Shown here piece by piece: positions 1 to 64,000 of a stretch of 64,000 nucleotides of DNA (position 1 is the stretch's first letter; each line of letters opens with the position of its first letter). A model generated the notes under the pieces. That model ran no database searches, was not told the origin of the DNA, and saw only the letters and a list, made by a program, of their open reading frames with translations. The stretch lies in contig CACZJZ010000015.1 of assembly GCA_902781655.1 (NCBI GenBank), positions 1 to 64,000 on the forward strand, read 5' to 3'. A program made the translations under genes and the position numbers. The stretch is from an uncultured Lachnospiraceae bacterium. GTDB lineage: Bacteria; Bacillota; Clostridia; Lachnospirales; Lachnospiraceae.

Positions 1-804
1 GTCTTCATGCTGTACTTCGCCACGTTTCAGATCAATCAGAACAAAGCATTTTAGAATACGGTGATAAAACACAAGATCAATTTTAAAAATTCTACCGCCG
101 ATATTTATGCGCTGTTGTCTGCCGACATACGTAAAACCTTTGCCAAGTTCAAGAAGGAACTGACTCAGGTTGTTTATCAGAGCTGTCTCCAGATCGCCTT
201 CCTTATAGACAGGTAATTCCGGAAGCCCAACAAATTCAAATATATACGGATCCTTCACAACATCTTCCGGCTTTTCGATAATCTGCCCCTTTTCTGCCAG
301 CATCATAACTTCATCTTTATTTTTACTGAGTGCCAGACGCTGAAAGAGCATACTGTTCATCTGACGTTTAAGTTCTCTGACGCCCCAGTTTTCCTGTTCG
401 CATTCATGCACATAGAAAGATCGTTCTTGTGGATCATCAATTTTGAGTAGCTCTATATAATGGCTCCAGCTTAATTTTGCAGACAGTGTCTGCAAAATTG
501 GAAAAGTAAGATATAACTTGCGCATCTTATTCACATTGCTCATGCCAAAGCCTCTTCCATATCTTTCGATCAGATCATGAGACAGCCGCTTTAAAGTTTC
601 TGAACCATATTCTGCTTTCTCATGGCCTGCCTGTTCATATTCAACGATATATCTGCCAATATTCCAGTTTGTTTCGACAATGGCCTGGTTGACCTGATTA
701 ACAGCTTTTTGTCTGCCGTTATTTAACGCTATCCCGATGTTCTGCAGTAAATCTTGATACTCAGCATTATTTGATACAAGTTGATTGGTGTTTTTGTCCG
801 CCAT
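1..804 (-). CDS. DUF1016/YhcG-family PD-(D/E)XK nuclease, C-terminus beyond window
   Basis: The reading frame is open from an ATG at 804 to the left edge, giving 268 residues without a stop. The N-terminal half matches the DUF1016 (YhcG) pattern: a helical region with an NWNIGRYIVEYEQ stretch and a RYGRGFGMSNVNKMRKLY stretch. It is followed by the start of a PD-(D/E)XK-type nuclease domain with IDLVFYHRILKCFVLIDLK, where the D and the later D/K supply the usual catalytic residues. Family members are often found beside restriction-modification genes and on mobile elements. The start overlaps nothing but lies 2 bp after the stop of the upstream gene, whose last codons carry the GGAG ribosome binding site, so the two are co-transcribed. 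The real C-terminus is outside the window. Confidence 0.85.
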   Translation of the reverse strand, partial: MADKNTNQLVSNNAEYQDLLQNIGIALNNGRQKAVNQVNQAIVETNWNIGRYIVEYEQAGHEKAEYGSETLKRLSHDLIERYGRGFGMSNVNKMRKLYLTFPILQTLSAKLSWSHYIELLKIDDPQERSFYVHECEQENWGVRELKRQMNSMLFQRLALSKNKDEVMMLAEKGQIIEKPEDVVKDPYIFEFVGLPELPVYKEGDLETALINNLSQFLLELGKGFTYVGRQQRINIGGRIFKIDLVFYHRILKCFVLIDLKRGEVQHED

Positions 805-806
805 AA

Positions 807-1688
807 TCAGATCTCCTTCAGCTTTTTAAAAATAATGGAGTTATCCTTTCTCCAGTCATAGATCTTGCATAGGATGGCTTCTGGTTCGTCCTCTTTTTCC
901 GCCATATCCGGATACATATCAAAGAACGTCATCTGATGATATTCTTCATAGGGCTTCCCGAGAGGGACGGTATCTTTCAGGCCATCCATCTGCCATATAT
1001 TCCATACAATCTTGTTCGTAATCTGCCGCAGCAGCCTATCCTCCGGATCTTTTTCCCAGCGTTCCTTATAGTAATCAATGAATGTAAGCAGTAAATTGAT
1101 CCGCGCAATCAGGAGGTTATCCCCCTGATACTCATATCCATAACAGGATTCAAATGCGCGGATCGTCCACTTCAGCCAATCGTCATATGCAGCGGTATTT
1201 TCATTCACCACTCTCAGCTTCCGGTCTAATTGTCCGATTCTGCGCTTCGTTGGAACAATGAAGTCTCCGGTAGAAACATCATAACGAGATACAAGATATG
1301 GTGCTTCCCCACAGGTGATTTCCAGTCGCCTTGAATCGATGTAACGCTTCCAGTTTTTTTTCTTCGGAAACGCGATGGGGTCTTCGATCACATCCCATGT
1401 ATAGTCCTCTTTTTCCAGATTAAAAACAGCTTTTCTGCCAAACCATTCCTCATCGCAGTAATTATTCATCTGGTTGCACAGCCATGCCGAAGTAAAGACC
1501 TCCGCTTTTTTTCGTGTCCGGGCTGCCTGCTCTTCCTGTGACTTTTGAATTCGCGGTTTGATAATATCCGCGTGCTGCAGAAGTAGATATCTATCCATCT
1601 GTTCTTTATCCGTAAATCCGTGACCAAGTGATTCATAGGTATCCGTTGCCCAGATGATGTTTTTATGCGTTGATTTATCTTTGAGCAA
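807..1688 (-). CDS. Restriction endonuclease subunit M-like protein, N-terminus probably lost to a frameshift
   Basis: The intact part encodes 293 residues from a TTG codon. I recognise a family commonly labelled restriction endonuclease subunit M: a KNIIWATD start, AEVFTSAWLCNQMNN, ISCGEAPY-like TCGEAPYLVSRYD, LDRKLRVVNENT, WLKW and YGYEYQGDNLLIARINLL. Its molecular role is not established; it is not a plain methyltransferase, as no complete DPPY/NPPY motif is seen. Upstream, an ATG at 1750 with an AAAGGA ribosome binding site reads MNDLPVQQKLIDIV and then hits TAG. Removing one GT from GTGT (1708-1711) would fuse it in frame with VASLLDLL and the main ORF. So either the gene is frameshifted or it uses the weak internal TTG. 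It lies 2 bp upstream of the YhcG-type gene, in one operon. Confidence 0.55.
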   Translation of the reverse strand: MLKDKSTHKNIIWATDTYESLGHGFTDKEQMDRYLLLQHADIIKPRIQKSQEEQAARTRKKAEVFTSAWLCNQMNNYCDEEWFGRKAVFNLEKEDYTWDVIEDPIAFPKKKNWKRYIDSRRLEITCGEAPYLVSRYDVSTGDFIVPTKRRIGQLDRKLRVVNENTAAYDDWLKWTIRAFESCYGYEYQGDNLLIARINLLLTFIDYYKERWEKDPEDRLLRQITNKIVWNIWQMDGLKDTVPLGKPYEEYHQMTFFDMYPDMAEKEDEPEAILCKIYDWRKDNSIIFKKLKEI

Positions 1689-1939
1689 TAAATCGAGGAG
1701 GGATGCTACACGATATCAATTAGTTTTTGCTGTACGGGCAAGTCGTTCATGGGGTATATTCCTTTAACTTCATGGTTTTCATTTTCTAATAGCCCTTTTC
1801 ATCTAGCATCAATTTGCATCAGTGGTGCAAAATATTATTCAGTGAAAACTCGGGATGATAATTACATTCTAATCACGTATCAATGTATTATCAATCAATT
1901 TACCGTTTTCTTCTGCTCAAAATATTGGTCACCTCACAA

Positions 1940-2085
1940 GCTGGCAAGCAATGTTCCCTTGGCCAACTCTGGCCTTGGGAACACATTTCCGCTTCCGCGG
2001 AAATGGCTTGTTGGGATACTCCCAAACCCTTACGGATAATCACTTCGTGATGGCTGCGCGTTTCTGCGAAACGCTGAAAGGCAGA
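1940..2085. other. Chain of five small hairpins, candidate oriT or other protein-recognition region
   Basis: No convincing gene lies between 1751 and 2370. Inside it are consecutive short inverted repeats: GTTCCC-TTGGCC with GGCC-TTGGGAAC (about 1950-1982), ATTTCCGC with GCGGAAAT (about 1985-2005), TTGGGA-TAC-TCCCAA (about 2009-2024), ATCAC-TTC-GTGAT (about 2037-2050) and GCGTTTC-TGC-GAAACGC (about 2060-2076). The TTTGGGAGTATCCCAA element, read on the minus strand, resembles the inverted repeats next to nick sites of mobilisable elements in Firmicutes. That resemblance is from memory and not tested. No relaxase gene is in the window. An alternative is a partition or regulatory site. The flanks (1751-1940 and 2086-2320) show nothing I can name. 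Confidence 0.35.
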
Positions 2086-2320
2086 ACCCGGACGGTACAG
2101 GAAATCCTGCCGCAGAACAGGAACTTCTGCTTTTCATTTTCCGCTCTTTTCCGGCGAAACCAGTGCGCTATCCACAGAAAAACACAGATATACGCAGGTA
2201 ATCAGGGAACCTTACGCCATTTTTAGCAGAGCGGCTGCCTGCGCCTGATTTTGCCCGTTAGAAAAACCGCCCGTTTTATTAGCAGTCCTCTAATCGAAAC
2301 CCGAAATGATTAGATGAAAT

Positions 2321-2358
2321 AAAAAAGCATGGGAGAATTTCAAAGAAATCTTCCACGC
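2321..2358 (-). terminator. Rho-independent terminator of the tRNA-like gene
   Basis: Read on the minus strand, GCGTGG pairs with CCATGC, the interior AGATTTC/GAAATTCT extends the stem, and TTTTTT follows directly. It sits 13 bp after the 3' end of the tRNA-Arg-like sequence, which supports transcription of that locus leftwards. Confidence 0.65.
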
Positions 2359-2370
2359 CTTTTCGGGTAA

Positions 2371-2514
2371 CGTCCCTGATGTGATTCGAACACACGACCT
2401 TCCGCTTAGGAGGCGGACGTACGCGGTTTTTCGCGCCCCGGTCAAGGCCCGGCATGTAAATCAGAAGCCTGCTTCTTAGGTCGCGGATACTCTATCCGTC
2501 TGAGCTACGCAAAC
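2371..2514 (-). tRNA. tRNA-Arg(CCT)-like gene interrupted in the anticodon stem, probably a pseudo-tRNA
   Basis: The 3' half (2417 down to 2371) is a normal tRNA-Arg: anticodon stem TCCGC/GCGGA around CTCCTAA (anticodon CCT), a GTGTG-TTCGAAT-CACAT T-arm, and CAGGGAC plus G for the acceptor. The 5' half (2514 down to 2483) has GTTTGCG-TA-GCTC-AGACGGATA-GAGT-A-TCCGC, that is an acceptor strand, D-arm and first anticodon-stem strand. Between them are 70 extra bp, with TCCGC repeated at both junctions. The insert can form GAAG/CTTC, CCGG/CCGG and CGCG/CGCG hairpins and contains a second CCTAA. The acceptor pairs at only 5 of 7 positions, counting two wobbles, so function is doubtful. No CCA is encoded. 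A terminator follows. It may be a decayed integration target or an RNA with a small insert of unknown kind. Confidence 0.5.
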
Positions 2515-2566
2515 CTTTGAATCAAAGCGATAACTATTGTACCATATCCAACCCGTTCGTGGCTAA

Positions 2567-2748
2567 TCAGTTTTCTGTCGCGTCGATATATTCCTGCGTC
2601 AAAATCGGAGAGGAGAGTGCAGTGTCTGCCTCTTCAATGGAAGCGGAGCGGCGATCCTGTCTACTGTCGCAGACGTAAAATGTCGTCACCAGAATGACAA
2701 CCGTGAGCATGATGCCGATGATTCCCCAATCTTGAATCGTCGTTTCAT
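2567..2748 (-). pseudogene. Small single-span membrane protein gene, apparently frameshifted
   Basis: Downstream of the rep gene, a GGAG ribosome binding site precedes an ATG at 2748 that opens MKRRFK and soon stops. One frame over, an uninterrupted run reads IQDWGIIGIMLTVVILVTTF, then a charged tail ending QEYIDATEN before TGA at 2567. The hydrophobic stretch is a credible transmembrane segment. The distance from ATG to stop is 182 nt, not a multiple of three, so a one-base indel near the start is needed to join them. It may be a real 60-residue protein with a sequencing error, a decayed gene, or chance. I do not recognise a family. Confidence 0.3.
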
Positions 2749-2802
2749 TTCGATCTCCGCGCCGCGAAGAAGGCGACCGTATGATTTACGCGAATTCCTG
2801 AC

Positions 2803-4044
2803 TCAGTTTCTCGTCAGCACGCGCTGCATTTCCTCAAAGTCGTAATCGGCCTGCTGATATTCGCCCGCCCAGGGGGAATCGCCCGCCGTTTTCGGCGCAG
2901 CCGGCTGAAAATTTCTGCGGATGGCGGTCAGCATCCATCCAACCGGGTTCTCCACGGATTTTTTCGTGCGGTAAAGATCATAAGCGGTGCGTACCCGTTC
3001 TTTGTTCCAGTCGGCGGCCACGGCAAAATTCCGAAGATCCCGTGAGGTAAATTCGTTCCCGGTGAAGTCACGCAGCGCATCGAGAAAATCGAGCTGCTCA
3101 TCCTCGGTCAGCGCCTTCTTTTCCTGAGGAGCTGTTCCCATGCCGGTTTGGCTGCCATTGCCTGCGGCAGTTTGTCGGCTGTAGTCACCGGCGTTCATCA
3201 CAGTCACCGTGAAGTCGATGCTGTGCACCTTACCGCCGACGCCATGTTTCTCGGAGGACCAGCGGACGCGCAGATCTGAGATTTCATTGATCTCCTTGAG
3301 CGACTTTTCCAGAACCTTCCGACGGAACTCGGACCAGTTGTCGAACATGCGCTCCGGCGCGATCTCTACTGCCCGGTCGTAATCAGGATTGGCACTGTCC
3401 CGGAGGACACGCTTCACGGCGTCGAGTTCCGCATTGACGATGCCGAGTTCCAGCTTCAGCTCCGACAGCGGCATGCGGATGAGATAGGTGCTGCCGTTCT
3501 GATCGGGATCGCCCTTCTGATGGTAGCATTTGCTCTTGAGAAGCTCATACATCCGGAAGCTGTAGTTGTTCGTGAACTTCATCTGAATCGTCAGATTAAG
3601 CTTGGAAAAATTCGACTGCAGCTTGCCGATCACAGAGCGCATGGCACCATTATACTCGATGATGAATTTCCCGTTTTCCAGCCTGGCGCGGGTGACGACA
3701 GCGATATAGTCAAAGCGCTTGCTGTCAGGCGACGACATACCGATGGACTTGCCGGTCATGCTCTTGGCCACTGCATCCAGCTGCTGATAGAAGCTTCCGC
3801 GGTTGGCGTTGAGCGCCGCACGCAGCTCCGACACCGGGATCACGGACTGAATGGTTTCACGCTCGGAATTGCTGGTGCCATAGTCAAACTTATCTGCATT
3901 CGCCAGAGAATAGGCCATGATCTTATTCTCCAGCAGCGTCGATTTGTACTTTGACCCAATCAGGAAATTGCTCTTGGGATAGATATTGATTTCAGACGGA
4001 ATAAAGGGGACGACCCCGCCTCCGGATTCTTTCTTCTCAGACAT
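2803..4044 (-). CDS. repB: Rep_3 family replication initiator protein
   Basis: The product is a plasmid-type initiator of the Rep_3 (RepB/RepA winged-helix) family, which binds iterons and opens the origin. Seen in the sequence: an N-terminal winged-helix region with LLENKIMAYSLANADKF, SERETIQSVIPVSELRAAL and KSIGMSSPDSKRFDYIAVVTRA; then FSKLNLTIQMKFTNNYSFRMYELLKS, the typical start of the second domain; then EFRRKVLEKSLKEINEISDLRVRW. The C-terminus adds a DnaD-like helical tail (DEQLDFLDALRDFTG). The ORF can be opened further up to 4131, but the ATG at 4044 has an AGAGGTGG ribosome binding site, and the extra upstream part is made of iteron sequence. The start at 4044 (413 residues) is therefore preferred. 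The gene points away from the iteron array, the usual arrangement, and the iterons nearest its start probably also autoregulate it. Confidence 0.85.
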   Translation of the reverse strand: MSEKKESGGGVVPFIPSEINIYPKSNFLIGSKYKSTLLENKIMAYSLANADKFDYGTSNSERETIQSVIPVSELRAALNANRGSFYQQLDAVAKSMTGKSIGMSSPDSKRFDYIAVVTRARLENGKFIIEYNGAMRSVIGKLQSNFSKLNLTIQMKFTNNYSFRMYELLKSKCYHQKGDPDQNGSTYLIRMPLSELKLELGIVNAELDAVKRVLRDSANPDYDRAVEIAPERMFDNWSEFRRKVLEKSLKEINEISDLRVRWSSEKHGVGGKVHSIDFTVTVMNAGDYSRQTAAGNGSQTGMGTAPQEKKALTEDEQLDFLDALRDFTGNEFTSRDLRNFAVAADWNKERVRTAYDLYRTKKSVENPVGWMLTAIRRNFQPAAPKTAGDSPWAGEYQQADYDFEEMQRVLTRN

Positions 4045-4068
4045 ACCCCACCTCTTCGTGTATTGATA

Positions 4069-5056
4069 TTTCTGTCCGTTTTTGTAGTATCTGCGTCCGT
4101 CTACAAATTGGACAGGATTTAAAATTTGCATAGCCGATTATGCTACGAAACGGACAGAAAAGCAAGAGAAAATGCTACATTTTGGACAGAAAACGGGAAA
4201 AGAATGGTGTGTATCAAGTCGGAAAGTGAAAATGCTACATTTTTGGACAGAAGTTCATACTGGGATAGACATAAGCGGCACGCATCAGTTCCGCCAGGGT
4301 CATTTGGCCATGGCACAAATGACTAAAATGCGACTATTTATGCACGATAAGCAGCAAAAACAGCGCTGTGCTACAAAAATGGACAGATCTTAACCTTCTT
4401 ACGTACAGGAGTCGTGCAGGAAGCAGCCATGTAAGAAAAGCAGGTGCTACATAAATGGACAGAAGTTCGTTGCCGGACAACGATGGGTAGAAGCAATTCA
4501 ATGGGTGAGAAACCCAGAACAGACGTTTTTCAGCCTGAACAATGTCTCACGCTACAAAATCAGACAGAAGTAACACCTGAATTGTCCAGAAGTTGTACCA
4601 TTCATTAACACAAGGCCGGTCAGTACAGGAACACATGCTACAAAAACGGACAGGAAAGGTGCCTTTTGATGATGGAGGATCAGTCTTGCGGTGTAAAAAC
4701 TGTTCTCGTGAAGGGAATCATCCGCGCTGCAATGCGGAAAATCGACCTAGCCAGAGGAAAAATTCGCCCTGTGATGCAAGAGAATTGTCCTTTATAAGGG
4801 AGTGGAAAGGCCATATGAGAAAGGAAATCAGCTGCCAGACTGCCTGGAAACTACATTTTTAGACAGAAGTTACCGGAATTCCGGACTGTACGTGGAAAGA
4901 TTCTACAATAATGGACAGAATTAATCTATAAAACGGACATAAGTTGCGCGGTTCAGAGACAGTATCCAGGGTACAAATGCAGACAGAACTTTATCCGTGT
5001 ATGGACAGAAGCCGGCAGGATGCAGAACAACCGATGCTACAAATCTGGACAGGATG
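4069..5056. repeat. oriV: Iteron array, replication origin of the Rep_3 replicon
   Basis: A 22-bp motif with core CTACAAAAATGGACAGAAGT recurs at 4099, 4141, 4173, 4233, 4369, 4445, 4550, 4636, 4849, 4901, 4923, 4969 and 5035, all on the plus strand. One inverted copy lies at 4069-4090. The invariant parts are CTACA and GGACAG (sometimes AGACAG), with an A/T-rich spacer between. Weaker half-copies occur at about 4579 (TTGTCCAGAAGT) and 4991-5012. Spacings are irregular (22 to 213 bp). Such arrays next to a Rep_3 gene are binding sites for the initiator; most of the 1.1 kb between rep and the next gene is this array. Short ORFs that can be opened here run through the repeats and are not credible. 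Confidence 0.88.
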
Positions 5057-5155
5057 GAAAGCCGGAACATACAGATCTGCGCCATTTTCTCCTCTCTGAA
5101 AAGAAGAAAACAAATTTGCTGTTGAATCATAAACGACAACCAAATATTTCAGAAT

Positions 5156-6976
5156 CTACTTGCTATCGGAAATTGGCACGCGCAGAGTGACTTCTGTACC
5201 CGCGTGGTATTTGCTGTGTATTTGTATGCCATACTGATCGCCATATTGAAGCTTTATACGACAGTTGACATTGGAGAGACCAATATGTGTCTCTCCGTTA
5301 GCGAATTCCATGGAATGAATATCAGGGGAAGAAAGCTGATTCTGTATTGTGTTCAGTTGTTTTTCATTGATTCCTACGCCGTCGTCCAGGACCGTGATCA
5401 GAAGGTCTCCTCCCACTTCGGCTGCATCCAGAATAATTTTGCCATGGGGGCTTTGCGAGAATCCATGTGTCAATGCATTTTCTATGATGGGCTGCAGCAT
5501 AAAGCGCATCACGAGAATATTGCCATATTGGGCAGGAATGCGACTTTCATAATCAAATTTCCCGGCGAAACGATAATTCATGATAGTGATATAGCTTTGG
5601 ATATGCTTCTCCTCTTCGGATAACAAACAGTAGGTACCGCTGTCGCGAAAAACCGGCTTCAGAAAATCTCCCAGTGCGGTTGTACAGTCAGCAATATTGT
5701 TTTGATTATTGGCAAGCGCCATCCATTTGATGGTATTTAAGGTGTTGTATATAAAATGTGGATTAATCTGATATCGGAGAGATTCAATCTCATATTTCCT
5801 TTTCTGCTGTTCCAATTCATGCTGACTCTCGAACAGCGCCCGAATTTTTGCGGACATAGTGTTAAAGTGCTTTTCCAGAATTCCGATTTCATCGGAAGAG
5901 CGTTCCGGAATTTTCAGACCGAATTCACCGCAGCTTAGTTTTGAAACAGCCTGCGTCAATTGATTTAGTGGGGCAAGGGCTTTCGATACAAAATATTTTG
6001 CCAGGACAAGGGAAATGGAGCAGGAGATGACAAGCATTAAGATCGTAAGCCGCAGAATACCAGCCTGATCCGGTGAAAAATCTGAAGATATCTCATAAAC
6101 CAGCCAGCCAGGAAAATCGGATAAACGGTAGCAGCTTATCTGCGATCTGCCAGCATTGAATCTAATTAGTTTCTGACTGGCCGACGATTGCAGGGCAGCC
6201 TCGGTCAAAGAGGAAATATTGCTGTCCTCTTGAGAGCGAAACATGGCTTTGCCGTCTAAATCCATGAGCATGATGCTTTCATCATCATAACAGTTCATCA
6301 TGTCAAAGAGCGCATAAACATCTTCTTCATGGACATTAATAAGCAGAACTCCTGTATTTACATAGCGGGCAGCACTGATCAGATTTTCATAATTCTTTGG
6401 AGAGATGTACAATGTTGAAAATTGTTTACTGCTGTATCCGGAATGCCATACCAGCGAACGTTTGGCGGATACAGCCTGCCGGTATAGCGAAGAATCCAGT
6501 AGCCAGGCCAAGGTATTGGTATCCTTATTCATGTAGGAATTCTCGTTGGGACTGCATATCATTGACCAGCCGCCTTTATCGACATACACAACGGAAGTGA
6601 TCTCGGGGTAATCCAGCATTATTTGCTGAGACTGCTGAAAAAAGTATCTTGCCTGCATGAGCTTGTTTACTTCACTGCCCTTGAAGTAAACATTTGTTTC
6701 CTGTAAACGGGCATCGCCTGCTATGCTTCGGGATGCAAGATCTATTTTTTCTGAGAAGCGGCTCATATTAATGTCGCATTGATCGAATTGTGCATTGATG
6801 TAGTCTGTATGATTTTGCCGGATAATCTGATTGCTCTTTCTGTAGAAAAGAAACAGGGTGATACAGATGATCGCAGTGAACAGGAGAAAAAAGGAACTTA
6901 CAAGGCGGACAGAAAGATGGCTCCGCCAAGAAGATACAACGAGAGTGCAGATGTGATGAAATTTATTCCTTTTCAT
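5156..6976 (-). CDS. Sensor histidine kinase, YesM type
   Basis: A membrane histidine kinase of the YesM/LytS-like His_kinase family that phosphorylates the partner regulator encoded just upstream. Order: transmembrane segment near residues 25-45, extracellular sensor region of about 250 residues, second transmembrane segment near 300-320, HAMP linker, then the kinase core with YQINPHFIYNTLNTIKW (phospho-accepting His near residue 407), N-box PIIENALTHGF and G-box DDGVGI. The frame can start at 6988, but the ATG at 6976 has a GGAG ribosome binding site at good distance, so it is preferred. It overlaps the end of the regulator gene by 14 bp, so translation is coupled. The pair lies divergent to an oligosaccharide ABC operon, its likely target. 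Confidence 0.9.
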   Translation of the reverse strand: MKRNKFHHICTLVVSSWRSHLSVRLVSSFFLLFTAIICITLFLFYRKSNQIIRQNHTDYINAQFDQCDINMSRFSEKIDLASRSIAGDARLQETNVYFKGSEVNKLMQARYFFQQSQQIMLDYPEITSVVYVDKGGWSMICSPNENSYMNKDTNTLAWLLDSSLYRQAVSAKRSLVWHSGYSSKQFSTLYISPKNYENLISAARYVNTGVLLINVHEEDVYALFDMMNCYDDESIMLMDLDGKAMFRSQEDSNISSLTEAALQSSASQKLIRFNAGRSQISCYRLSDFPGWLVYEISSDFSPDQAGILRLTILMLVISCSISLVLAKYFVSKALAPLNQLTQAVSKLSCGEFGLKIPERSSDEIGILEKHFNTMSAKIRALFESQHELEQQKRKYEIESLRYQINPHFIYNTLNTIKWMALANNQNNIADCTTALGDFLKPVFRDSGTYCLLSEEEKHIQSYITIMNYRFAGKFDYESRIPAQYGNILVMRFMLQPIIENALTHGFSQSPHGKIILDAAEVGGDLLITVLDDGVGINEKQLNTIQNQLSSPDIHSMEFANGETHIGLSNVNCRIKLQYGDQYGIQIHSKYHAGTEVTLRVPISDSK

Positions 6977-8606
6977 GGGCCTCTCCATTTTTTTCTGACG
7001 ACAGCAATCCTTTGAAATTGATCTGAGAATAATGTTTGGGACTCATTCCTGTATAATTTTTAAATATACGGCTGAAGTAGCTTACATCGGTGAATCCGAG
7101 CGCATCGGAAATTTCTGAGATATTCATATCAGATAAAGTAAGCAGTTCCTTCGCCTTTTCAATTTTGAGAGAATTCAGGTAATCTACGATTCCCATCCCC
7201 ATGCTTTTTCGAAACAAGCTTCCCAGGTAATTTGGCGATAAGCCGATTGACTTTGCCAGGTCAGAAATCGCTACTTTTTCTGAATAATGTTGTTTCAAAT
7301 ATGTTGTAACGGCATCAATTCTTCTGTTTTCGACCCGGCGCTCCCGGAAATTACGGTTGATCTCAGAAAGCTTGTCGCAGAGAGCCTGAATATCCTCGAT
7401 ATAGTATTGATGCTCTCTAAGGCTTGTTAATGTGCTGATCATAGAATCCGCTTCGTTTTGTTCTTTATTCTCTGAATCCTTTCCAAATAGTGGCCAGTAT
7501 ATCATGTGAAGAATAATTTCTTCGGAGTTGTTGCGGCTTGTTTCAAAAGACATCAGCAGCTTCTCCCGTCCCGATGTCAGTATCTTCATGTATTCCGCTG
7601 GAATATCGGTCAGCTTTTCCCAAACACTGGCGATCTTGTTTTCCGCCCGGATTTTATCCCTTTTCGGAACAGGAGCATTAAACCAGCAGATCATTTCATC
7701 GCTCATGTAGTATAGCCGCTCGCGGGAAATCTTCGCCTCCTCATATAATTGTGGCAATGTTTTCCAGCCGTTGCCGCAGGAACTCACGCCAAAAGTGACA
7801 TGAAAATTCATATAGTTCCGGATGATTGTCGCAATATGAGATAGGATTTTTTCGGCAGCCCGCATCGGAGAGGAAACCGTGCTGTCAAAACCAAAGATAA
7901 TCCAGTAATTATTTTTTTCCCCATGTAGCATTTCGCCATTGTGGTACGTTTCCAGTAACTGATTGATCAGCGTTGAAACCGTGTTCCACAACATATTATT
8001 CTTGCTTTTGACTTTGTCATCAGACAATATCGAATCATTTTGCGCAAAGCTCATGATGCAGAGATAGAGCTGGTCGGACGACAGCCGGAGGTTAAGTGCC
8101 TTTGCGAGGGCGTCAAACTCCTTTGCTTCGATGTTCCTGCCAATAATCAGACGTTCGAGCAATTGTTCCTTTTTCTCATTTGGCGCAGTGTGGGATACTT
8201 GATCGTCGCTAGGGGCTGACTTCTTTTCTATTGTACATTCATCTACAGCCTTTTTGATTACCTGAGCAAGCGTCTGTTTATCGAGATCAAGCTTCAGTAG
8301 ATAGTCTGAGATCTGATAATGCATTGCCTGATGCAAAAGATCGAATTCATCATATGCGGTCAGAATGATGATTTTTGTTTGGGAATCCTTTTCGCGGATT
8401 TTAGAGATCAACCCGAGTCCGTCCATCCCCGGTATTTTAATATCGGTGATGATAATATCTGGGTTCTTTTCCAGATATAGGGAATAAGCACTGTTCCCGT
8501 CGCTGGCAGTTCCAACGATTTCACAACCATATTCTTCCCATTTCAGAAGATTGCAGATACCAACCAATACGATCATTTCATCTTCAACAATCAGTACTCG
8601 AATCAT
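6963..8606 (-). CDS. Response regulator with AraC-type output domain, YesN type
   Basis: A two-component regulator of 547 residues. The receiver domain occupies about residues 1-120, with DE at 9-10, the phospho-accepting Asp 55 in ITDIKIPGMDG, and a T/K pair further on (ILTAYDEFD, LLKLD). The middle is the long variable linker usual for YesN. The C-terminal 100 residues are an AraC/XylS DNA-binding domain: TYLKQHYSEKVAISDLAKSI, then LGSLFRKSMGMGIVDYLNSL, then ISEISDALGFTDVSYFSRIF and the closing TGMSPKHY. It precedes and overlaps the kinase gene. Its own promoter and that of the divergent transporter share the 420-bp region 8607-9029. The ligand class is inferred from the transporter family to be an oligosaccharide. 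Confidence 0.9.
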   Translation of the reverse strand: MIRVLIVEDEMIVLVGICNLLKWEEYGCEIVGTASDGNSAYSLYLEKNPDIIITDIKIPGMDGLGLISKIREKDSQTKIIILTAYDEFDLLHQAMHYQISDYLLKLDLDKQTLAQVIKKAVDECTIEKKSAPSDDQVSHTAPNEKKEQLLERLIIGRNIEAKEFDALAKALNLRLSSDQLYLCIMSFAQNDSILSDDKVKSKNNMLWNTVSTLINQLLETYHNGEMLHGEKNNYWIIFGFDSTVSSPMRAAEKILSHIATIIRNYMNFHVTFGVSSCGNGWKTLPQLYEEAKISRERLYYMSDEMICWFNAPVPKRDKIRAENKIASVWEKLTDIPAEYMKILTSGREKLLMSFETSRNNSEEIILHMIYWPLFGKDSENKEQNEADSMISTLTSLREHQYYIEDIQALCDKLSEINRNFRERRVENRRIDAVTTYLKQHYSEKVAISDLAKSIGLSPNYLGSLFRKSMGMGIVDYLNSLKIEKAKELLTLSDMNISEISDALGFTDVSYFSRIFKNYTGMSPKHYSQINFKGLLSSEKNGEAHEKE

Positions 8607-9029
8607 AAATATCTCCGATTTTTCGGGCTAAGTATCAGGTTCATTCATGAAAGTGGTGCAGATCCCTCGTACGCATACGTCATCTATGGCCTTTCGCAAT
8701 GCGACAAAGGAAATATACCACCATATCATGGGATAATATTGCTGTATTTTGGAAAAATATTCCGACACGAGTTAGATGATATTTCTATTCAATACGGTTC
8801 AAATCTGATTTGTCTGCGGGAAAATGCCCTATATAGCGGGGGGGTATGCCCAAAAATGTGTTGAATAGTTCTGAAATGATTGAAAAGTACAAATGAGGAT
8901 TGGGCATCATCATTATTAAATTCAAATAATCGGAACTAAATTCATTAAATTTATAGAAAATATATAATAAGATGATGACAGAAAAAATAAATGTGTGCAA
9001 ATTGCACTAATTCAACGGGGAGAACTTCA
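8607..9029 (+). promoter_or_regulatory. Divergent regulatory region with direct repeats before a TATAAT box
   Basis: This gap separates the YesN-type gene from the ABC operon and holds no gene. A TATAAT at 8963-8968 has no good -35 element. Instead the octamer TAAATTCA occurs at 8917-8924 and 8937-8944, 20 bp apart on the same face, the second reaching the -35 position. This is the geometry of an AraC-type activator with two tandem sites. It is a prediction from sequence only. Confidence 0.4.
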
Positions 9030-9974
9030 ATGCAGGAATATTCTGTGATGGATGAGGGGATAGTTCCATCAAAATGGAATGCCAGAACAAGAAGGGGATT
9101 GAAATATCTTTTGATCGCACTGCCATTCATGGTATTGGCGGCAGCATTCTATTATGTGCCGTTGTTCAGTTGGGCTTATGCTTTCTTCAAATATCAGCTG
9201 GGGCATCCGATCACCGACATGCCATTTGTCGGACTGGCAAATTTCAGAAAACTGCTTGCTCAGTGGCAGGAGGTTGCCCGCGTGCTGCGCAATACGCTTG
9301 CCATGAGCTTCCTGAATATTCTCTGCACGCCACTCCCTATGATCTTTGCAATTATGCTGAACGAGGTGCATCACGCCAGATATAAGAAATTCATTCAGAC
9401 AGCGACCACGCTTCCGAATTTCATCAGCTGGTTTATTGTTTATGAGCTTGCCAGCGCGATCTTTTCATCAGGTGGTTTAATCGCCGTCATCCAGGGGAGA
9501 TTTGGCAATGTCCAGACGGGAACGGATATTCTTGGAAACAATGACATTGTGTGGATTTTTCAATTGCTTCTGGGCATCTGGAAAGGGCTGGGCTGGCAGG
9601 CAATTATTTATCTGGCGGCTATTTCCGGCATAGATCAGGAACTGTATGATGCAGCTAGGGTGGACGGGGCTGATAAAATGCGGACGATCATGCATGTCAC
9701 GGTTCCGGGGCTGATGCCAACCTTCATGGTACTTCTACTGCTTCAGGTGAGCAACCTGCTGAACAATGGTCTTGATCAGTATTTTGTATTCTATAATCCA
9801 TCCGTCGCGGACAAGATAGAGGTGCTCGATTATTACGTTTATAAAATTGGAATTCTTGTCAATGATTATTCCTATTCCATTGTGCTTGGAATGTTCAAGA
9901 CGTTAATCAGCGTGCTGCTGCTATTTAGTGTGAATGGCATTTCAAAGAAGGTGCGCGGGGAATCTATTGTTTAA
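9030..9974 (+). CDS. Carbohydrate ABC transporter permease, LplB type
   Basis: Inner-membrane subunit of a CUT1-type importer. About six hydrophobic segments are visible, beginning YLLIALPFMVLAAAFYYVPLFSW. The ATPase-contact EAA loop is present as YDAARVDGADKMRTIMHVTVPGLMP. The N-terminal MVLAAAFYYVPLFSWAYAF and the FVGLANFRKLL stretch are typical of the LplB family, which usually serves oligosaccharides from plant or host glycans. The frame opens at 8991, but the ATG at 9030 has a strong GGGGAGA ribosome binding site. It is first in an operon with a second permease and a binding protein. No ATPase is encoded here; as is usual for this class, a shared MsmX-like ATPase elsewhere is expected. 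Confidence 0.9.
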   Translation: MQEYSVMDEGIVPSKWNARTRRGLKYLLIALPFMVLAAAFYYVPLFSWAYAFFKYQLGHPITDMPFVGLANFRKLLAQWQEVARVLRNTLAMSFLNILCTPLPMIFAIMLNEVHHARYKKFIQTATTLPNFISWFIVYELASAIFSSGGLIAVIQGRFGNVQTGTDILGNNDIVWIFQLLLGIWKGLGWQAIIYLAAISGIDQELYDAARVDGADKMRTIMHVTVPGLMPTFMVLLLLQVSNLLNNGLDQYFVFYNPSVADKIEVLDYYVYKIGILVNDYSYSIVLGMFKTLISVLLLFSVNGISKKVRGESIV

Positions 9975-10026
9975 TTTTTGCAAATTCGTGAACCATTAAC
10001 GCCAGCATTTCTTGGGAGAGACTTCC

Positions 10027-10956
10027 ATGACTTACCGTAAAAAAACAGAAAGTAAAAAGGGACGGGCAAATCATATCAGGATTTCCCCGCAGGAGAAAAT
10101 ATTACATGCAGTAAATATCGCTTTACTTACGTCAATCATGTTTGTATGCGTCTATCCATTCTGGTATGTCATCATCGGATCATTTTCGTCCGCAGATGCA
10201 ATATCTGCTGGAGTTTTTCTCTGGCCGGTGAATTTTACGGTCCATACATATCAGGAGATATTCAAAAAAGGCGACATCGGGCATGCGTTTCTTATCTCTG
10301 TGTGCCGCGTTGTTTCCGGCACGGTATTATGTCTGTTCTGCTGTACCTTTTTCGCCTATTTGATGACAAGGCGCGAGATGCTGGGAAGAAAATTCGTATA
10401 TCGGTTTATTATTGCAACCATGTATGTCAATGCCGGATTGATCCCATGGTATCTGACCATGAAAATGTACGGACTTCGAAATAATTTTCTGGTCTATATT
10501 CTTCCGGGAGCGATGAATGCCTATTTCATTATCCTGATCAAAACATTTATCGAGCAGCTTCCCCCTTCCCTTGAGGAGTCAGCAGCGCTTGACGGAGCAG
10601 GTTTTTTTCAAGTTTACCGAAGTATCATTCTTCCTCTGTCAAAGCCGGTCATTGCAACATGCGCAGTGTATATTTCCGTCGGACAGTGGAATGCGTGGCA
10701 GGACAACTATTTTCTGGTGACCGATACGAGGCTGCAGACAGTTCAACTGATCCTTTACAACTACTTACATGAAGCGGAGCAGCTCGCAAGCAGCATGAGA
10801 AGCGGTATGGTGACGGAAAATGCGGCAAACATGATCAGCCCTGCGGGGGTGCGAATGGCAATTACCGTGATCACAGTGTTTCCAATTCTCTGCGTGTATC
10901 CGTCGCTTCAGAAATATTTTGCAAAAGGAATCATGATGGGTGCAGTCAAAGGTTAA
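10027..10956 (+). CDS. Carbohydrate ABC transporter permease, YtcP type
   Basis: Second permease of the importer, 309 residues from the ATG at 10027, which has a GGGAGAG ribosome binding site (an upstream TTG at 10012 is less likely). It shows the MalG-like order: VYPFWYVIIGSFSSADAI, several membrane spans, the EAA loop EESAALDGAGFFQVYRSIILPLSKP, and the closing FPILCVYPSLQKYFAKGIMMGAVKG, which is nearly diagnostic of this family. It lies 52 bp after the first permease and 102 bp before the binding-protein start. It should pair with the LplB-type subunit and a generic MsmX-type ATPase. Confidence 0.9.
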   Translation: MTYRKKTESKKGRANHIRISPQEKILHAVNIALLTSIMFVCVYPFWYVIIGSFSSADAISAGVFLWPVNFTVHTYQEIFKKGDIGHAFLISVCRVVSGTVLCLFCCTFFAYLMTRREMLGRKFVYRFIIATMYVNAGLIPWYLTMKMYGLRNNFLVYILPGAMNAYFIILIKTFIEQLPPSLEESAALDGAGFFQVYRSIILPLSKPVIATCAVYISVGQWNAWQDNYFLVTDTRLQTVQLILYNYLHEAEQLASSMRSGMVTENAANMISPAGVRMAITVITVFPILCVYPSLQKYFAKGIMMGAVKG

Positions 10957-11058
10957 GATCAGGATCGGAAATTTTGTCTAATGGTTACAACAGGCAGCGA
11001 AAGTGGGGGCCCTCATGCAGTCTGCCTTGGAACACAATATTTTTCAGGGAGGTATTTC

Positions 11059-12813
11059 ATGAAGAAAAAAACCATTTCTACCGTGCTATCTGCTTTCCTC
11101 TGTGGAACGCTGCTGATAGGATGCGGCAGTGGAAATGCAGCGGGTACGGTCCAGAGCACGGATGGCTCTTCCGCGGCGGGAATTGCGGAATCTGTTGAGA
11201 CACAGGCATCAGCTTCTGAGACAGCAGAAAGTTCATCGTCTGGGGAATTAGACAAAAGTCCGATTACTCTGACCCTTGGTATTTCACAGGCGGAAGACGG
11301 CGAATGGGACTGTGCGGTTGCGGAGCAGATCAAAGAAGCTACGGGGATTACACTCAATATCGTAAAGGTGGATCACGACAAGATGAAGGTTCTTGCTGCG
11401 GGCGGGGATCTGCCGGATCTCTTCTGGCTTCCGGAACTGAGCATGATGGATGTTTCAAGCATCATATCTTCCGGACAATTACTGCCACTCGACGATCTTC
11501 TGGAAGAATATGGACAGGATATCTTAAAAAATGAACCTACAGCAATTCAGTATTCCAAGAAAATAGTCGGTGACGGGACGACGTACATTCTGCCCTGTGC
11601 GGTGAAGAAGGCAGAACCAGATAATCCGCTTCAAAACGGATTCGTGGGATTCTTTACACGCTATGATTACTATAAGGCGATCGGGTCTCCGGAGATGAAC
11701 GGGGAGGATGAATATCTGGACGTGCTCAGACAGATCCAGGATTACGCGCAGAGTCAAAGGACGGATGGGAAGAAGGTTTATGCGCTCTCTGCCTGGACGG
11801 ACTGGGGGGCATGGCCGTACATCATACCGTATCCCTTCTCGCACGGATATACCAATCTGAATGCGAATTTCCTTGGAAATTGTGAGACAGGTGAAGTGGA
11901 GAATGAATTTCTGGAGGAGGACGGTGTCTTCTGGAAGGGGATGAAGTTCTTTAACAAAGCTTACAGAATGGGACTGTTCGACCCTGAAGGGCTGACGCAG
12001 AAATGGCAGCAATATTGTGACAAAATAGAAAATGGACTTGTGCTCACCAATTATCTGACACGAAACAGTCCGAATACCGTGCTTCTTCCGGGGGCATTTG
12101 AGATTCTTCCTGATATTTATGACTATGATCTGGCCTGTGGATATCAGGTGAACGATTCCAGGGCTATTTCCACGAATTGCAAGTACCCGGAGAGGGCGAT
12201 GCAGCTTCTGAATTATCTGGAAACGGACGAAGGCGCGAGACTGATATTTAATGGCGTTCAGGGGGAGGATTGGGACTATGTCGACGGAGTTCCTCAGCCA
12301 ATCGGCGAGCGTTTAAAATATCTGAATAGCGGGGACAGTTATGAATATGACAGTAAGCGCGGGATCAATACGCTGGAATATTTCTGCTCAGGCGTACAGC
12401 AGCCGGAGGATGGGTATCCGGTAAAACTTACCAATACCAAGAACTATAAAATGGAGCATGCAACCCCGGAGCAGCAGGAGTTCGCGGCGGACTACGGAGA
12501 TTTTAAATATCCGGGACAGGTCTATGACCAGTGGGTGAAGGATGGAATAGGTAAGACCTGTTCAGTAGTTCCAGTCAGTCTTCAGATTATTGGACCCTGT
12601 TCTGAGGAGGCACAGCAAATTCAGTCCAACGGGGAGCAGTACTTCAATTCGAACCTCTCCAAGGTGGTTCTCGCGGAAAGTGACGAGCAGTTTGAAAAGG
12701 CGAAGCAGGACATCATCTCGGACCTTAAGGCGATGGGATACGAAAATGCTGCAAATGAATTCATAGAGAATGCAAAGGTTGCGAAAGAGGAGGCAGCTTC
12801 CTTTGAAAATTAA
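11059..12813 (+). CDS. Extracellular sugar-binding lipoprotein of the ABC importer
   Basis: Solute-binding protein of about 584 residues. The ATG at 11059 follows GGGAGG and begins a lipoprotein signal: KKKTISTVLSAFLCGTLLIGCG, with the lipobox cysteine in LIGCG. A Ser/Ala/Glu-rich linker follows, then the binding-protein fold (ITLTLGISQAEDGEWD, LAAGGDLPDLFWLP, TNYLTRNSPNT) of the large LplA-like class. The C-terminal YFNSNLSKVVLAESDEQFEKAKQDIISDLKAMG is typical of that class. The frame runs upstream to 10981, but that part lacks a signal sequence and a ribosome binding site. It is third in the operon and determines specificity, which cannot be read from the sequence. Confidence 0.88.
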   Translation: MKKKTISTVLSAFLCGTLLIGCGSGNAAGTVQSTDGSSAAGIAESVETQASASETAESSSSGELDKSPITLTLGISQAEDGEWDCAVAEQIKEATGITLNIVKVDHDKMKVLAAGGDLPDLFWLPELSMMDVSSIISSGQLLPLDDLLEEYGQDILKNEPTAIQYSKKIVGDGTTYILPCAVKKAEPDNPLQNGFVGFFTRYDYYKAIGSPEMNGEDEYLDVLRQIQDYAQSQRTDGKKVYALSAWTDWGAWPYIIPYPFSHGYTNLNANFLGNCETGEVENEFLEEDGVFWKGMKFFNKAYRMGLFDPEGLTQKWQQYCDKIENGLVLTNYLTRNSPNTVLLPGAFEILPDIYDYDLACGYQVNDSRAISTNCKYPERAMQLLNYLETDEGARLIFNGVQGEDWDYVDGVPQPIGERLKYLNSGDSYEYDSKRGINTLEYFCSGVQQPEDGYPVKLTNTKNYKMEHATPEQQEFAADYGDFKYPGQVYDQWVKDGIGKTCSVVPVSLQIIGPCSEEAQQIQSNGEQYFNSNLSKVVLAESDEQFEKAKQDIISDLKAMGYENAANEFIENAKVAKEEAASFEN

Positions 12814-12828
12814 ATCGTAAGAGGCTTC

Positions 12829-12860
12829 CTCTCCCGCCGCGGTTTATCGCGGCGGGAGAG
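12829..12860 (+). other. Perfect 13-bp hairpin in the intergenic region, mRNA processing or attenuation element
   Basis: CTCTCCCGCCGCG and its exact complement flank a GTTTAT loop, 16 bp after the stop of the binding-protein gene. No T-run follows, so it is not a standard terminator. It could stabilise the upstream mRNA and lower expression of the downstream gene. The rest of 12861-13038 shows nothing recognisable. Confidence 0.5.
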
Positions 12861-13038
12861 TCCCGATCCAGAGGAAAGACCGAAGTGGGATCTCACACGG
12901 ATGCCGCGAAGAGCGTGGAATGGGGCATTAAATATTGCGGAAGAAGAGCAGAGTCTGGTGGGTCGAAAAATCCGCCAGATTTTGTATGGGAATCTTTTCA
13001 GGTAACAGGTGTGAAAAGGGAGTACGGAGGATAGACAG

Positions 13039-14478
13039 ATGGCGAATCTGAATAGCACAGAGTTTTTTAACAAGGTATACGGATGCTGGGTGGGGAAGAA
13101 TATCGGAGGAACTTTGGGAACACCCTTTGAGGGGAAAACGGATATATTGGATATCAGAGATTTTCATTCTCCTTCAGGGAAACCACTGGCCAACGATGAT
13201 TTGGATCTCCAACTGGTCTGGCTGAAAGCGCTGGAAGAGTATGGGCCAAATCGGATTTCGGAAAAGGTTCTGGGAGAATACTGGCTGGATTACATCCCGG
13301 CATGGTGGAACGAGTATGGGATTGGCAAGAGCAATATGCAGGCAGGCCTTTTGCCGCCTGTATCCGGAGATTACAAGAATCCATGGAGGGATTCCAACGG
13401 AGCATGGATCCGATCAGAAATCTGGGCTTCTATAACTCCCGGCGATCCGGAAGCAGCTGCGGAATTCGCATGGTATGACGCCTGTGTGGATCATGGGACA
13501 GGGGAAGGTACCTATGCGGAGTACTTTACATCTTCGATTGAGAGCGCTGCATATGTGATTTCTGATCGGGAGGAGCTGTTAAAAATAGGATTATCTTATA
13601 TTCCGGAGAACTGTCGGGTGGCGCAGTCGGTCCGGGTGGCGATGGATGCCTATAAGGACGGGGCTGACTGGAAAACAGCCCGGCAGAGAGTCGTTGAGGA
13701 TGCCCAGGATCTGGGATGGTTTCAGGCACCGGCGAATGTGGCTTTTTTTGTCATCGGATGGCTTTACGGGGAGGGGGATTTTAAAAAATCTCTGCTTATC
13801 GCGGTAAATTGTGGCGATGATACAGATTGTACAGGAGCTACCCTGGGCTCCATTCTGGGGATCCTTGGGGGTGTGGACAGTATACCCGGTGACTGGAGAC
13901 AGTTCATCGGAGATGATATTATCTCGGTCGCGCTGAACAGAGCCAGCGGCAGTTTTCCGACATCCTGCAGAGAACTGACAGAACGTGTTGTCAGAATGGC
14001 TAAAATCACGCTTGCGATGAAAAATTCTGAAATCACGATCAGCGGTGATGAGACAGACCTTTCCAGCATAAAGGCGCAGGATCTTGTAGCAACAGAAAAC
14101 TACTGGGAGAAAATGAGTACACATGACGGGTCTGTTTTCTATGATTTCGTACATACCAGAGCATATGTGAAATATATGACCGGCGCCGGAATCAGACAGG
14201 ACGGAGAAGCGGAACTGAAAATTACATTGGAAAATAAGATGCCGGGACAAAGGCATTATAGTATCAGATATATTCTTCCTGATGGTCTGACATTGGAAGA
14301 AGGTCCGAAAAGTATTGTGATCCAGACAGATACAAGATATACCCGGCGATTTGGCAGATTCACAGTGAAACTGAGAGCAAATGAATACCTTGCGCCGCAG
14401 AATCGGATTATCATTGAGATCTCATCACTGGATCGTCCCACCGATATCATATTACCGATCCTTCTGCTTGCGGAATGA
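13039..14478 (+). CDS. ADP-ribosylglycohydrolase-family protein with extra C-terminal domain
   Basis: The first 300 residues match the ADP-ribosylglycohydrolase (DraG/ARH) fold. KVYGCWVGKNIGGTLGTPFEG is the usual N-terminus. NDDLDLQ near residue 55 supplies metal ligands in place of the common DDT. NCGDDTDCTGATLGSILGILGG near residue 258 is the second metal site. From about residue 330 a beta-rich segment (AELKITLENKMPGQRHYSIRYILP) forms a separate domain that classical DraG enzymes (about 300 residues) lack. The ATG at 13039 has GGAGG upstream. Located behind a sugar importer, it probably acts on an imported glycoside rather than on ADP-ribosylated protein; such homologues are frequent in sugar loci. 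This is inference; the substrate is unknown. Confidence 0.82.
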   Translation: MANLNSTEFFNKVYGCWVGKNIGGTLGTPFEGKTDILDIRDFHSPSGKPLANDDLDLQLVWLKALEEYGPNRISEKVLGEYWLDYIPAWWNEYGIGKSNMQAGLLPPVSGDYKNPWRDSNGAWIRSEIWASITPGDPEAAAEFAWYDACVDHGTGEGTYAEYFTSSIESAAYVISDREELLKIGLSYIPENCRVAQSVRVAMDAYKDGADWKTARQRVVEDAQDLGWFQAPANVAFFVIGWLYGEGDFKKSLLIAVNCGDDTDCTGATLGSILGILGGVDSIPGDWRQFIGDDIISVALNRASGSFPTSCRELTERVVRMAKITLAMKNSEITISGDETDLSSIKAQDLVATENYWEKMSTHDGSVFYDFVHTRAYVKYMTGAGIRQDGEAELKITLENKMPGQRHYSIRYILPDGLTLEEGPKSIVIQTDTRYTRRFGRFTVKLRANEYLAPQNRIIIEISSLDRPTDIILPILLLAE

Positions 14479-14824
14479 AGTTTCTGGTTGGCGTGGGTTA
14501 TGAAAATTGAAAATATGTGAATGGACGAGAATAAACGTTAAGCAATGATAAACGACAACAAAACGGCGATAAACGAAAACATGGCGAAAAGAATATCACA
14601 GAGAAGCCGCAGGAGAATGGCGAAATGATCTGGATGCGGCATTTTCATTTTTCTGAGTTTATGGAATATTATGCTCAGGTCAACAAGAAAGCTGACAGAT
14701 CGGCAGAAAAGTCAACCAAATGGGAGGATGTGTTTTTGAAGATTTTTCACAAACTTATCAGGAAATCGACGAATTGAGTTGCTATTTATGTTCAAAATAG
14801 TATATGCTGAATTTATCAAAGACT
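14479..14824 (+). promoter_or_regulatory. Non-coding leader with promoter of the second sugar importer
   Basis: No gene is seen in 14479-14906. A plausible sigma-A promoter is TTGAGT (14774-14779), 18 bp, TAGTAT (14798-14803). That would start transcription just upstream of the operator cluster. Further upstream, GATAAACGA recurs twice near 14548-14575, of unknown meaning. Confidence 0.45.
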
Positions 14825-14850
14825 TGGAAACGTTACCGAAAACGTTTCCA
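14825..14850. promoter_or_regulatory. Two adjoining LacI/CcpA-type operators
   Basis: TGGAAACGTTACC is followed at once by GAAAACGTTTCCA. Both are centred on CG, as in LacI-family and cre sites, and the outer GGAAACGTT arms form an inverted pair. They lie just downstream of the predicted start of transcription, a position that favours roadblock repression, for example catabolite repression by CcpA. Confidence 0.6.
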
Positions 14851-14864
14851 AACATATTGATTTT

Positions 14865-14883
14865 AGTGCACAGTCTGTGCACT
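14865..14883. promoter_or_regulatory. Perfect 19-bp palindrome, candidate operator
   Basis: AGTGCACAGTCTGTGCACT reads identically on both strands around a central T and ends 8 bp before the GGGAGG ribosome binding site of the binding-protein gene. It could bind a dimeric repressor. As RNA it could form a hairpin with almost no loop, so a DNA site is more likely. Confidence 0.55.
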
Positions 14884-14906
14884 CATTTCATGGGAGGTAG
14901 GTCACT

Positions 14907-16379
14907 ATGAAGAAGAAACAGGCACTGGCGACAGTTCTTGCTGTGTCGATGGTCGGGTCTATGCTCGCAGCATGCGGCAGTACGCAGAGTTCTGACACGC
15001 AGAAATCTGAGGCGGCAGCTTCTGCAGAAACGACGGCGGAAGCTTCGGAGGCATCCACGGAGGCGGAATCCACAGCTTCCGCAGAGACGACAGAGGCATC
15101 TGCGAGTGCTGCGCCGAGCGATTACAAAGGAACCATCCGCTGGCTGAATTTCAAGCCGGAGGTCGCGGATCAGATGCAGGATGTCGCGAAGGCATATACG
15201 GATGAGACCGGCATCAAGGTGCAGATCGATACGGCGGCATCCAATACCTATCAGCAGACACTCACAGCCCGCATGGACAGCGATGAGGCACCTTCCATCT
15301 TTGTTCTGACCGGCGCGACGGAGCTGGCAGAGTGGAAGGATTATTGCCGGGATCTTTCCGATACGCAGCTGAACAGCTGGCTCACGGATTCGAAGTACAG
15401 CCTGAAGGATGACGACGGTGTGTGGGGCATTTCCTATGGACTTGAAGGCTGGGGCATCATCGTCAACAAGGGAATTACTGACAAATATTTTGCTTCTTCT
15501 AACAAATCCACAGATTATACGTCACTTGACGATCTCTATACCTTCGATGCGCTGAAGGCGGTGGTCGAGGATATGCAGTCTATGAAGGATGAACTCGGTA
15601 TCGAAGGCGTCTTCGGATCGACCTCTCTGAAGGCCGGCGATGACTGGAGATATCAGACTCATCTGATGAATCAGCCGCTGTACTGGGAGTGGGGCGGAAA
15701 CGATAAGATCGATCTGAATGGCAAGGTTCCGGATTTCACGTTCGAGTACAACGAGAACTTCAAGAACATTCTGGATCTGTACCTCAACAACTCTCTGATC
15801 GACAAGAGCCTGGTCGGAACCAAGACGGTCGATGACTCGATGGCGGAGTTCGCGCTTGGCAAGTGTGCGATGATTCAGAACGGCGACTGGGCATGGAACA
15901 CGATTGCCAATACAGATGGCAAGACGGTCAAGGACGAGGATGTCGTGTTCATTCCGATCACCTGCGGCGTGGAAGGGGAAGAGAACATGGGGCTTAATGT
16001 TGGTGCGTCTCAGTATATGTGCATCAACAGCGATCTTCCGGAGGAGGATCAGGATGCTGCCATTGCGTTCCTTGAGTGGCTGTTCAGCTCCGAAACCGGC
16101 AAGAAGCTGGTGGCGCAGTCCCTGCAGTTTGTCACGCCGTTCACCACGATGGCGGATGCTGAGTATACCAACCCGCTGTTTGCAAGTGAGAATGACATTG
16201 CCTCCAAGGGAAAGACCGCTTACTGCTGGGCAGCAAACCTGATTCCGGACGATCAGTGGAAGAACGACTACGGCGCAAGCCTTCTGGAATATGCACAGGG
16301 TCAGAAGGACTGGGACAAGGTCGTCAAGGACGCCGTCGACGAGTGGAAGGTCGAGGCGGACATCGTCAATAATCAGTAA
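14907..16379 (+). CDS. Extracellular sugar-binding lipoprotein, second importer
   Basis: A 490-residue CUT1 solute-binding protein. The signal peptide KKKQALATVLAVSMVGSMLAACG ends in the lipobox LAAC, followed by an Ala/Ser/Glu/Thr linker of about 50 residues. The mature part has the SBP_bac_1 pattern: GTIRWLNFKPEVADQM, AYTDETGIKVQIDTAASNTY, APSIFVLTGATEL, AEFALGKCAMIQNGDWAW and DAAIAFLEWLFSSETGKKL, close to the raffinose/melibiose-type binders (RafE, AmyE class). GGGAGG precedes the start. A strong terminator hairpin follows the gene, so the binding protein is probably made in excess over the permeases. The linked GH31 enzyme suggests an alpha-glycoside or xylose-decorated oligosaccharide as ligand. 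Confidence 0.9.
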   Translation: MKKKQALATVLAVSMVGSMLAACGSTQSSDTQKSEAAASAETTAEASEASTEAESTASAETTEASASAAPSDYKGTIRWLNFKPEVADQMQDVAKAYTDETGIKVQIDTAASNTYQQTLTARMDSDEAPSIFVLTGATELAEWKDYCRDLSDTQLNSWLTDSKYSLKDDDGVWGISYGLEGWGIIVNKGITDKYFASSNKSTDYTSLDDLYTFDALKAVVEDMQSMKDELGIEGVFGSTSLKAGDDWRYQTHLMNQPLYWEWGGNDKIDLNGKVPDFTFEYNENFKNILDLYLNNSLIDKSLVGTKTVDDSMAEFALGKCAMIQNGDWAWNTIANTDGKTVKDEDVVFIPITCGVEGEENMGLNVGASQYMCINSDLPEEDQDAAIAFLEWLFSSETGKKLVAQSLQFVTPFTTMADAEYTNPLFASENDIASKGKTAYCWAANLIPDDQWKNDYGASLLEYAQGQKDWDKVVKDAVDEWKVEADIVNNQ

Positions 16380-16443
16380 TCAGGATTGACCGGCGGAACC
16401 GTATCGGGAAAATATCCCGGCAGACGGTTTCCGCAGGCAACAG

Positions 16444-16478
16444 ACTCCGCCTGTGAATCACGCACAGGCGGAGTTTTT
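16444..16478 (+). terminator. Rho-independent (attenuating) terminator between binding protein and permeases
   Basis: ACTCCGCCTGTG pairs with CACAGGCGGAGT around AATCACG, followed by TTTT. Because the permease genes follow in the same direction without an obvious new promoter, partial read-through is expected. Confidence 0.8.
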
Positions 16479-16589
16479 CGCAGGAATCTTCCGGCTTTTT
16501 CGGCTTGAATGCGTCATGTGTTATGAACAAGGGCGCAGCCACGCCGGACTGGCTGGTGGGATGCCGGATGGTTTTACGGAGAGAAACAA

Positions 16590-17441
16590 ATGCGGAAATC
16601 CTATAAAAAATATTATGCGTTATTTGTCATTCCCACGCTTGCGGCTTATGCCATCGCTTTTGTCATTCCGTTTGTGATGGGACTCGGGCTGTCCTTTTGC
16701 AAGTTCAAAACTTTGAAACACGCCCATTTTGTCGGCCTCAGCAATTACATTTATGTCTTTACGCAGAATTCCGGCTTTCTCGGGGCACTCTGGTTTACCG
16801 TCAAAATCGCGGTTGTCGGGGTTGTGACGACAAACCTGATCGCATTTGGGCTGGCGCTGCTCTTGTCCAGAGGACTGAAGGGCACCAATTTCTTCCGCAC
16901 AATTTTCTTCATGCCAAATCTGATCGGCGGCATTGTGCTGGGATATATCTGGCAGCTGCTGCTCAACGGTATCCTGATCAAGCTCACGGGAAATGATCTG
17001 ACGTACAGCGCCACGTACGGATATTGGGGCATTATCCTTCTGTATAACTGGCAAAAAATTGGATATTTGATGATTATCTACATCGCGGGAATCCAGTCCA
17101 TCTCCAGCGAACTGATGGAGGCGGCCAAAATTGACGGCGCGACGTACCGGCAGACACTGCACAGTATTATCATTCCGCTGGTCAGTCCGTCGATCACCAT
17201 CTGCACCTTCCTCGCCCTGACGGACTGCTTCAAGATGTATGATCAGAACCTTGCCCTGACGGGCGGCGCTCCGGCGAACAAAACCATGATGCTGGCGCTG
17301 CATATCTACAACACGTACTACAATCGCAAGGGCTTCTCCGGAATTGGTCAGGCGGAGGGCGTTGTGTTCACGATTCTTGTACTGGTGATCGCCGGTATAC
17401 AGCTCAAAATATCCAGATCAAGGGAGGCTAAGGAAGTATGA
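16590..17441 (+). CDS. Sugar ABC transporter permease, MalF-like
   Basis: A 283-residue membrane protein with about six spans, starting YKKYYALFVIPTLAAYAIAFVIPFVMG, typical of CUT1 first permeases. The EAA loop reads MEAAKIDGATYRQTLHSIIIPLVSP. The ATG at 16590 has GGAGAG upstream. It overlaps the next permease by 4 bp (ATGA), so the two subunits are translated together and form the channel for the upstream binding protein. Confidence 0.92.
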   Translation: MRKSYKKYYALFVIPTLAAYAIAFVIPFVMGLGLSFCKFKTLKHAHFVGLSNYIYVFTQNSGFLGALWFTVKIAVVGVVTTNLIAFGLALLLSRGLKGTNFFRTIFFMPNLIGGIVLGYIWQLLLNGILIKLTGNDLTYSATYGYWGIILLYNWQKIGYLMIIYIAGIQSISSELMEAAKIDGATYRQTLHSIIIPLVSPSITICTFLALTDCFKMYDQNLALTGGAPANKTMMLALHIYNTYYNRKGFSGIGQAEGVVFTILVLVIAGIQLKISRSREAKEV

Positions 17442-18304
17442 AAAACGATGTAAGAGTCTCTCAAAGCATACAAAAGAATACCAGGGTTTCTCATTTTTTC
17501 AGCTATCTTCTGATGTCGGTTCTGGCGGTCCTGTTTCTGTTCCCGATATTTCTGGTCGTCATGAACTCCTTCAAGAATAAGCTGTATATTTCGACGACGC
17601 CGTTCCTTTGGCCGGATTCGGAGAGCTTTGTCGGGCTGCAGAACTATATGGACGGCCTGACGAAGATACATTTTCTGAGCAGTCTTGGATATTCTCTGTT
17701 CATTACGGTGGTGTCCGTGGCGCTGATCATCATATTCTGTTCTATGACATCATGGATGATTTCCCGCGTTCCGTGCGGGCTGTCAAAGTTCCTGTACGGT
17801 CTGTTCCTGATCAGTATGGTGGTCCCATTCCAGATGGTTATGTACACCATGACCAAGGTCGCCAATGTGACAAAGCTGGATAATTTTGTGGGAATTTGTG
17901 TGCTGTATCTGGGCTTCGGCGCCGGCATGGCCGTGTTTATGTTTTCCGGATTCATCAATGGGGTTCCCGTCGATCTGGAGGAGGCGGCGCTGATCGACGG
18001 CTGCAATCCGCTCAACATGTTCTTCCAGGTTGTCTTCCCGATCATGAAGCCGATTGTCATTACCGTGGCAATTCTCAATGCCATGTGGGTATGGAATGAC
18101 TTCCTGCTTCCCTATCTGGTAATCGGGACAAAATACAAGACGGTGCCAGTTGCGGTGCAGTATCTGAAGAGCGGATATGGCTCGGTGGATTATGGACATA
18201 TGATGGCGGTGATCGTTTTTGCATTGATTCCGATTGTCGTTTTCTATTTTGCCTGCCAGAAATATATCATTGAGGGCGTGATTGCGGGTGCGGTAAAAGG
18301 ATAA
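17438..18304 (+). CDS. Sugar ABC transporter permease, MalG-like
   Basis: A 288-residue membrane protein. After a short cytosolic N-terminus come LLMSVLAVLFLFPIFLVVMNSFKN, the central spans, the EAA loop LEEAALIDGCNPLNMFFQVVFPIMKP, and the closing ACQKYIIEGVIAGAVKG typical of MalG-type subunits. It starts inside the previous gene's stop (ATGA) and lies about 40 bp before the GH31 gene, so transport and hydrolysis are encoded together. Confidence 0.92.
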   Translation: MKNDVRVSQSIQKNTRVSHFFSYLLMSVLAVLFLFPIFLVVMNSFKNKLYISTTPFLWPDSESFVGLQNYMDGLTKIHFLSSLGYSLFITVVSVALIIIFCSMTSWMISRVPCGLSKFLYGLFLISMVVPFQMVMYTMTKVANVTKLDNFVGICVLYLGFGAGMAVFMFSGFINGVPVDLEEAALIDGCNPLNMFFQVVFPIMKPIVITVAILNAMWVWNDFLLPYLVIGTKYKTVPVAVQYLKSGYGSVDYGHMMAVIVFALIPIVVFYFACQKYIIEGVIAGAVKG

Positions 18305-18345
18305 GCAGACCGGTGTTGTACGGGGAAAATGCTGCAGGGGGCTGT

Positions 18346-20649
18346 ATGGATGCTGATTATAATCCCCAGTTGGGGAAAAGAAGAACCTTATTTCCGGACA
18401 GCGAGGATTATCTCGTCAATGTGGAGCGCATTCAGGAGCAGGAAGATGGCCTTGTGCTGACGGTGCGGACAGATCAGGACCGTAGCGCTGCGGTACGGGC
18501 GGAATTTCTGACGGACAGTGTGATCCGGCTGAAAATGTTCACGCTTCCGGAAGAAAAAGAACGGAATGCGGTCTTTGATTTTGACAGCATACTGGCAGAG
18601 AACAGGAATGCCGGAATAAAGCGTCCTCATGCGGAAATCCGGCCGACGGGAAAGCCAGGCCATATTGTGTACGGCAATGACGACATTCAGCTGTCGTTTC
18701 GGACGGATTTCTGGGAAATGTCGGTCTTTCAGGGGGGAAAGGAGATACTGAGAGACCAGAGTTACGATACCAATGTGGACAACCGGTGGAAGGTACTCCC
18801 GGCAGGGTTTACCATTCCGGTGCAGGGCGCGGATAAAGCGGCGCCGATACCGGTGCAAGCGAGGATGAATCTGCTGCTGCGCTCAGATGAAGCGATCTGG
18901 GGACTGGGAGAAAAATTCACTTCTCTCAACAAGAGGGGGCAGAGGATTCACTGCTGGCAAAAGGACGCGCTGGCCACAAACACGGAGAATGCGTACAAGT
19001 CCCACCCGTTCTATATCAGCAGCTATGGCTATGGTCTGCTGCTGAACACCTATGCCAGAAGCTGTTTTGACCTTGGATGCGCTTCGCAGGTCAGTCTGCA
19101 GATTTCTGCGGAGGATGCGCTCCTGGATGTCATCCTGTTTCTGGATCCTGAGGCGCGGCAGGGGAGGGAAGTACAGCGCGGCAGCGGATTCGTGGCAAGA
19201 ATTCTCTCCTCTTATGTCAGAATGACAGGGGGCATTCCCCTGATCCCGAAATGGGCTTTCGGATACTGGCAGTCCAAATGTTCCTATCTCTGCCGGAAGC
19301 AGGTGGAGGAGGTCGCGGCGGATGCAGCAAAATATCACGTTCCGCTGGATGTGATCCATCTTGACAGCTGGCAGAAAAAGGAAAATGCGGGAACCTGGGA
19401 GTGGAATACGGAGGCATATCCGCATCCGGAGGAGATGATCGACAATCTTCACGCTAAGGGAATCCATCTCAGTATCTGGAACTATCCCTATGTATCTGAG
19501 AATTCTCCGGAGTTCCGGAAAATTGAGACCTGCGGGTATTTTATCCGGAATGCGGAAGGAAGCACGGCGCTATTCCGGGCTATGGCAGATGCAGATGATC
19601 TTGTCGCCTGCTTTGATTTCACCAATCCGGATTGCGTGGCGTGGTATAAGGACAGAATCAGGCGAGCGCTGCAGAGCGGCGCGGATGTCATCAAAACTGA
19701 TTTTTCCGAGGCAGTCCCGGAAAACGCCAGATTGTATGACGGCACGACCGGAGTGGAATCGCACAACAAGATTCCTTTTCTGTATGCGAAGACCGTCTAT
19801 GAGGCCATGGCAGAGTATTTTGCAGAGGAGGGGAAGGGACGAATTCCCATGCTGTGGGGAAGAAGCGGATTCGCCGGCTCTCACCGCTATCCGGCTGCCT
19901 GGGCGGGAGATTCCTGCAGCAGCTGCACTAATCACGCGGCGATTCTGCGCGGAGGATTGAGTCTGGCACTGTCCGGTGTCGCATACTGGGGATTTGATCT
20001 GGGAGGATTTTATAATACAGATTCGCATGGCGATGAGTGCATGCCGTCAGAAGAGGAGTATCTCCGTTCCTTTGAACTTGGCATGTTTATGCCGCTTGCC
20101 AGGGCGCACGGCAAGACGCCGCGGGAACCGTGGCATTACTCAGCGCATGTGTTGGAAACAGCGAGGCGCTACGATGAGGTCAGGCATGAGCTGGAACCGT
20201 ACCTGTATCATTGCGCGGTGGAGGCACATCTCTTCGGGAAGCCGATACTGCGGCCGCTGCTGTACGAGTTTCCGGAGGATCTGACGGCATCGGGTATAGA
20301 TCTGGAATACATGCTTGGGGGAGGACTCCTTGTGGCCCCTCCCTTTGATCGGAAACGGTATCCGGTCTGGCTGCCGGAGGGCTGCTGGACTGATTTCTGG
20401 ACTAGCAAAGCTGTGCAGGGCGGAAGATGGATCAGCGTGGAGCCGGATCTGGATACGCTCCCGGTATTTGTCCGGGAGGGAACGCTTCTGCCGCTGCAGG
20501 CGTCAGATTCCAGGGTGACGGACGCACCGTTTATAGTGAGAGAAGTCCGGATATATCAGGACGGAACGGCGCATACGGCCGGTCCGGCAGACGGATTCTG
20601 GTATGACACCGATGAAAGTGGCAAAATTCTGCGGCGAAGAGCGGAGTGA
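18346..20649 (+). CDS. yicI: Glycoside hydrolase family 31, alpha-xylosidase (YicI-like)
   Basis: A cytoplasmic GH31 enzyme of about 767 residues, close to E. coli YicI (772). No signal peptide is seen. The N-terminal beta domain (to about 270) contains IWGLGEKFTSLNKRGQRIHCWQKD. The barrel carries IPKWAFGYWQSKCSY, and VIHLDSWQK. The catalytic nucleophile is Asp 452 in VIKTDFSEA, and the acid/base is Asp 522 in WAGDSCSS, with the GRSGFAGSHRYP lead-in typical of alpha-xylosidases. It should remove alpha-xylosyl residues from imported xyloglucan-type oligosaccharides or isoprimeverose; alpha-glucosidase activity is the alternative. The ATG at 18346 has a GGGGG ribosome binding site; a GTG at 18313 would add 11 residues. 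Confidence 0.88.
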   Translation: MDADYNPQLGKRRTLFPDSEDYLVNVERIQEQEDGLVLTVRTDQDRSAAVRAEFLTDSVIRLKMFTLPEEKERNAVFDFDSILAENRNAGIKRPHAEIRPTGKPGHIVYGNDDIQLSFRTDFWEMSVFQGGKEILRDQSYDTNVDNRWKVLPAGFTIPVQGADKAAPIPVQARMNLLLRSDEAIWGLGEKFTSLNKRGQRIHCWQKDALATNTENAYKSHPFYISSYGYGLLLNTYARSCFDLGCASQVSLQISAEDALLDVILFLDPEARQGREVQRGSGFVARILSSYVRMTGGIPLIPKWAFGYWQSKCSYLCRKQVEEVAADAAKYHVPLDVIHLDSWQKKENAGTWEWNTEAYPHPEEMIDNLHAKGIHLSIWNYPYVSENSPEFRKIETCGYFIRNAEGSTALFRAMADADDLVACFDFTNPDCVAWYKDRIRRALQSGADVIKTDFSEAVPENARLYDGTTGVESHNKIPFLYAKTVYEAMAEYFAEEGKGRIPMLWGRSGFAGSHRYPAAWAGDSCSSCTNHAAILRGGLSLALSGVAYWGFDLGGFYNTDSHGDECMPSEEEYLRSFELGMFMPLARAHGKTPREPWHYSAHVLETARRYDEVRHELEPYLYHCAVEAHLFGKPILRPLLYEFPEDLTASGIDLEYMLGGGLLVAPPFDRKRYPVWLPEGCWTDFWTSKAVQGGRWISVEPDLDTLPVFVREGTLLPLQASDSRVTDAPFIVREVRIYQDGTAHTAGPADGFWYDTDESGKILRRRAE

Positions 20650-20657
20650 TGAAAAGA

Positions 20658-20689
20658 GCCTGCCCTCATTCACAATGGGGCAGGCTTTT
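20658..20689. terminator. Bidirectional terminator
   Basis: GCCTGCCC and GGGCAGGC enclose TCATTCACAATG, with AAAA before and TTTT after, so it can stop transcription of the GH31 operon rightwards and of the convergent gene at 20703-21374 leftwards. Confidence 0.85.
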
Positions 20690-20702
20690 CCATGGATGGA
20701 GA

Positions 20703-21374
20703 TTAGTTTGATTTCCTTAAAAGGTTGCAGTGGTTCCAGTCGTCGCCTGTCAGGGTGAAGTCTGTGCTGTCGAGCATGCCGCGAACAAGGCTGCGGCGGA
20801 GCGTGTGGAACCAGCGGACATCCCCGCCGGCGGCGGTCCAGTAAGGCTCATGGAGATCTGCCGTATACTCCCAGGACAGATGGTCAGGCGTCTGCTCCGT
20901 AATCCGGACGACGCGGTCACAGGGCATGCCATTCAGAAGGACGTCACTGATTTTGCGGTAGAGTTCGGTCGCTTCTTCGCCCGCGCCGCTCCCGGGCATG
21001 AGTCCGACGGCAAAGGAGAAGTCGCCGGCCGGTTCCTGATCCCTGATTTCAGAGAAAACCATCACGCCAAAGCGGAATGCGGTTTCCTCCAGAGCGGAGA
21101 GTCTTGCGGAATCCTCGGTGAGAAGACCGGAGACAAAGGACGCAAGCCGGGGTTCCGCCCAGTCGATCATCCCCTGCAGGCTGCCGTGAATATCGTCCGG
21201 GTCGATGACCCGATCCATCGGAGGCAGCGTCTCTCCGATTCCGGCTTCCTTCAGCTGCGCTTCGGTGCGCCAGCCGCTTCGGACGGCGGTCTGTCCGAGG
21301 GCTGCGAGCAGGCGCTCCTGGTATGCGATTTTCTGATACATCCATGTATGGATGGGAGATAACGATGCACTCAT
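20703..21374 (-). CDS. Uncharacterised protein divergent from a Crp/Fnr regulator
   Basis: A 223-residue soluble protein with no signal peptide or membrane span. I do not recognise its family. It is acidic, rich in Trp and His, and ends TLTGDDWNHCNLLRK. Other visible blocks are SLQGMIDWAEPRLASFVSGLL and TADLHEPYWTAAGGDVRWFHTLRRSLVRGML. AAAGGAAAG precedes the ATG by three bases, a good ribosome binding site, and codon use resembles the neighbours, so it is a real gene. It shares a 290-bp upstream region with the Crp/Fnr-type regulator gene, which may control it. Confidence 0.75.
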   Translation of the reverse strand: MSASLSPIHTWMYQKIAYQERLLAALGQTAVRSGWRTEAQLKEAGIGETLPPMDRVIDPDDIHGSLQGMIDWAEPRLASFVSGLLTEDSARLSALEETAFRFGVMVFSEIRDQEPAGDFSFAVGLMPGSGAGEEATELYRKISDVLLNGMPCDRVVRITEQTPDHLSWEYTADLHEPYWTAAGGDVRWFHTLRRSLVRGMLDSTDFTLTGDDWNHCNLLRKSN

Positions 21375-21531
21375 GATGCTTTCCTTTCCCGCGTCTTCCG
21401 CGGCTCTTTTCCATTTTTTGCGGCACCAAAATCAGGTAGAAAGCGGCGAACCAACGTCGTTTTCTAATTCTGTTTGGACGGACTATTTCTGCTCTGTGTG
21501 CTTAGTGTACGGTGATCAGAGAAAATATTTA

Positions 21532-21545
21532 GTTGCACATGCAAC
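21532..21545. promoter_or_regulatory. Inverted repeat between divergent genes, candidate Crp/Fnr-type operator
   Basis: GTTGCA and TGCAAC flank a central CA in the intergenic region shared by the orphan gene (minus) and the Crp/Fnr regulator (plus). Position and symmetry fit autoregulation, but the sequence is not the classical FNR (TTGAT-ATCAA) or CRP site. Confidence 0.4.
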
Positions 21546-21667
21546 GCATTGAGAATAAGATCTGAAGAAGGATACGGGATCCGTGATATATGAAAGCGGC
21601 CTGACAACAGGCAGATGATAGTGTGAAAGTATAAGTCAGATATCAGTCGGAAGGAAAAGAGCAGGGC

Positions 21668-22339
21668 ATGACAGATTTCAGCGTGATGGACAGTGTCAAT
21701 ATTCCTTTGTTTGAGGGAATTTCCAGGGAGGAGCGCGGAATGCTTTTCGGGCATATCATGCCGACCGTGCGGGAGTTCGATAAGGACGAAATTATCATCA
21801 TGGAGGAGGAGCAGATCCGGTATGTCGGCATCGTGCTGTCCGGCCGCGTCAATATGGTGCGGGAGGATCTCTGGGGGGAATCGGTGTTCATTTCTTATAT
21901 GAAGCCGGGAGAGCTTTTCGGGGAGACGTTTCACATCATGCGGCAGAAGCAGTCTGGCGTGACCTTTCAGGCAGCGGAGAAGACGCGGGTGCTGTTCCTG
22001 TCACTGGACAATATCATGCACCCGTGCTCGCATCACTGCGCCTTTCATGTGCGTCTGGCCGACAATCTTTATGATCAGCTGGGCAGGCGCAATGTGCAGT
22101 TTATCGAAAAGATCGAGGTCATTTCCAAGCCGGATCTGCGCAGTAAAATTCTGGCTTATCTGGAGATTCAGGCGGAGAAGCAGGGGAGCAGCACGGTGAA
22201 TATTCCGCTGAACCGGGAAGAGATGGCAGAGTATCTGTGCGCCAACCGGAGTGCGCTGAGCCGGGAGCTCGCCGCACTCCGGAAGGAAGGGCTGATCGAT
22301 TTTCAAAAGAACAGATTCACGCTCCGAAAGAGCGCATAG
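21668..22339 (+). CDS. Crp/Fnr family transcriptional regulator
   Basis: A 223-residue regulator. Residues 10-125 form a cyclic-nucleotide-binding-like beta barrel (LFEGISREERGMLFGHIMPTVREFDKDEIIIMEE, VGIVLSGRVNMV, PGELFGETFHI). A long dimer helix follows, then a Crp-type winged helix: VNIPLNREEMAEYLCANRSALSRELAALRKEGLIDF. The Arg and Ser that contact cAMP phosphate in true CRP are not apparent, and there is no N-terminal cysteine set for an iron-sulfur cluster. Two cysteines occur in MHPCSHHCAF near residue 118-122. The effector is therefore unknown. Its 3' end overlaps the convergent glycosylase-like gene by 23 bp. Confidence 0.9.
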   Translation: MTDFSVMDSVNIPLFEGISREERGMLFGHIMPTVREFDKDEIIIMEEEQIRYVGIVLSGRVNMVREDLWGESVFISYMKPGELFGETFHIMRQKQSGVTFQAAEKTRVLFLSLDNIMHPCSHHCAFHVRLADNLYDQLGRRNVQFIEKIEVISKPDLRSKILAYLEIQAEKQGSSTVNIPLNREEMAEYLCANRSALSRELAALRKEGLIDFQKNRFTLRKSA

Positions 22340-22904
22340 TCTGCCGTATCTGCTCCTGGAGAGACGGGACGACATCCTGTTCGAACCACGGATTTCTGGC
22401 CTGCCAGCGGAAGTTCAGCGGGCTGGGGTGGACGATCGGGAAGAAGTCCGGGAGATAATCCGCATAGTGGCGGACGGTCTCGGTCAGCGTTCTCTGGCAG
22501 CGGGATCCGAGATAGTATTTCTGCGCATACTGACCGATGAGCACAGTCAGACGGACATCCGGCATGAGGGACAGAATGCGGCTGTGGTATTCCTCCGCGA
22601 TAAATTTCCGGGGAGGAAGATCGCCGGTTTTCCCTTTGCCGGGATAATAAAAATCCATCGGCATGATGGCAACGCGGCTGGAATAAAAGGTGTCGCGGTT
22701 CACCCCCATCCAGGACATCAGTTTTTCTCCGGATTTGTCGTTGAAGGGAATGAGAGTCTCCTCCACTTTTTTGCCGGGAGCCTGCCCGATGATCAGAACC
22801 CTTGCTTCCGGCGAAATCTGAAACACTGGAGGGATGTTTCTTGCCGAATATTCGGCGTTTCTCGGATCCTGCATCAATTCTGTCTTGATTTCTTCGATGG
22901 TCAT
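22317..22904 (-). CDS. Uracil-DNA glycosylase superfamily protein
   Basis: A 195-residue single-domain protein of the uracil-DNA glycosylase fold. RVLIIGQAPGKKVEET is motif 1 (GQAPG), and IVHPSPLNFRW is motif 3 (HPSPLN), the base-flipping loop. In between are SGEKLMSWMGV, YSSRVAIMPMDFYYPGKGKTGDLPP and VLIGQYAQKYYLG. The family (bacterial UDG-like, sometimes called family 4/5-like) removes damaged bases or is uncharacterised. No four-cysteine iron-sulfur motif is visible, unlike classical family 4 enzymes. It overlaps the Crp/Fnr gene at its end. Confidence 0.85.
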   Translation of the reverse strand: MTIEEIKTELMQDPRNAEYSARNIPPVFQISPEARVLIIGQAPGKKVEETLIPFNDKSGEKLMSWMGVNRDTFYSSRVAIMPMDFYYPGKGKTGDLPPRKFIAEEYHSRILSLMPDVRLTVLIGQYAQKYYLGSRCQRTLTETVRHYADYLPDFFPIVHPSPLNFRWQARNPWFEQDVVPSLQEQIRQTMRSFGA

Positions 22905-22987
22905 TTTCTACACGCTTTCTTTTGAAGACGCAGATATCGGCTTCATTGCGGCTGCTGCGCTTCATCCTTCTGTTCCATTGTAGTGTT

Positions 22988-23839
22988 TTATCTCGTCAGC
23001 TGCCAGAAGGCGACGGCGCTGGCGGCGGCCACGTTGAGCGAGTCCACGCCGTGAGACATGGGAATTTTCACGGTATAGTCGGAGAGAGCGATGGTCTGCG
23101 GCAGCAGGCCGGATCCCTCGTTGCCGAGGAGAATGGCGAGTCTGCGCTCCGCTCTCACGGAGGGATCGTCGATGGGGACGGTGCGGTCGCAGAGTGCCAT
23201 GGCCGCGGTGCGGAAACCGAGGTGGTGCAGGGCGGCGATGCCCTTTTCCGGCCAGACGGCCTCCTGCTGCGTTTTGCGGCGGGTATCCGAAAGGCCGATG
23301 TAGGTCCATGGAATCTGAAAGACGGTGCCGACACTGACCCGGATGGAACGGCGGTAAAGCGGGTCGCTGCAGGCGGGAGTGAGCAGTACGGCGTCGATGG
23401 AGAGTGCCGCGGCAGAGCGGAAGATCGCCCCGACATTGGTCGGGTTCTCGATATCTTCGAGTACGGCGATGCGGCGGGCGTTCCGGACGATGTCCTCCAC
23501 CGCGGGAAGCGGAGTGCGCCGGAACGCACCGAGGATTCCCCGGGTCAGGTGATAGCCGGTGATACCGGACAGAACGGAGAGCGTGGAGGTATAGACCGGG
23601 AGGGTTTCGCCGCAGCGGCTGAGGATCGGCGCGGCTTCTGTCGTCAGATATTTTGTCTCAAGGAGCAGGGAGATCGGTTCGTATCCGGCGTCCATGGCGC
23701 GGAGGATTGCATTGGGGCTTTCTGCGATGAAAATGCCGGTCTGCGGCTCATAATAGTGACGGAGCTGGTTCTCGTCCAGATGGGCGTATGGAAGAAGCTC
23801 CGGCATGTTCAGATCAGTGATGGGAATGATGTGTGGCAT
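22988..23839 (-). CDS. TrmH/SpoU family RNA 2'-O-methyltransferase
   Basis: A 283-residue SPOUT methyltransferase. The N-terminal third is a substrate-binding domain (FIAESPNAILRAMDAG). The catalytic domain carries the three SpoU motifs: ENPTNVGAIFRSA, LLGNEGSGL and IPMSHGVDSLNVAAASAVAFW. It would methylate a ribose 2'-OH in rRNA or tRNA with S-adenosylmethionine; the exact target cannot be read. The gene is single, transcribed leftwards and followed at 83 bp by the glycosylase-like gene in the same direction, so the two may be co-expressed. Confidence 0.9.
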   Translation of the reverse strand: MPHIIPITDLNMPELLPYAHLDENQLRHYYEPQTGIFIAESPNAILRAMDAGYEPISLLLETKYLTTEAAPILSRCGETLPVYTSTLSVLSGITGYHLTRGILGAFRRTPLPAVEDIVRNARRIAVLEDIENPTNVGAIFRSAAALSIDAVLLTPACSDPLYRRSIRVSVGTVFQIPWTYIGLSDTRRKTQQEAVWPEKGIAALHHLGFRTAAMALCDRTVPIDDPSVRAERRLAILLGNEGSGLLPQTIALSDYTVKIPMSHGVDSLNVAAASAVAFWQLTR

Positions 23840-24212
23840 GGTGGCTGTTTTCTTTCTGTGTCTGGCTGCATCAGCGCGGGCATTTGAGGGGGCGCAGAAC
23901 CATTGCGCTTATGTGCGGAAAATGGTGGAAATGGCAGGCCCATGGTAATGTTTTCTTTCAGCGATATTGTATCAGCAGATGGCCGGGGAGGATAGCCAAC
24001 CTGCATGGCATTTTCAGAGCAGTGTCCTGCGCGCATGGACGACAGAAGGGCTTACAGTCGGGAAATTGTGGCTTTTCTGTGGATTATGGTTTATTTTCGG
24101 GAAGTTGGTGTAAAATACGGAGTACTGCGCAGACAGGGCAGCAGGAAGTAAGGCGTCAATGTGTATGAGAGCCATGCATAGGTATGACTCTCGCACCTAT
24201 ACCAGTGAGATA
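23840..24212. other. Non-coding stretch between divergent genes
   Basis: This 370-bp region separates the methyltransferase gene (minus) from the phosphoglycerol transferase gene (plus). I see no gene, strong hairpin or repeat. A TAAAAT near 24111 could be a -10 box for the rightward gene, but no good -35 is present. Confidence 0.4.
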
Positions 24213-26135
24213 ATGAAACGATTTTCTTTTTCCGATTATAAGCAAAATAAGAAGTCTCAGAAGCAGGGAGAAACAGAGGCACCCCGCGCACACGGGCGGC
24301 TGTCGTCGAGAGCGCTGCTGCGCCATGCGGAGTTCATGAAGGAAGCCACGCCCGGATCGCAGATCCGGATGGTGCTCTGGGCAGCAGGCGGCGCCTTCAG
24401 CCTTGCCACGGTGATCTGGGCGTTTACACTCTGGAGCAACCTGAAGATGGAGGAGATCGTCTTCGAGCTGTCTCAGCCGCTGGCGGGAACGGGCGATTCG
24501 ATGATCCGGTCCTTTGTGCTGCGCTGCATTCTGCCGATGATCGCAGTTGCCGCGCTGTCGATTCTGCTTTTGTGGAAAATCCAGGATCACGCAGAGGAAG
24601 AGAAGGCGCGGACGGTGCTCCGCATGAAACGACTCTCCCGCGCGGTGCTGGTGATCTCGGCGGCGACGGCGTGGATCAGGCTTGACATCACGGATTATCT
24701 GCGGAACAGGAATACGCCGTCCGAATTTATCGCGGAAAATTATGTGGATCCGGCGGAGACGACGATCACATTTCCGGAAAAGAAGCGGAATCTGATCTAT
24801 ATTTTCCTTGAGTCGATGGAAGATACCTATGCGGACAAGGAGAATGGCGGCGGTTTCACCTTTAACTGCATTCCGGAGCTCACAGAGCTGGCGGAGGAAA
24901 ATGAAGATTTTTCCGGCAGTGAAAAGACGCTGAACGGCGCCTATGCCATGAACGGCGCGACGTGGACGATGGGCGGTATGTTTGCCCAGACATCCGGCCT
25001 GCCGCTCAAGACGGAGATCGGCAACAACGGGATGAAGAATCAGACGACCTTTTTCCCGTCGATCACCACGCTGGGCAATATTTTGCAGAAGCAGGGATAT
25101 TATCAGGTTTACATGCTCGGATCGGACGCGACGTTCGGCGGCAGGCGGCTTTATTATACCCAGCACGGCAATTACACGATCTACGATTACAATTACGCGC
25201 TGCAGCACGGCTGGATTCCGAACGGGTACCGCGTCTGGTGGGGCTTTGAGGACAAGCGGCTGATTTCCTTTGTGAAGCAGGAGCTGACGGAACTCGGGAG
25301 CGGGTCGCAGCCGTTCAATCTGACGATGCTCACGGTGGACACGCATTTTCCGGACGGCTATGTCTGCAGCGAATGCCCGGATACGTTCGGCAGCAACCAG
25401 TATGCCAACGTCATGGCCTGCTCCTCGCGTCAGATCGCGGAGCTGGTCGCCTGGATTCAGCAGCAGAGCTGGTATGAGAACACGACGATCGTGATCTCCG
25501 GCGATCACCTGACCATGGACGGCGATTTCTGCAACAAGGTTTCTTCAAAATACGACCGCAAGGTTTACACCTGTTATATCAACCCGGCGGCGACGGTGGA
25601 GGACCCGTCCGCGACGAGGACTTACACGACTTTTGATGACTTCCCGACGACGCTCGCGGCGCTCGGCTGCACCATTGACGGAAACCGGCTGGGACTGGGA
25701 ACCAATCTCTTCTCCGGCACGCCGACGCTGGTGGAGCAGTACGGTGTCTCCGAGGTCAATACGGAGCTGGCCAGACGGTCGGAATGGATGGAGAATAAAT
25801 CCGGCATCAGCCGGCATGTGCTGCAGGTGGCGGAGGATCTGAAGAAGTCCAAGCCGAAGATGCATGTTTCGACGGTGGGAGAAGATGTGGTCTTCACTGT
25901 GGATCATGTGGATGATATTAACGGCGAAATTGGCGCGCTGTACATTTCTGTCTTCAATGACGCGGGAGAGCGCCTGTTTCTGAGAGCGGCGGAGAAACGG
26001 GAAGACGGGTCCTGGACGCTTACCATGGACAAGGCGGTGTTCGGCGGCGACAGTACGCTGAAGTACAAGCTGCATGTCGACTCGGAGGCGGGCGACGTGT
26101 ATATCGACAACGGGACGAGATTTACAATCCCATAG
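24213..26135 (+). CDS. Sulfatase-fold phosphoglycerol transferase, MdoB/LTA-synthase family
   Basis: A membrane-anchored phosphotransferase of about 640 residues. Three hydrophobic segments lie in the first 160 residues. The extracellular sulfatase domain follows from about 190: NLIYIFLESMEDTYAD (metal-binding Glu), then NGATWTMGGMFAQTSGLPLK, which resembles the catalytic Thr region of MdoB/OpgB, then MLTVDTHFPDGY and VISGDHLTMDGDF (metal-binding Asp-His). About 100 beta-rich residues follow at the C-terminus. Such enzymes move glycerol phosphate from phosphatidylglycerol to glycans or teichoic acid. The ATG at 24213 is preferred over upstream ATGs because the membrane domain begins just after it. 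A terminator follows. Confidence 0.85.
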   Translation: MKRFSFSDYKQNKKSQKQGETEAPRAHGRLSSRALLRHAEFMKEATPGSQIRMVLWAAGGAFSLATVIWAFTLWSNLKMEEIVFELSQPLAGTGDSMIRSFVLRCILPMIAVAALSILLLWKIQDHAEEEKARTVLRMKRLSRAVLVISAATAWIRLDITDYLRNRNTPSEFIAENYVDPAETTITFPEKKRNLIYIFLESMEDTYADKENGGGFTFNCIPELTELAEENEDFSGSEKTLNGAYAMNGATWTMGGMFAQTSGLPLKTEIGNNGMKNQTTFFPSITTLGNILQKQGYYQVYMLGSDATFGGRRLYYTQHGNYTIYDYNYALQHGWIPNGYRVWWGFEDKRLISFVKQELTELGSGSQPFNLTMLTVDTHFPDGYVCSECPDTFGSNQYANVMACSSRQIAELVAWIQQQSWYENTTIVISGDHLTMDGDFCNKVSSKYDRKVYTCYINPAATVEDPSATRTYTTFDDFPTTLAALGCTIDGNRLGLGTNLFSGTPTLVEQYGVSEVNTELARRSEWMENKSGISRHVLQVAEDLKKSKPKMHVSTVGEDVVFTVDHVDDINGEIGALYISVFNDAGERLFLRAAEKREDGSWTLTMDKAVFGGDSTLKYKLHVDSEAGDVYIDNGTRFTIP

Positions 26136-26143
26136 ACATGATG

Positions 26144-26184
26144 AAGGGCATCCATTCGAGTTTTCTTCGAATCGATGCCCTTTT
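26144..26184 (+). terminator. Rho-independent terminator
   Basis: AAGGGCAT and ATGCCCTT close a long stem extended by ATTCGA/TCGAAT around GTTTTCT, followed by TTTT. It ends the phosphoglycerol transferase transcript and may also stop leftward transcription from the promoter at 26533. Confidence 0.85.
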
Positions 26185-26503
26185 AACAAATGAACCGATT
26201 AATCTGCATTGTTAAGATGCGACCTCTCTTTCTTTTCTCTATTCAGTTGTCATTCAGATCCACGCCGGTGAACTTCTTCCTTCTGTTTTCGTCTTCTCGT
26301 CTCTCGTCTTCCCGATCTGATCTCTTCACCTGAATCAGGATTCTCATTTCCTGATTTTCTTCTCACCCTTTCCGGCTGAGGATCTGCTCTTGTCTCTGAG
26401 ACTTCGTTCACAATCAGCTATCTTCTCTGAACCTTTGTTGCTTTGCTTTCTGAATCTGTGGAACTCTTACCTTCCCTTTGGTCCGCCCTCCTTTTCTTTT
26501 GGT
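26185..26503 (-). ncRNA. Candidate purine-rich non-coding RNA
   Basis: On the minus strand, transcription from the consensus promoter at 26510-26538 would give an RNA of about 320-360 nt that is strikingly purine-rich, with many GAGAAGA, GAAGACGAGA and AAGGAAGAAG runs, ending near the hairpin at 26144-26184. A perfect AAAGGAGGG lies near its 5' end, but no ATG, GTG or TTG follows at a usable distance. Only short ORFs are possible, for instance 34 codons from an ATG near 26348. It does not match RNase P RNA, tmRNA, 6S or SRP RNA as I know them. It may be a regulatory RNA with exposed anti-SD-like sequence, or an untranslated relic. Confidence 0.4.
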
Positions 26504-26509
26504 ATCTTT

Positions 26510-26538
26510 ACTATAGCAGGACACCTCATAATTGTCAA
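26510..26538 (-). promoter_or_regulatory. Consensus sigma-A promoter, leftward
   Basis: TTGACA (26538-26533), a 17-bp spacer and TATAGT (26515-26510). It reads into a region with no gene on that strand for more than 2 kb other than the purine-rich stretch. Confidence 0.8.
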
Positions 26539-26722
26539 TTAATAAGATGAAAATATTTAAAATGACTTAAAATTCAGAATATGATGAAATAAATCCACGA
26601 CTCTGTCGCAGGTAGTAAAATTGCGGAAGAGGAATCGCTGCTGTCGGAAAGGCCGCCGGCAATGAGGCGCGTGTGACAGCGCATGCGGGATAGCCCCTCA
26701 GAACGGAAGGAAGGGACATAAG

Positions 26723-26948
26723 ATGATAATCAGGGATACCTGTGTATATGGACCGGATCGAAAATTTCATGAACAGCAGGACGTGGTGATCCGCGGCGGC
26801 GTGTTTGTGTGTGCCGGCCCGGGCTATACATGAGGAGGCCCGCTATGGCTCGATTGAACCTGGCAAGAAGGGACATGTGGTGCTGCTGCGGCGTGATGGG
26901 AATCTGACGCTCGAGCACGTCATCATGAATGGCACAGTGATTCGCTGA
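26723..26948 (+). pseudogene. nagA: Remnant of an N-acetylglucosamine-6-phosphate deacetylase-like gene
   Basis: A GGAAGGAAGGG ribosome binding site precedes ATG and MIIRDTCVYGPDRKFHEQQDVVIRGG, the usual first strands of a NagA-like amidohydrolase. After 37 codons there is a TGA. In a shifted frame the sequence resumes as YGSIEPGKKGHVVLLRRDGNLTLEHVIMNGTVIR and a stop, which is the usual end of the same family (the small beta domain formed by both termini). The whole catalytic barrel, some 300 residues, is missing. So this is a gene with a large internal deletion. Both ends being kept suggests a recent loss. Confidence 0.6.
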
Positions 26949-26976
26949 GAAAAGATGATTTGGGTTTGAACATCAG

Positions 26977-29751
26977 ATGATGAACGAGACAGAAAAAAAG
27001 ACATTGGAACAGCCGGAGAAGACGAAGAATACCGCTGGAAAAACGGGTATGAAGACAAGAAAGTTCTCCAAATCCGCTCTGTTTCCGATTTTCCTGACGG
27101 CGCTGCTGCTTGGCGCCTTCTACACGGCGCGGATCATCTATTTCTGCACGCAGTATCCGCAGGAGACGGTGTCCATCGATGCCCTGTGCGGGGAGAACGG
27201 CGAGGGTCTTGATCAGCTGTCCTACGATGGGACAAAGTTTTACGCGGAGTCGACGCGGCCGACCATCACGCTCGATCTGACGGACGGAGGACCTGTCCGG
27301 TGCATCGGGTTTGGAGTTCGGAATCTATCCAGGGAAAACTGCTGGTCCTACATCACAATCGAGCGGGCGCACGGCGGGATGGAACGCGGTTCTGTCATCA
27401 TGGCGGAGGGCAGTAATGCGATTGATTTTGAAGAGGTGACGCCGCAGGACGAGGTGACACGGATCGTGTTCATGCCGGTGCCGGTCCGCGGCGTCTCGTT
27501 TTCGCTGACCTATTTTATAATCAATCCGCGCTCTCACATCATCGGGACGGAGCTGCTTAATTTCCTGGTTCTGTTGTCCGTGGCGGTGTTGTTCGAGGCG
27601 GTCGTGCTGGCCATGCTGCGGGAGAACCGCCGAGTGGGCTTCCCGCATCTCTGGACTGTCATGCTGGCGGCGATTCTGCAGATGTTCCTGGGATATCTGT
27701 TTATTTCGCAGTATTTCACGGGTGAGTGGACGACATACGCCACGTTCTACCATTTTGCCGTCTTTCTGTCCGAAGGAGCGTTTCTTCTGCTGCTTCACCT
27801 GCCGTCCTACAGCACGGCGCCGCGGGCGGATCATGCGTCGGCAGCCGGGAACGGCGGCGGGGGCATCCTCGTCACAAAGGATCGTTTCACCGGCGGCGCG
27901 CCGCTGCCGCGCAAGCACGAGATGGTACTTCTGCGCACGCTGCTCCTTTCGATCTTCAGCTTTTCCCTGCTGGAGCTCCTCTACAGCGACATGTTCCGGC
28001 TGGACGACATGGAATCGTGGTGGCTCAATATTCTGGTGTACGCGGTTCCGTTTCTGGTTCTGTACGCAGTCTGGGGCAGGCACAAGCGCCACTGGTCCTA
28101 CGGCGTCGGGCTGATCTGGTGGCTGTTTGCCGCCATGGTGAATCACTACTATTTCCAGTACCGGGCGCAGGCAATCGAATTTTCTGATCTGTCCATGGCG
28201 GGAACCGCCAAAAATGTGATGAACGGCGGGTATCGCCTGACTGTCACGCAGGATGTTCTCTTCGTCTACGTGGCCTTCGCGCTGATGCTGATCGGGATCA
28301 ACACAGAGGCCTGCCGCGGACTCCCGGCGAAGAAGTGGTGGAACCGTCTGGCGGCAGCTGCCGCGGCAGCAGGCTGTGTGCTGATTGTGGTGGAGAACCT
28401 TCCGGTGGTGAATCTCTGGAACACCAATATCGCGACGCTTCACCATGGCTACGCCCTCTCCTTCTTCTCCTTCATGGAGAAATCGCTGGAGAAGCCGACG
28501 CCGGCAGGATATTCCGCCGCGGAGGCGGAGCAGATTCTGGCAAAATACGCGGCGGCAGGCGCTTCGGACAGCGGCAAGTCGTCCACCGTGGAAACTGGCG
28601 GCGAAACAGCCTCATCTGTTTCATCGGACTCCGGGACAGGTCTTGCTTCGCCCAACGTGATTGTGGTCATGAATGAAGCTTTCGCGGATTTGCCCACAGT
28701 ATACGGCTTTGACACGGATGTGGACGATCTGCCGTTTATCCATTCTCTCGGGGGAAGCAATGTCCGGAAAGGCTGGATGCTGTCGTCTGTCTTCGGCGGC
28801 ACGACGGCAAACACGGAATATGAATTTCTCACGGGGAATTCCACCGCTTTTCTGAACGGCGGCAGTGTTCCCTACACGCAGTACATCAATTCCAGACAGG
28901 AGTCGCTCGCCTGGATGCTGAAGAGCAGGGGCTATCAGACCACGGCGTTTCATCCCTATCTCGCCTCCGGATATAAGCGGTATAAGGTGTACCCGCTTCT
29001 TGGGTTCGATACCTTTCACTCCTCGGAGGACGGGCTGCTGTATGACGACAAAATCCGCACGTTCATCAGCGACAGCTCAGATTTCAAGGACCTGGAACAT
29101 ATCTTCGAGCAGAATGACGACGGGAAGACGCCGCAGTTTATCTTCAATGTGACGATGCAGAACCATGGCAACTATAATGCGGACACGCCGGCAGTCGATG
29201 TGACCGTGAAGCCCACGGATGGGAAACTCGCGTCCCTCGCGCAGCTGGAGGAGTATCTCGCCCTTGCACACGCGACGGACCAGGCGTTCGAGGAGCTCCT
29301 CACCTATTTTGCCCAGGTGAAGGAGCCGACGATCATTCTGATGTTCGGAGATCACCAGCCGGGACTGAACGAAGAAACACTGAAGACAATCTGCCCGGAA
29401 ATGTACGAGGATGGCGCCGCGCTGAGCGTACTCGAGAAGAAATATACGGTTCCCTATATTATGTGGGCGAATTTTGATCTGACATCGGAAGAGCAGGAGT
29501 TCACATCGCCGAACTTCCTGCGAAGCTATCTGCTGGAGAACGCCGGCATCGAGGGAAGCGCCTATGACCGCTTCACCGCGGCGGTGCGCCGGGAATATCC
29601 GGCCATCAACATTCTGGGCTACAGCGACGCGGCCGGGGAACTGCACAGCATCCAGAAACTCGGCCAGGAGCCGCTGCTGTCAGACTACCGGAAGGTGGCG
29701 TATTACAACCTGTTCGACCACGGGAAGGTGAAGAAATCGTTGTTTGAATAA
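26977..29751 (+). CDS. LTA-synthase-family sulfatase with long N-terminal membrane domain
   Basis: A 924-residue membrane enzyme. A first span near 35-50 is followed by an extracellular beta-rich domain (to about 175), then about seven more spans up to 490, a Ser/Gly linker, and the LtaS-type sulfatase domain from about 565: NVIVVMNEAFADLP (metal-binding Glu), SSVFGGTTANTEYEFLTGNSTAFL (catalytic Thr region as in LtaS), NVTMQNHGNY, and LMFGDHQPGL (metal-binding Asp-His). It probably transfers glycerol phosphate onto a surface polymer. The ATG at 26977 is followed by a second Met, and no strong ribosome binding site is visible. It is longer than typical LtaS (about 640). Confidence 0.85.
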   Translation: MMNETEKKTLEQPEKTKNTAGKTGMKTRKFSKSALFPIFLTALLLGAFYTARIIYFCTQYPQETVSIDALCGENGEGLDQLSYDGTKFYAESTRPTITLDLTDGGPVRCIGFGVRNLSRENCWSYITIERAHGGMERGSVIMAEGSNAIDFEEVTPQDEVTRIVFMPVPVRGVSFSLTYFIINPRSHIIGTELLNFLVLLSVAVLFEAVVLAMLRENRRVGFPHLWTVMLAAILQMFLGYLFISQYFTGEWTTYATFYHFAVFLSEGAFLLLLHLPSYSTAPRADHASAAGNGGGGILVTKDRFTGGAPLPRKHEMVLLRTLLLSIFSFSLLELLYSDMFRLDDMESWWLNILVYAVPFLVLYAVWGRHKRHWSYGVGLIWWLFAAMVNHYYFQYRAQAIEFSDLSMAGTAKNVMNGGYRLTVTQDVLFVYVAFALMLIGINTEACRGLPAKKWWNRLAAAAAAAGCVLIVVENLPVVNLWNTNIATLHHGYALSFFSFMEKSLEKPTPAGYSAAEAEQILAKYAAAGASDSGKSSTVETGGETASSVSSDSGTGLASPNVIVVMNEAFADLPTVYGFDTDVDDLPFIHSLGGSNVRKGWMLSSVFGGTTANTEYEFLTGNSTAFLNGGSVPYTQYINSRQESLAWMLKSRGYQTTAFHPYLASGYKRYKVYPLLGFDTFHSSEDGLLYDDKIRTFISDSSDFKDLEHIFEQNDDGKTPQFIFNVTMQNHGNYNADTPAVDVTVKPTDGKLASLAQLEEYLALAHATDQAFEELLTYFAQVKEPTIILMFGDHQPGLNEETLKTICPEMYEDGAALSVLEKKYTVPYIMWANFDLTSEEQEFTSPNFLRSYLLENAGIEGSAYDRFTAAVRREYPAINILGYSDAAGELHSIQKLGQEPLLSDYRKVAYYNLFDHGKVKKSLFE

Positions 29752-29756
29752 CAGAT

Positions 29757-29786
29757 GTGCGCCGCAGCCAGATGGCTGCGGCGCAC
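29757..29786. terminator. Strong hairpin between convergent genes
   Basis: GTGCGCCGCAGCC and its exact complement enclose AGAT, 6 bp after the LTA-synthase-like stop and 30 bp beyond the end of the convergent YgjV gene. No T-run follows on either strand, so termination efficiency is uncertain. Confidence 0.55.
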
Positions 29787-29815
29787 GGATGACGTTCGGT
29801 AAAAAGGGCGCGCAT

Positions 29816-30409
29816 CTACAATGTCAGTTGATTTGCATGATCAGCGTCGCTGTCGTCGGCAGCCGCGGCGGCGCTGGCAGCGGCCAGCCGACTTCTGTCC
29901 TGGATCATCTTCCGGAGCGTGATAAGATTCGTGACGACCGTCGCAGCGGCAAAGAAGGCCCCGGTGTAGGTGCGGATGACAAGAAAGTAGAAAATCCAGG
30001 GCACAAAGGTGCAGGTCACGAGGATTTTGAAGCGGATCGGGTCCTGGATGTCCATAAACAGGATGTAGACAATGCAGACGATGAGGGGCAGAAGGCCGAG
30101 GTATCCCTGCGTATTAAAGCGGACGGTCAGAAAGACCGAGACCGCAATAAAAAGGACCTTCACCGGCTTCTTCATCCAGTCGTGGTAGCAGACAACGTTC
30201 CGCACGCAGGAGATGATATTGTTGATGGCGCCGGTGACGGCGCCGAGAAGCAGCATGCTGATGGTCTGCATGCCGAGCTGAACGGTCTGCATAGCCAGAA
30301 TTTTCTTCCGGTCTCGGACGGCGCCGCTTGCGATCTGCACCATGGCAGCGAGAAAATCTATGATATTGGCGGCGATGATGGCGGCGAGTGCCGGAGTGTA
30401 GCCTGACAT
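29816..30409 (-). CDS. ygjV: YgjV-family inner membrane protein
   Basis: A 197-residue protein with about six hydrophobic segments. The start MSGYTPALAAIIAANIIDFLAAMVQIASG and the central LGMQTISMLLLGAVTGAINNIISCVRNVVCYHDWMKK match the YgjV family of unknown function. The frame stays open to 31066, but the upstream part is antisense to the ABC-F gene. The ATG at 30409 has an AGAAAGGA ribosome binding site. The C-terminus has an Ala/Asp-rich tail. It is divergent from the ABC-F gene. Confidence 0.82.
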   Translation of the reverse strand: MSGYTPALAAIIAANIIDFLAAMVQIASGAVRDRKKILAMQTVQLGMQTISMLLLGAVTGAINNIISCVRNVVCYHDWMKKPVKVLFIAVSVFLTVRFNTQGYLGLLPLIVCIVYILFMDIQDPIRFKILVTCTFVPWIFYFLVIRTYTGAFFAAATVVTNLITLRKMIQDRSRLAAASAAAAADDSDADHANQLTL

Positions 30410-30599
30410 GGTAAAATTCCTTTCTGTTAACTGTGACGGCTGGCGGAAGTAATGGATTCTGCAGCCTATCCGGCATTGTAGCACAGGCTGACTTTCCCTG
30501 CCATGCAGGAGACGGAACACAAGGCAAACGGGCAGGCCGGAAAATGGCAAAACCAGGGCAAAACCGCATGCGCGGATTTTGCGCCGGCGGAGTATGTAT

Positions 30600-32453
30600 A
30601 TGAACATGAATGAGACAAATATCCTGAATCTGCAGAATATCAGCATTACACTGGGTGCGCGGAAGGTTCTCGACGATGTGTCCTTCGGCGTAAGCGCACA
30701 TGACAAAATCGGTGTGATCGGCGTGAATGGCACGGGAAAATCCACGCTCCTCGGCATTGCGGCGGGGATGCTGGAGCCGGATGAGGGAGAAGTGATCCGC
30801 GGCAGGACCGTGCGAATCTCCTGTCTGACGCAGAATCCCCGGTTTGACGGCGGGACATCTGTGCTCGCCAACATCACGGCCAGGGTCCGTGGCAAAGCAG
30901 AACACTGGGACACGGAGGGAGAGGTCCGTGCCATGCTGCAGAAGTTCGGAATCGATAATCCGGATGTGAGTCCGGAAACTTTGTCCGGCGGGCAGAAGAA
31001 GCGGGCGGCGCTGGTGGCGGCGATCCTGACGCCGGCGGATCTGCTGATTCTCGATGAGCCGACCAATCACCTGGACGCGGAGATGATCGAGTGGCTGGAG
31101 GAGTTCCTGATTTCGTTCCGCGGCGCGATTCTGATGGTCACACACGACCGCTATTTTCTCGATGAGGTCACGGATCAGATTTTGGAGATCGACCGGGGAA
31201 AAATCTGGAGGTACGATGCGAATTACGCGGGATTTCTGGAGCTGAAGCAGCAGCGGATCGACTCTGCCGCCGCGTCCGAGCGGAAAATGGCGGCGCTCTA
31301 CCGCAAGGATCTGGCGTGGATGCAGCGCGGCGCGCGGGCAAGGTCTACCAAGCAGAAGGCGCACATTCAGCGCTTTGAGGCGCTCCGCGACCGGGACAAA
31401 ATTGTGGAGGATCGCCACGTGGAACTCAGCTCGTTGTCCTCGCGCCTCGGCGGCAAGACTGTGGAGATCGATCATCTGGGGAAAGGCTACGGCGGCAGGA
31501 CGCTGTTCCAGAATTTCAGCTACATTTTCCAGAGAACAGACCGCGTCGGGATCATCGGGCCAAATGGCTGCGGCAAATCCACGCTTCTCAAAATCATCTG
31601 CGGTCTTGTGGAGCCGGACGAGGGCCGGGTCGAGATCGGGGAGACCGTGAAGATCGGCTTTTTCAGTCAGGAAAACGAGGCGCTGGACGAATCCCAGCGC
31701 GTCATTGGTTATGTTCGCGGTGCGGCGGAATACATCCGTACCGCGGACGGGCTTGTTTCGGCCTCCGACATGTGCGACCGGTTCCTGTTTCCGCCGTCCA
31801 TGCAGTACACACCGATCAGCAAGCTGTCCGGCGGGGAGAAGAGAAGACTCTATCTGCTCCGGATTCTGATGGGCGCGCCGAACTTCCTGATTCTGGATGA
31901 GCCGACGAACGACCTCGACATCGGCACGCTGCGGGTGCTGGAGGATTATCTGGACCATTTCGCTGGTATCGTGCTGACCGTCTCGCATGACCGCTATTTT
32001 CTTGACCGCGTGGTGACAAGAATTTTTGCGTTCATGCCGGACGGAACGCTTTGGCAGAGCGAGGGCGCTTATGAGGAGTATCGGGAGCACCGGCTTGCAG
32101 CAGCGGAAGCGGGGCTGGTCCAAGCCGCGGACGCGGCGCCGGGCGGCGCGGCGTCCGAAACTGCTGCTGCGTCAGGAACCGGAAACGGAGGCGGGGACAA
32201 CTCACGCCGCCAGCACCGGCTGAAGCTCTCCTACCGGGACCAGAAGGAGTACGACGCCATCGAAGGAGAGATCGACCGTCTGGAGACGGAGGAGAAGGAA
32301 CTCGACAGGCAGATTCTGGAGGCGGCCTCCGACTATCAGAAGCTGGCGGACCTCACGGCCCGGAGGGAAGCGGTTGAGGCAAAGCTCGAGGAACGGATGG
32401 AGCGCTATCTGGTTCTGCAGGATATGGTGGACGCGCTCTCGAAGGAGTCATGA
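30600..32453 (+). CDS. ABC-F family ATP-binding protein
   Basis: A soluble 617-residue protein with two ATPase domains and no membrane part, as in ABC-F translation factors. Domain 1: Walker A GVNGTGKST, signature LSGGQKKR, Walker B LLILDEPTNHLD. Domain 2: Walker A GPNGCGKST, signature LSGGEKRR, Walker B FLILDEPTNDLD. The P-site tRNA-interaction linker lies between them (AWMQRGARARSTKQKAHIQRF). A coiled-coil C-terminal extension (EYDAIEGEIDRLETEEKELDRQ) is present, as in the YdiF/Uup groups. It binds the ribosome; a housekeeping role is likelier than antibiotic resistance. The ATG at 30600 is chosen for its GGAG ribosome binding site. It overlaps the convergent HAD gene by 6 bp. Confidence 0.9.
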   Translation: MNMNETNILNLQNISITLGARKVLDDVSFGVSAHDKIGVIGVNGTGKSTLLGIAAGMLEPDEGEVIRGRTVRISCLTQNPRFDGGTSVLANITARVRGKAEHWDTEGEVRAMLQKFGIDNPDVSPETLSGGQKKRAALVAAILTPADLLILDEPTNHLDAEMIEWLEEFLISFRGAILMVTHDRYFLDEVTDQILEIDRGKIWRYDANYAGFLELKQQRIDSAAASERKMAALYRKDLAWMQRGARARSTKQKAHIQRFEALRDRDKIVEDRHVELSSLSSRLGGKTVEIDHLGKGYGGRTLFQNFSYIFQRTDRVGIIGPNGCGKSTLLKIICGLVEPDEGRVEIGETVKIGFFSQENEALDESQRVIGYVRGAAEYIRTADGLVSASDMCDRFLFPPSMQYTPISKLSGGEKRRLYLLRILMGAPNFLILDEPTNDLDIGTLRVLEDYLDHFAGIVLTVSHDRYFLDRVVTRIFAFMPDGTLWQSEGAYEEYREHRLAAAEAGLVQAADAAPGGAASETAAASGTGNGGGDNSRRQHRLKLSYRDQKEYDAIEGEIDRLETEEKELDRQILEAASDYQKLADLTARREAVEAKLEERMERYLVLQDMVDALSKES

Positions 32454-33092
32454 GAGGGAAAGCTCGCCGTTCAGCATCCGCAGATAGACAGGCAGCTCGT
32501 CCAGGGAATGCAGGATGATGTCCGCGGCATGGATTGTCTCCTCGTCCGGTTGAAACTCGTCAGGAATGAGCACCGTCTTCATCCCCGCGGCGCGTCCTGC
32601 CAGCACGCCGTTCCGGCTGTCCTCCACCACGACGCAGCGGGAAGGCTCCGCGTGCATCTGCTCCGCGGCCATCAGATAGATGTCCGGTGCGGGCTTGCCG
32701 TGCTCCAGACTGTGTCCGGAGATGATTTTCTCAAAATATCCGGTGGTATCGGAAACCTTGAGATAGTGTTCGGCGACCTCGCGGGCGCTGGAGGTTGCGA
32801 TGGCCGTGTGATAGCCGTTCTCCTTGAGCCACTTCATCGTCCGCTCCATCCCGTCCTTCTCCGGCACATATTTTGCCAGCAGTTCATCGCAGTATTCGCG
32901 CTTCGCGCGGAAGACCTTTTCCGCATTGAAGCCGGACCGCTCCAGAAGCGCGCGGATGGCGCCGTGGTCCCGGCCGATCATCTGGCGGTAGATATCGTCG
33001 GAAACACCGGCCTCATTCCAGCCGGCGTGATAAATCCGTTCTGTGTCAAACAGTGTCCCGTCCATGTCGCAGAGGATGGTGTCGTATCTCAT
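32448..33092 (-). CDS. HAD-superfamily hydrolase, beta-phosphoglucomutase-like
   Basis: A 214-residue HAD phosphatase. Motif I is DMDGTLFDTE (Asp nucleophile and general acid), motif II IATSSAR, the conserved Lys is in SGHSLEHGKPAPDIYL, and motif III VVVEDSRNGVLAGRAAGM. The helical cap between motifs I and II is the C1 type of the phosphatase/phosphomutase subgroup (beta-PGM, phosphoglycolate phosphatase, GS1). The exact sugar phosphate is unknown. The ATG at 33092 has AGAAAGGA upstream. It is a single gene, divergent from the serine hydrolase gene. Confidence 0.9.
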   Translation of the reverse strand: MRYDTILCDMDGTLFDTERIYHAGWNEAGVSDDIYRQMIGRDHGAIRALLERSGFNAEKVFRAKREYCDELLAKYVPEKDGMERTMKWLKENGYHTAIATSSAREVAEHYLKVSDTTGYFEKIISGHSLEHGKPAPDIYLMAAEQMHAEPSRCVVVEDSRNGVLAGRAAGMKTVLIPDEFQPDEETIHAADIILHSLDELPVYLRMLNGELSLS

Positions 33093-33244
33093 CGGTAATG
33101 TCCTTTCTGTGTCATTCGGTATGATTTTTTCTCTTCCGGTCTTTGCCTATGGTAACATAAGAATCGCACGGCATGATACGCAGGCCGCGGATTTTACATG
33201 AGGGAACTGCCGCGCCGGGATGAGCGGCGCGGCACGGAGGAAAA

Positions 33245-34510
33245 ATGGATAGTACATATCGCACAAAGACAGAGCTTCTTGACAAAATTCTCTCAAAGGC
33301 TGTGGAGGAGCGGCAGTTCGCCGGCGTGACGCTGCTCTGGGAGAAGGACGGGAAGGAGGTCGCATATCTGGAGAAGGGATATGCCGATCTGGAGCAGAAA
33401 CGTCCGATGCGGCGGGACACGATCTTTCATCTGTACTCCCAGTCCAAGCCGGTGACCAGCGCGGCGGCGATGCTGCTGCTGCAGGACGGCGCGATCGATC
33501 TCTATGATCCGGTGGCAAAATATTTTCCATCCTATGCGCATCAGATGGTACAGACGCCGATGGGACTGGTTCCTGCGCTGCATCCGATGACGATACGGGA
33601 TCTGCTGAACATGACCTCGGGACTGGTTTATCCCGCCGGCCGGACGCAGGCGGAGACGGACACGGCACGGCTGTTTGACGAGGTGCTGGAGCATCTCGGC
33701 ACACCGGAGGCCATGACCACGGAGCAGTTTGCGGATCGCCTCGGCAGCTGCGCGCTGCAGTTTGACCCGGGCACAGACTGGCAGTATGGGACCTCCGCGG
33801 ATGTCTGCGGCGCGATTGTTGAGAAGGTCAGCGGTATGCGCTACGGGGACTTTCTGCGGAAGAGGCTGTTTGAGCCGCTCGGCATGAAGGACACGGCGTT
33901 CTGCGTCCCGGAGGATAAAAAGGATCGTCTCGCAGCGGCCTATATCTATCACAGTCCGGAGGAGGTCATCGAGGGCGCGAAGAAGGCGGCGTCCGGAAAT
34001 TACGGCAAGGGGCAGGAGGTTTCGCAGGACCCGGCAGAAGGCGGGGCGTGGCTGGAGCGCTACACGGGCAACAACCTCGGCATCCGCAATGACGGAGGAG
34101 AGAATCCGCTGGAGTTTGGCGGCGCGGGTCTGTTCTCCACGCTGGACGACTACATGGCCTTCGGCCGTATGCTGCTTGCGGGCGGGCAGTCCCGGGAGGG
34201 TGAGCAGATCCTCCGTCCGGGGACGATTCAGTTCATGACGACTCATCAGCTGGAGGACGCACAGCAAAATTCCTTCCGGAACTGGATCGGCCTCGACGGC
34301 CACAGCTATGGCAATTTCCTCCGCGTCATGCAGGACCAGCGAAAGGGAGGTATCATCGGGCACAACGGAGAGTATGGCTGGGACGGCTGGCTCGGCACGT
34401 ATTTCTGCAACGATCCGTCGGAGAATCAGACGCTCCTCATGATGGTGCAGCGCTACGACTATGGGACGGGCACGGTGACGCGGCAGGTACACAATGTAGT
34501 GTTCTCCTGA
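33245..34510 (+). CDS. Class C beta-lactamase-like serine hydrolase
   Basis: A 421-residue protein of the beta-lactamase/esterase (Pfam Beta-lactamase) family. The SxxK motif is SQSK (Ser 65, Lys 68). The Tyr motif is YGTSADV. A region GHNGEYGWDG near the end takes the place of the KTG box. No signal peptide is seen, so it is probably cytoplasmic. That argues for an esterase or D-amino peptidase rather than a penicillin-binding role. A GGAGG ribosome binding site lies just before the ATG. It is followed by the sstT leader. Confidence 0.85.
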   Translation: MDSTYRTKTELLDKILSKAVEERQFAGVTLLWEKDGKEVAYLEKGYADLEQKRPMRRDTIFHLYSQSKPVTSAAAMLLLQDGAIDLYDPVAKYFPSYAHQMVQTPMGLVPALHPMTIRDLLNMTSGLVYPAGRTQAETDTARLFDEVLEHLGTPEAMTTEQFADRLGSCALQFDPGTDWQYGTSADVCGAIVEKVSGMRYGDFLRKRLFEPLGMKDTAFCVPEDKKDRLAAAYIYHSPEEVIEGAKKAASGNYGKGQEVSQDPAEGGAWLERYTGNNLGIRNDGGENPLEFGGAGLFSTLDDYMAFGRMLLAGGQSREGEQILRPGTIQFMTTHQLEDAQQNSFRNWIGLDGHSYGNFLRVMQDQRKGGIIGHNGEYGWDGWLGTYFCNDPSENQTLLMMVQRYDYGTGTVTRQVHNVVFS

Positions 34511-34554
34511 GAACGGTTTTTTGTTCAGCTTCCAACCTCTTTGAAAACATAACC

Positions 34555-34612
34555 TTGTCAGATGCGAATTTCGTGTTATGATAAAGCATGTGCTGCGCGG
34601 ACAATTGTCCGC
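34555..34612 (+). promoter_or_regulatory. sstT promoter with 16-bp perfect palindrome
   Basis: A promoter TTGTCA, 16 bp, TATGAT lies at about 34555-34582. About 14 bp downstream, at the expected start of the transcript, is GCGGACAATTGTCCGC (34597-34612), a perfect palindrome and candidate repressor site. Confidence 0.5.
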
Positions 34613-34690
34613 AGAGAGCAGACAACACCGCGCGGCATGGAATTCAAAGAGGGAGGAAGTGCCGCGGCATGGCCGCGGACAAAACGCATC

Positions 34691-35971
34691 ATGAATGGTC
34701 TCAGTCAGTTCTTTCGTTCTCTTGCACACAAGTACAATCACACCAGTCTGATTCTCCGCATTCTCATCGGACTTCTGCTCGGCGTCGTTCTGGCGCTGCT
34801 GTTTCCGAAGGCCGGCTGGATCGAGGAATTCGGCAATCTTTTCGTCGGCGCGCTCAAGGCAATCGCACCGGTGCTCGTCTTTGTTCTGGTTGCCGGTGCG
34901 TTGGCGCAGGGCACGGCGCGTCTCGACCGCCGTTTCGGTCTGGTACTCTGGCTCTATATGCTGACCACATTTCTCGCCGCGTTTGTCGCCGTCATCACGA
35001 GTTTTGCCTTCCCTGTCACGGTGGCTCTCCCGGATGCTGCGCAGGCAGACGTGATTCCACAGGGACTCGGCGAGGTGCTTCACACGCTGCTCTCCAATCT
35101 GGTCTCGAATCCGTTCGGCTCGCTGACCTCCGGCAATTACATCGGCATTCTGTTCTGGGCAAGCCTGTTCGGCCTGGCGATGAAGCGGTACGCGTCGGAC
35201 AGTTCCAGGCTGTTTCTGTCGAATGTCTCGGACGGGATTTCGCAGATGGTCCGCTGGATCATCAACCTTGCTCCGTTCGGCATCATGGGTCTGGTGTATA
35301 CCAACGTTGTCTCGAATGGCCTCGCGATTTTCACGGAATACGGGAAGCTGCTTCTGCTGCTGGTTGGCACGATGCTGCTGCTGTCGCTGGTGATCGATCC
35401 GTTCGTCATCTTCCTGTATCTGCGCCGCAATCCGTATCCGCTGGTCTTCAAGTGCCTGAAGGAGTCCGGACTCACCGCTTTCTTTACCCGGAGTTCGGCG
35501 GCGAACATTCCGGTCAACATGGCGCTCTGTGAGCGGCTCGGGCTGGATAAGGACATGTACTCTGTCTCTATCCCGCTCGGCGCGACGATCAATATGGACG
35601 GCGCGGCGATCACGATCACCATCATGACGCTGGCTGCCTGCAACACGCTGAATATGAAGGTATCCATTCCGGCGGCGGTCCTGCTGTCCGTGGTCTCCGC
35701 TCTCGGCGCCTGCGGCGCCTCCGGTGTGGCCGGCGGCTCGCTGCTGCTCATCCCGATGTCCTGCGCGCTGTTTGGCATCTCCAATGATATCGCGATGCAG
35801 GTCGTCGGGGTCGGTTTCATCATCGGCGTGGTGCAGGACTCCCTGGAGACCTGTCTCAATTCCGCGGGCGACGTCGAGTTTGCCGCGACGGCGGAGTTTC
35901 ACGACTGGCTGAAGAAGGGCAAACGGCTGCCGGATTTCATGTACAGCAAGAAGGAGCGCACTGAAAAATAA
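34691..35971 (+). CDS. sstT: Serine/threonine:sodium symporter
   Basis: A dicarboxylate/amino-acid:cation symporter (DAACS) of the SstT type, 426 residues. The N-terminus NGLSQFFRSLAHKYNHTSLILRILIGLLLGVVLALLFP is close to known SstT proteins. The serine-rich hairpin is ITAFFTRSSAANIPVNM-like (LTAFFTRSSAANIPVN), and SIPLGATINMDGAAITITIMTLAACNT is the NMDG substrate/sodium site. It imports serine and threonine with sodium. The frame runs back to 34562, but homology supports the ATG at 34691. A GGGAGGA sequence at 34650 is better placed for an out-of-frame ATG, so the start is not certain. Confidence 0.9.
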   Translation: MNGLSQFFRSLAHKYNHTSLILRILIGLLLGVVLALLFPKAGWIEEFGNLFVGALKAIAPVLVFVLVAGALAQGTARLDRRFGLVLWLYMLTTFLAAFVAVITSFAFPVTVALPDAAQADVIPQGLGEVLHTLLSNLVSNPFGSLTSGNYIGILFWASLFGLAMKRYASDSSRLFLSNVSDGISQMVRWIINLAPFGIMGLVYTNVVSNGLAIFTEYGKLLLLLVGTMLLLSLVIDPFVIFLYLRRNPYPLVFKCLKESGLTAFFTRSSAANIPVNMALCERLGLDKDMYSVSIPLGATINMDGAAITITIMTLAACNTLNMKVSIPAAVLLSVVSALGACGASGVAGGSLLLIPMSCALFGISNDIAMQVVGVGFIIGVVQDSLETCLNSAGDVEFAATAEFHDWLKKGKRLPDFMYSKKERTEK

Positions 35972-35980
35972 CATAAGAAT

Positions 35981-36008
35981 AGGACCGCCGGTGGCAGCCG
36001 GCGGTCCT
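35981..36008 (+). terminator. Strong hairpin after sstT
   Basis: AGGACCGCCGG and CCGGCGGTCCT enclose TGGCAG, 9 bp after the sstT stop. No T-run follows, so it may be a weak terminator or part of the structured region downstream. Confidence 0.5.
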
Positions 36009-36011
36009 GAG

Positions 36012-36131
36012 GGGGGAGTTATGAAAAAGTTTTGGTTCTCATAGAACGGGGCCTGCAAGACAGGTCCTGAGCGAAACCTCAGTGGATGCTCCTCTCGGAT
36101 ATCCGTTTCGTTCCTTCGTTCTATGCTCCCC
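36012..36131 (+). ncRNA. Candidate structured RNA between sstT and nfo
   Basis: Nested pairing is visible: GGGGAG (about 36012-36018) with CTCCCC (36126-36131), then CATAGAACG (36040-36048) with CGTTCTATG (36117-36125), enclosing GGCCTG/CAGGTC and CTGAG/CTCAG hairpins and the palindrome CGGATATCCG (36096-36105). A seven-codon ORF with a strong GGGGGG ribosome binding site (ATG at 36021, MKKFWFS) lies in the 5' arm. I could not match it to a riboswitch class that I know. It may be a leader of nfo, whose start is 66 bp further on, or an independent RNA. Confidence 0.35.
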
Positions 36132-36197
36132 ATCATACAGGGCATCTGTGTCCGAAATGCGGAGAAAATGTGGTAAATCTGTGAAAGGATCATTCTC

Positions 36198-37043
36198 ATG
36201 TTTATAGGATGTCATCTTTCTTCATCCAAAGGATTCCTCGCCATGGGAAAACACGCATCGGCGCTCGGCGCGGATACCTTTGCCTTTTTTACCCGCAATC
36301 CGCGCGGCGGCGCGGCGAAGGCCATTGATCCGGCGGATGCCGCGGCGCTGATGGATTATCTGGACGGGCATCGTTTCGGAACACTTGTCGCGCATGCGCC
36401 ATACACGCTGAATCCATGCTCTCCGAAGCCGGAGGTGCGGGAATTCGCGCACGAGTGCATGGCGGACGATCTGGTCCGCATGGAGGCGACGCCGCATCAG
36501 TACTATAATTTTCATCCGGGCAGCCGCGGGGAGCAGGATCTTGAGACAGCAGTCGGCCAGATCGCCGACCTGCTGAACGAGATCATACGCAGGGATCAGA
36601 CGACCACGGTGCTCCTCGAGACGATGTCCGGCAAGGGAACGGAGGTTGGCGCAGCCTTTGAGGAGCTGCGCGCCATCATGGACCGGGTGAAGGAACAGGA
36701 GCACATCGGCGTCTGTCTCGATACCTGCCATGTGTACAGCGCGGGATATGACATCGTGCACGACCTGGACGGTGTGATGACTGAGTTCGATCGAGTGATC
36801 GGGCTGAAGCGCCTGAAGGCGGTTCATCTGAATGATTCCATGACACCTTTTGCCTCGCACAAGGACCGCCATGAGAAGATCGGGCTGGGCAGCATCGGCT
36901 ATGCGGCGCTCCGCGCGGTGACGGAGCATCCGGCGTGCCGCGATCTGCCGTTCATCCTGGAGACACCGAATGAGGACGAGGGATACCGCCGGGAGATCGG
37001 TCTGATGCGCGGAGAGATACCTTGGGAAGATTCTGACAGATAA
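36198..37043 (+). CDS. nfo: Deoxyribonuclease IV (AP endonuclease)
   Basis: A 281-residue zinc-dependent AP endonuclease with the TIM-barrel fold of the Nfo family. Diagnostic parts: IGCHLSSSKGF at the N-terminus, FTRNPRG, YNFHPGS, LLETMSGKGTEVG, VCLDTCHVYSAGYD, VHLNDSMTPFASHKDRHEKIGLGSIG and LETPNED; these provide the His, Glu and Asp zinc ligands. It cuts DNA 5' to abasic sites in base-excision repair. Length is normal. AAAGGA precedes the ATG. It probably has its own leader (the structured region upstream). Confidence 0.92.
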   Translation: MFIGCHLSSSKGFLAMGKHASALGADTFAFFTRNPRGGAAKAIDPADAAALMDYLDGHRFGTLVAHAPYTLNPCSPKPEVREFAHECMADDLVRMEATPHQYYNFHPGSRGEQDLETAVGQIADLLNEIIRRDQTTTVLLETMSGKGTEVGAAFEELRAIMDRVKEQEHIGVCLDTCHVYSAGYDIVHDLDGVMTEFDRVIGLKRLKAVHLNDSMTPFASHKDRHEKIGLGSIGYAALRAVTEHPACRDLPFILETPNEDEGYRREIGLMRGEIPWEDSDR

Positions 37044-37068
37044 CCCTGGGGGATTCCGGCAAATTAGA

Positions 37069-37097
37069 TTGACAAAGCGAAAAGTGACCTTATAATG
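37069..37097 (+). promoter_or_regulatory. Perfect consensus sigma-A promoter
   Basis: TTGACA (37069-37074), a 17-bp spacer and TATAAT (37092-37097). It drives the PTS IIC-like gene. A long palindrome begins 3 bp downstream, so a promoter of maximal strength is probably held by a repressor. Confidence 0.9.
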
Positions 37098-37100
37098 GTG

Positions 37101-37132
37101 CGCAGACATGTGTCATGACACATGTCTGCGCA
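37101..37132. promoter_or_regulatory. Perfect 32-bp palindrome at the transcription start
   Basis: The half-site GCGCAGACATGTGTCA is followed directly by its exact complement, and one further T/A pair extends it. It covers the expected +1 of the promoter at 37069-37097. A dimeric or tetrameric repressor could bind; the NadR/NiaR-type gene at 38330-38848 is the nearest candidate. A T5 run eight bases later means it might also act as a hairpin terminator. Confidence 0.65.
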
Positions 37133-37229
37133 TTGCTTTTTATGATAAATCATTTGTGATGAACCATAGCAGCAGCGCAGACGAGACCTGTGGGAAGAAC
37201 TCCAGGGAATGGCAAGACAGGGAGAAAGT

Positions 37230-38321
37230 ATGGAAAAGTTCAAGGCATTTCTGAAGCGGAAGGATATTGAGATTTCGGTGAAGCGGTATCTGATCGATGC
37301 GCTCGGCGCCATGGCGCAGGGTCTGTTCTGCTCGCTGCTGATCGGCACGATCATCAACACAATCGGGACACAGTTTCATGTCCCGTTCCTGACTGCCACG
37401 GTTGCGACGGTGGCCGGTACGGATTATACCGTCGGCGGACTGGCGTCCGCCATGAGCGGCCCGGCGATGGCTGTCGCCATCGGCTATGCGTTGCACTGCC
37501 CGCCGCTGGTTTTGTTTTCCCTGATTTCCGTGGGGTTTGCGTCAAATGCCCTCGGCGGGGCGGGAGGTCCGCTGGCGGTACTGTTCGTCGCGATCATCGC
37601 CTCGGAGGTGGGCAAAGCTGTCTCGAAGGAGACAAGGGTTGATATTCTCGTCACACCGCTCGTCACGATCGGCGTGGGCATCGGGCTTTCCGCATGGTGG
37701 GCGCCGGCGCTCGGCAGGGCCGCCATGTCCGTCGGCAATGTCATCATGTGGGCGACGGAACTGCAGCCGTTCCTGATGGGCATCCTGGTCTCGGTTGTCG
37801 TCGGCATCGCGCTGACCCTGCCGATTTCCTCCGCCGCAATCTGCGCGGCGCTCGGACTGACCGGACTTGCGGGCGGCGCCGCGGTTGCGGGTTGCTGCGC
37901 CCAGATGGTCGGCTTTGCGGTGATGAGCTTCCGCGAAAACCGGTGGGGCGGTCTTGTGTCACAGGGAATTGGGACCTCAATGCTGCAGATGGGCAATATT
38001 GTGAAGAATCCAAGAATCTGGATCGCACCGATTCTGACGTCGGCCATCACCGGACCGCTCGCGACCTGCCTCTTCCGATTGAAAATGGATGGCGCGGCAG
38101 TGTCATCCGGCATGGGAACCTGCGGACTGGTCGGGCAGATCGGTGTCTACACCGGATGGGTGAATGACATCGCCGCGGGCACGAAGACGGCCATCACGGG
38201 CTGGGACTGGTTCGGACTTCTGATGATTTCCTTCGTGCTTCCTGCTGTGCTCACGCCGATTTTCAACAGCATCGGACGCAGACTCGGCTGGGTGAAGGAC
38301 GGAGATCTGAAGCTGAATTGA
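37230..38321 (+). CDS. Orphan PTS EIIC-like membrane transporter (PTS_EIIC_2 type)
   Basis: A 363-residue membrane protein of about ten hydrophobic segments, with KRYLIDALGAMAQGLFCSLLIGTIINTIG at the start, GTDYTVGGLASAMSGPAMAVAIG, LGGAGGPLAVLFVAIIASEVGK and TLPISSAAICAALGL. It belongs to the family annotated as PTS IIC (PTS_EIIC_2). No IIA, IIB or sugar enzyme gene is nearby, and no phosphocysteine domain is fused, so phosphorylating sugar transport is doubtful. The ATG at 37230 has GGGAGAA upstream. It is 8 bp from the convergent NadR-type repressor gene, which suggests a link to NAD precursors, by position only. Confidence 0.8.
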   Translation: MEKFKAFLKRKDIEISVKRYLIDALGAMAQGLFCSLLIGTIINTIGTQFHVPFLTATVATVAGTDYTVGGLASAMSGPAMAVAIGYALHCPPLVLFSLISVGFASNALGGAGGPLAVLFVAIIASEVGKAVSKETRVDILVTPLVTIGVGIGLSAWWAPALGRAAMSVGNVIMWATELQPFLMGILVSVVVGIALTLPISSAAICAALGLTGLAGGAAVAGCCAQMVGFAVMSFRENRWGGLVSQGIGTSMLQMGNIVKNPRIWIAPILTSAITGPLATCLFRLKMDGAAVSSGMGTCGLVGQIGVYTGWVNDIAAGTKTAITGWDWFGLLMISFVLPAVLTPIFNSIGRRLGWVKDGDLKLN

Positions 38322-38329
38322 GAGTTTCG

Positions 38330-38848
38330 TCAGGTGTTCTCGTAGAGGACACCGAGCTTTTTCAGGGATGCAAGGACTCTCTTAAGGGCGTCCTCATCCG
38401 GACAGGAAATGGTGTGGAGGTGGATGCCTTCGGTGAGGAAGGAGAGCGGCAGCGCGTCCGAGGTGCTGCACCGGTCAATGAAACGGTCCACATCATAACG
38501 GCTGCGGAGCATCAGAGAGCCGGTGAGTTCTCCGTAGAGGGGATGTTCCACGATGACATTCAGGACAGTGCCGCCCTGATCGACAATGGCGTAAAGCTCG
38601 TCCCGCATGCCGCTGCTGTCATGGCGGCAGGCGATGCGTCTGATTATGCCGCCGGTATCGGGCGCCGGGAGGACGTATCCGCGCGGCGTGGAAAGAATGT
38701 CATGGCCGGACGCCCGGAGCAGGGCGACGTCTCCGACGATGATCTGACGGCTGACGCCCAGCATTCCGGCGAGCGCCGTGGCGCTCACAGGGCCGTCAGC
38801 CGATTTTAATTTCTGATAGATTGCATTGCGGCGTTCTGCTGCATCCAT
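38330..38848 (-). CDS. niaR: NadR/NiaR-type transcriptional repressor (HTH_11 plus 3H domain)
   Basis: A 172-residue regulator. Residues 1-60 are an HTH_11 domain (RRNAIYQKLKSADGPVSATALAGMLGVSRQIIVGDVALLRASG). The rest is a 3H domain named for its histidines: IACRHDSSGMRDELYAIVD, VEHPLYGELTGSL and GIHLHTISCP. NiaR (YrxA) senses nicotinate and represses niacin uptake and NAD synthesis genes. The frame continues to 38938, but the ATG at 38848 fits the family length (about 175). It is convergent with the PTS IIC-like gene. No clear copy of the 37101-37132 palindrome lies before this gene itself. Confidence 0.88.
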   Translation of the reverse strand: MDAAERRNAIYQKLKSADGPVSATALAGMLGVSRQIIVGDVALLRASGHDILSTPRGYVLPAPDTGGIIRRIACRHDSSGMRDELYAIVDQGGTVLNVIVEHPLYGELTGSLMLRSRYDVDRFIDRCSTSDALPLSFLTEGIHLHTISCPDEDALKRVLASLKKLGVLYENT

Positions 38849-38999
38849 GATGATATCCGCCTCGCTTCTATATTTTGTTCCGCTCTGTTTCATCCAGTCT
38901 AGCAATGTTTTTCGTGACAGTAAATGGCCGCTGTTCATTCCATCCGGACTTCATCCGCGGTATACTCCAGATAGTACACTTCGGGTGGGGGGAAACAGA

Positions 39000-40361
39000 A
39001 TGCAGGAGAGAGAGAACTTTGGCAGCAGGCTCGGATTTCTGCTGGTCAGTGCGGGATGCGCGATCGGAATCGGAAATGTATGGAAATTCCCGTTCATCAC
39101 GGGACAGTACGGCGGTGGAATTTTCGTGCTGTTTTATCTGATTTTTCTGGTCATTATGGGCATGCCGGTGCTGAGCATGGAACTGGCGGTGGGCCGTGCG
39201 AGCCGCAAATCCGCGGTGCTGGGGTACCAGGCGCTGGAGCCGGCGGGAAGCTGGTGGCATATTCACGGCTATTTCTGCATGGCGGGCTGCTATCTGCTGA
39301 TGATGTATTACACCACGGTTTCCGGGTGGATGCTGGATTATTTCTGGAAGTTTCTTACAGGGCAGTTTGCCGGCGCAGTCTCCGGGGACGATATCGCGGC
39401 GGTTTTCACCGGTATGCTGGGCAATCCGGTCGAGATGACGGTGTTCATGGCGATCACGGTGGTGCTCGGCTTTCTGGTGGTCGGCGGAGGCGTGCAGAAG
39501 GGGCTGGAGCGTGTGACGAAGGGCATGATGATCGGCCTGATTCTGCTGATTCTTGTGCTGGTCGTCCACAGTCTGACGCTGCCCGGCGCGGGAGAGGGAT
39601 TGAAATTTTATCTGATGCCGAGTCTTACGCGGGCGGAGGAGGCCGGCGGCATCGGGCAGGTGATCACCGCAGCCATGAATCAGGCATTCTTCACGCTGAG
39701 TCTCGGCGTGGCGGCGATGGAGATATTCGGCAGCTACATGAGCCGGGAGCACACGCTCGCAGGTGAGGCGCTCAGTATCTGCGGACTCGACACGTTCGTC
39801 GCGATCTGTGCCGGACTCATTATTTTCCCCGCCTGCTTCAGCTATGGCGTCCGCCCGGATCAGGGTCCGGCGCTGATTTTCATCACGCTCCCCAACGTCT
39901 TTCTTCACATGGCCGGTGGCAGGCTGTGGGGCACGCTGTTCTTCCTGTTCATGACCTTTGCGAGCTTCTCCACGGTCACGGCGGTCTTTGAGAATCTGAC
40001 CGCGGGATGTATGGACAATCTGCACTGGAGCCGGTCAAAATCGGTTGCGGTGAACATGATCGTGATGCTGGCGGCAAGCCTCCCCTGCGTCTTCGGATAC
40101 AATATCTGGAGCGGCTTTCACACGCCGGGCGGAAGGGACATTCTCGATCTCGAGGATTTCGTGGTGAGCAGTCTGCTTCTTCCGGGCGGTTCCCTGGTCT
40201 TTCTGCTTTTCTGCACCTCCAGGAAAGGCTGGGGCTTTGAGAACTACAGGAAGGAAGCAAACACCGGCAAAGGCCTCAAAATTTCTGCATGGCTGCTGCC
40301 CTATTTCCGTTTTGTGCTGCCGGTGCTGATTCTGATCATTCTGATCACAGGCCTGATTTAG
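39000..40361 (+). CDS. Sodium-dependent amino-acid transporter, NSS/SNF family
   Basis: A 453-residue LeuT-fold symporter with 11-12 spans. The N-terminus FGSRLGFLLVSAGCAIGIGNVWKFPFITGQYGGG is the conserved TM1 with sodium and substrate contacts (GxGNxWRFP-like). TM6 region: AFFTLSLGVAAMEIFGSYM. The ATG at 39000 has GGGGGG upstream; the longer frame to 38826 would lie over the repressor's promoter region. NSS proteins of this type carry tryptophan, tyrosine or branched amino acids; the substrate is not determined here. It is divergent from the NadR-type gene by 150 bp. Confidence 0.92.
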   Translation: MQERENFGSRLGFLLVSAGCAIGIGNVWKFPFITGQYGGGIFVLFYLIFLVIMGMPVLSMELAVGRASRKSAVLGYQALEPAGSWWHIHGYFCMAGCYLLMMYYTTVSGWMLDYFWKFLTGQFAGAVSGDDIAAVFTGMLGNPVEMTVFMAITVVLGFLVVGGGVQKGLERVTKGMMIGLILLILVLVVHSLTLPGAGEGLKFYLMPSLTRAEEAGGIGQVITAAMNQAFFTLSLGVAAMEIFGSYMSREHTLAGEALSICGLDTFVAICAGLIIFPACFSYGVRPDQGPALIFITLPNVFLHMAGGRLWGTLFFLFMTFASFSTVTAVFENLTAGCMDNLHWSRSKSVAVNMIVMLAASLPCVFGYNIWSGFHTPGGRDILDLEDFVVSSLLLPGGSLVFLLFCTSRKGWGFENYRKEANTGKGLKISAWLLPYFRFVLPVLILIILITGLI

Positions 40362-40456
40362 AACAGGCGGCGGATGCGGCTTATGCACTCTGGGTGAATT
40401 TATCCGGGACGAAAAATCAGGGGATAGGAAACAGCGAACGAGGGGGGAAAAACAGG

Positions 40457-41014
40457 ATGGAAGAACTGGAGGAACGTTATCTGCAGGAAGTGGATCCGGA
40501 CCGGCGGGAGGAATTGCTGGAGGCGCTGGTGGCGGAGCAGGGGGAGACGGAGATGAATCAGCTCCGCCGGCAGCTCTTTGACGCGCGGTTTGCCGGGCGG
40601 CAGCAGGACGGGACGAGGCCCGACCGGTTTATCCGGGCGCTGACAAGGCTTTCCTTCTACAGGGGACGGACACCCGGCCGCTTCTTTGGCAGGCGCAGCG
40701 CGGAGCGGGATTTTGCGGCCGCGGCTGCGGACCTGATGGCAGATTTTGACGGAGGCGGAAGCCCGGCGCAGACGGCGGCGCTGCGGGAGGAGCTGTATAA
40801 CGCGGTGCTCCGGTACCGGGTGATCAGCGAGGAGGACCCGCGGTACGGGAGTCTGGCCGGCCTGGTGATGGCAAGGGGAGAGGCGAAGAGGAAGCGGATC
40901 CGCGAGGACCTGGAGGAGATCTGCATCCGGATTCCTGAGCGGTACGGGCATGGCGGCGAGATGATCTTCATCATGCTCAAAGAGGAGACACAGAAGGTGA
41001 TTCAGGAGGACTGA
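40457..41014 (+). CDS. DUF6553-like small soluble protein
   Basis: A 185-residue, highly charged, helical protein without membrane spans: an acidic N-terminus (MEELEERYLQEVDPDRREELLEAL), then RFIRALTRLSFYRGRTPGRFFGRRSAERDF, and KRIREDLEEICIRIPERY. I believe this is the family called DUF6553, of unknown function and seen in Lachnospiraceae. The ATG at 40457 is preceded by ACAGG. It ends 4 bp before the PrsW gene, so both are in one operon and it may act with the protease. Confidence 0.65.
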   Translation: MEELEERYLQEVDPDRREELLEALVAEQGETEMNQLRRQLFDARFAGRQQDGTRPDRFIRALTRLSFYRGRTPGRFFGRRSAERDFAAAAADLMADFDGGGSPAQTAALREELYNAVLRYRVISEEDPRYGSLAGLVMARGEAKRKRIREDLEEICIRIPERYGHGGEMIFIMLKEETQKVIQED

Positions 41015-41018
41015 GGCG

Positions 41019-41738
41019 ATGTTTCTGGCAACCTTGTTTGATACAATTTTCTGGATTTATTTCATCGCGACTGTCGGACCGGCCATTGCGCTGATGGCTG
41101 TCATATACAATCAGGATAAGGTGGAGCGGGAGCCGCTCCCGCTTCTGATGAAGCTGATCGGAGGAGGATGCCTCGCGGCGATCCCGGCGATGATCCTGGA
41201 ATCGGTCGGGGAGCCGCTGCTCACGAAATTCATCGATCCGGGCAGTCCGCTCTATTCCGTGGTGCTGGCGTTTCTGGTGGTCGCGGTGGCGGAGGAGGGA
41301 TCAAAATTCTTCTTCCTCCGGAAATTCTCCTGGCGGTCGCCGTATTTTGACTATCGCTTTGACGGCATTGTTTACGCGGTGTTTGTCTCGCTCGGCTTCG
41401 CGGCGCTGGAGAATATCGAGTATGTGGCCGGGTATGGTCTCTCGGTAGCGCCGTCGCGCGCGCTGCTGGCAATCCCGGGACACTTCGGGTTTGCGGTGTT
41501 CATGGGATATTTCTACGGCCGGGCGAAGCTGTGGGAGGACGCCGGGCATCACGCCAGAAGTGTGGCGGAGCAGTGGGCGGCGGTGCTTTCCGCGGTATTC
41601 TTCCACGGCTTCTACGACGCCTGCGCGATGTCGAAGCAGACGGAGGCGGGCGTGATCTTCCTGATCTATGTTGTGGCGGTGGATCTGATTGTATTCCGTC
41701 TCGTGAAGCATGAATCCGCCACGGACGAGCCTGTGTGA
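41019..41738 (+). CDS. prsW: PrsW-type intramembrane protease
   Basis: A 239-residue membrane protein of the PrsW/CAAX-protease-like glutamic family, with about seven spans. The conserved EE is in VVAVAEEGSKFFFLR, followed by FDGIVYAVFVSLGFAALENIEYV (second Glu), GHFGFAVFMGYFYG and AVFFHGFYDA (His). In Bacillus, PrsW makes the site-1 cut of the anti-sigma factor RsiW; no anti-sigma gene is seen here. Start and ribosome binding site (GGAGG at 41004-41010) are good. It follows the DUF6553-like gene in one operon; the DUF3048 gene comes 164 bp later. Confidence 0.9.
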   Translation: MFLATLFDTIFWIYFIATVGPAIALMAVIYNQDKVEREPLPLLMKLIGGGCLAAIPAMILESVGEPLLTKFIDPGSPLYSVVLAFLVVAVAEEGSKFFFLRKFSWRSPYFDYRFDGIVYAVFVSLGFAALENIEYVAGYGLSVAPSRALLAIPGHFGFAVFMGYFYGRAKLWEDAGHHARSVAEQWAAVLSAVFFHGFYDACAMSKQTEAGVIFLIYVVAVDLIVFRLVKHESATDEPV

Positions 41739-41902
41739 GCGGATCAAAATCCAGAACGAAAATGATATCACAGGTGGCACAGGGCGGGTGTCCGGCACAG
41801 GCTTCGCTGCTGTGCCATTTCTGGCATTTTCCGCCAGGACGGAGCAAGGCGCATGGCGCAGCGGAAACCAAAGTGCCGGTGAAGAAAGAAGGAAATACAC
41901 GA

Positions 41903-43864
41903 ATGAGAACGAACAGATGGATGGCACGTCTGCTTGCCGGGATTCTGGCGGCGGGAGTGCTGGGCGGCGGAATGCCTCTGGCCGGACAGGCGGCAGGGAA
42001 GGACAACAAAGCGGCGCTCTCCGCGGAGCAGGGAACAGCGACCGCGACGGCGCCCGATGGGACGGTCCGGAACGCGGCGTTCACGACCCTGGCGCAGATG
42101 AAGGAAGCACTTGGGACCGGGAGCACGGCGGACTGGTCGCCGCGATATACCACGGTGGTGGAGAGCAGCTACTGGAATTTCGCCGACGCGTCGCAGTACG
42201 GGAGTACGGCGCTGACGATCGGCCTTGCGGTCAATGCGTACCGGAATCTGGATATGCTGCTGGACTGCGGCTATACGCTGGATTATCAGGCGCTGGCGGA
42301 TTACACGGAGTCCTACCGGCAGAAGCTGATCGCAAAGAAGAAAGAGGAAAAAGCGGCGGCGGGGCAGGCCGCGGCGGGAACGGAGGATCCGGAGTCCTTT
42401 GATCCGGACGAGTTCTACAACACGCTGGTATACTGCCTGGGCAGCCCCTATCTTCTGAATAAGCCGAAGGCGAAGGTGACGGCGTCGACATACAACGGAA
42501 GAGATTATTCCAAGGTTTTTGACGCCGCCTATTATTACAGCCATTACAGCGATGTCCGGAGCAAAATCGGAAATGACCCGGCGGAGCTGCTCCGGCATTT
42601 CGTAGAGGTCGGAGTGGCAGAGGGCCGGCAGGGCTGCGCCGGGTTTGATGTGCGCGCCTACGCGGCCGCTGTGGATGCGCAGCTCGGGACAAAATACAGC
42701 TACAGCTATGCCAATTATTTTGGCAGATATCTGGGACGGTATGTGGAGGCGTCCGACACCGGCATTTCGGAAAATGCTGTGGCGCAGCAGGCCGCGGAAG
42801 CGGGAACCGCCATCGGCAGCGCGGCACAAACGGCGGCCGGCAGCGAGGGAGAGTTCTCGCCGGCTGCGTACGGGCAGCAGCTGACCGGGCAGACCTATGT
42901 CAATAACAGCCTCACCAGCGTCTACACGGGCCTTCCGGTCACGGCGGCGCTGGCCAATCAGCGGCCGCTCGCGGTCATGATGCCGACGGACGAGGCGGCA
43001 CAGCCCTCCTATGGCATCAGCCGGGCGGATGTGCTCTATGAAATCATGGAGGAGGGCGGAATCTCCCGCCAGATGGCAATTATTCCGGACTGGCAGGACC
43101 TGCCGCGCATCGGAAATCTGCGCTCCTGCCGGCTGTACTACCTGTATGCGGCGAGAGAGTGGGACCCCATTCTCATTCATTTTGGCGGTGTCGCATATAT
43201 GAAGGGGACGATTGACGCCGGCGATATTACAAACCTTTCCGGCACCTATGAATACGGCACGGGCGGCGCGGCACCGGGCGCAGGGTATTTCTACCGCACG
43301 AAGGACCGGACGGCGCCGCACAACGCATACATCTCCGCCGCAGGCATCGACCGCGCCTGCGCAAGCCTCGGGTATCCTCTGACCCTGCGGGCGGACTATT
43401 ACAACAGGAGACATTTTAATTTCGCGAAAAATGGTGTGAACGACCTCTCCCAGTACGGCGCTGCCGCGGTCAGTGCGCAGACTGTTGATCTCTCGCAGGT
43501 GTTCAGCTACACGAGGAGCGCGCTGTATTATGACGCGGCGGAGGGCGTCTACCGCAAGACGCTTCATGGGAAGAAGCAGGTGGACGGGATGAACGGCCAG
43601 CAGCTTACGTTCACGAATGTCATCATTCAGAACACCCAGTGGCGGCAGCTTGACCGCAAGGGATATCTGTCCTTCGACATGCTGGGAACGCAGGACGACG
43701 GCTGGTACTGCACGAAGGGAAAGGCCATTCATGTGACCTGGTTCAAGGTTTCGCCGTGGATGCCGACGCTTTACTACGACGACAGCGGGAAGGAGATTGA
43801 GCTGAACCCTGGCAAGACTTATATCGCCGTGGCGCAGGCGGGGAAAAATGTGGTGCTGAGGTAG
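41903..43864 (+). CDS. Secreted DUF3048-domain protein (YerB-like)
   Basis: A 653-residue exported protein. A signal peptide (RTNRWMARLLAGILAAGVLGGGMPLAGQAAG) is followed by a 330-residue Ala/Gly-rich region that contains a VFDAAYYYSHYSDVRSKIG...EVGVAEGRQG segment. That segment resembles a repeat of cell-surface proteins (YYx-DL-x-G motifs). From about 365 comes the DUF3048 N-domain (PLAVMMPTDEAAQPSYGISRADVLYEIMEEGGISR, GNLRSCRLYYLYAAREWDPILIHFGG), then the C-domain (YTRSALYYDAAEGVYRKTLHGKKQVD). The function of YerB is unknown. The ATG at 41903 has GGAAA upstream. A terminator follows. Confidence 0.85.
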   Translation: MRTNRWMARLLAGILAAGVLGGGMPLAGQAAGKDNKAALSAEQGTATATAPDGTVRNAAFTTLAQMKEALGTGSTADWSPRYTTVVESSYWNFADASQYGSTALTIGLAVNAYRNLDMLLDCGYTLDYQALADYTESYRQKLIAKKKEEKAAAGQAAAGTEDPESFDPDEFYNTLVYCLGSPYLLNKPKAKVTASTYNGRDYSKVFDAAYYYSHYSDVRSKIGNDPAELLRHFVEVGVAEGRQGCAGFDVRAYAAAVDAQLGTKYSYSYANYFGRYLGRYVEASDTGISENAVAQQAAEAGTAIGSAAQTAAGSEGEFSPAAYGQQLTGQTYVNNSLTSVYTGLPVTAALANQRPLAVMMPTDEAAQPSYGISRADVLYEIMEEGGISRQMAIIPDWQDLPRIGNLRSCRLYYLYAAREWDPILIHFGGVAYMKGTIDAGDITNLSGTYEYGTGGAAPGAGYFYRTKDRTAPHNAYISAAGIDRACASLGYPLTLRADYYNRRHFNFAKNGVNDLSQYGAAAVSAQTVDLSQVFSYTRSALYYDAAEGVYRKTLHGKKQVDGMNGQQLTFTNVIIQNTQWRQLDRKGYLSFDMLGTQDDGWYCTKGKAIHVTWFKVSPWMPTLYYDDSGKEIELNPGKTYIAVAQAGKNVVLR

Positions 43865-43917
43865 AGGGTGCGGATAGAAGTACATTGATGTTACAGAAGC
43901 AATGGAAATGAAAGAGA

Positions 43918-43955
43918 AGCCTCCGGGGGCAGGATAGTCTGAGCCCGGAGGCTTT
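43918..43955 (+). terminator. Rho-independent terminator
   Basis: AGCCTCCGGG pairs with CCCGGAGGCT around GGCAGGATAGTCTGAG, followed by TTGTGTT. It ends the DUF3048 transcript before the arabinofuranosidase locus. Confidence 0.7.
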
Positions 43956-44106
43956 GTGTTACAGGAAGAACGCCCGGACAGATCCTTTGTGAAATCGAAA
44001 ATGAAAAATCAGAAATTGCATGTCTTGTTTCATTTTTTTTGATATTGCGGAGCAGGGAATCCTCTTACCATGGGAGTATCACGACGGAAGGCGGGAGGGA
44101 TCAGCC

Positions 44107-46005
44107 ATGTTATCTGTGAGAGAGACGGGAAACTGGACGGATCGTCATACGGATCGAAGGATATTCGGGAATTTTATCGAGCTTGGATTCGGAAGACAGA
44201 TCGATGGTCTGTGGAGCGAGATGCTGTTTAACCGGGCGTTCCGACGTGTGCCGGAATATACATACAAAACCTGGGAATGGCTGGGCCTTGATCAGGAACA
44301 CTACAATGACAAGGCACCGTTCTGGCACAGCGGATATGAGCAGATTGACTGGGAGACGGTGGGCAATCCGAAGGTCTCGCATTCCTTAGGAACCTACACC
44401 TACAAGGGCACGACATCTCTGCTGCTGGAGAATACGCAGGAGGGCTGTGAATGCGGGATCCGGCAGCAGGGGATACATCTGAAGGCGGGACGGGAATACC
44501 GGTTCCGTCTGTTTACTGGGTACCAGGGCAGACTCAGCCAGGCCGGACTCAATGGATTTGGCACGGCGATTCAGTCGGCAGAAGAAAAGCGGATGGAAAT
44601 CCGCCTCGGAAGGAACCGGAAAGAAATCATATTGACCACCATTCCACGCCTGTATGAGTGGTCCTTCACGGCAGAGGCAGATGAGATCGCGGAGATATCG
44701 CTCGTGTTCTCCTTTCAGGGCACGCTGATTCTTGCGTTTTCCTCGCTGATGCCGATAGATGCGCTCTCTGGATGGAGAAAGGATGCGGTAGAACTGCTGC
44801 GTCAGACGGCTCCGTCAGTGGTGCGGTATCCGGGCGGCTGCTTTACCAGCTTTTATCACTGGGAGAGTTCTATCGGTGACAGAGACAGAAGGGAACCGCA
44901 GGAGAGCTATTACTGGGGCGGGATAGAGGAGAATGACTGCGGTCTGGATGAGTTCATGGAACTGGCTCATCTGGTCGGATTTGAACCGCAGATTTGCTTC
45001 AATATGATGACCTCGGAACCGTTCAAGGCCAAGCAGATGGTGGAGTATCTCAACGCTCCCGCAGACGTGGGAATGGGAGAGTATCGTGCGCTGAACGGCC
45101 ATCCGGAGCCGTATCGCGTCAGGCTGTTTGAAATGGACAATGAGCCTGACCGGAAGTGGTCCGCTGAACAATATGCGGAGCAGTGCGTCCTGTTCGCCAG
45201 AAAAATGCGGGAAGCAGACCCGGAGATCGAGTTCATGATGGCGGCCTACTGTTTTGACCCGGGACTGCTGAGAAGAATGCTGGAGATCGCCGGGCAGGAC
45301 GTCCAGTATGTAATCTACCGGCAGGGAGATCCTGATTTTGTCCGCAAAATTCTGCCGATTCTCCGGGAATACAATCAGACGCATGGGACGGATGTGAGAC
45401 TCGTCGATACCGAATGGCTTCCGCCCATGAGTACGCCGGAACCCTATGAGGATCCGGAGATGGCAATGGAATTTTCCTGGTACGGGCAGATTCGCAATGA
45501 TGTGAAGAACAATTTCAGCTCGCGGCAGGTCGGATGGAACTACGCCCTCAACGGCGCCCACCGGCTGCTGGATTACATCAGCTACGGCGGTGAATTTGCG
45601 CTGGCCAATTTCAATAACATGTGCAACACATGGGGACAGAATGTTGTGGAATGCACGAAGGACAGCGCGTTTCTGTCCTGTATGGGCCAGGTGTTCCGGT
45701 TTTTCGGAAAGAAATTTGAGCCGTGCGTGGCGGAACTCTGTGAGACAGGGGATAGGAATGTGTTTGCGGTCCGCACCAGAACGCAGAGCGGCAAGAACCA
45801 GCTGTACGTCGTCAATCACCTCTCAAGACCGGTGAGTCTCACGCTGCCGGAGGGGGATTGGAACGCCGCAGAAGGGCTCAGTGCCCCGCACCGGATTTCT
45901 CAGGAAAAGGAGCATCAGCGGGAGGTGCGGGAGATAGCAGTTCCCTGTGAAGATGGCATCGCGGAGCTGCCGGGACTGTCGGTCGTATGCTTTTCGGAAG
46001 GGTAA
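44107..46005 (+). CDS. Alpha-L-arabinofuranosidase, GH51-like
   Basis: A 632-residue intracellular enzyme with no signal peptide. The N-terminal part (RIFGNFIELGFGRQIDGLWSEMLFNRAF) and the VVRYPGGCFTSFYHWESSIGDRDRR region fit GH51-type arabinofuranosidases. The probable acid/base is Glu 346 in FEMDNEPD and the nucleophile Glu 436 in VDTEWLPP; a C-terminal beta domain (LYVVNHLSRPVSLTLPEG) closes the protein. It should release L-arabinose from arabinoxylan or arabinan side chains. The ATG at 44107 follows GGGAGGG. It is the first gene of a long rightward locus with two esterases and a transporter. Confidence 0.82.
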   Translation: MLSVRETGNWTDRHTDRRIFGNFIELGFGRQIDGLWSEMLFNRAFRRVPEYTYKTWEWLGLDQEHYNDKAPFWHSGYEQIDWETVGNPKVSHSLGTYTYKGTTSLLLENTQEGCECGIRQQGIHLKAGREYRFRLFTGYQGRLSQAGLNGFGTAIQSAEEKRMEIRLGRNRKEIILTTIPRLYEWSFTAEADEIAEISLVFSFQGTLILAFSSLMPIDALSGWRKDAVELLRQTAPSVVRYPGGCFTSFYHWESSIGDRDRREPQESYYWGGIEENDCGLDEFMELAHLVGFEPQICFNMMTSEPFKAKQMVEYLNAPADVGMGEYRALNGHPEPYRVRLFEMDNEPDRKWSAEQYAEQCVLFARKMREADPEIEFMMAAYCFDPGLLRRMLEIAGQDVQYVIYRQGDPDFVRKILPILREYNQTHGTDVRLVDTEWLPPMSTPEPYEDPEMAMEFSWYGQIRNDVKNNFSSRQVGWNYALNGAHRLLDYISYGGEFALANFNNMCNTWGQNVVECTKDSAFLSCMGQVFRFFGKKFEPCVAELCETGDRNVFAVRTRTQSGKNQLYVVNHLSRPVSLTLPEGDWNAAEGLSAPHRISQEKEHQREVREIAVPCEDGIAELPGLSVVCFSEG

Positions 46006-46048
46006 ACAATCAGGAATGAGAAACCGTCACACAGAAAGGAGAGCGGAG

Positions 46049-47608
46049 ATGAATAAGCGGATGGTGGAAACAGAGAGTGGAAAGCTGCAGGGAATCTTTG
46101 GCTGGGATCCGAGGATCACTGTGTTTAAGGGCGTGCCGTATGCGAAAGCACCGGTCGGAGAACTGCGCTGGAAGGCTCCCCAGCCGGTCGAGCCGTGGGA
46201 CGGCATCCGGATGGCTGACCAGTATGGACCGATTTCCTGTCAGCCGGTGCCCGGATTGAATCCGGCGGAGTTCTGGACCCGGGAAATCCATCCTACCGGC
46301 ACGGAATTCGAGATGAGCGAGGACTGCCTGTATCTGAATATCTTTACGCCGGCGCGGACCGGGGAGGAAAACCTGCCGGTTCTGTTCTATATCCATGGCG
46401 GCGGATATAAGGGCGGCTATCCCTATGAGGTGGAGTTTGACTGGGAACATATGGCCAGAAAAGGAATGGTTGTTGTGGCTGTCACGTATCGGCTGGGAGT
46501 GATGGGATTTTTCGCGCATCCGTGGCTGCGGGAAGAGGATCCGGAGGCTGCTGAGGGCAACTTCGGTCTGCAGGACCAGCTCGCGGCGATCCGCTGGGTG
46601 CACCGCAACATCCGCGCATTTGGCGGAAATCCGGACAAAATCACGATCGCGGGACAGTCGGCCGGAGCAGGCAGCGTGCAGAATCTGCTGTCCTCTCCGC
46701 ACTCCAGAGGACTGATCGCCGGGGCAATCGTGGAAAGCGGCGTGACCGTCGATTTCAAGGATGCGCCGCAGGGACTGACACCGTACACGCTGGAAGCGGC
46801 GGAAGAAAACGGGAAGAAGCTGATGGAACTGGCAGGCGCCTCCAGTCTGGAGGAGGCGCGGCATATTCCGGCCGAGGATCTGGTTCGTATTGAGGATCAG
46901 GAAATGGGGAGAGGATTCCACTTCCAGCCGGTGGTCGACGGGAAATTTCTGCTGGAGACGCCGTGGGAAGCGTTTCTGCATGATCACACAGATCGTATTC
47001 CGGTGATTGCAGGCTACAATGAGGGAGAGACGAAGAGCTTCAAGCATCTGTTTAATGACCTGCCGGAAAACATGGAAGACTTTGAAAAATACGCGGAACG
47101 GTATGGGGACAGAGCAGAGGAATTCAAGCGGCTATGCAATGTGCACACCGATGAACAGGTGAGACAGCTTTTTGATCAGGACGATGCATTCTCCGATCTG
47201 ATCACAGGGACGCTGCTGTTCGGCATCCTGGAAGCAAGGCAGGGGAGAAAAGCCTATCTTTATCAGTTCGGGGCGGAGATTCCGGGAGACGACGCCGGTG
47301 CCTATCATGGCTGTGAGATGTGGTTTGCCTATGACAGCCTTGCCAGATGCTGGAGGCCGTTCAAGGGAAGTGCCTATGATCTGGCCAGACAGACCAGCTC
47401 GTACTGGACCAATTTTGTGAAATATGGCGATCCGAATGGAACAGATACGTTCGGTGAGCCGCTGCCGGAGTGGCATAACTACACGGCGCAGAATCCTGTT
47501 GTGATGGAATTTAAGGACAAGCCGCAGGGGAAAAATCACACCCTGGATGCATTAATGGAGTTTCGCATGACTGATATGGCCGGAATGGAAGCCGTAAGAA
47601 AGGAGTAA
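46049..47608 (+). CDS. Type-B carboxylesterase
   Basis: A 519-residue alpha/beta hydrolase of the carboxylesterase (COesterase) family. Blocks: TVFKGVPYAKAPVGELRWKAPQ, EDCLYLNIFTP, YIHGGGYKGG (oxyanion hole), nucleophile Ser 204 in IAGQSAGAG, and YHGCEMWFAY with the catalytic His. No signal peptide is present, so it acts in the cytoplasm on imported esters. In this context acetyl or hydroxycinnamoyl groups on xylan fragments are likely substrates, by inference. The ATG at 46049 has AAAGGAGAGCGGAG before it. It ends 3 bp before a second esterase gene. Confidence 0.88.
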   Translation: MNKRMVETESGKLQGIFGWDPRITVFKGVPYAKAPVGELRWKAPQPVEPWDGIRMADQYGPISCQPVPGLNPAEFWTREIHPTGTEFEMSEDCLYLNIFTPARTGEENLPVLFYIHGGGYKGGYPYEVEFDWEHMARKGMVVVAVTYRLGVMGFFAHPWLREEDPEAAEGNFGLQDQLAAIRWVHRNIRAFGGNPDKITIAGQSAGAGSVQNLLSSPHSRGLIAGAIVESGVTVDFKDAPQGLTPYTLEAAEENGKKLMELAGASSLEEARHIPAEDLVRIEDQEMGRGFHFQPVVDGKFLLETPWEAFLHDHTDRIPVIAGYNEGETKSFKHLFNDLPENMEDFEKYAERYGDRAEEFKRLCNVHTDEQVRQLFDQDDAFSDLITGTLLFGILEARQGRKAYLYQFGAEIPGDDAGAYHGCEMWFAYDSLARCWRPFKGSAYDLARQTSSYWTNFVKYGDPNGTDTFGEPLPEWHNYTAQNPVVMEFKDKPQGKNHTLDALMEFRMTDMAGMEAVRKE

Positions 47609-47611
47609 TCG

Positions 47612-49150
47612 ATGGTGCGGCAGAAAGTGACGGAATTCGTCTGCGATGAGAACTATCCGGTTGCGCAGACGGAGCAGGGAAAACTGCGCGGTTTTCTTCT
47701 GAACGGGACGTTTCAGTTTCTCGGGGTCCGCTATGCACAGGCAGGGCGATTTGAGATGCCGGAGAAGCCGGCACCCTGGACCGGTATCCGGGATGCCTGC
47801 GAATATGGCTATTGTGCGCCGGACATCATGGGAGGTGAACCCTGGGGATGGTTTCTGACGCCGAGGCGGAAATATTTCACCAGCGAGGACTGCCAGTATC
47901 TGAATATCTGGACGAAACATCTTCATGACGGCGCCAGACGGCCGGTCATGGTGTGGATCCATGGCGGCGGCTTTTTTGGCGGCAGCGGCATTGACCTCGA
48001 GGCTTATGACGGAGAAGCCCTGGCCGGAGACGGGGATGTTGTCGCCATCACGCTGAATCACCGGCTCAATTTATATGGGTTTCTGAATCTGTCGGAGTAT
48101 GGAGAGGAATTCTGGAACTCCGGCAATCTGGGGATTGCCGATCTTGTCGCGGCGCTGCAGTGGATTCATGACAATATCGGAGAATTCGGCGGCGATCCGG
48201 ACAATGTGACCATCATGGGGCAGTCCGGCGGCGGCGGAAAGATCCTGTGTCTGATGCAGACGCCGGCGGCGGATGGATTGTATCAGAAGGTAATTATTCA
48301 GAGCGGTGTGCTCAGCGAGGAGGAGCATGACAGCTCAAAGGAGCTGGCGGAGGGGATGCTGCGGGAACTGGGCATAACCAGGGAATCGATCCAGAAAATC
48401 AGGACCGTACCGCAGGAAGCGCTCTGCAGGGCGGCATGGGAGGCGTCCGGAAAGGTTCTGGGTATACCGCAGCCGGCGGCGTGGGGACCGACCGTCAATG
48501 CGTATTATCCCGGGAGCTGCTTCACACATGGATTTCGGAAGGAAACAGTCGGCATTCCGATTCTGATCGGATCCAACCTGTTTGAGCTGGATGGCCGGAG
48601 TCCGGAGGGACACAAGGAGAATCTGACGGAGGAGGAAAAGGAAGCAATCGTCGCGCAGAGAACGGGCGGTCTTGCGCAGGATGTGATGCGCGCGTTCCGG
48701 AAAGCATATCCGGATATGAGCGACGCATATGCCGGGATGACAGATACGCGCTTCCGGATTCCTACGATCCATTACTGCCAGAGACGCATCCAGGCGGCGA
48801 CAGCACCGGTATTCAATTATGTTTTCGCCTACGAAAGCCGGTTCCATGGCGGTGTGATTCTGGGACACGGCGGAGAGCTGCCGTTTATGTTCGGCAATGC
48901 GGACCGCCATCCGGCCATGTATCAGGGAGAGAATTCGGAGAAGCTGCAGAGACAGATGGAAGGCGGCTGGATTGCGTTCGCCTATTCCGGAAATCCGAAT
49001 CATCCGGAACTGCCGATATGGAAGCCGTTTACGGAAGAAAAGCAGGAATGCATGATTTTTGGAAGAAACACAGGACTTTCCGGAAAACAGGATGCGGAGC
49101 TGCTGGAACTGCTGAAAAATCGGAAACCGGAGCAGATTCATTTTTCATAA
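47612..49150 (+). CDS. Type-B carboxylesterase, second copy
   Basis: A 512-residue COesterase-family enzyme, diverged from the preceding one. It shares FLGVRYAQAGRFEMPEKP, EDCQYLNIW, WIHGGGFFGGSG, nucleophile Ser 205 in IMGQSGGGG and LGHGGELPFMF with the His. The APVG motif of the first copy is changed. It is translated from an ATG with AAGGAG, 3 bp after the first esterase stop, so both are made together. Two different esterases suggest two different ester decorations on the same glycan. Confidence 0.88.
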   Translation: MVRQKVTEFVCDENYPVAQTEQGKLRGFLLNGTFQFLGVRYAQAGRFEMPEKPAPWTGIRDACEYGYCAPDIMGGEPWGWFLTPRRKYFTSEDCQYLNIWTKHLHDGARRPVMVWIHGGGFFGGSGIDLEAYDGEALAGDGDVVAITLNHRLNLYGFLNLSEYGEEFWNSGNLGIADLVAALQWIHDNIGEFGGDPDNVTIMGQSGGGGKILCLMQTPAADGLYQKVIIQSGVLSEEEHDSSKELAEGMLRELGITRESIQKIRTVPQEALCRAAWEASGKVLGIPQPAAWGPTVNAYYPGSCFTHGFRKETVGIPILIGSNLFELDGRSPEGHKENLTEEEKEAIVAQRTGGLAQDVMRAFRKAYPDMSDAYAGMTDTRFRIPTIHYCQRRIQAATAPVFNYVFAYESRFHGGVILGHGGELPFMFGNADRHPAMYQGENSEKLQRQMEGGWIAFAYSGNPNHPELPIWKPFTEEKQECMIFGRNTGLSGKQDAELLELLKNRKPEQIHFS

Positions 49151-49255
49151 GGTCTTAGCACATGCGGCGGCTGCCCGGCTGATTTGACAGCGATTCAGTA
49201 CGCTGATGTAAATTTGCGAGGGGGTTCTGAATCATTGTCTGATTTATTATAATGA

Positions 49256-51037
49256 TTGCGAAGGAAAGTCAGAACAGAAAGCTGCAGCAGGGGTTGTTTC
49301 GGATTGAAGCGGACGTGGTCTTTCAAACAGGTACAGGGAATTCTCTGGGCGGTCATGATTGTGGCGCTGGCGGCAATCATGACCATTTTGAGTACGATTT
49401 TTTATCGGAACAGCAGGCAGGAATATCTTCATACTTCTCTGACAGAAAACTATTCCTCGGATTTTGATCAGGATGCAGAGTCTTTGAAAAAGGCAGTGGA
49501 CAGTATCTATATCAGCAATGCCAGTTACCATCGGCTATTGCGGCCGGGGCTGTCGGAGTTTGAGTGGATCGGGGCAGCCTATCATCTGCAGAACACACTG
49601 GAAAGTGCGGCAAGGTCCCTGGATTTCATGGGCGGGTTCTTTGTATATGATGCCGGGCGGGATTCCATGCGGAGCGAATACAGCGCCTATCCGGCTGCAG
49701 CGCAGGACTGGCAGCTCAATCAGACCCTTCGCGGGGAACTGACGGGCCTGACAGGCAGGAAGGAAAACATAAAGGATTACTTCCTGTGCGGACAGGAGGG
49801 ATATTATCTCTATGGCTGGCATGCACAGAATATTACCATTGGGTGCATTGTGAATTTGTCCCGGTATAATCAGGAGAAGCTGGATACCACGCAGGGACTT
49901 GCGTTTGTGCGTGACGGTCAGATGTTTGCGCATACGCCGGGCATCGATCTGGACGAGACCGCGGCAGCGCAATGTGTGGAGAAAGCGGACGGAGCCATTG
50001 AAGCCGGGGACATCACCTATTCCGCCAAACCGATATCTCTTCCAGATATACAGCTGGTCTTTTTTCAACAGTCAGATGGGAGGGCGAGGCTATGGAAACA
50101 GACTGACTTCTGGGTTTTCCTTCTGCTCTCAGCAATGGTGATTGTTGCAGTAATGTACAGCTTCAACCGGCTGATTCAATGGAGTATGTTTACTCCGGTG
50201 ATGCACCTTGCAAAAAGACTGCAGACAATGAAGACAATGAAGGCAGGAGAGGATAAGCAGCAGGATTCAGCGCAGCCCTCCCGCATCCATATCGCAGAGA
50301 TCGACAGGATCAACGAGCAGATGAATGCCATGCTGGATGAAATTCACAGTCTGCAGGACAGGCAGTATCAGGAGAAAATGAGAGCAGATCATGCGCAGCT
50401 GCAGTACTATCAGTTACAGATCAATCCGCATTTTTACCTGAACTGCATGAATACCGTGAGCACCCTGATTGAGGATGGCAGAACGGCGGAGGCGAGAGAT
50501 CTGATCTATGCCCTTTCTTCTCATTTCCGATATGTCTTTCGGGATCGCAAAACGCTTGTTCCGCTGGCGGAGGAGATGAAGGAGGTGCGGGATTACTGCA
50601 ATATCTATACGATCAAGGGTGGTTTCCCTATTCTTCTCGAGGGAAAGGTCAGCGCGGAGGCAGAGAAGACGGGAGTGCCGATCCTGGCGATTGAAACCTT
50701 CGTCGAGAATTCCATCAAGCATGTGAAGAAAAATGGTTTCATCCTGCGGATTATTGTACAGGCGGAATGCGTGCAGGATGAGGAAGGGAAAAATCTGACC
50801 AGAATACGGATCTCGGACAACGGGGCGGGATATCCGGAAAATGTTCTGGCGGATTTAAACCGGGAAGTGACGGATTTTGCATATTCATCCCAGCATGTCG
50901 GGATCGACAATGTGCGATATCGGCTGTCTCTGCTGTATGGGGACAGAGCCAAAATTTATTTCTACAACGCTCCGTTCGGAGGAGCCGTGACAGAAATGAC
51001 ATTGCCGGAGACAGAGTATGAATCTTCTGATTGTTGA
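49256..51037 (+). CDS. Sensor histidine kinase, YesM type, start uncertain
   Basis: The second YesM-like kinase. After a transmembrane segment (ILWAVMIVALAAIMTILSTIFY) comes an extracellular sensor of about 240 residues, a second span (FWVFLLLSAMVIVAVMYSF), a HAMP-like linker, and the kinase core: YQLQINPHFYLNCMNTVSTL with the phospho-accepting His, N-box AIETFVENSIKHV and G-box ISDNGAGYPEN. The open frame begins with TTG at 49256 and reads Cys-rich SCSRGCFG, which looks unnatural. A TTG near 49304 (LKRTWSFKQ) would be shorter. An ATG at 49252 opens another frame and stops after 71 codons. It overlaps the regulator gene by 20 bp. Confidence 0.85.
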   Translation: MRRKVRTESCSRGCFGLKRTWSFKQVQGILWAVMIVALAAIMTILSTIFYRNSRQEYLHTSLTENYSSDFDQDAESLKKAVDSIYISNASYHRLLRPGLSEFEWIGAAYHLQNTLESAARSLDFMGGFFVYDAGRDSMRSEYSAYPAAAQDWQLNQTLRGELTGLTGRKENIKDYFLCGQEGYYLYGWHAQNITIGCIVNLSRYNQEKLDTTQGLAFVRDGQMFAHTPGIDLDETAAAQCVEKADGAIEAGDITYSAKPISLPDIQLVFFQQSDGRARLWKQTDFWVFLLLSAMVIVAVMYSFNRLIQWSMFTPVMHLAKRLQTMKTMKAGEDKQQDSAQPSRIHIAEIDRINEQMNAMLDEIHSLQDRQYQEKMRADHAQLQYYQLQINPHFYLNCMNTVSTLIEDGRTAEARDLIYALSSHFRYVFRDRKTLVPLAEEMKEVRDYCNIYTIKGGFPILLEGKVSAEAEKTGVPILAIETFVENSIKHVKKNGFILRIIVQAECVQDEEGKNLTRIRISDNGAGYPENVLADLNREVTDFAYSSQHVGIDNVRYRLSLLYGDRAKIYFYNAPFGGAVTEMTLPETEYESSDC

Positions 51038-52593
51038 TGACGAACCGCTGGTTCGAAGAATGGTGTATGAGAAGGTTTGGGCGATGAACTTTCCATTTCA
51101 GAGAATCGACCGGGCAGACAGCGCCGCGGCAGCTAGACAGATGGCAGAACAGACGGAATATGATATTTTTCTCTGCGATATTGTCATGCCGGGGGAGGAC
51201 GGCATTTCCTTCGCAAGATGGGAGCTGGGACTTCATCCGGAATGTAAGTTCATTTTCCTGACGGCGCACGCGGATTATGAATATATGAAACAGGCGATTG
51301 CCCTACAGAGCTTTGACTACATTCTGCAGCCTGCCTCCGATGAGGAGATTTATCAAACGATCGAACGGGCAATTATGCAGATATCGATTGAGCGCAAGAA
51401 TCGGCAGCTGATCTCTGCCGGATCCTTTTATGTCGGACATGAGGAGGAGATTCTGGATGGCAATGCGTTGCGATATCTGGAGGGCAAGGCGGAAGACGCT
51501 TCGTTTCTGATGCGGCTGCTGGCAGGGGATACGCAGAACAATACAGAAGAATGCACGGCGGTGTTTCCCTTCTACGTTCAGGTTCTTCATGGAAAACGCA
51601 GGTGGATGGAAGGGGACCGGGCGCTGCTCCGCAGCATTTACAAGAATATTGTCGATGAAGTTTCCGCGTTTTGGGGAAGAACAAGAGAATTTTATTGTGT
51701 TGATGTCCTTTTTTGGAGCAGTTCCCGCCATCAGGGAAATAGAGAGCTGTCTTGAAAACCTATGGCATCTGTTTAGCAAGGTGGTCAATATGAAGGTGGC
51801 GGTCTATGCCGGACGGATGTGCCAGATATCTGACCTAGGTTCGACGGTGCGGCAATTGTTTGAGGATGAATCAAATAATGTGCGGAATGCGGAGGGCGTG
51901 TACGAAATCGGGAGCCTGTCGGGGGAACGCCCAGGAACGGACACCTTTCAATCCAGAACGATGGTGTGGAAAAAACTGCTGGAGCAGGGAAAACTTTCGG
52001 CTTTTCAGGATGCAGTGCTGAGTTATCTGAAGTTCTGTGGAGCGGATGAAAGGCTGAATCAGAGGTATATGCTGCAGGTGCACGGCGCTGTCAGCGAATT
52101 AATCCTGAGCTATATGACGGAGCACAATATCAACAGTGCGGATATTTTTTCTGAAGAATTCAGTTATTATCAGTTTCTCTCCAGCTGGCATAAACTGGAT
52201 GATTTTAAAAGAGCTGTGATGACGATTACAGACCGCCTCGGGGCAATCGCTGGAACGGAGAATGACACACAGCTCATTATGCAGTACATACATCAGCATA
52301 TTGATCAGGATCTCAGCGTGACGGAGCTTGCGGAGATGGCAGGTAAGACGCCGGAATATCTGACCCGGATGTTTAAAAAGAACACGGGTATGCCGCTGAA
52401 AAAATATATAGACCATGAAAAAATGGAAGCGGCGAAGGTTCTGCTGAAGACGACACAGTTGCCGGTGACCATCATTTCCGGTTATGTGGGATATGCAAAT
52501 TACAGCAATTTCATCCGAAGTTTCCGACAGATCGTTGGGTGCACACCGAGCGAATTCAGAGATTCCGATCCGAAGAAGGAAGCGTTGTCCTGA
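51018..52593 (+). pseudogene. AraC-type response regulator (YesN-like) split by a frameshift
   Basis: Two overlapping frames together make one YesN-type regulator. The first (51018-51755) holds the receiver domain, with Asp 54 in LCDIVMPGEDG and LTAHADYEYMKQ, and stops after NRELS. The second (readable from about 51589 to 52593) continues the linker and carries the AraC domain: YIHQHIDQDLSVTELAEMAGKTPEYLTRMFKKNTGMPLKKYI and VTIISGYVGYANYSNFIRSFRQIVGCTPSEF. The join lies at TTTTGGGG (51669-51676). With one base fewer the reading would be DEVSAFGEEQENFIVLMSFFGAVP, in frame. It is either a real inactivating indel, a sequencing error in a homopolymer, or slippage. It partners the kinase just upstream. 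Confidence 0.85.
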
Positions 52594-52630
52594 TTGCGGC
52601 GCAAGGATATTATGTCAGAAAATGACATAG

Positions 52631-52672
52631 GAAAGGAAGGATTTTCGATATTGAGAAATCCTTCCTTTCTTT
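52631..52672 (+). terminator. Rho-independent terminator
   Basis: GAAAGGAAGGATTT pairs with AAATCCTTCCTTTC around TCGATATTGAG, followed by TTTA. It separates the regulator from the transporter genes. Confidence 0.75.
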
Positions 52673-52758
52673 ATGCTATGAAATATAAAAAGCCGAAGCA
52701 ATAGCAAAGCATCGCAGATGAGCGGACAGGCAGTTTTTTTAAACCGAGGTGATTCGGA

Positions 52759-53688
52759 ATGAAGACAAAAAATAAGCACGCAGGCAAGAAATTGTATAAA
52801 TACCGGTTTCTGTATCTCCTTGCGCTGCCGGGTTTTGTGTACCTGATCATCAACAATTACATGCCAATGGTCGGTCTGGTGCTGGCGTTTAAAAATTATA
52901 GTTTTGCGAAAGGTATGCTGCATAGCCCGTGGTGCGGAATTCATAATTTCACCTATTTGTTTAATTCCAAATGGGCCAAAATCATGTTCCGGAACACCAT
53001 CGGATACAACCTTCTTTTTCTGGTCCTTGGCAACATTTTTGCCATCTTTGTTGCCATTCTACTGGGAGAAATCCGAAGTGAGCGGGCAAAGAAAACGTAT
53101 CAGACGCTGATTCTGATACCACATCTGGTCAGCACGGTCCTGATCGGCTATCTGGTGTTCGCATTTCTTTCTTACAAAAACGGCTTTATCAACATGAGCC
53201 TCCTTGAGCCGCTCGGAAAAGAACCTGTTAATTGGTATACAGAACCGAAATACTGGCCTTTTATTCTGACCCTTGTCCAGATGTGGAGAAGCTTCGGCTT
53301 TCAGAGCATTGTCTATTTTGCCACGATTATTGGTTTTGACAAATCGTATTATGAGGCGGCTGTTGTGGATGGGGCGACCACATGGCAGCAGATCTCCAGA
53401 ATCACGCTTCCGCTGCTGCGGCCTACAGTGATTATCCTGGTGATTATGGCACTCGGCAGAATGTTTGCCTCTGATTTCGGGCTGTTCTATCAGGTCCCGA
53501 TGAACACGGGAACACTGTATTCGGCGACAACCACGATCGACACGTTTGTTTATCGCGCGATGATGCAGGATCATGACGTCGGACGCTCTCTTGCAGCAGG
53601 GTTCCTGCAGTCGATACTCGGATTTGTCGTTGTGACCATCGCGAACTCGGTTGTGAGAAAAATAGAACCGGAGAGTGCGTTGTATTGA
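52759..53688 (+). CDS. Carbohydrate ABC transporter permease, LplB type (third importer)
   Basis: A 309-residue membrane protein with about six spans: YRFLYLLALPGFVYLIINNYMPMVGLVLAFKNYSF is the hallmark LplB start, and YYEAAVVDGATTWQQISRITLPLLRP is the EAA loop. The ATG has an ACCGAGGTGATTCGGA leader with GAGGTG. It is first in a three-gene importer set behind the second YesM/YesN pair, so it probably imports the oligosaccharide sensed by that pair. No ATPase gene is present. Confidence 0.92.
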   Translation: MKTKNKHAGKKLYKYRFLYLLALPGFVYLIINNYMPMVGLVLAFKNYSFAKGMLHSPWCGIHNFTYLFNSKWAKIMFRNTIGYNLLFLVLGNIFAIFVAILLGEIRSERAKKTYQTLILIPHLVSTVLIGYLVFAFLSYKNGFINMSLLEPLGKEPVNWYTEPKYWPFILTLVQMWRSFGFQSIVYFATIIGFDKSYYEAAVVDGATTWQQISRITLPLLRPTVIILVIMALGRMFASDFGLFYQVPMNTGTLYSATTTIDTFVYRAMMQDHDVGRSLAAGFLQSILGFVVVTIANSVVRKIEPESALY

Positions 53689-53781
53689 TATATGTGTTGA
53701 TAAATGCGGCAGCGAAGGGATGGCTGCATCAGATGAAGTGGTATGGATACCGCAGAGAACGCGGCGGCGGGGTGAATCAAA

Positions 53782-54672
53782 ATGGCTGGTAAAGGAAGAG
53801 GATTTCAGGTTTTTTCCAATGTAATTCTGACGATACTTTGTTTCTGCACTGTGATGCCGTTTGTTCTGCTGGTCTCCTCCTCGCTCACAAGTGACGCAAC
53901 CATAGCGGTCTACGGATATTCGTTTTTCCCGAGGCAGATTGATACGACAGCATATCGGTATCTGTTTCTGTCGGGAAGCAAAATACTGAAAGCGTATGGC
54001 ATGACATTTCTGGTGACTGGGATAGGAACGACACTTAACATCTGCTGTACGATGGCAATGGGATATCTGCTCTCCAAGAAGGATCTTCCCGGGCGGGCCT
54101 TTCTCTCATTTTTTATCTTCTTCACGATGCTGTTTAACGGAGGAATGATTCCCAGCTACATTGTCTGGAGTCAGCTGATCAAGGTCTCCGATACGATTGC
54201 GGGACTGATTTTCCCGAATCTGATGCTGAGCGCGTTCAATGTGATTCTGATGAGGACATACTTTACTACGAATATCCCGAATGAACTGTGCGAAGCGGCG
54301 GAGATGGATTCGGATACGCAGGTCGGTATTCTCTTCCATATTTCCATTCCGCTGTCGAAACCAATGCTGGCAACACTGACATTGTTTTCGGCCCTCGCGT
54401 ATTGGAACGACTGGATTAACGGTCTTTATTATCTGGTGAGGAAAAAGGACCTTTATACCATTCAGAATGTGCTGAATTCCATGCAGAACAATATTCAGTT
54501 CCTGCGGGATTTCTCCTCCGCGTCCTCGCTGGGCGGCTTTGCGGGTTCCATTCCTACGCTGAGCGTCCGGATGGCGATTGCCGTGATATCTATTGTGCCG
54601 ATTCTGGCGATATATCCCTTTTTCCAGCAGTATTTTGTGAGGGGAATTGTTATTGGCGGTGTAAAGGGCTGA
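53782..54672 (+). CDS. Carbohydrate ABC transporter permease, YtcP type (third importer)
   Basis: A 296-residue MalG-like permease. Visible blocks: VILTILCFCTVMPFVLLVSSSLTSDATIAVYGYSFFPRQ, the EAA loop NELCEAAEMDSDTQVGILFHISIPLSKPML, and the end IVPILAIYPFFQQYFVRGIVIGGVKG. In the EAA loop the usual DGA is replaced by DSD, a small deviation. It starts 93 bp after the LplB-type gene and is followed by the binding protein. Confidence 0.92.
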   Translation: MAGKGRGFQVFSNVILTILCFCTVMPFVLLVSSSLTSDATIAVYGYSFFPRQIDTTAYRYLFLSGSKILKAYGMTFLVTGIGTTLNICCTMAMGYLLSKKDLPGRAFLSFFIFFTMLFNGGMIPSYIVWSQLIKVSDTIAGLIFPNLMLSAFNVILMRTYFTTNIPNELCEAAEMDSDTQVGILFHISIPLSKPMLATLTLFSALAYWNDWINGLYYLVRKKDLYTIQNVLNSMQNNIQFLRDFSSASSLGGFAGSIPTLSVRMAIAVISIVPILAIYPFFQQYFVRGIVIGGVKG

Positions 54673-54723
54673 ACAGAAGAAACTGCTCAGTTAACAGCAA
54701 TGATCAAAATAGGGGGAACAGAG

Positions 54724-56304
54724 ATGAAGAAGAGATGGATAGCGTTATTTCTGGCAGCAATGACTGTTTCGCTGGCCGCTTGTGGAAACAGCGGCGGATC
54801 TGCGGCAAAGTCGGGCGCTCCGGCAGCATCCGGGACGGTGGACAGCAGCGCGGCGGAAGGCGGATCGTCCGGAGCCGTGCAGGCGTCAGCGGATCCGTCC
54901 GACTGGCCGGTGATCAGGGCAGAGGTCAGTGCTTTTACAGATACGCTGGAGCAGAAGGACGCGGTGCAGGATGCACTGAATCAGTATCTGGTTTCGATCA
55001 ACGCAGGAGTGCAGTGCGAGATGGTGCCTTTGGCGTTCGGAGATCGTTCTACACAGCTCACGCTGATGCTGACAGATGCGGATAATCCGATTGATCTTTT
55101 TGGATGGAGATTCTATTCTTCGGTCTCCGATCTGGTTAAAAACGGACAGATTATATCACTGGAAAAATATCGGGATGTTTATCCGGATCTCTGGAAACTG
55201 TACCCAGAGACGGTTTACAAAACCTGCCAGATCAATGGAGAACAGTATTCCATGCCTGGAGCGGACAGCTTTGGAAACTATCAGGTATATGCATTAAGAA
55301 AAGACCTGGCAAAGGAAATCGGCGTGGATAATCTGGCGGGAACAAAGATCACCAGAGAGCAGTATGAGGATATTCTGGCGAAGGCAGAGGCGGCACACCC
55401 GGAGATGGCCTGGGAAGGAGAAACGATGGTGTGGCCGTATATGAATGTGGATAATCTCGGCGACACCAATGCCCTTGGCGTTCTTCCTGATATGGGAGTG
55501 GATCAGGACAAGATCATCAATTACTATAGCTCGGATGAATTCAAGGATTATGTGGAGATGTGCAAAGGCTGGGCCGATAAAGGGTATATCATCGACGATC
55601 CGCTCAATACGCAGCGCATCGGCACGACACTGGTGACGAACAATCAGATCGGCGGCTATATGTTCGAGGCGTATAATATCGAATATGCGGAATCACTCAT
55701 GCAGGCACAGATTCCGGACTATGAGATGGATATTTTCCAGCTGACAGATCCGCACTGCACGAACTCCTGCGTATATACAGGATGGAACATTTCCTCGATC
55801 TGCAAGAACCCGGATGCGGCGATGAAGCTGCTGTCTCTGATGATGACAGACGAAAATGTAAGCCGTTTCTTTACACTGGGTGTGAAGGGTCTTACTTATG
55901 TTGTGGACGACAAGGGAATCGCAAGATATCCCGAGGGCAAAGACGCAAACACGGATGGATGGAATCTGGGAGCGCCGTGGTTTTATCCGAATCAGTGCCT
56001 CAGCATTCCTTTCAATACCGACTACACCGGGTATTATACCGATATGAAGGCCTGCTGGACGGATCCGAATATGAAGTATTCCAAGGCTATGGGCTTTATC
56101 TTTGACACGACGCCGGTCTACGATCAGTACACCGCCTGCACGGCGATCGTTGCGGAGTACCGCGATGCCCTGATGCTGGGGCAGGTGGATGTGGATGAAT
56201 ACCTGGCAAAATTCAATGACGAATTAAACAAGGCAGGCATTGATCAGGTGATTGCTGAAATGCAGAAGCAGTATGACGCGTTTCTGCAGGAAAATGGAAA
56301 ATGA
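54724..56304 (+). CDS. Extracellular sugar-binding lipoprotein (third importer)
   Basis: A 526-residue LplA-like solute-binding lipoprotein. The signal KKRWIALFLAAMTVSLAACG ends with lipobox LAAC. A Gly/Ser/Ala linker precedes the fold: DWPVIRAEVSAFTDTLEQKDAVQDALNQYL, DADNPIDLFGWRFY, YSMPGADSFGNYQVYALRKDLAKE, SICKNPDAAMKLLSLMMTDENVSRFF and the end VDEYLAKFNDELNKAGIDQVIAEMQKQYDAF, typical of the class. The ATG at 54724 follows AGGGGGAACAGAG. The ligand is probably an arabinose-containing oligosaccharide, judged by the locus. Confidence 0.9.
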   Translation: MKKRWIALFLAAMTVSLAACGNSGGSAAKSGAPAASGTVDSSAAEGGSSGAVQASADPSDWPVIRAEVSAFTDTLEQKDAVQDALNQYLVSINAGVQCEMVPLAFGDRSTQLTLMLTDADNPIDLFGWRFYSSVSDLVKNGQIISLEKYRDVYPDLWKLYPETVYKTCQINGEQYSMPGADSFGNYQVYALRKDLAKEIGVDNLAGTKITREQYEDILAKAEAAHPEMAWEGETMVWPYMNVDNLGDTNALGVLPDMGVDQDKIINYYSSDEFKDYVEMCKGWADKGYIIDDPLNTQRIGTTLVTNNQIGGYMFEAYNIEYAESLMQAQIPDYEMDIFQLTDPHCTNSCVYTGWNISSICKNPDAAMKLLSLMMTDENVSRFFTLGVKGLTYVVDDKGIARYPEGKDANTDGWNLGAPWFYPNQCLSIPFNTDYTGYYTDMKACWTDPNMKYSKAMGFIFDTTPVYDQYTACTAIVAEYRDALMLGQVDVDEYLAKFNDELNKAGIDQVIAEMQKQYDAFLQENGK

Positions 56305-56445
56305 TCTGCCCTTCGGGAGAGAGCTTTATATGGCAGGAAGTCCATCTGGTGGGTATTTCTTCCACGGGGGACGCGCAGGACACGGTTTGGCTATGTGCCG
56401 TAAATGAAATAGCAGGCAGGCTGTTTGCCTGCAGAAAAACGGAAA

Positions 56446-56488
56446 AGGCAGGACTGCTGGGAGCTTTCGGTTCACAGCAGTCCTTGCC
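56446..56488 (+). other. Hairpin between binding protein and serine hydrolase genes
   Basis: GGCAGGACTGCT pairs with AGCAGTCCTTGCC, with one bulge, around a 17-nt loop. A smaller GCAGGC/GCCTGC hairpin lies just upstream (about 56413-56433). No T-run follows. Probably an mRNA 3' end or processing signal for the transporter. Confidence 0.4.
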
Positions 56489-56517
56489 GTAAAGAAAACA
56501 TGGATGGGGGTTAAGAG

Positions 56518-57708
56518 ATGACAAACTGGAGCAAGCTGGATCAGCTGCTGGTGCGTCTGACAGAGGGGGATGTGCCGGGCTGCGGTGTGGTCGTGATGCA
56601 GAACAATCAGGTTGTGCATGAGGCTTACGCAGGGTATGCGGACGTGGAGCGGGGCATTAAAGTGGATGAAAACTCCATTTTCCGTCACGCATCCAGCACA
56701 AAGCTGTTCACCTATGTCATCGGCATGATGCTGTATGAGGAGGGGAGGTTTCGTTTTACCGACCCGATCGGAGCATATCTGCCGGAGTGGAAGAAACCGG
56801 TCAAGGTGGTATACACGGGGAGGGGAGAGCGGAAGATTGTCCCGGCGGAGCGGGAAATTACGATCCGGGATGCTTTTTCCATGACCTGCGGACTGCCGTA
56901 CTGCATGGGACCGACCGTCCATGACGAGAGCAATCCGACGATTGCGGCGATGGCAAAGGGAGTCCGTGCGATCTCAGAGAATGGCAGAATACCGACACTG
57001 CGGGAGGAGGTCCGGGCGGCTTCGCAGGCTCCGCTGATGTTTGAGCCGGGAAGTCACTGGCTCTATGGATTTGGCAGTGAAATCGTCGGCGCGCTGGTAG
57101 AGACCATCACAGGAAAGACGGTCCGGCGGAATATGGAGGAACGGCTGATTGAGCCGCTTGGACTGCAAAATACGGCGACCCTTCTCAGGGAGGAGATGAT
57201 GGAGCGGCTGGTCACTTGCTATGAAATTACAGAGGACCATCGCAAAATCCCCATGCCGCATGAGCAGGAGGATATCCTGAAGCCCGGAAGCGTCCCGGAA
57301 GGGGCGAGGGCCAATCTGAACAGCAACTGCAGGGATTTTGCCGTGTTCCTCAGTATGCTTGCCAACGGCGGAACGTATCAGGGGGTCCACCTGCTGGGCA
57401 GGAAGAGCATTGACCTGATGCGGACCAACCAGCTCGGCAGGGAGGCGCTGGAGGATTTCCGCTCTTCCAATGGCAATGATCTCGCCGGGTACGGCTACGG
57501 CCTCGGCGTGCGGACGCTGATGGACAAGGCACCGGGCGGAAATAACGGATCCATTGGCGAGTTCGGCTGGTCAGGAGGGTACGGCACCTGGGCACTGGCG
57601 GACCCGGAGGAGCATCTGGCGATTTTCTATGCACAGAATACGCGCGGACAGCACGCGGAAGAAAATCATATTCTGGTTCGCCAGACCGTATATGGATGCC
57701 TGGAATAA
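56518..57708 (+). CDS. Class C beta-lactamase-like serine hydrolase
   Basis: A 396-residue member of the beta-lactamase/esterase family. The SxxK motif is SSTK (Ser 59, Lys 62) in FRHASSTKLFTYVIG. The Tyr motif is YGFGSEIVG, and a C-terminal GEFGWSGGYGTW replaces KTG. No signal peptide is present. In sugar loci such proteins often act as esterases on short acyl or acetyl sugars; this is inference. GGGGGTTAAGAG precedes the ATG. It is a paralogue of the gene at 33245-34510. Confidence 0.88.
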   Translation: MTNWSKLDQLLVRLTEGDVPGCGVVVMQNNQVVHEAYAGYADVERGIKVDENSIFRHASSTKLFTYVIGMMLYEEGRFRFTDPIGAYLPEWKKPVKVVYTGRGERKIVPAEREITIRDAFSMTCGLPYCMGPTVHDESNPTIAAMAKGVRAISENGRIPTLREEVRAASQAPLMFEPGSHWLYGFGSEIVGALVETITGKTVRRNMEERLIEPLGLQNTATLLREEMMERLVTCYEITEDHRKIPMPHEQEDILKPGSVPEGARANLNSNCRDFAVFLSMLANGGTYQGVHLLGRKSIDLMRTNQLGREALEDFRSSNGNDLAGYGYGLGVRTLMDKAPGGNNGSIGEFGWSGGYGTWALADPEEHLAIFYAQNTRGQHAEENHILVRQTVYGCLE

Positions 57709-57853
57709 AAGGGGAAAGAGGGTTGAACATGGCGTCGATACGCCGCTTTCAACCTGGTATTGGCGCCGCTGGCACCAGCGCCCCGATATGGGAGAACGTC
57801 CATCCGGGCATTTCTCCCGCGGGCGCCGCCGGGAACGCGGCAGGAGGTATAAC

Positions 57854-58912
57854 ATGAAGACAGGATGGGATGATCCCAAGTGGAAGGAACTGGAGAAGAA
57901 GACGGAAACTGCCAGACAGATTTTCGGCGCGGAGCGGGTGCGCGCCGCAGAGATGATGGATGACTGTGTCCAGTACCCGATCGATGAGATCGTGAAGCTG
58001 GCGAAGTGGTCGCTGCGGCTGGAAAATGAGACGGATGCGGAGGTCCTGCGGGAGGAAACGGAGAAGTTCAGGGCATTTCGGGAATCCATTCAGAAGAAAA
58101 GCGACGCACCGGAACCGATTCAGCTGTGGCCAGGGCAAAATCCGCCGGTGATGACAGACTATACTGATAACAGAGATTATCGTTATAATCACAATCCCGA
58201 CTGGAAGCCGCGGATGTACTTTATTCCGGCGAAAGGAACAGAAAAGCCGGCCGGCGCGGTGATTTTCTGCGCGGGAGGAGATCATGGGGAGGCGAATGTC
58301 CATGAGGCGTATCAGGACGCATTGGATTTTGCCGGGAAGGGCTACCAGAGCTTCATCTTGCTGAACCGGACGAATCATAATCCCTGGAATGAAAAGGAAG
58401 CCGGCGCCGATGCGGCGAGGGCAGTCCGCTATGTCCGGGCACACGCCGCGGACTATGGAATTGGAGAAAGAAATATCGCCTTTGCCGGATTTTCCAATGG
58501 AGGACTGACGGGAGAGGCCCTGATTGAGTACTATTCGGGCAAACAGAAGGTGGCGGATTATTTCCCGGATTATGTTCCGGATGCGCTGGACGACATCGAT
58601 GCGACGCCCGACGCGTTTCTCTGCATTTACGGGCCGCGCTTTGCAGGCAGCAGCTTTGACTGGGATGGGGTTGTTTATCCGCCGGTGTTCTTTGCCGTCG
58701 GCCGGAAGGATGGCGCAATGGACAATCTGAATGCGGTATGGCCGGATCTTATGCAGCATCATGTCCCGGTTGAGGTTCATACCTTTGCCGGAACGCCTCA
58801 CGGGCAGGCAGGAGCCAAAATTTTCCACGACGGAGTGGTGGAGTATCCGAATTTTGAACTATGGCAGGAGCTTGCGGATTACTTTCTGCAGGATTTATTT
58901 CATAATCGCTGA
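57854..58912 (+). CDS. Alpha/beta hydrolase, probable carbohydrate esterase
   Basis: A 352-residue protein with an N-terminal helical part of about 100 residues (DDPKWKELEKKTETARQIFG) followed by an alpha/beta hydrolase domain. It has AGAVIFCAGGDHGEAN (oxyanion region), nucleophile Ser 214 in FAGFSNGGLTGE, a likely acid in PVFFAVGRKDGAMDN and catalytic His in FAGTPHGQAG. The arrangement resembles BD-FAE/Est-type bifunctional carbohydrate esterases active on acetyl and feruloyl xylan, which suits the locus. The ATG at 57854 has a perfect AGGAGG; the frame to 57554 is spurious overlap with the previous gene. Confidence 0.82.
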   Translation: MKTGWDDPKWKELEKKTETARQIFGAERVRAAEMMDDCVQYPIDEIVKLAKWSLRLENETDAEVLREETEKFRAFRESIQKKSDAPEPIQLWPGQNPPVMTDYTDNRDYRYNHNPDWKPRMYFIPAKGTEKPAGAVIFCAGGDHGEANVHEAYQDALDFAGKGYQSFILLNRTNHNPWNEKEAGADAARAVRYVRAHAADYGIGERNIAFAGFSNGGLTGEALIEYYSGKQKVADYFPDYVPDALDDIDATPDAFLCIYGPRFAGSSFDWDGVVYPPVFFAVGRKDGAMDNLNAVWPDLMQHHVPVEVHTFAGTPHGQAGAKIFHDGVVEYPNFELWQELADYFLQDLFHNR

Positions 58913-59013
58913 GGAAACAGCAGGTCCGCGGAAGACGGGCGGCACTTTCGGACAGCAGGAAAACGGATGGGAGTAGAGACGCGGCCGGCTGAGGCCGCAC
59001 TTAAGCGGGGGAT

Positions 59014-60426
59014 ATGGCGGAGAACGGACAGGGATATCAGAGCAGTATCAAGATGACATGGAACAGAATACAGCCTTATCTGGGGACGGGAGATTTTTAC
59101 GGAAGGATGTTCCGGATTGCACTTCCGATTGCGCTCCAGAGCCTGATCCAGATCGGGGTCAACATGATGGACACCGTGATGCTTGGGTCGCTCGGGGAAA
59201 CCGCGATCTCGGCGTCTGCGCTGGCAAACCAGTTTATCACGATCTATCACATCGCCTGCATGGGAATCGGTATGGGAGCCTCCGTGATGGTCTCCCGATA
59301 CTGGGGACGTAAGGACGTTGCCTCCCTGAAAAAATCGGTCACCATCATGCTGCGCCTCTGCATCATCATTGGCGTGGCGTTTTCTGCTGCGACGGCCTGT
59401 CTTCCGGCGCAGATTATCCGCATTTATTCTCCTGATGCGGCGGTGATCACGGCAGGTGCCTCTTACCTGCGCTGGTCGGTTCTGACTTATCTGCTGCTGG
59501 GAATATCGCTCGATCTGACGCTGGTGCTGCGAAGTGTCGGGAAGGCCGTGGTTCCGCTGATATGTTCTTCCATCGGGTTTCTATCGAATCTCTTTTTTAA
59601 CTGGGTGTTCATTTTCGGCAAATTGGGAGCGCCCAGGATGGAGGTCGCCGGCGCCGCACTGGGAACGCTGCTGTCCAGACTGATAGAATGTACGCTGATC
59701 GTCCTTTATTTCTGGAAATACGAAACAGATATCAGGTACACGATCCGGGATTTCTGCTCCGGCTGCGGCGATCTTGTCCGGGAATATATGAAAATATGCA
59801 TTCCGGTGCTGATCAGCGATTCTCTGCTCGCTGTGGGGAACAGTGCGATTGCGGTGATCATGGGGCATATCGGCGCATCCTTTGTGGCGGCCAATTCGAT
59901 CACGTCTGTGACACAGCAGCTCACCACGGTCCTGACGCAGGGAATTGCGCAGGCCGGATGCATTGAAACGGGACATACACTCGGTGAGGGCGATCGGGAG
60001 AGAGCACAGCGGGAGGGATATACGTTTATTCTCTTCGCCGCCTTTCTTGGAGCGGTCGGTGCGGTCATCATTCTGCTGATTAAGCAGCCTGTCATCGGCA
60101 TGTACAATATTACGGAGAGCACGCGGGCGACGGCCGGGCAGCTGATGAATGCCATCGCGCTGATTTTGATCTTTCAGTCCACCAATTCTGTTCTTACGAA
60201 GGGAGTGCTGCGGGGAGGCGGCGACACGCGATTCCTGATGCTGGGAGATGTCCTGTTTTTATGGGCGGCGTCTGTTCCGCTTGGCATTGTCTCCGGCCTG
60301 GTGTTTCACTGGTCCGCATTCTGGATTTATTTCTTTATGAAGATTGACCAGATCATCAAATGTGTATGGTGTGTATGGCGGCTCCACAGCGGGAAGTGGA
60401 TCAGGGCAATTCAGTCGTCGAAGTAG
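59014..60426 (+). CDS. MATE family efflux transporter
   Basis: A 470-residue protein with 12 hydrophobic segments in two similar halves. It begins FYGRMFRIALPIALQSLIQIGVNMMDTVMLGSLGETAISASALANQ, the classical MATE opening, and the second half starts YMKICIPVLISDSLLAVGNSAIAVIMGHIG. MATE proteins exchange drugs or metabolites for sodium or protons. GGGGG lies just before the ATG. It is the last gene of the hemicellulose locus in orientation; its substrate might be a released aromatic acid, but that is speculation. Confidence 0.92.
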   Translation: MAENGQGYQSSIKMTWNRIQPYLGTGDFYGRMFRIALPIALQSLIQIGVNMMDTVMLGSLGETAISASALANQFITIYHIACMGIGMGASVMVSRYWGRKDVASLKKSVTIMLRLCIIIGVAFSAATACLPAQIIRIYSPDAAVITAGASYLRWSVLTYLLLGISLDLTLVLRSVGKAVVPLICSSIGFLSNLFFNWVFIFGKLGAPRMEVAGAALGTLLSRLIECTLIVLYFWKYETDIRYTIRDFCSGCGDLVREYMKICIPVLISDSLLAVGNSAIAVIMGHIGASFVAANSITSVTQQLTTVLTQGIAQAGCIETGHTLGEGDRERAQREGYTFILFAAFLGAVGAVIILLIKQPVIGMYNITESTRATAGQLMNAIALILIFQSTNSVLTKGVLRGGGDTRFLMLGDVLFLWAASVPLGIVSGLVFHWSAFWIYFFMKIDQIIKCVWCVWRLHSGKWIRAIQSSK

Positions 60427-60473
60427 TATGTGAGATGTGCTTATTAAGCAATATTGTCGTAATTATTCTGGTT

Positions 60474-60521
60474 AAGAAAATATTGAGATAGAAATTATAA
60501 GAAAATATTGAGATAGAAATT
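60474..60521 (+). repeat. Tandem direct repeat upstream of the T-box promoter
   Basis: A 23-bp sequence beginning AAGAAAATATTGAGATAG occurs at 60474-60496 and again, identical, at 60499-60521, a 25-bp period. It ends 4 bp before the -35 box, so it could be an UP element or activator site. Confidence 0.7.
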
Positions 60522-60525
60522 TGTC

Positions 60526-60554
60526 TTGACAAGCCCGGCACTTCTGCCTATCAT
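60526..60554 (+). promoter_or_regulatory. Promoter of the tryptophan transporter operon
   Basis: TTGACA (60526-60531), a 17-bp spacer and TATCAT (60549-60554). Transcription would start near 60562, just upstream of T-box stem I. Confidence 0.8.
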
Positions 60555-60561
60555 TGCTTTA

Positions 60562-60912
60562 AACCGTTGAAGAAGAATAGTAGCCTTATCCGAAGTCCTT
60601 TAGAGAGCTGTGGAGGATGGAAACACGGCGGAGAGTACGATGAGGTGAATGGCCTTCCGAGGGCGGCCCGAACAGAGCAGCCAAATGAATTGTTGGCCAG
60701 GCAGGAGGAAAATGATATTTTCATCCGGTGCATGGAGGGCAATGGCAGGAGGAAGCTTCCAGTAGGAGCCGACGGGAAACCTCATCCGTGATCAATCGGG
60801 GCGCGCATAGTGGTGTGCGAAGTGAGTGGACAGGTTCAGGAGAACCGTCAATTTGGGTGGCAACGCAGAAGCAGCAGCTTTTGTCCCAAAGGGGATGAAG
60901 GCTGCTTTTTTA
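60562..60912 (+). promoter_or_regulatory. T-box riboswitch, tryptophan-specific
   Basis: All the main parts of a T-box leader are visible. The specifier loop has AGTA on the 5' side (about 60576) and GGTGAATGGCC on the 3' side, with codon TGG (Trp) at 60650-60652 directly after GAA. The T-box sequence is TTTGGGTGGCAACGC (about 60853-60866), in which TGGC pairs with the GCCA end of tRNA-Trp (discriminator G). The terminator AGCAGCAGC...GGCTGCTTTTTT lies at 60871-60912. Uncharged tRNA-Trp should stabilise the antiterminator and switch on the transporter genes. The 210 bp from the terminator to the first gene hold a small GCAGGC/GCCTGC hairpin and nothing else I recognise. Confidence 0.9.
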
Positions 60913-61124
60913 ATGGTCGACGAGCCAGGAGCCATGACGCAGGCTTGCCTGCGAATCATGACTCCCGGAGGCCGGCAGGAAGCATGACATGAAGTCTGAA
61001 CCTGAAGAGAAGCAGCCAGCCCCGGTCCGATACTCACAGCACAGGTTCGCAGACGGCGGAAGCCGCTGCAGCTGCTGGCATTTTCCGCAGGGCGGAAGAA
61101 CGGCAGCAACGGGAGGAACAGAAG

Positions 61125-62291
61125 ATGAAAAAGAATGTTGTCGCACTGGTACTGACGGGAGCAATGGCCATGACGCTTGCGGGCTGCGGAAGCAGTCAGA
61201 ATACTGCGGCTCCGGCTTCTCAGGCATCGTCGGAGGCGGCGTCTTCGGCACAGACCACAGCGGAGGCAGCTGCTTCCACTGCTGCTTCAGCGGATTCCGC
61301 GGCAGCTGCCCAGACTACACCGGCGGCCACGGACGCTTCGGGAAAAACCTTCAAGGTGGGCATTGTACAGTATGTCGATGATGCCTCGCTGAATCAGATC
61401 GAGGAAAATATTGAATCCGAGCTCGACAAGGTCGGCCAGGAAAAGGGCGTGACGTTTGATTATGCGGATTATACTTATAACGGGCAGGCGGACGGCACGG
61501 TTCTGCAGCAGATCGCATCGGAGCTGATCTCCGATAAGGTTGATGTCATCATTCCGATCGCGACACCGACCGCACAGATCATGCAGTCCGCGACCGAGGA
61601 AAACAAAATTCCGGTCGTGTTCGCGGCTGTTTCTGATCCGGTTGGCGCCAAGCTTGTTTCGAGCATGGACGCTCCGGGTGCAAATATTACCGGCACGTCT
61701 GATGCGCTGAACACAGAGGCTATCATGAACCTGATCCTGGCAGCGCAGCCTGATGTGAAGAAGGTCGGGCTCCTGTATTCCACCAGCGAGGATGCCTCCA
61801 CGCAGCCGATTACGGATGCCAAGGCATTTCTGGACGGCAAGGGAATTGCGTATGAGGAGAAGACCGGCACGAATAATGATGAGGTGTCCTCGGCAGCGGA
61901 TGCGCTGATTGCCGATGGAGTGGATGCGGTCTTTACACCCACCGACAACACAATTATGACAGCGGAGCTGGCGATCTATGAAAAGCTCGCAGAGGCCGGC
62001 ATCCCGCACTACTGCGGCGCGGATTCCTTCGCACTCAACGGCGCGTTCGTCGGATACGGCGTCGATTACGCGAACCTGGGCAAGGAGACGGCGGATATGG
62101 CGGCCGATCTTCTGCTGAACGGCTCTGACCCGGCCTCCACTCCGGTCAAAACCTTTGACAACGGCATTGTGACGGTCAACACGGAGACGGCGAAGACACT
62201 CGGCCTCGATCTCAATGCTGTGGAGAAGGCGTTCCAGCCTCTGGCGACGCAGATTGTCGAAACAACGACAAAACAGAATTTTGGCGAATGA
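61125..62291 (+). CDS. trpX: Tryptophan ABC transporter substrate-binding lipoprotein
   Basis: A 388-residue lipoprotein of the ABC_sub_bind family. The signal KKNVVALVLTGAMAMTLAGCG ends with lipobox LAGC, followed by an Ala/Ser/Gln linker of about 50 residues. The fold shows KVGIVQYVDDASLNQIEENIESELDKVG, LISDKVDVIIPIATPTAQIMQSAT, IPVVFAAVSDPVGAKLV and GIPHYCGADSFALNGAFVGYGVDYANLGKETADMAADLLLNG. TrpX was named from this family because of T-box(Trp) control, as seen here. GGGAGG precedes the ATG. It is followed at 25 bp by the permease gene. Confidence 0.9.
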   Translation: MKKNVVALVLTGAMAMTLAGCGSSQNTAAPASQASSEAASSAQTTAEAAASTAASADSAAAAQTTPAATDASGKTFKVGIVQYVDDASLNQIEENIESELDKVGQEKGVTFDYADYTYNGQADGTVLQQIASELISDKVDVIIPIATPTAQIMQSATEENKIPVVFAAVSDPVGAKLVSSMDAPGANITGTSDALNTEAIMNLILAAQPDVKKVGLLYSTSEDASTQPITDAKAFLDGKGIAYEEKTGTNNDEVSSAADALIADGVDAVFTPTDNTIMTAELAIYEKLAEAGIPHYCGADSFALNGAFVGYGVDYANLGKETADMAADLLLNGSDPASTPVKTFDNGIVTVNTETAKTLGLDLNAVEKAFQPLATQIVETTTKQNFGE

Positions 62292-62316
62292 GATAGAAAA
62301 TTTTGGGGAGTTATCT

Positions 62317-63438
62317 ATGTTTCTGACTGCACAGATTATTCAGACCGCGATTGAGACGGGTCTGATCTACGGACTGGTGGCATTGTCCCTGTTCATCAGC
62401 TTCACCATTCTGGATGTCTGCGATCTGTCCACGGATGGATGTTATACGCTGGGCTGCGCGGTGGGTGTCATGGTGGCGATGACAGGGCATCCGGTTCTGG
62501 CGCTGTTTGCCTCCATGGGAGCAGGTATTTTGTCCGGATTTATCGTAGGTCAGCTGCAGACGACATTCCGGGTTCCGAGTATTCTGGCGGGTATCATTGT
62601 GAATACCGGGCTTTACACCATCAACCTCGCGGTGATGGGATTCAAATCCAATGTGGCGCTGTTTGGCACGGACACGGTGTTTTCTCTGTTTCGCGGATTG
62701 TCTGACAGTGCGTTCTGGAAGGAATGGAGCAATCTGATTCTTCTGCTGCTCATCACGGGAGCGATCTGTGCCGCGCTGCACTGGTTTCTCGGGACCAGGC
62801 TCGGGCTCTCGGTCCGGGCGACAGGAGATTCGGCGGCGATGGTCCGCGCCTCTTCCATCAATCCGGGATTCATGATTGTGCTGGGACTGTGTCTTTCCAA
62901 CGCGCTGACCGGTCTGGCGGGCTCTCTGATCGGGCAGTACAACAAAATGAGCGATATCAATCTGGGTACCGGCATGGTGACCATTGCTCTGGCGTCCCTG
63001 ATCATCGGCACAAGCTTCAGCAGCCGCAGCATCCACATGATGTGGAAGATCATTTCGGTGATGATCGGCTCCATTCTTTATCGGTTTATCATTTCGATCG
63101 CACTCCGGCTGAATGTGCCGACCGAGGCATTCAAGCTGGTATCCGCGCTGATTGTCGCCGCGGCGATCATGGCGCCGCAGATTCGCTCCATGGTGGCAGT
63201 CCGCCGCAGACAGACTGCCGAGATTCGGCAGCGCAGAGCGGTGCTGGAAGAGCGGCGGGCCGGCGGACCGGCCGCGGAAGGCGGCACGGAAACGGGAAAG
63301 ATCGCGGAAAAGAATGGTGGACCGTCTGCGGAAGGCACTGCGGTCAGGCAGACCGCGGAAAAGGATGGCAGGAGCATCAGCACGCACAGCCGTGAGCCGG
63401 GGACAGAGGAAAGCAGACAGAAGGGAGGACAGGACTGA
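62317..63438 (+). CDS. trpY: Tryptophan ABC transporter permease with long charged C-terminal tail
   Basis: A 373-residue permease of the branched-chain-type (BPD_transp_2) class: TAIETGLIYGLVALSLFISFTILDVCDLSTDGCYTLG, then several spans to about residue 285. After RSMVAVRRRQTAEIRQRRAVLEERR the remaining 75 residues are hydrophilic and of low complexity, with repeated RQTAEK- and AEG-like words, unlike usual permeases that end near 290-300. The ATG at 62317 follows GGGGAG; the longer frame to 62215 overlaps trpX. The stop overlaps the ATPase start (TGATG). Confidence 0.88.
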   Translation: MFLTAQIIQTAIETGLIYGLVALSLFISFTILDVCDLSTDGCYTLGCAVGVMVAMTGHPVLALFASMGAGILSGFIVGQLQTTFRVPSILAGIIVNTGLYTINLAVMGFKSNVALFGTDTVFSLFRGLSDSAFWKEWSNLILLLLITGAICAALHWFLGTRLGLSVRATGDSAAMVRASSINPGFMIVLGLCLSNALTGLAGSLIGQYNKMSDINLGTGMVTIALASLIIGTSFSSRSIHMMWKIISVMIGSILYRFIISIALRLNVPTEAFKLVSALIVAAAIMAPQIRSMVAVRRRQTAEIRQRRAVLEERRAGGPAAEGGTETGKIAEKNGGPSAEGTAVRQTAEKDGRSISTHSREPGTEESRQKGGQD

Positions 63439-64000
63439 TGCTGTGTATCGAGGGGATCCGCAAGGTATTCAATCCCGGCACCATCAATGAGAAGGTCGCG
63501 CTCTCCGGACTGTCACTGACACTGGAGGACGGCGATTTTGCCACCATTGTCGGAAGCAATGGCGCCGGCAAATCCACCCTGTTCAATGCGATCGCAGGGT
63601 CGTTCTATGTGGATGAGGGCTTCATCGAGCTCGACGGGAAGGACATCACATACGAGAAGGAACATCGGAGAAGCCAGTATATCGGGCGCCTTTTTCAGGA
63701 TCCGCTGATGGGGACGGCACCGCATATGACGATCGAGGAAAATCTGGCGATCGCCTATCTGCGCGCCTCCGCAGATAAAAAGCCGTTCAGCCGGATCACA
63801 GCGCAGGACCGGGAGAAGTTTCGGGAGCAGCTCTCTCTCCTCCATATGGGACTGGAGGACCGGATGAAGAATCCGGTGGGTCTTCTTTCCGGCGGGCAGC
63901 GCCAGGCACTGACACTGCTGATGGCGACGATGGTGACGCCGAAAATTCTGCTTCTTGATGAGCACACGGCGGCGCTCGATCCTGCAACCGCGGCAAAGGT
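63438..64000 (+). CDS. trpZ: Tryptophan ABC transporter ATP-binding protein, C-terminus beyond window
   Basis: The ATG at 63438 overlaps the permease stop by one base. The visible 187 residues contain Walker A GSNGAGKST, a Q-loop in LFQDPLMGTAPHMTIEENL, the signature LSGGQRQAL and Walker B ILLLDEHTAALDP. DEHT in place of the usual DEPT is a feature of this subfamily (also seen in BcaP/phosphonate-like ATPases of the class). It completes the three-gene tryptophan importer; the protein continues past the right edge. Confidence 0.9.
   Translation, partial: MLCIEGIRKVFNPGTINEKVALSGLSLTLEDGDFATIVGSNGAGKSTLFNAIAGSFYVDEGFIELDGKDITYEKEHRRSQYIGRLFQDPLMGTAPHMTIEENLAIAYLRASADKKPFSRITAQDREKFREQLSLLHMGLEDRMKNPVGLLSGGQRQALTLLMATMVTPKILLLDEHTAALDPATAAK

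Follow-up and report, generated by a model that had tools for sequence, protein, structure and literature searches.

Replication of a bacterial chromosome is expected to begin at an oriC bound by DnaA, in many cases next to dnaA. The stretch of DNA analyzed here raises the question of what a plasmid-type initiator gene and its iterons are doing among genes of chromosomal character, and whether they fire. The window comprises bases 1-64,000 of contig C15 (79,369 bases) in genome G000, the window's host, which is assembled as 2.76 Mb in 53 contigs. Its rep gene is the sole Rep3_N match in that genome; no tRNA or known RNA family was found in the window. A first-pass annotation of the sequence suggested a Lachnospiraceae-like host, as borne out by the named relatives, which belong to the Lachnospiraceae and include strain NK3A20. 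Among the genomes compared below, G028 appears to be Lachnospiraceae bacterium NK3A20, G020 the metagenome-assembled genome UW_TS_LCO4_1, G037 RUG554 and G035 RUG433.

The initiator gene, rep, lies on the minus strand (2803..4044). The product of its open reading frame (2803-4131) matches Pfam Rep3_N (7e-18) and Rep3_C (2e-10), both above the cut-offs, and a PDB profile search returns RepE and pi. The same two proteins are matched by fold, with a predicted model of moderate quality (mean pLDDT 68.8). The Rep_3 assignment made at first pass is therefore secure, the search against Rep_3 families proposed there having been run. Translation likely begins at an internal ATG at 4044, giving 413 amino acids, as the ribosome-site-like GAGGTGGGG stands just ahead of this codon and homologues begin nearby. 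A start at this codon would put both the inverted iteron and direct copy 1 in the rep leader or promoter. The protein continues for about 130 residues past WH2 in a C-terminal extension that is partly common to homologues; as a guess, it might contact a helicase loader. A prophage source was considered and rejected: a search of 50,697 phage records gives the protein a single match, at 22% identity and E 4e-21, and no phage gene occurs among the scanned neighbors.

In a regex scan, the motif CTACA-N4/5-(G/A)GACAG occurs 13 times in direct orientation between 4101 and 5053 and once inverted, two degenerate copies included. The inverted copy (4071..4087, minus strand) is in the rep leader and may be part of an autoregulatory operator. 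The direct copies, all on the plus strand, open with iterons 1 (4101..4116, CTACA-N4-GGACAG), 2 (4143..4158) and 3 (4175..4190). Some copies continue into AAGTTC, as does iteron 4 (4235..4251, CTACA-N5-GGACAG-AAGTTC), which is followed by iterons 5 (4371..4387), 6 (4447..4463) and 8 (4638..4654). Iterons 7 (4552..4568) and 9 (4851..4867) carry an AGACAG half-site. The array ends with iterons 10 (4903..4919), 11 (4926..4941, degenerate), 12 (4971..4987, a GTACA variant) and 13 (5037..5053). This loose pattern has four further matches elsewhere in the 64 kb. A stricter one matches 13 times within 4060-5060 (12 direct, one inverted) and nowhere else on the 79,369-base contig; the 86-kb dnaA contig has a single match, and none of 300 dinucleotide shuffles yields more than one. 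Regex scan, shuffles and Pfam thus agree with the initial description of 13 direct and one inverted copies facing a Rep_3 gene. Just past the array, the A+T profile marks a candidate strand-opening element (5088..5148, no strand assigned), with 74% A+T in 5100-5149; it is partly retained in G037, though it is not the most A+T-rich stretch there. No DnaA box with one mismatch or fewer occurs at the iterons (4000-5200). The second half of the iteron reads GGACAG in G000 and G037 and GTCCGG in G020 and G035 (loci L017 and L020); flanks and length are comparable, which gives the impression of an inverted or swapped half-site.

This arrangement resembles the mini-F (RepE) and R6K (pi) iteron plasmids in its WH1-WH2 initiator, upstream direct iterons and inverted copy near the rep promoter. 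P1, pPS10 and RK2 are further plasmids of the Rep_3 iteron type. Textbook iteron arrays are tight, whereas here some 10-20 iterons are spread irregularly over about 1 kb, the initiator carries the extension of about 130 residues after WH2, partition genes are missing, and the surroundings are chromosome-like. Relatives of the window's Rep (26-38% identity) are found on the Butyrivibrio and Roseburia replicons pNP243, p_831b, pCY360 and pCY186. The nearest plasmid Rep is that of pNP243, a 243-kb plasmid of Butyrivibrio fibrisolvens (38% identity). Like the window, p_831b has an irregular array upstream of rep. Both pNP243 and p_831b are separate circles with parA near rep, in contrast to the parA-free locus in the window.

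To place the locus within its family, we searched 396 Lachnospiraceae genomes with a profile (E 1e-15) and obtained 33 matches, in 28 genomes and 21 of 245 genera. The 31 loci examined comprise 22 of these matches, six more loci from the window's genus and three plasmids; the family matches left out are those in G432, G392, G404, G304, G278, G085 (two), G405 (two), G245 and G063. Upstream repeat counts exceed all eight Markov shuffles at 26 of the 28 loci with enough upstream sequence (exceptions G282 and G213), although the counts are soft at some A+T-rich loci because the best word there is of low complexity. The spacing in the window is truly irregular, as first noted, yet a repeat-rich region of this kind is the rule upstream of Lachnospiraceae Rep_3 genes and cannot be called unusual. 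Pooled over 22 loci, not all of them independent (G400, G020b, pNP243, pCY360, G213, G282, G168, G151 and G287 were left out), iteron spacings follow a period of about 10.6 bp (mean cosine 0.48 against 0.17 at the 99% level of the null), which is consistent with sites on one face of the helix; the window alone does not reach significance (p 0.075). A family-wide strand-opening motif was sought and is not claimed, because the reverse-strand control was nearly as frequent: the forward strand beat all 20 shuffles at 18 of 29 loci and the reverse strand at 15 of 29 (G400, G370 and loci with less than 600 bases upstream were left out).

Partition genes are distributed patchily in this family. A parA gene is present in the flank read at 13 of the 31 loci, two plasmids out of three among them (for pCY360, the flank on a single side was read); at the remaining 18 loci, a few of them with short flanks, none was seen. 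A tree of 33 Reps, which left out G035, puts the window's Rep in a clade of five rows (G000, G037, G020, G028 and G333) with 100/100 support, and no parA occurs in the flanks read for this clade. The well-supported branches force at least five gains or losses of the parA label, so that loss of parA, or capture of such modules by chromosomes, occurred repeatedly.

The module is under selection between the two closest genomes, G000 and G037, judging from their sequences. Their rep genes differ with dN 0.016 and dS 0.319 (dN/dS 0.050); more distant pairs (G020-G028, G000-G020) give dN/dS values of 0.26-0.28 at dS above 1. Across 234 iteron columns, identity is 96.6% and G037 lacks none; across 764 spacer columns, identity is 65.8% and G037 lacks 44, stretches present only in G037 being uncounted. 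The block adjoining the array (5.2-14.9 kb) differs in G037, while rep, the iterons and the genes from 14.9 kb onward are common to both. In the window, this block (5156-14900) holds a two-component regulator, a sugar ABC transporter and an ADP-ribosylglycohydrolase-type gene; a PfkB kinase and a 722-aa gene occupy its place in G037. At the other side of rep, a YhcG/DUF1016 nuclease gene (1-804, minus strand) is cut by the contig end. In G037 too, no more than 0.7 kb separates rep from the contig end, which may mean that a repeat or variable site adjoins rep on the left.

The first-pass annotation proposed a chromid or megaplasmid, or an integrated replicon. An integrated replicon fits best, and a chromid or megaplasmid is possible without being the best reading. 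The chromosome is the likeliest place for C15, on the grounds of its ptsI gene, the blocks it has in common with G041, and its lack of parA; the contig is not joined to C11, the 86-kb contig that carries both dnaA and the sole ParB_N match of G000. C15 carries ptsH and ptsI, the latter being the only full-length copy found in G000, and ptsI sits on a contig other than that of rep in G020, G028 and G035. G041, a relative in which Rep has no match, repeats blocks of C15, chiefly those of 61-79 kb, in partly rearranged form on a contig of 171 kb. Two ParA-family genes lie on this G041 contig, and one of them neighbors a ParB_N gene (7.8-9.6 kb). The skew of the contig has a single sign throughout, so forks would run toward the ParA/ParB_N end, which is not origin-like. 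A Wadjet JetA gene and a Schlafen/AlbA_2 gene occur within 9 kb of a ParA-family gene there (C6:128,000-137,300), which suggests an island at that site. The checks proposed at first pass for parAB and circularity gave partial answers: C15 has no AAA_31 or ParB_N match, the two types searched, and its ends do not overlap. Of the four AAA_31 matches in G000, the strong one is a Soj-type gene near ParB on the dnaA contig and three weaker ones are on C9 and C45; no plasmid-type parA is apparent in the genome. The absence of any ParA-family match from G037 says little, because not even Soj was found there.

Is the module active in this host? Exact DnaA boxes precede dnaA in G000, and the skew flips there. 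On C15, the skew is -0.08 over the first 4 kb and then positive for about 70 kb, and the genes to the right of rep show a rightward strand bias over 74 kb (fourfold sites: plus genes +0.26, minus genes -0.22). This is also the pattern that an active origin at rep would give. The suggested skew analysis around 4.5 kb gives a sign change near rep, on a left flank of only 2.8 kb with two open reading frames counted in the strand-bias analysis. Since oriC at dnaA looks intact and the iterons have no DnaA boxes, the window's module is probably auxiliary or dormant in G000.

Homologous loci within the genus indicate that presence of the module does not imply activity. Of 62 genomes, seven have a Rep match, and each of the seven belongs to the 26 high-quality genomes. 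G020 has rep and dnaA on the same contig, 70 kb apart and not separated by any N-run; within the 400 kb of G020 read, the sign of the skew switches next to dnaA and is unchanged at rep. Two more genomes, G028 and G035, share rep neighbors with G020 and likewise have no skew change at rep; in all three genomes the module looks passive. The first-pass annotation had named, as evidence against its proposal, a chromosomal rep gene with dnaA at another place and the skew unchanged; this is the situation in G020 and, by shared neighbors, probably in G028 and G035. Some of the same neighbors occur about 25 kb from dnaA in G031, without rep at that place. The G035 gene (C171:5,197-6,338, L020) is split in two frames, either a decayed copy or an assembly error. 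G020 has a second, distant Rep_3 gene (C2:929,513-930,583, L018) at the extreme end of a contig of 931 kb; the repeats upstream of it are of another type. In G041, there is no DnaA box in the 1.5 kb before dnaA on C13, and about 7 kb separates dnaA from the next shared gene.

A different state is seen in another genus, where two closely related genomes suggest that such a locus has taken over the chromosome. G232 is a single contig of 3,373,066 bases with dnaA at base 1 and the Rep_3 gene at 3,244,236-3,245,465, about 127 kb away. To the left of 3,218 kb, its plain skew is close to -0.19; it is mixed over 3,218-3,236 kb and about -0.2 from there up to rep, and between rep and dnaA it is near zero to mildly positive. 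In the 239 kb analyzed, a one-break fit is best at 3,246,001, which is at the iterons, and a two-break fit is best at 3,218 and 3,287 kb. The picture sharpens at fourfold-degenerate sites, which place the flip between 3,244 and 3,246.5 kb. At these sites, minus-strand genes have a coding-strand skew of +0.39 (n=38) far left and +0.36 (n=13) near left of the iterons, then -0.14 (n=27) right of them, -0.09 (n=27) in the next zone to the right and -0.18 (n=6) on the right of dnaA. For genes on the plus strand, the same five zones give the opposite signs: -0.19, -0.16, +0.31, +0.18 and +0.27. There is no strand-bias flip at dnaA in G232, the genome in which fourfold sites were read there. G400, a separate assembly whose DnaA is 98% identical to that of G232, behaves in the same way at rep, with minus genes at +0.43 on the left (n=33) and -0.14 on the right (n=23) and a single break at 55 kb, at the iterons.

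Comparison with sister species helps to explain this flip. Rep is present in five of the eight genomes of the genus of G232, and the Reps of G457 and G459 are 83% and 77% identical to that of G232. The right flanks of both (tRNA-Lys, a 218-aa gene that we take to be trmB, and the next genes) are colinear and co-oriented with G232 apart from insertions. The left flank of G459 also matches; that of G457, and both flanks of the Rep gene in G455, do not match the G232 stretch compared. In G457 and G459, the skew is negative on both sides of rep, except in one G457 bin. Six minus-strand orthologues right of the iterons have a summed fourfold skew of -0.155 in G232 versus +0.175 in G457 (p 1.6e-8). 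Among eight right-side orthologues compared between these genomes, five flip sign, one goes to zero and two do not flip; left-side orthologues (one in G457, two in G459) show no significant difference. An inversion at the iterons was rejected as the cause, given the colinear right flanks of G457 and G459 and left flank of G459. Gene orientation was rejected as well: for about 40 kb right of the iterons genes are mostly on the minus strand, as they are on the left, and fourfold sites still flip. With both explanations set aside, the direction of replication most likely changed in place.

The initiation sites themselves differ in the same direction. Beside the iterons, G232 has three exact DnaA boxes in 57 bp (3,246,206-3,246,262) and G400 has two exact boxes and near-matches. 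G457, G459 and G455 have no DnaA box at the iterons in about 1.2 kb, even with one mismatch. The 600 bp before dnaA contain no DnaA box in G232 and G400, again even with one mismatch, and the alignment indicates that roughly 85-95 bases are missing in both. In the same 600 bp, G456 has two exact boxes, G458 and G459 have one exact box each and near-matches, and G457 has two near-matches only. This comparison covers six of the eight genomes, as dnaA was not found in G455 and gave a weak partial match in G460. G456 and G458, which keep oriC boxes, are without a Rep match. Among the stretches of G232 examined, parS sites lie beside dnaA (3,363 kb). The simplest reading of these data, drawn from the sequences of two closely related genomes, is that in G232 and G400 the Rep_3-iteron locus took over as chromosomal origin and oriC lost its boxes.

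In G333, which belongs to the same Rep clade as the window, the skew shows a full flip at rep, as read over the first 100 kb of a contig of 156 kb, and dnaA keeps oriC boxes; in G402, oriC boxes are likewise kept and the skew also flips at rep. Since oriC boxes are retained, these loci may be chromids or second origins. Skew breaks are displaced or ambiguous in G168, G164 and G031 C43. Extra DnaA-like matches (frames of 170-723 aa) occur at G333 C14:122,941-124,511, on the contig of its Rep_3 locus, and at G434 C43:88,578-101,615; the proper dnaA is elsewhere in each.

Taking the window and its relatives together, the interpretation that we favor, with some reservation, is that of a complete Rep_3-iteron module of the megaplasmid or chromid type, lacking partition genes, most likely chromosomal and maintained by selection, which would be auxiliary or mostly silent here and the main origin in G232 and G400. 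Both its chromosomal position in G000 and any firing there are presumed from context. It is possible, though rather unlikely, that C15 instead belongs to a chromid or megaplasmid of more than 79 kb whose active origin is this locus. The sign change near rep followed by about 70 kb of positive skew would be expected of such a replicon, the nearest plasmid Rep does come from a 243-kb Butyrivibrio plasmid, and both the full flip in G333 beside retained oriC boxes and the two ParA-family genes on the G041 contig are compatible with it. Carbohydrate genes are known from chromids of Butyrivibrio measuring 92 and 186 kb (PMC5716241). However, a parA gene, present at 13 of 31 loci, is apparent in the AAA_31 search neither on C15 nor, as a plasmid type, in G000. 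The contig ends do not overlap, ptsH and ptsI are on C15 (ptsI being on a contig without rep in G020, G028 and G035), and the G020 homologue is on the dnaA contig. We also consider it unlikely that the module fires as an additional chromosomal origin in the host alongside oriC, an explanation that overlaps with the favored one. The strong rightward strand bias on C15 would be accounted for, and there is a demonstrated precedent in fused Vibrio chromosomes (PMC6284228). Against this, the iterons have no DnaA boxes, the homologous loci in G020 and G028 have no skew change, and the left flank, at 2.8 kb, is too short for a true switch to be visible.

Two further explanations do without replication from this locus. 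Iterons are incompatibility determinants, and Rep and iterons could serve as a chromosomal incompatibility device that replicates nothing now and handcuffs or titrates incoming related megaplasmids. Such a role would explain why both rep and iterons are constrained and why some relatives have neither parA nor a skew change, and related Rep_3 loci with parA do occur in the same genus (G031). We nevertheless judge it distinctly improbable: exclusion would be narrow because iteron sequence varies between species, titration needs no initiator gene, and G232 and G400 suggest that such loci can act as origins. A functionless relic of an integrated plasmid would agree with the occurrence of Rep in only seven of 62 genomes and with the split copy in G035. 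This is the least credible of the explanations, at a very low probability, because rep and iterons are constrained between G000 and G037, with dN/dS at 0.05 and near-perfect iterons amid diverged spacers.

If the favored, largely auxiliary module does fire, its mechanism may follow that of known iteron plasmids. By analogy with RepE, pi and TrfA, Rep monomers would bind the iterons, including presumably those of the window, and open an A+T-rich stretch beyond the array. Rep would then help to load the replicative helicase, and may repress its own gene via the inverted iteron. In G232 and G400, the same kind of module, with DnaA boxes alongside, would have become the main chromosomal origin as oriC was lost.

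A plasmid origin can drive a chromosome, as in integrative suppression. Natural and laboratory cases have been described, though in other forms. In Vibrio cholerae NSCV1 and NSCV2, fused chromosomes contain oriC and a plasmid-type ori2, which is active in one strain and silent in the other (PMC6284228). These strains resemble the present case in having a plasmid-type origin inside a single chromosome; they result from whole-chromosome fusion, whereas here there is a rep-iteron module only and oriC boxes were lost in G232 and G400. In Synechococcus elongatus, deletion of dnaA shifted the origin to an integrated plasmid (PMC7198777). That shift arose in laboratory mutants without dnaA, in contrast to G232 and G400, which are natural and keep dnaA. 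BhuII, known from the literature, is grouped here with the Butyrivibrio and Roseburia megaplasmids and chromids; chromid replication modes are treated in PMC7858055. Among open-access titles and the beginnings of abstracts, with subscription papers and preprints largely outside the search, no Rep_3-iteron locus was reported as the natural origin of a main chromosome in Lachnospiraceae. As far as this literature extends, a plasmid-type origin driving a chromosome is already known, and its natural replacement of oriC, with loss of the latter, between sister species would be new.

More broadly, it seems somewhat more probable than the opposite that Rep_3-iteron modules are standing spare origins of Lachnospiraceae chromosomes. 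By this account, they replaced oriC in at least one lineage, that of G232 and G400, in which oriC boxes would have been deleted and DnaA boxes gained at the iterons, with dnaA and parS 117-127 kb away in G232; the window's module may be an unfired or part-time spare. Plasmid origins are otherwise known to drive chromosomes in laboratory mutants and rare fused chromosomes. If sister species do differ in having oriC or a plasmid-type chromosomal origin, an origin switch could be studied step by step, and how chromosomes gain or change origins would be directly testable in any members that can be grown. The window, for its part, shows that selection can preserve such a module despite an intact oriC, which asks for a function.
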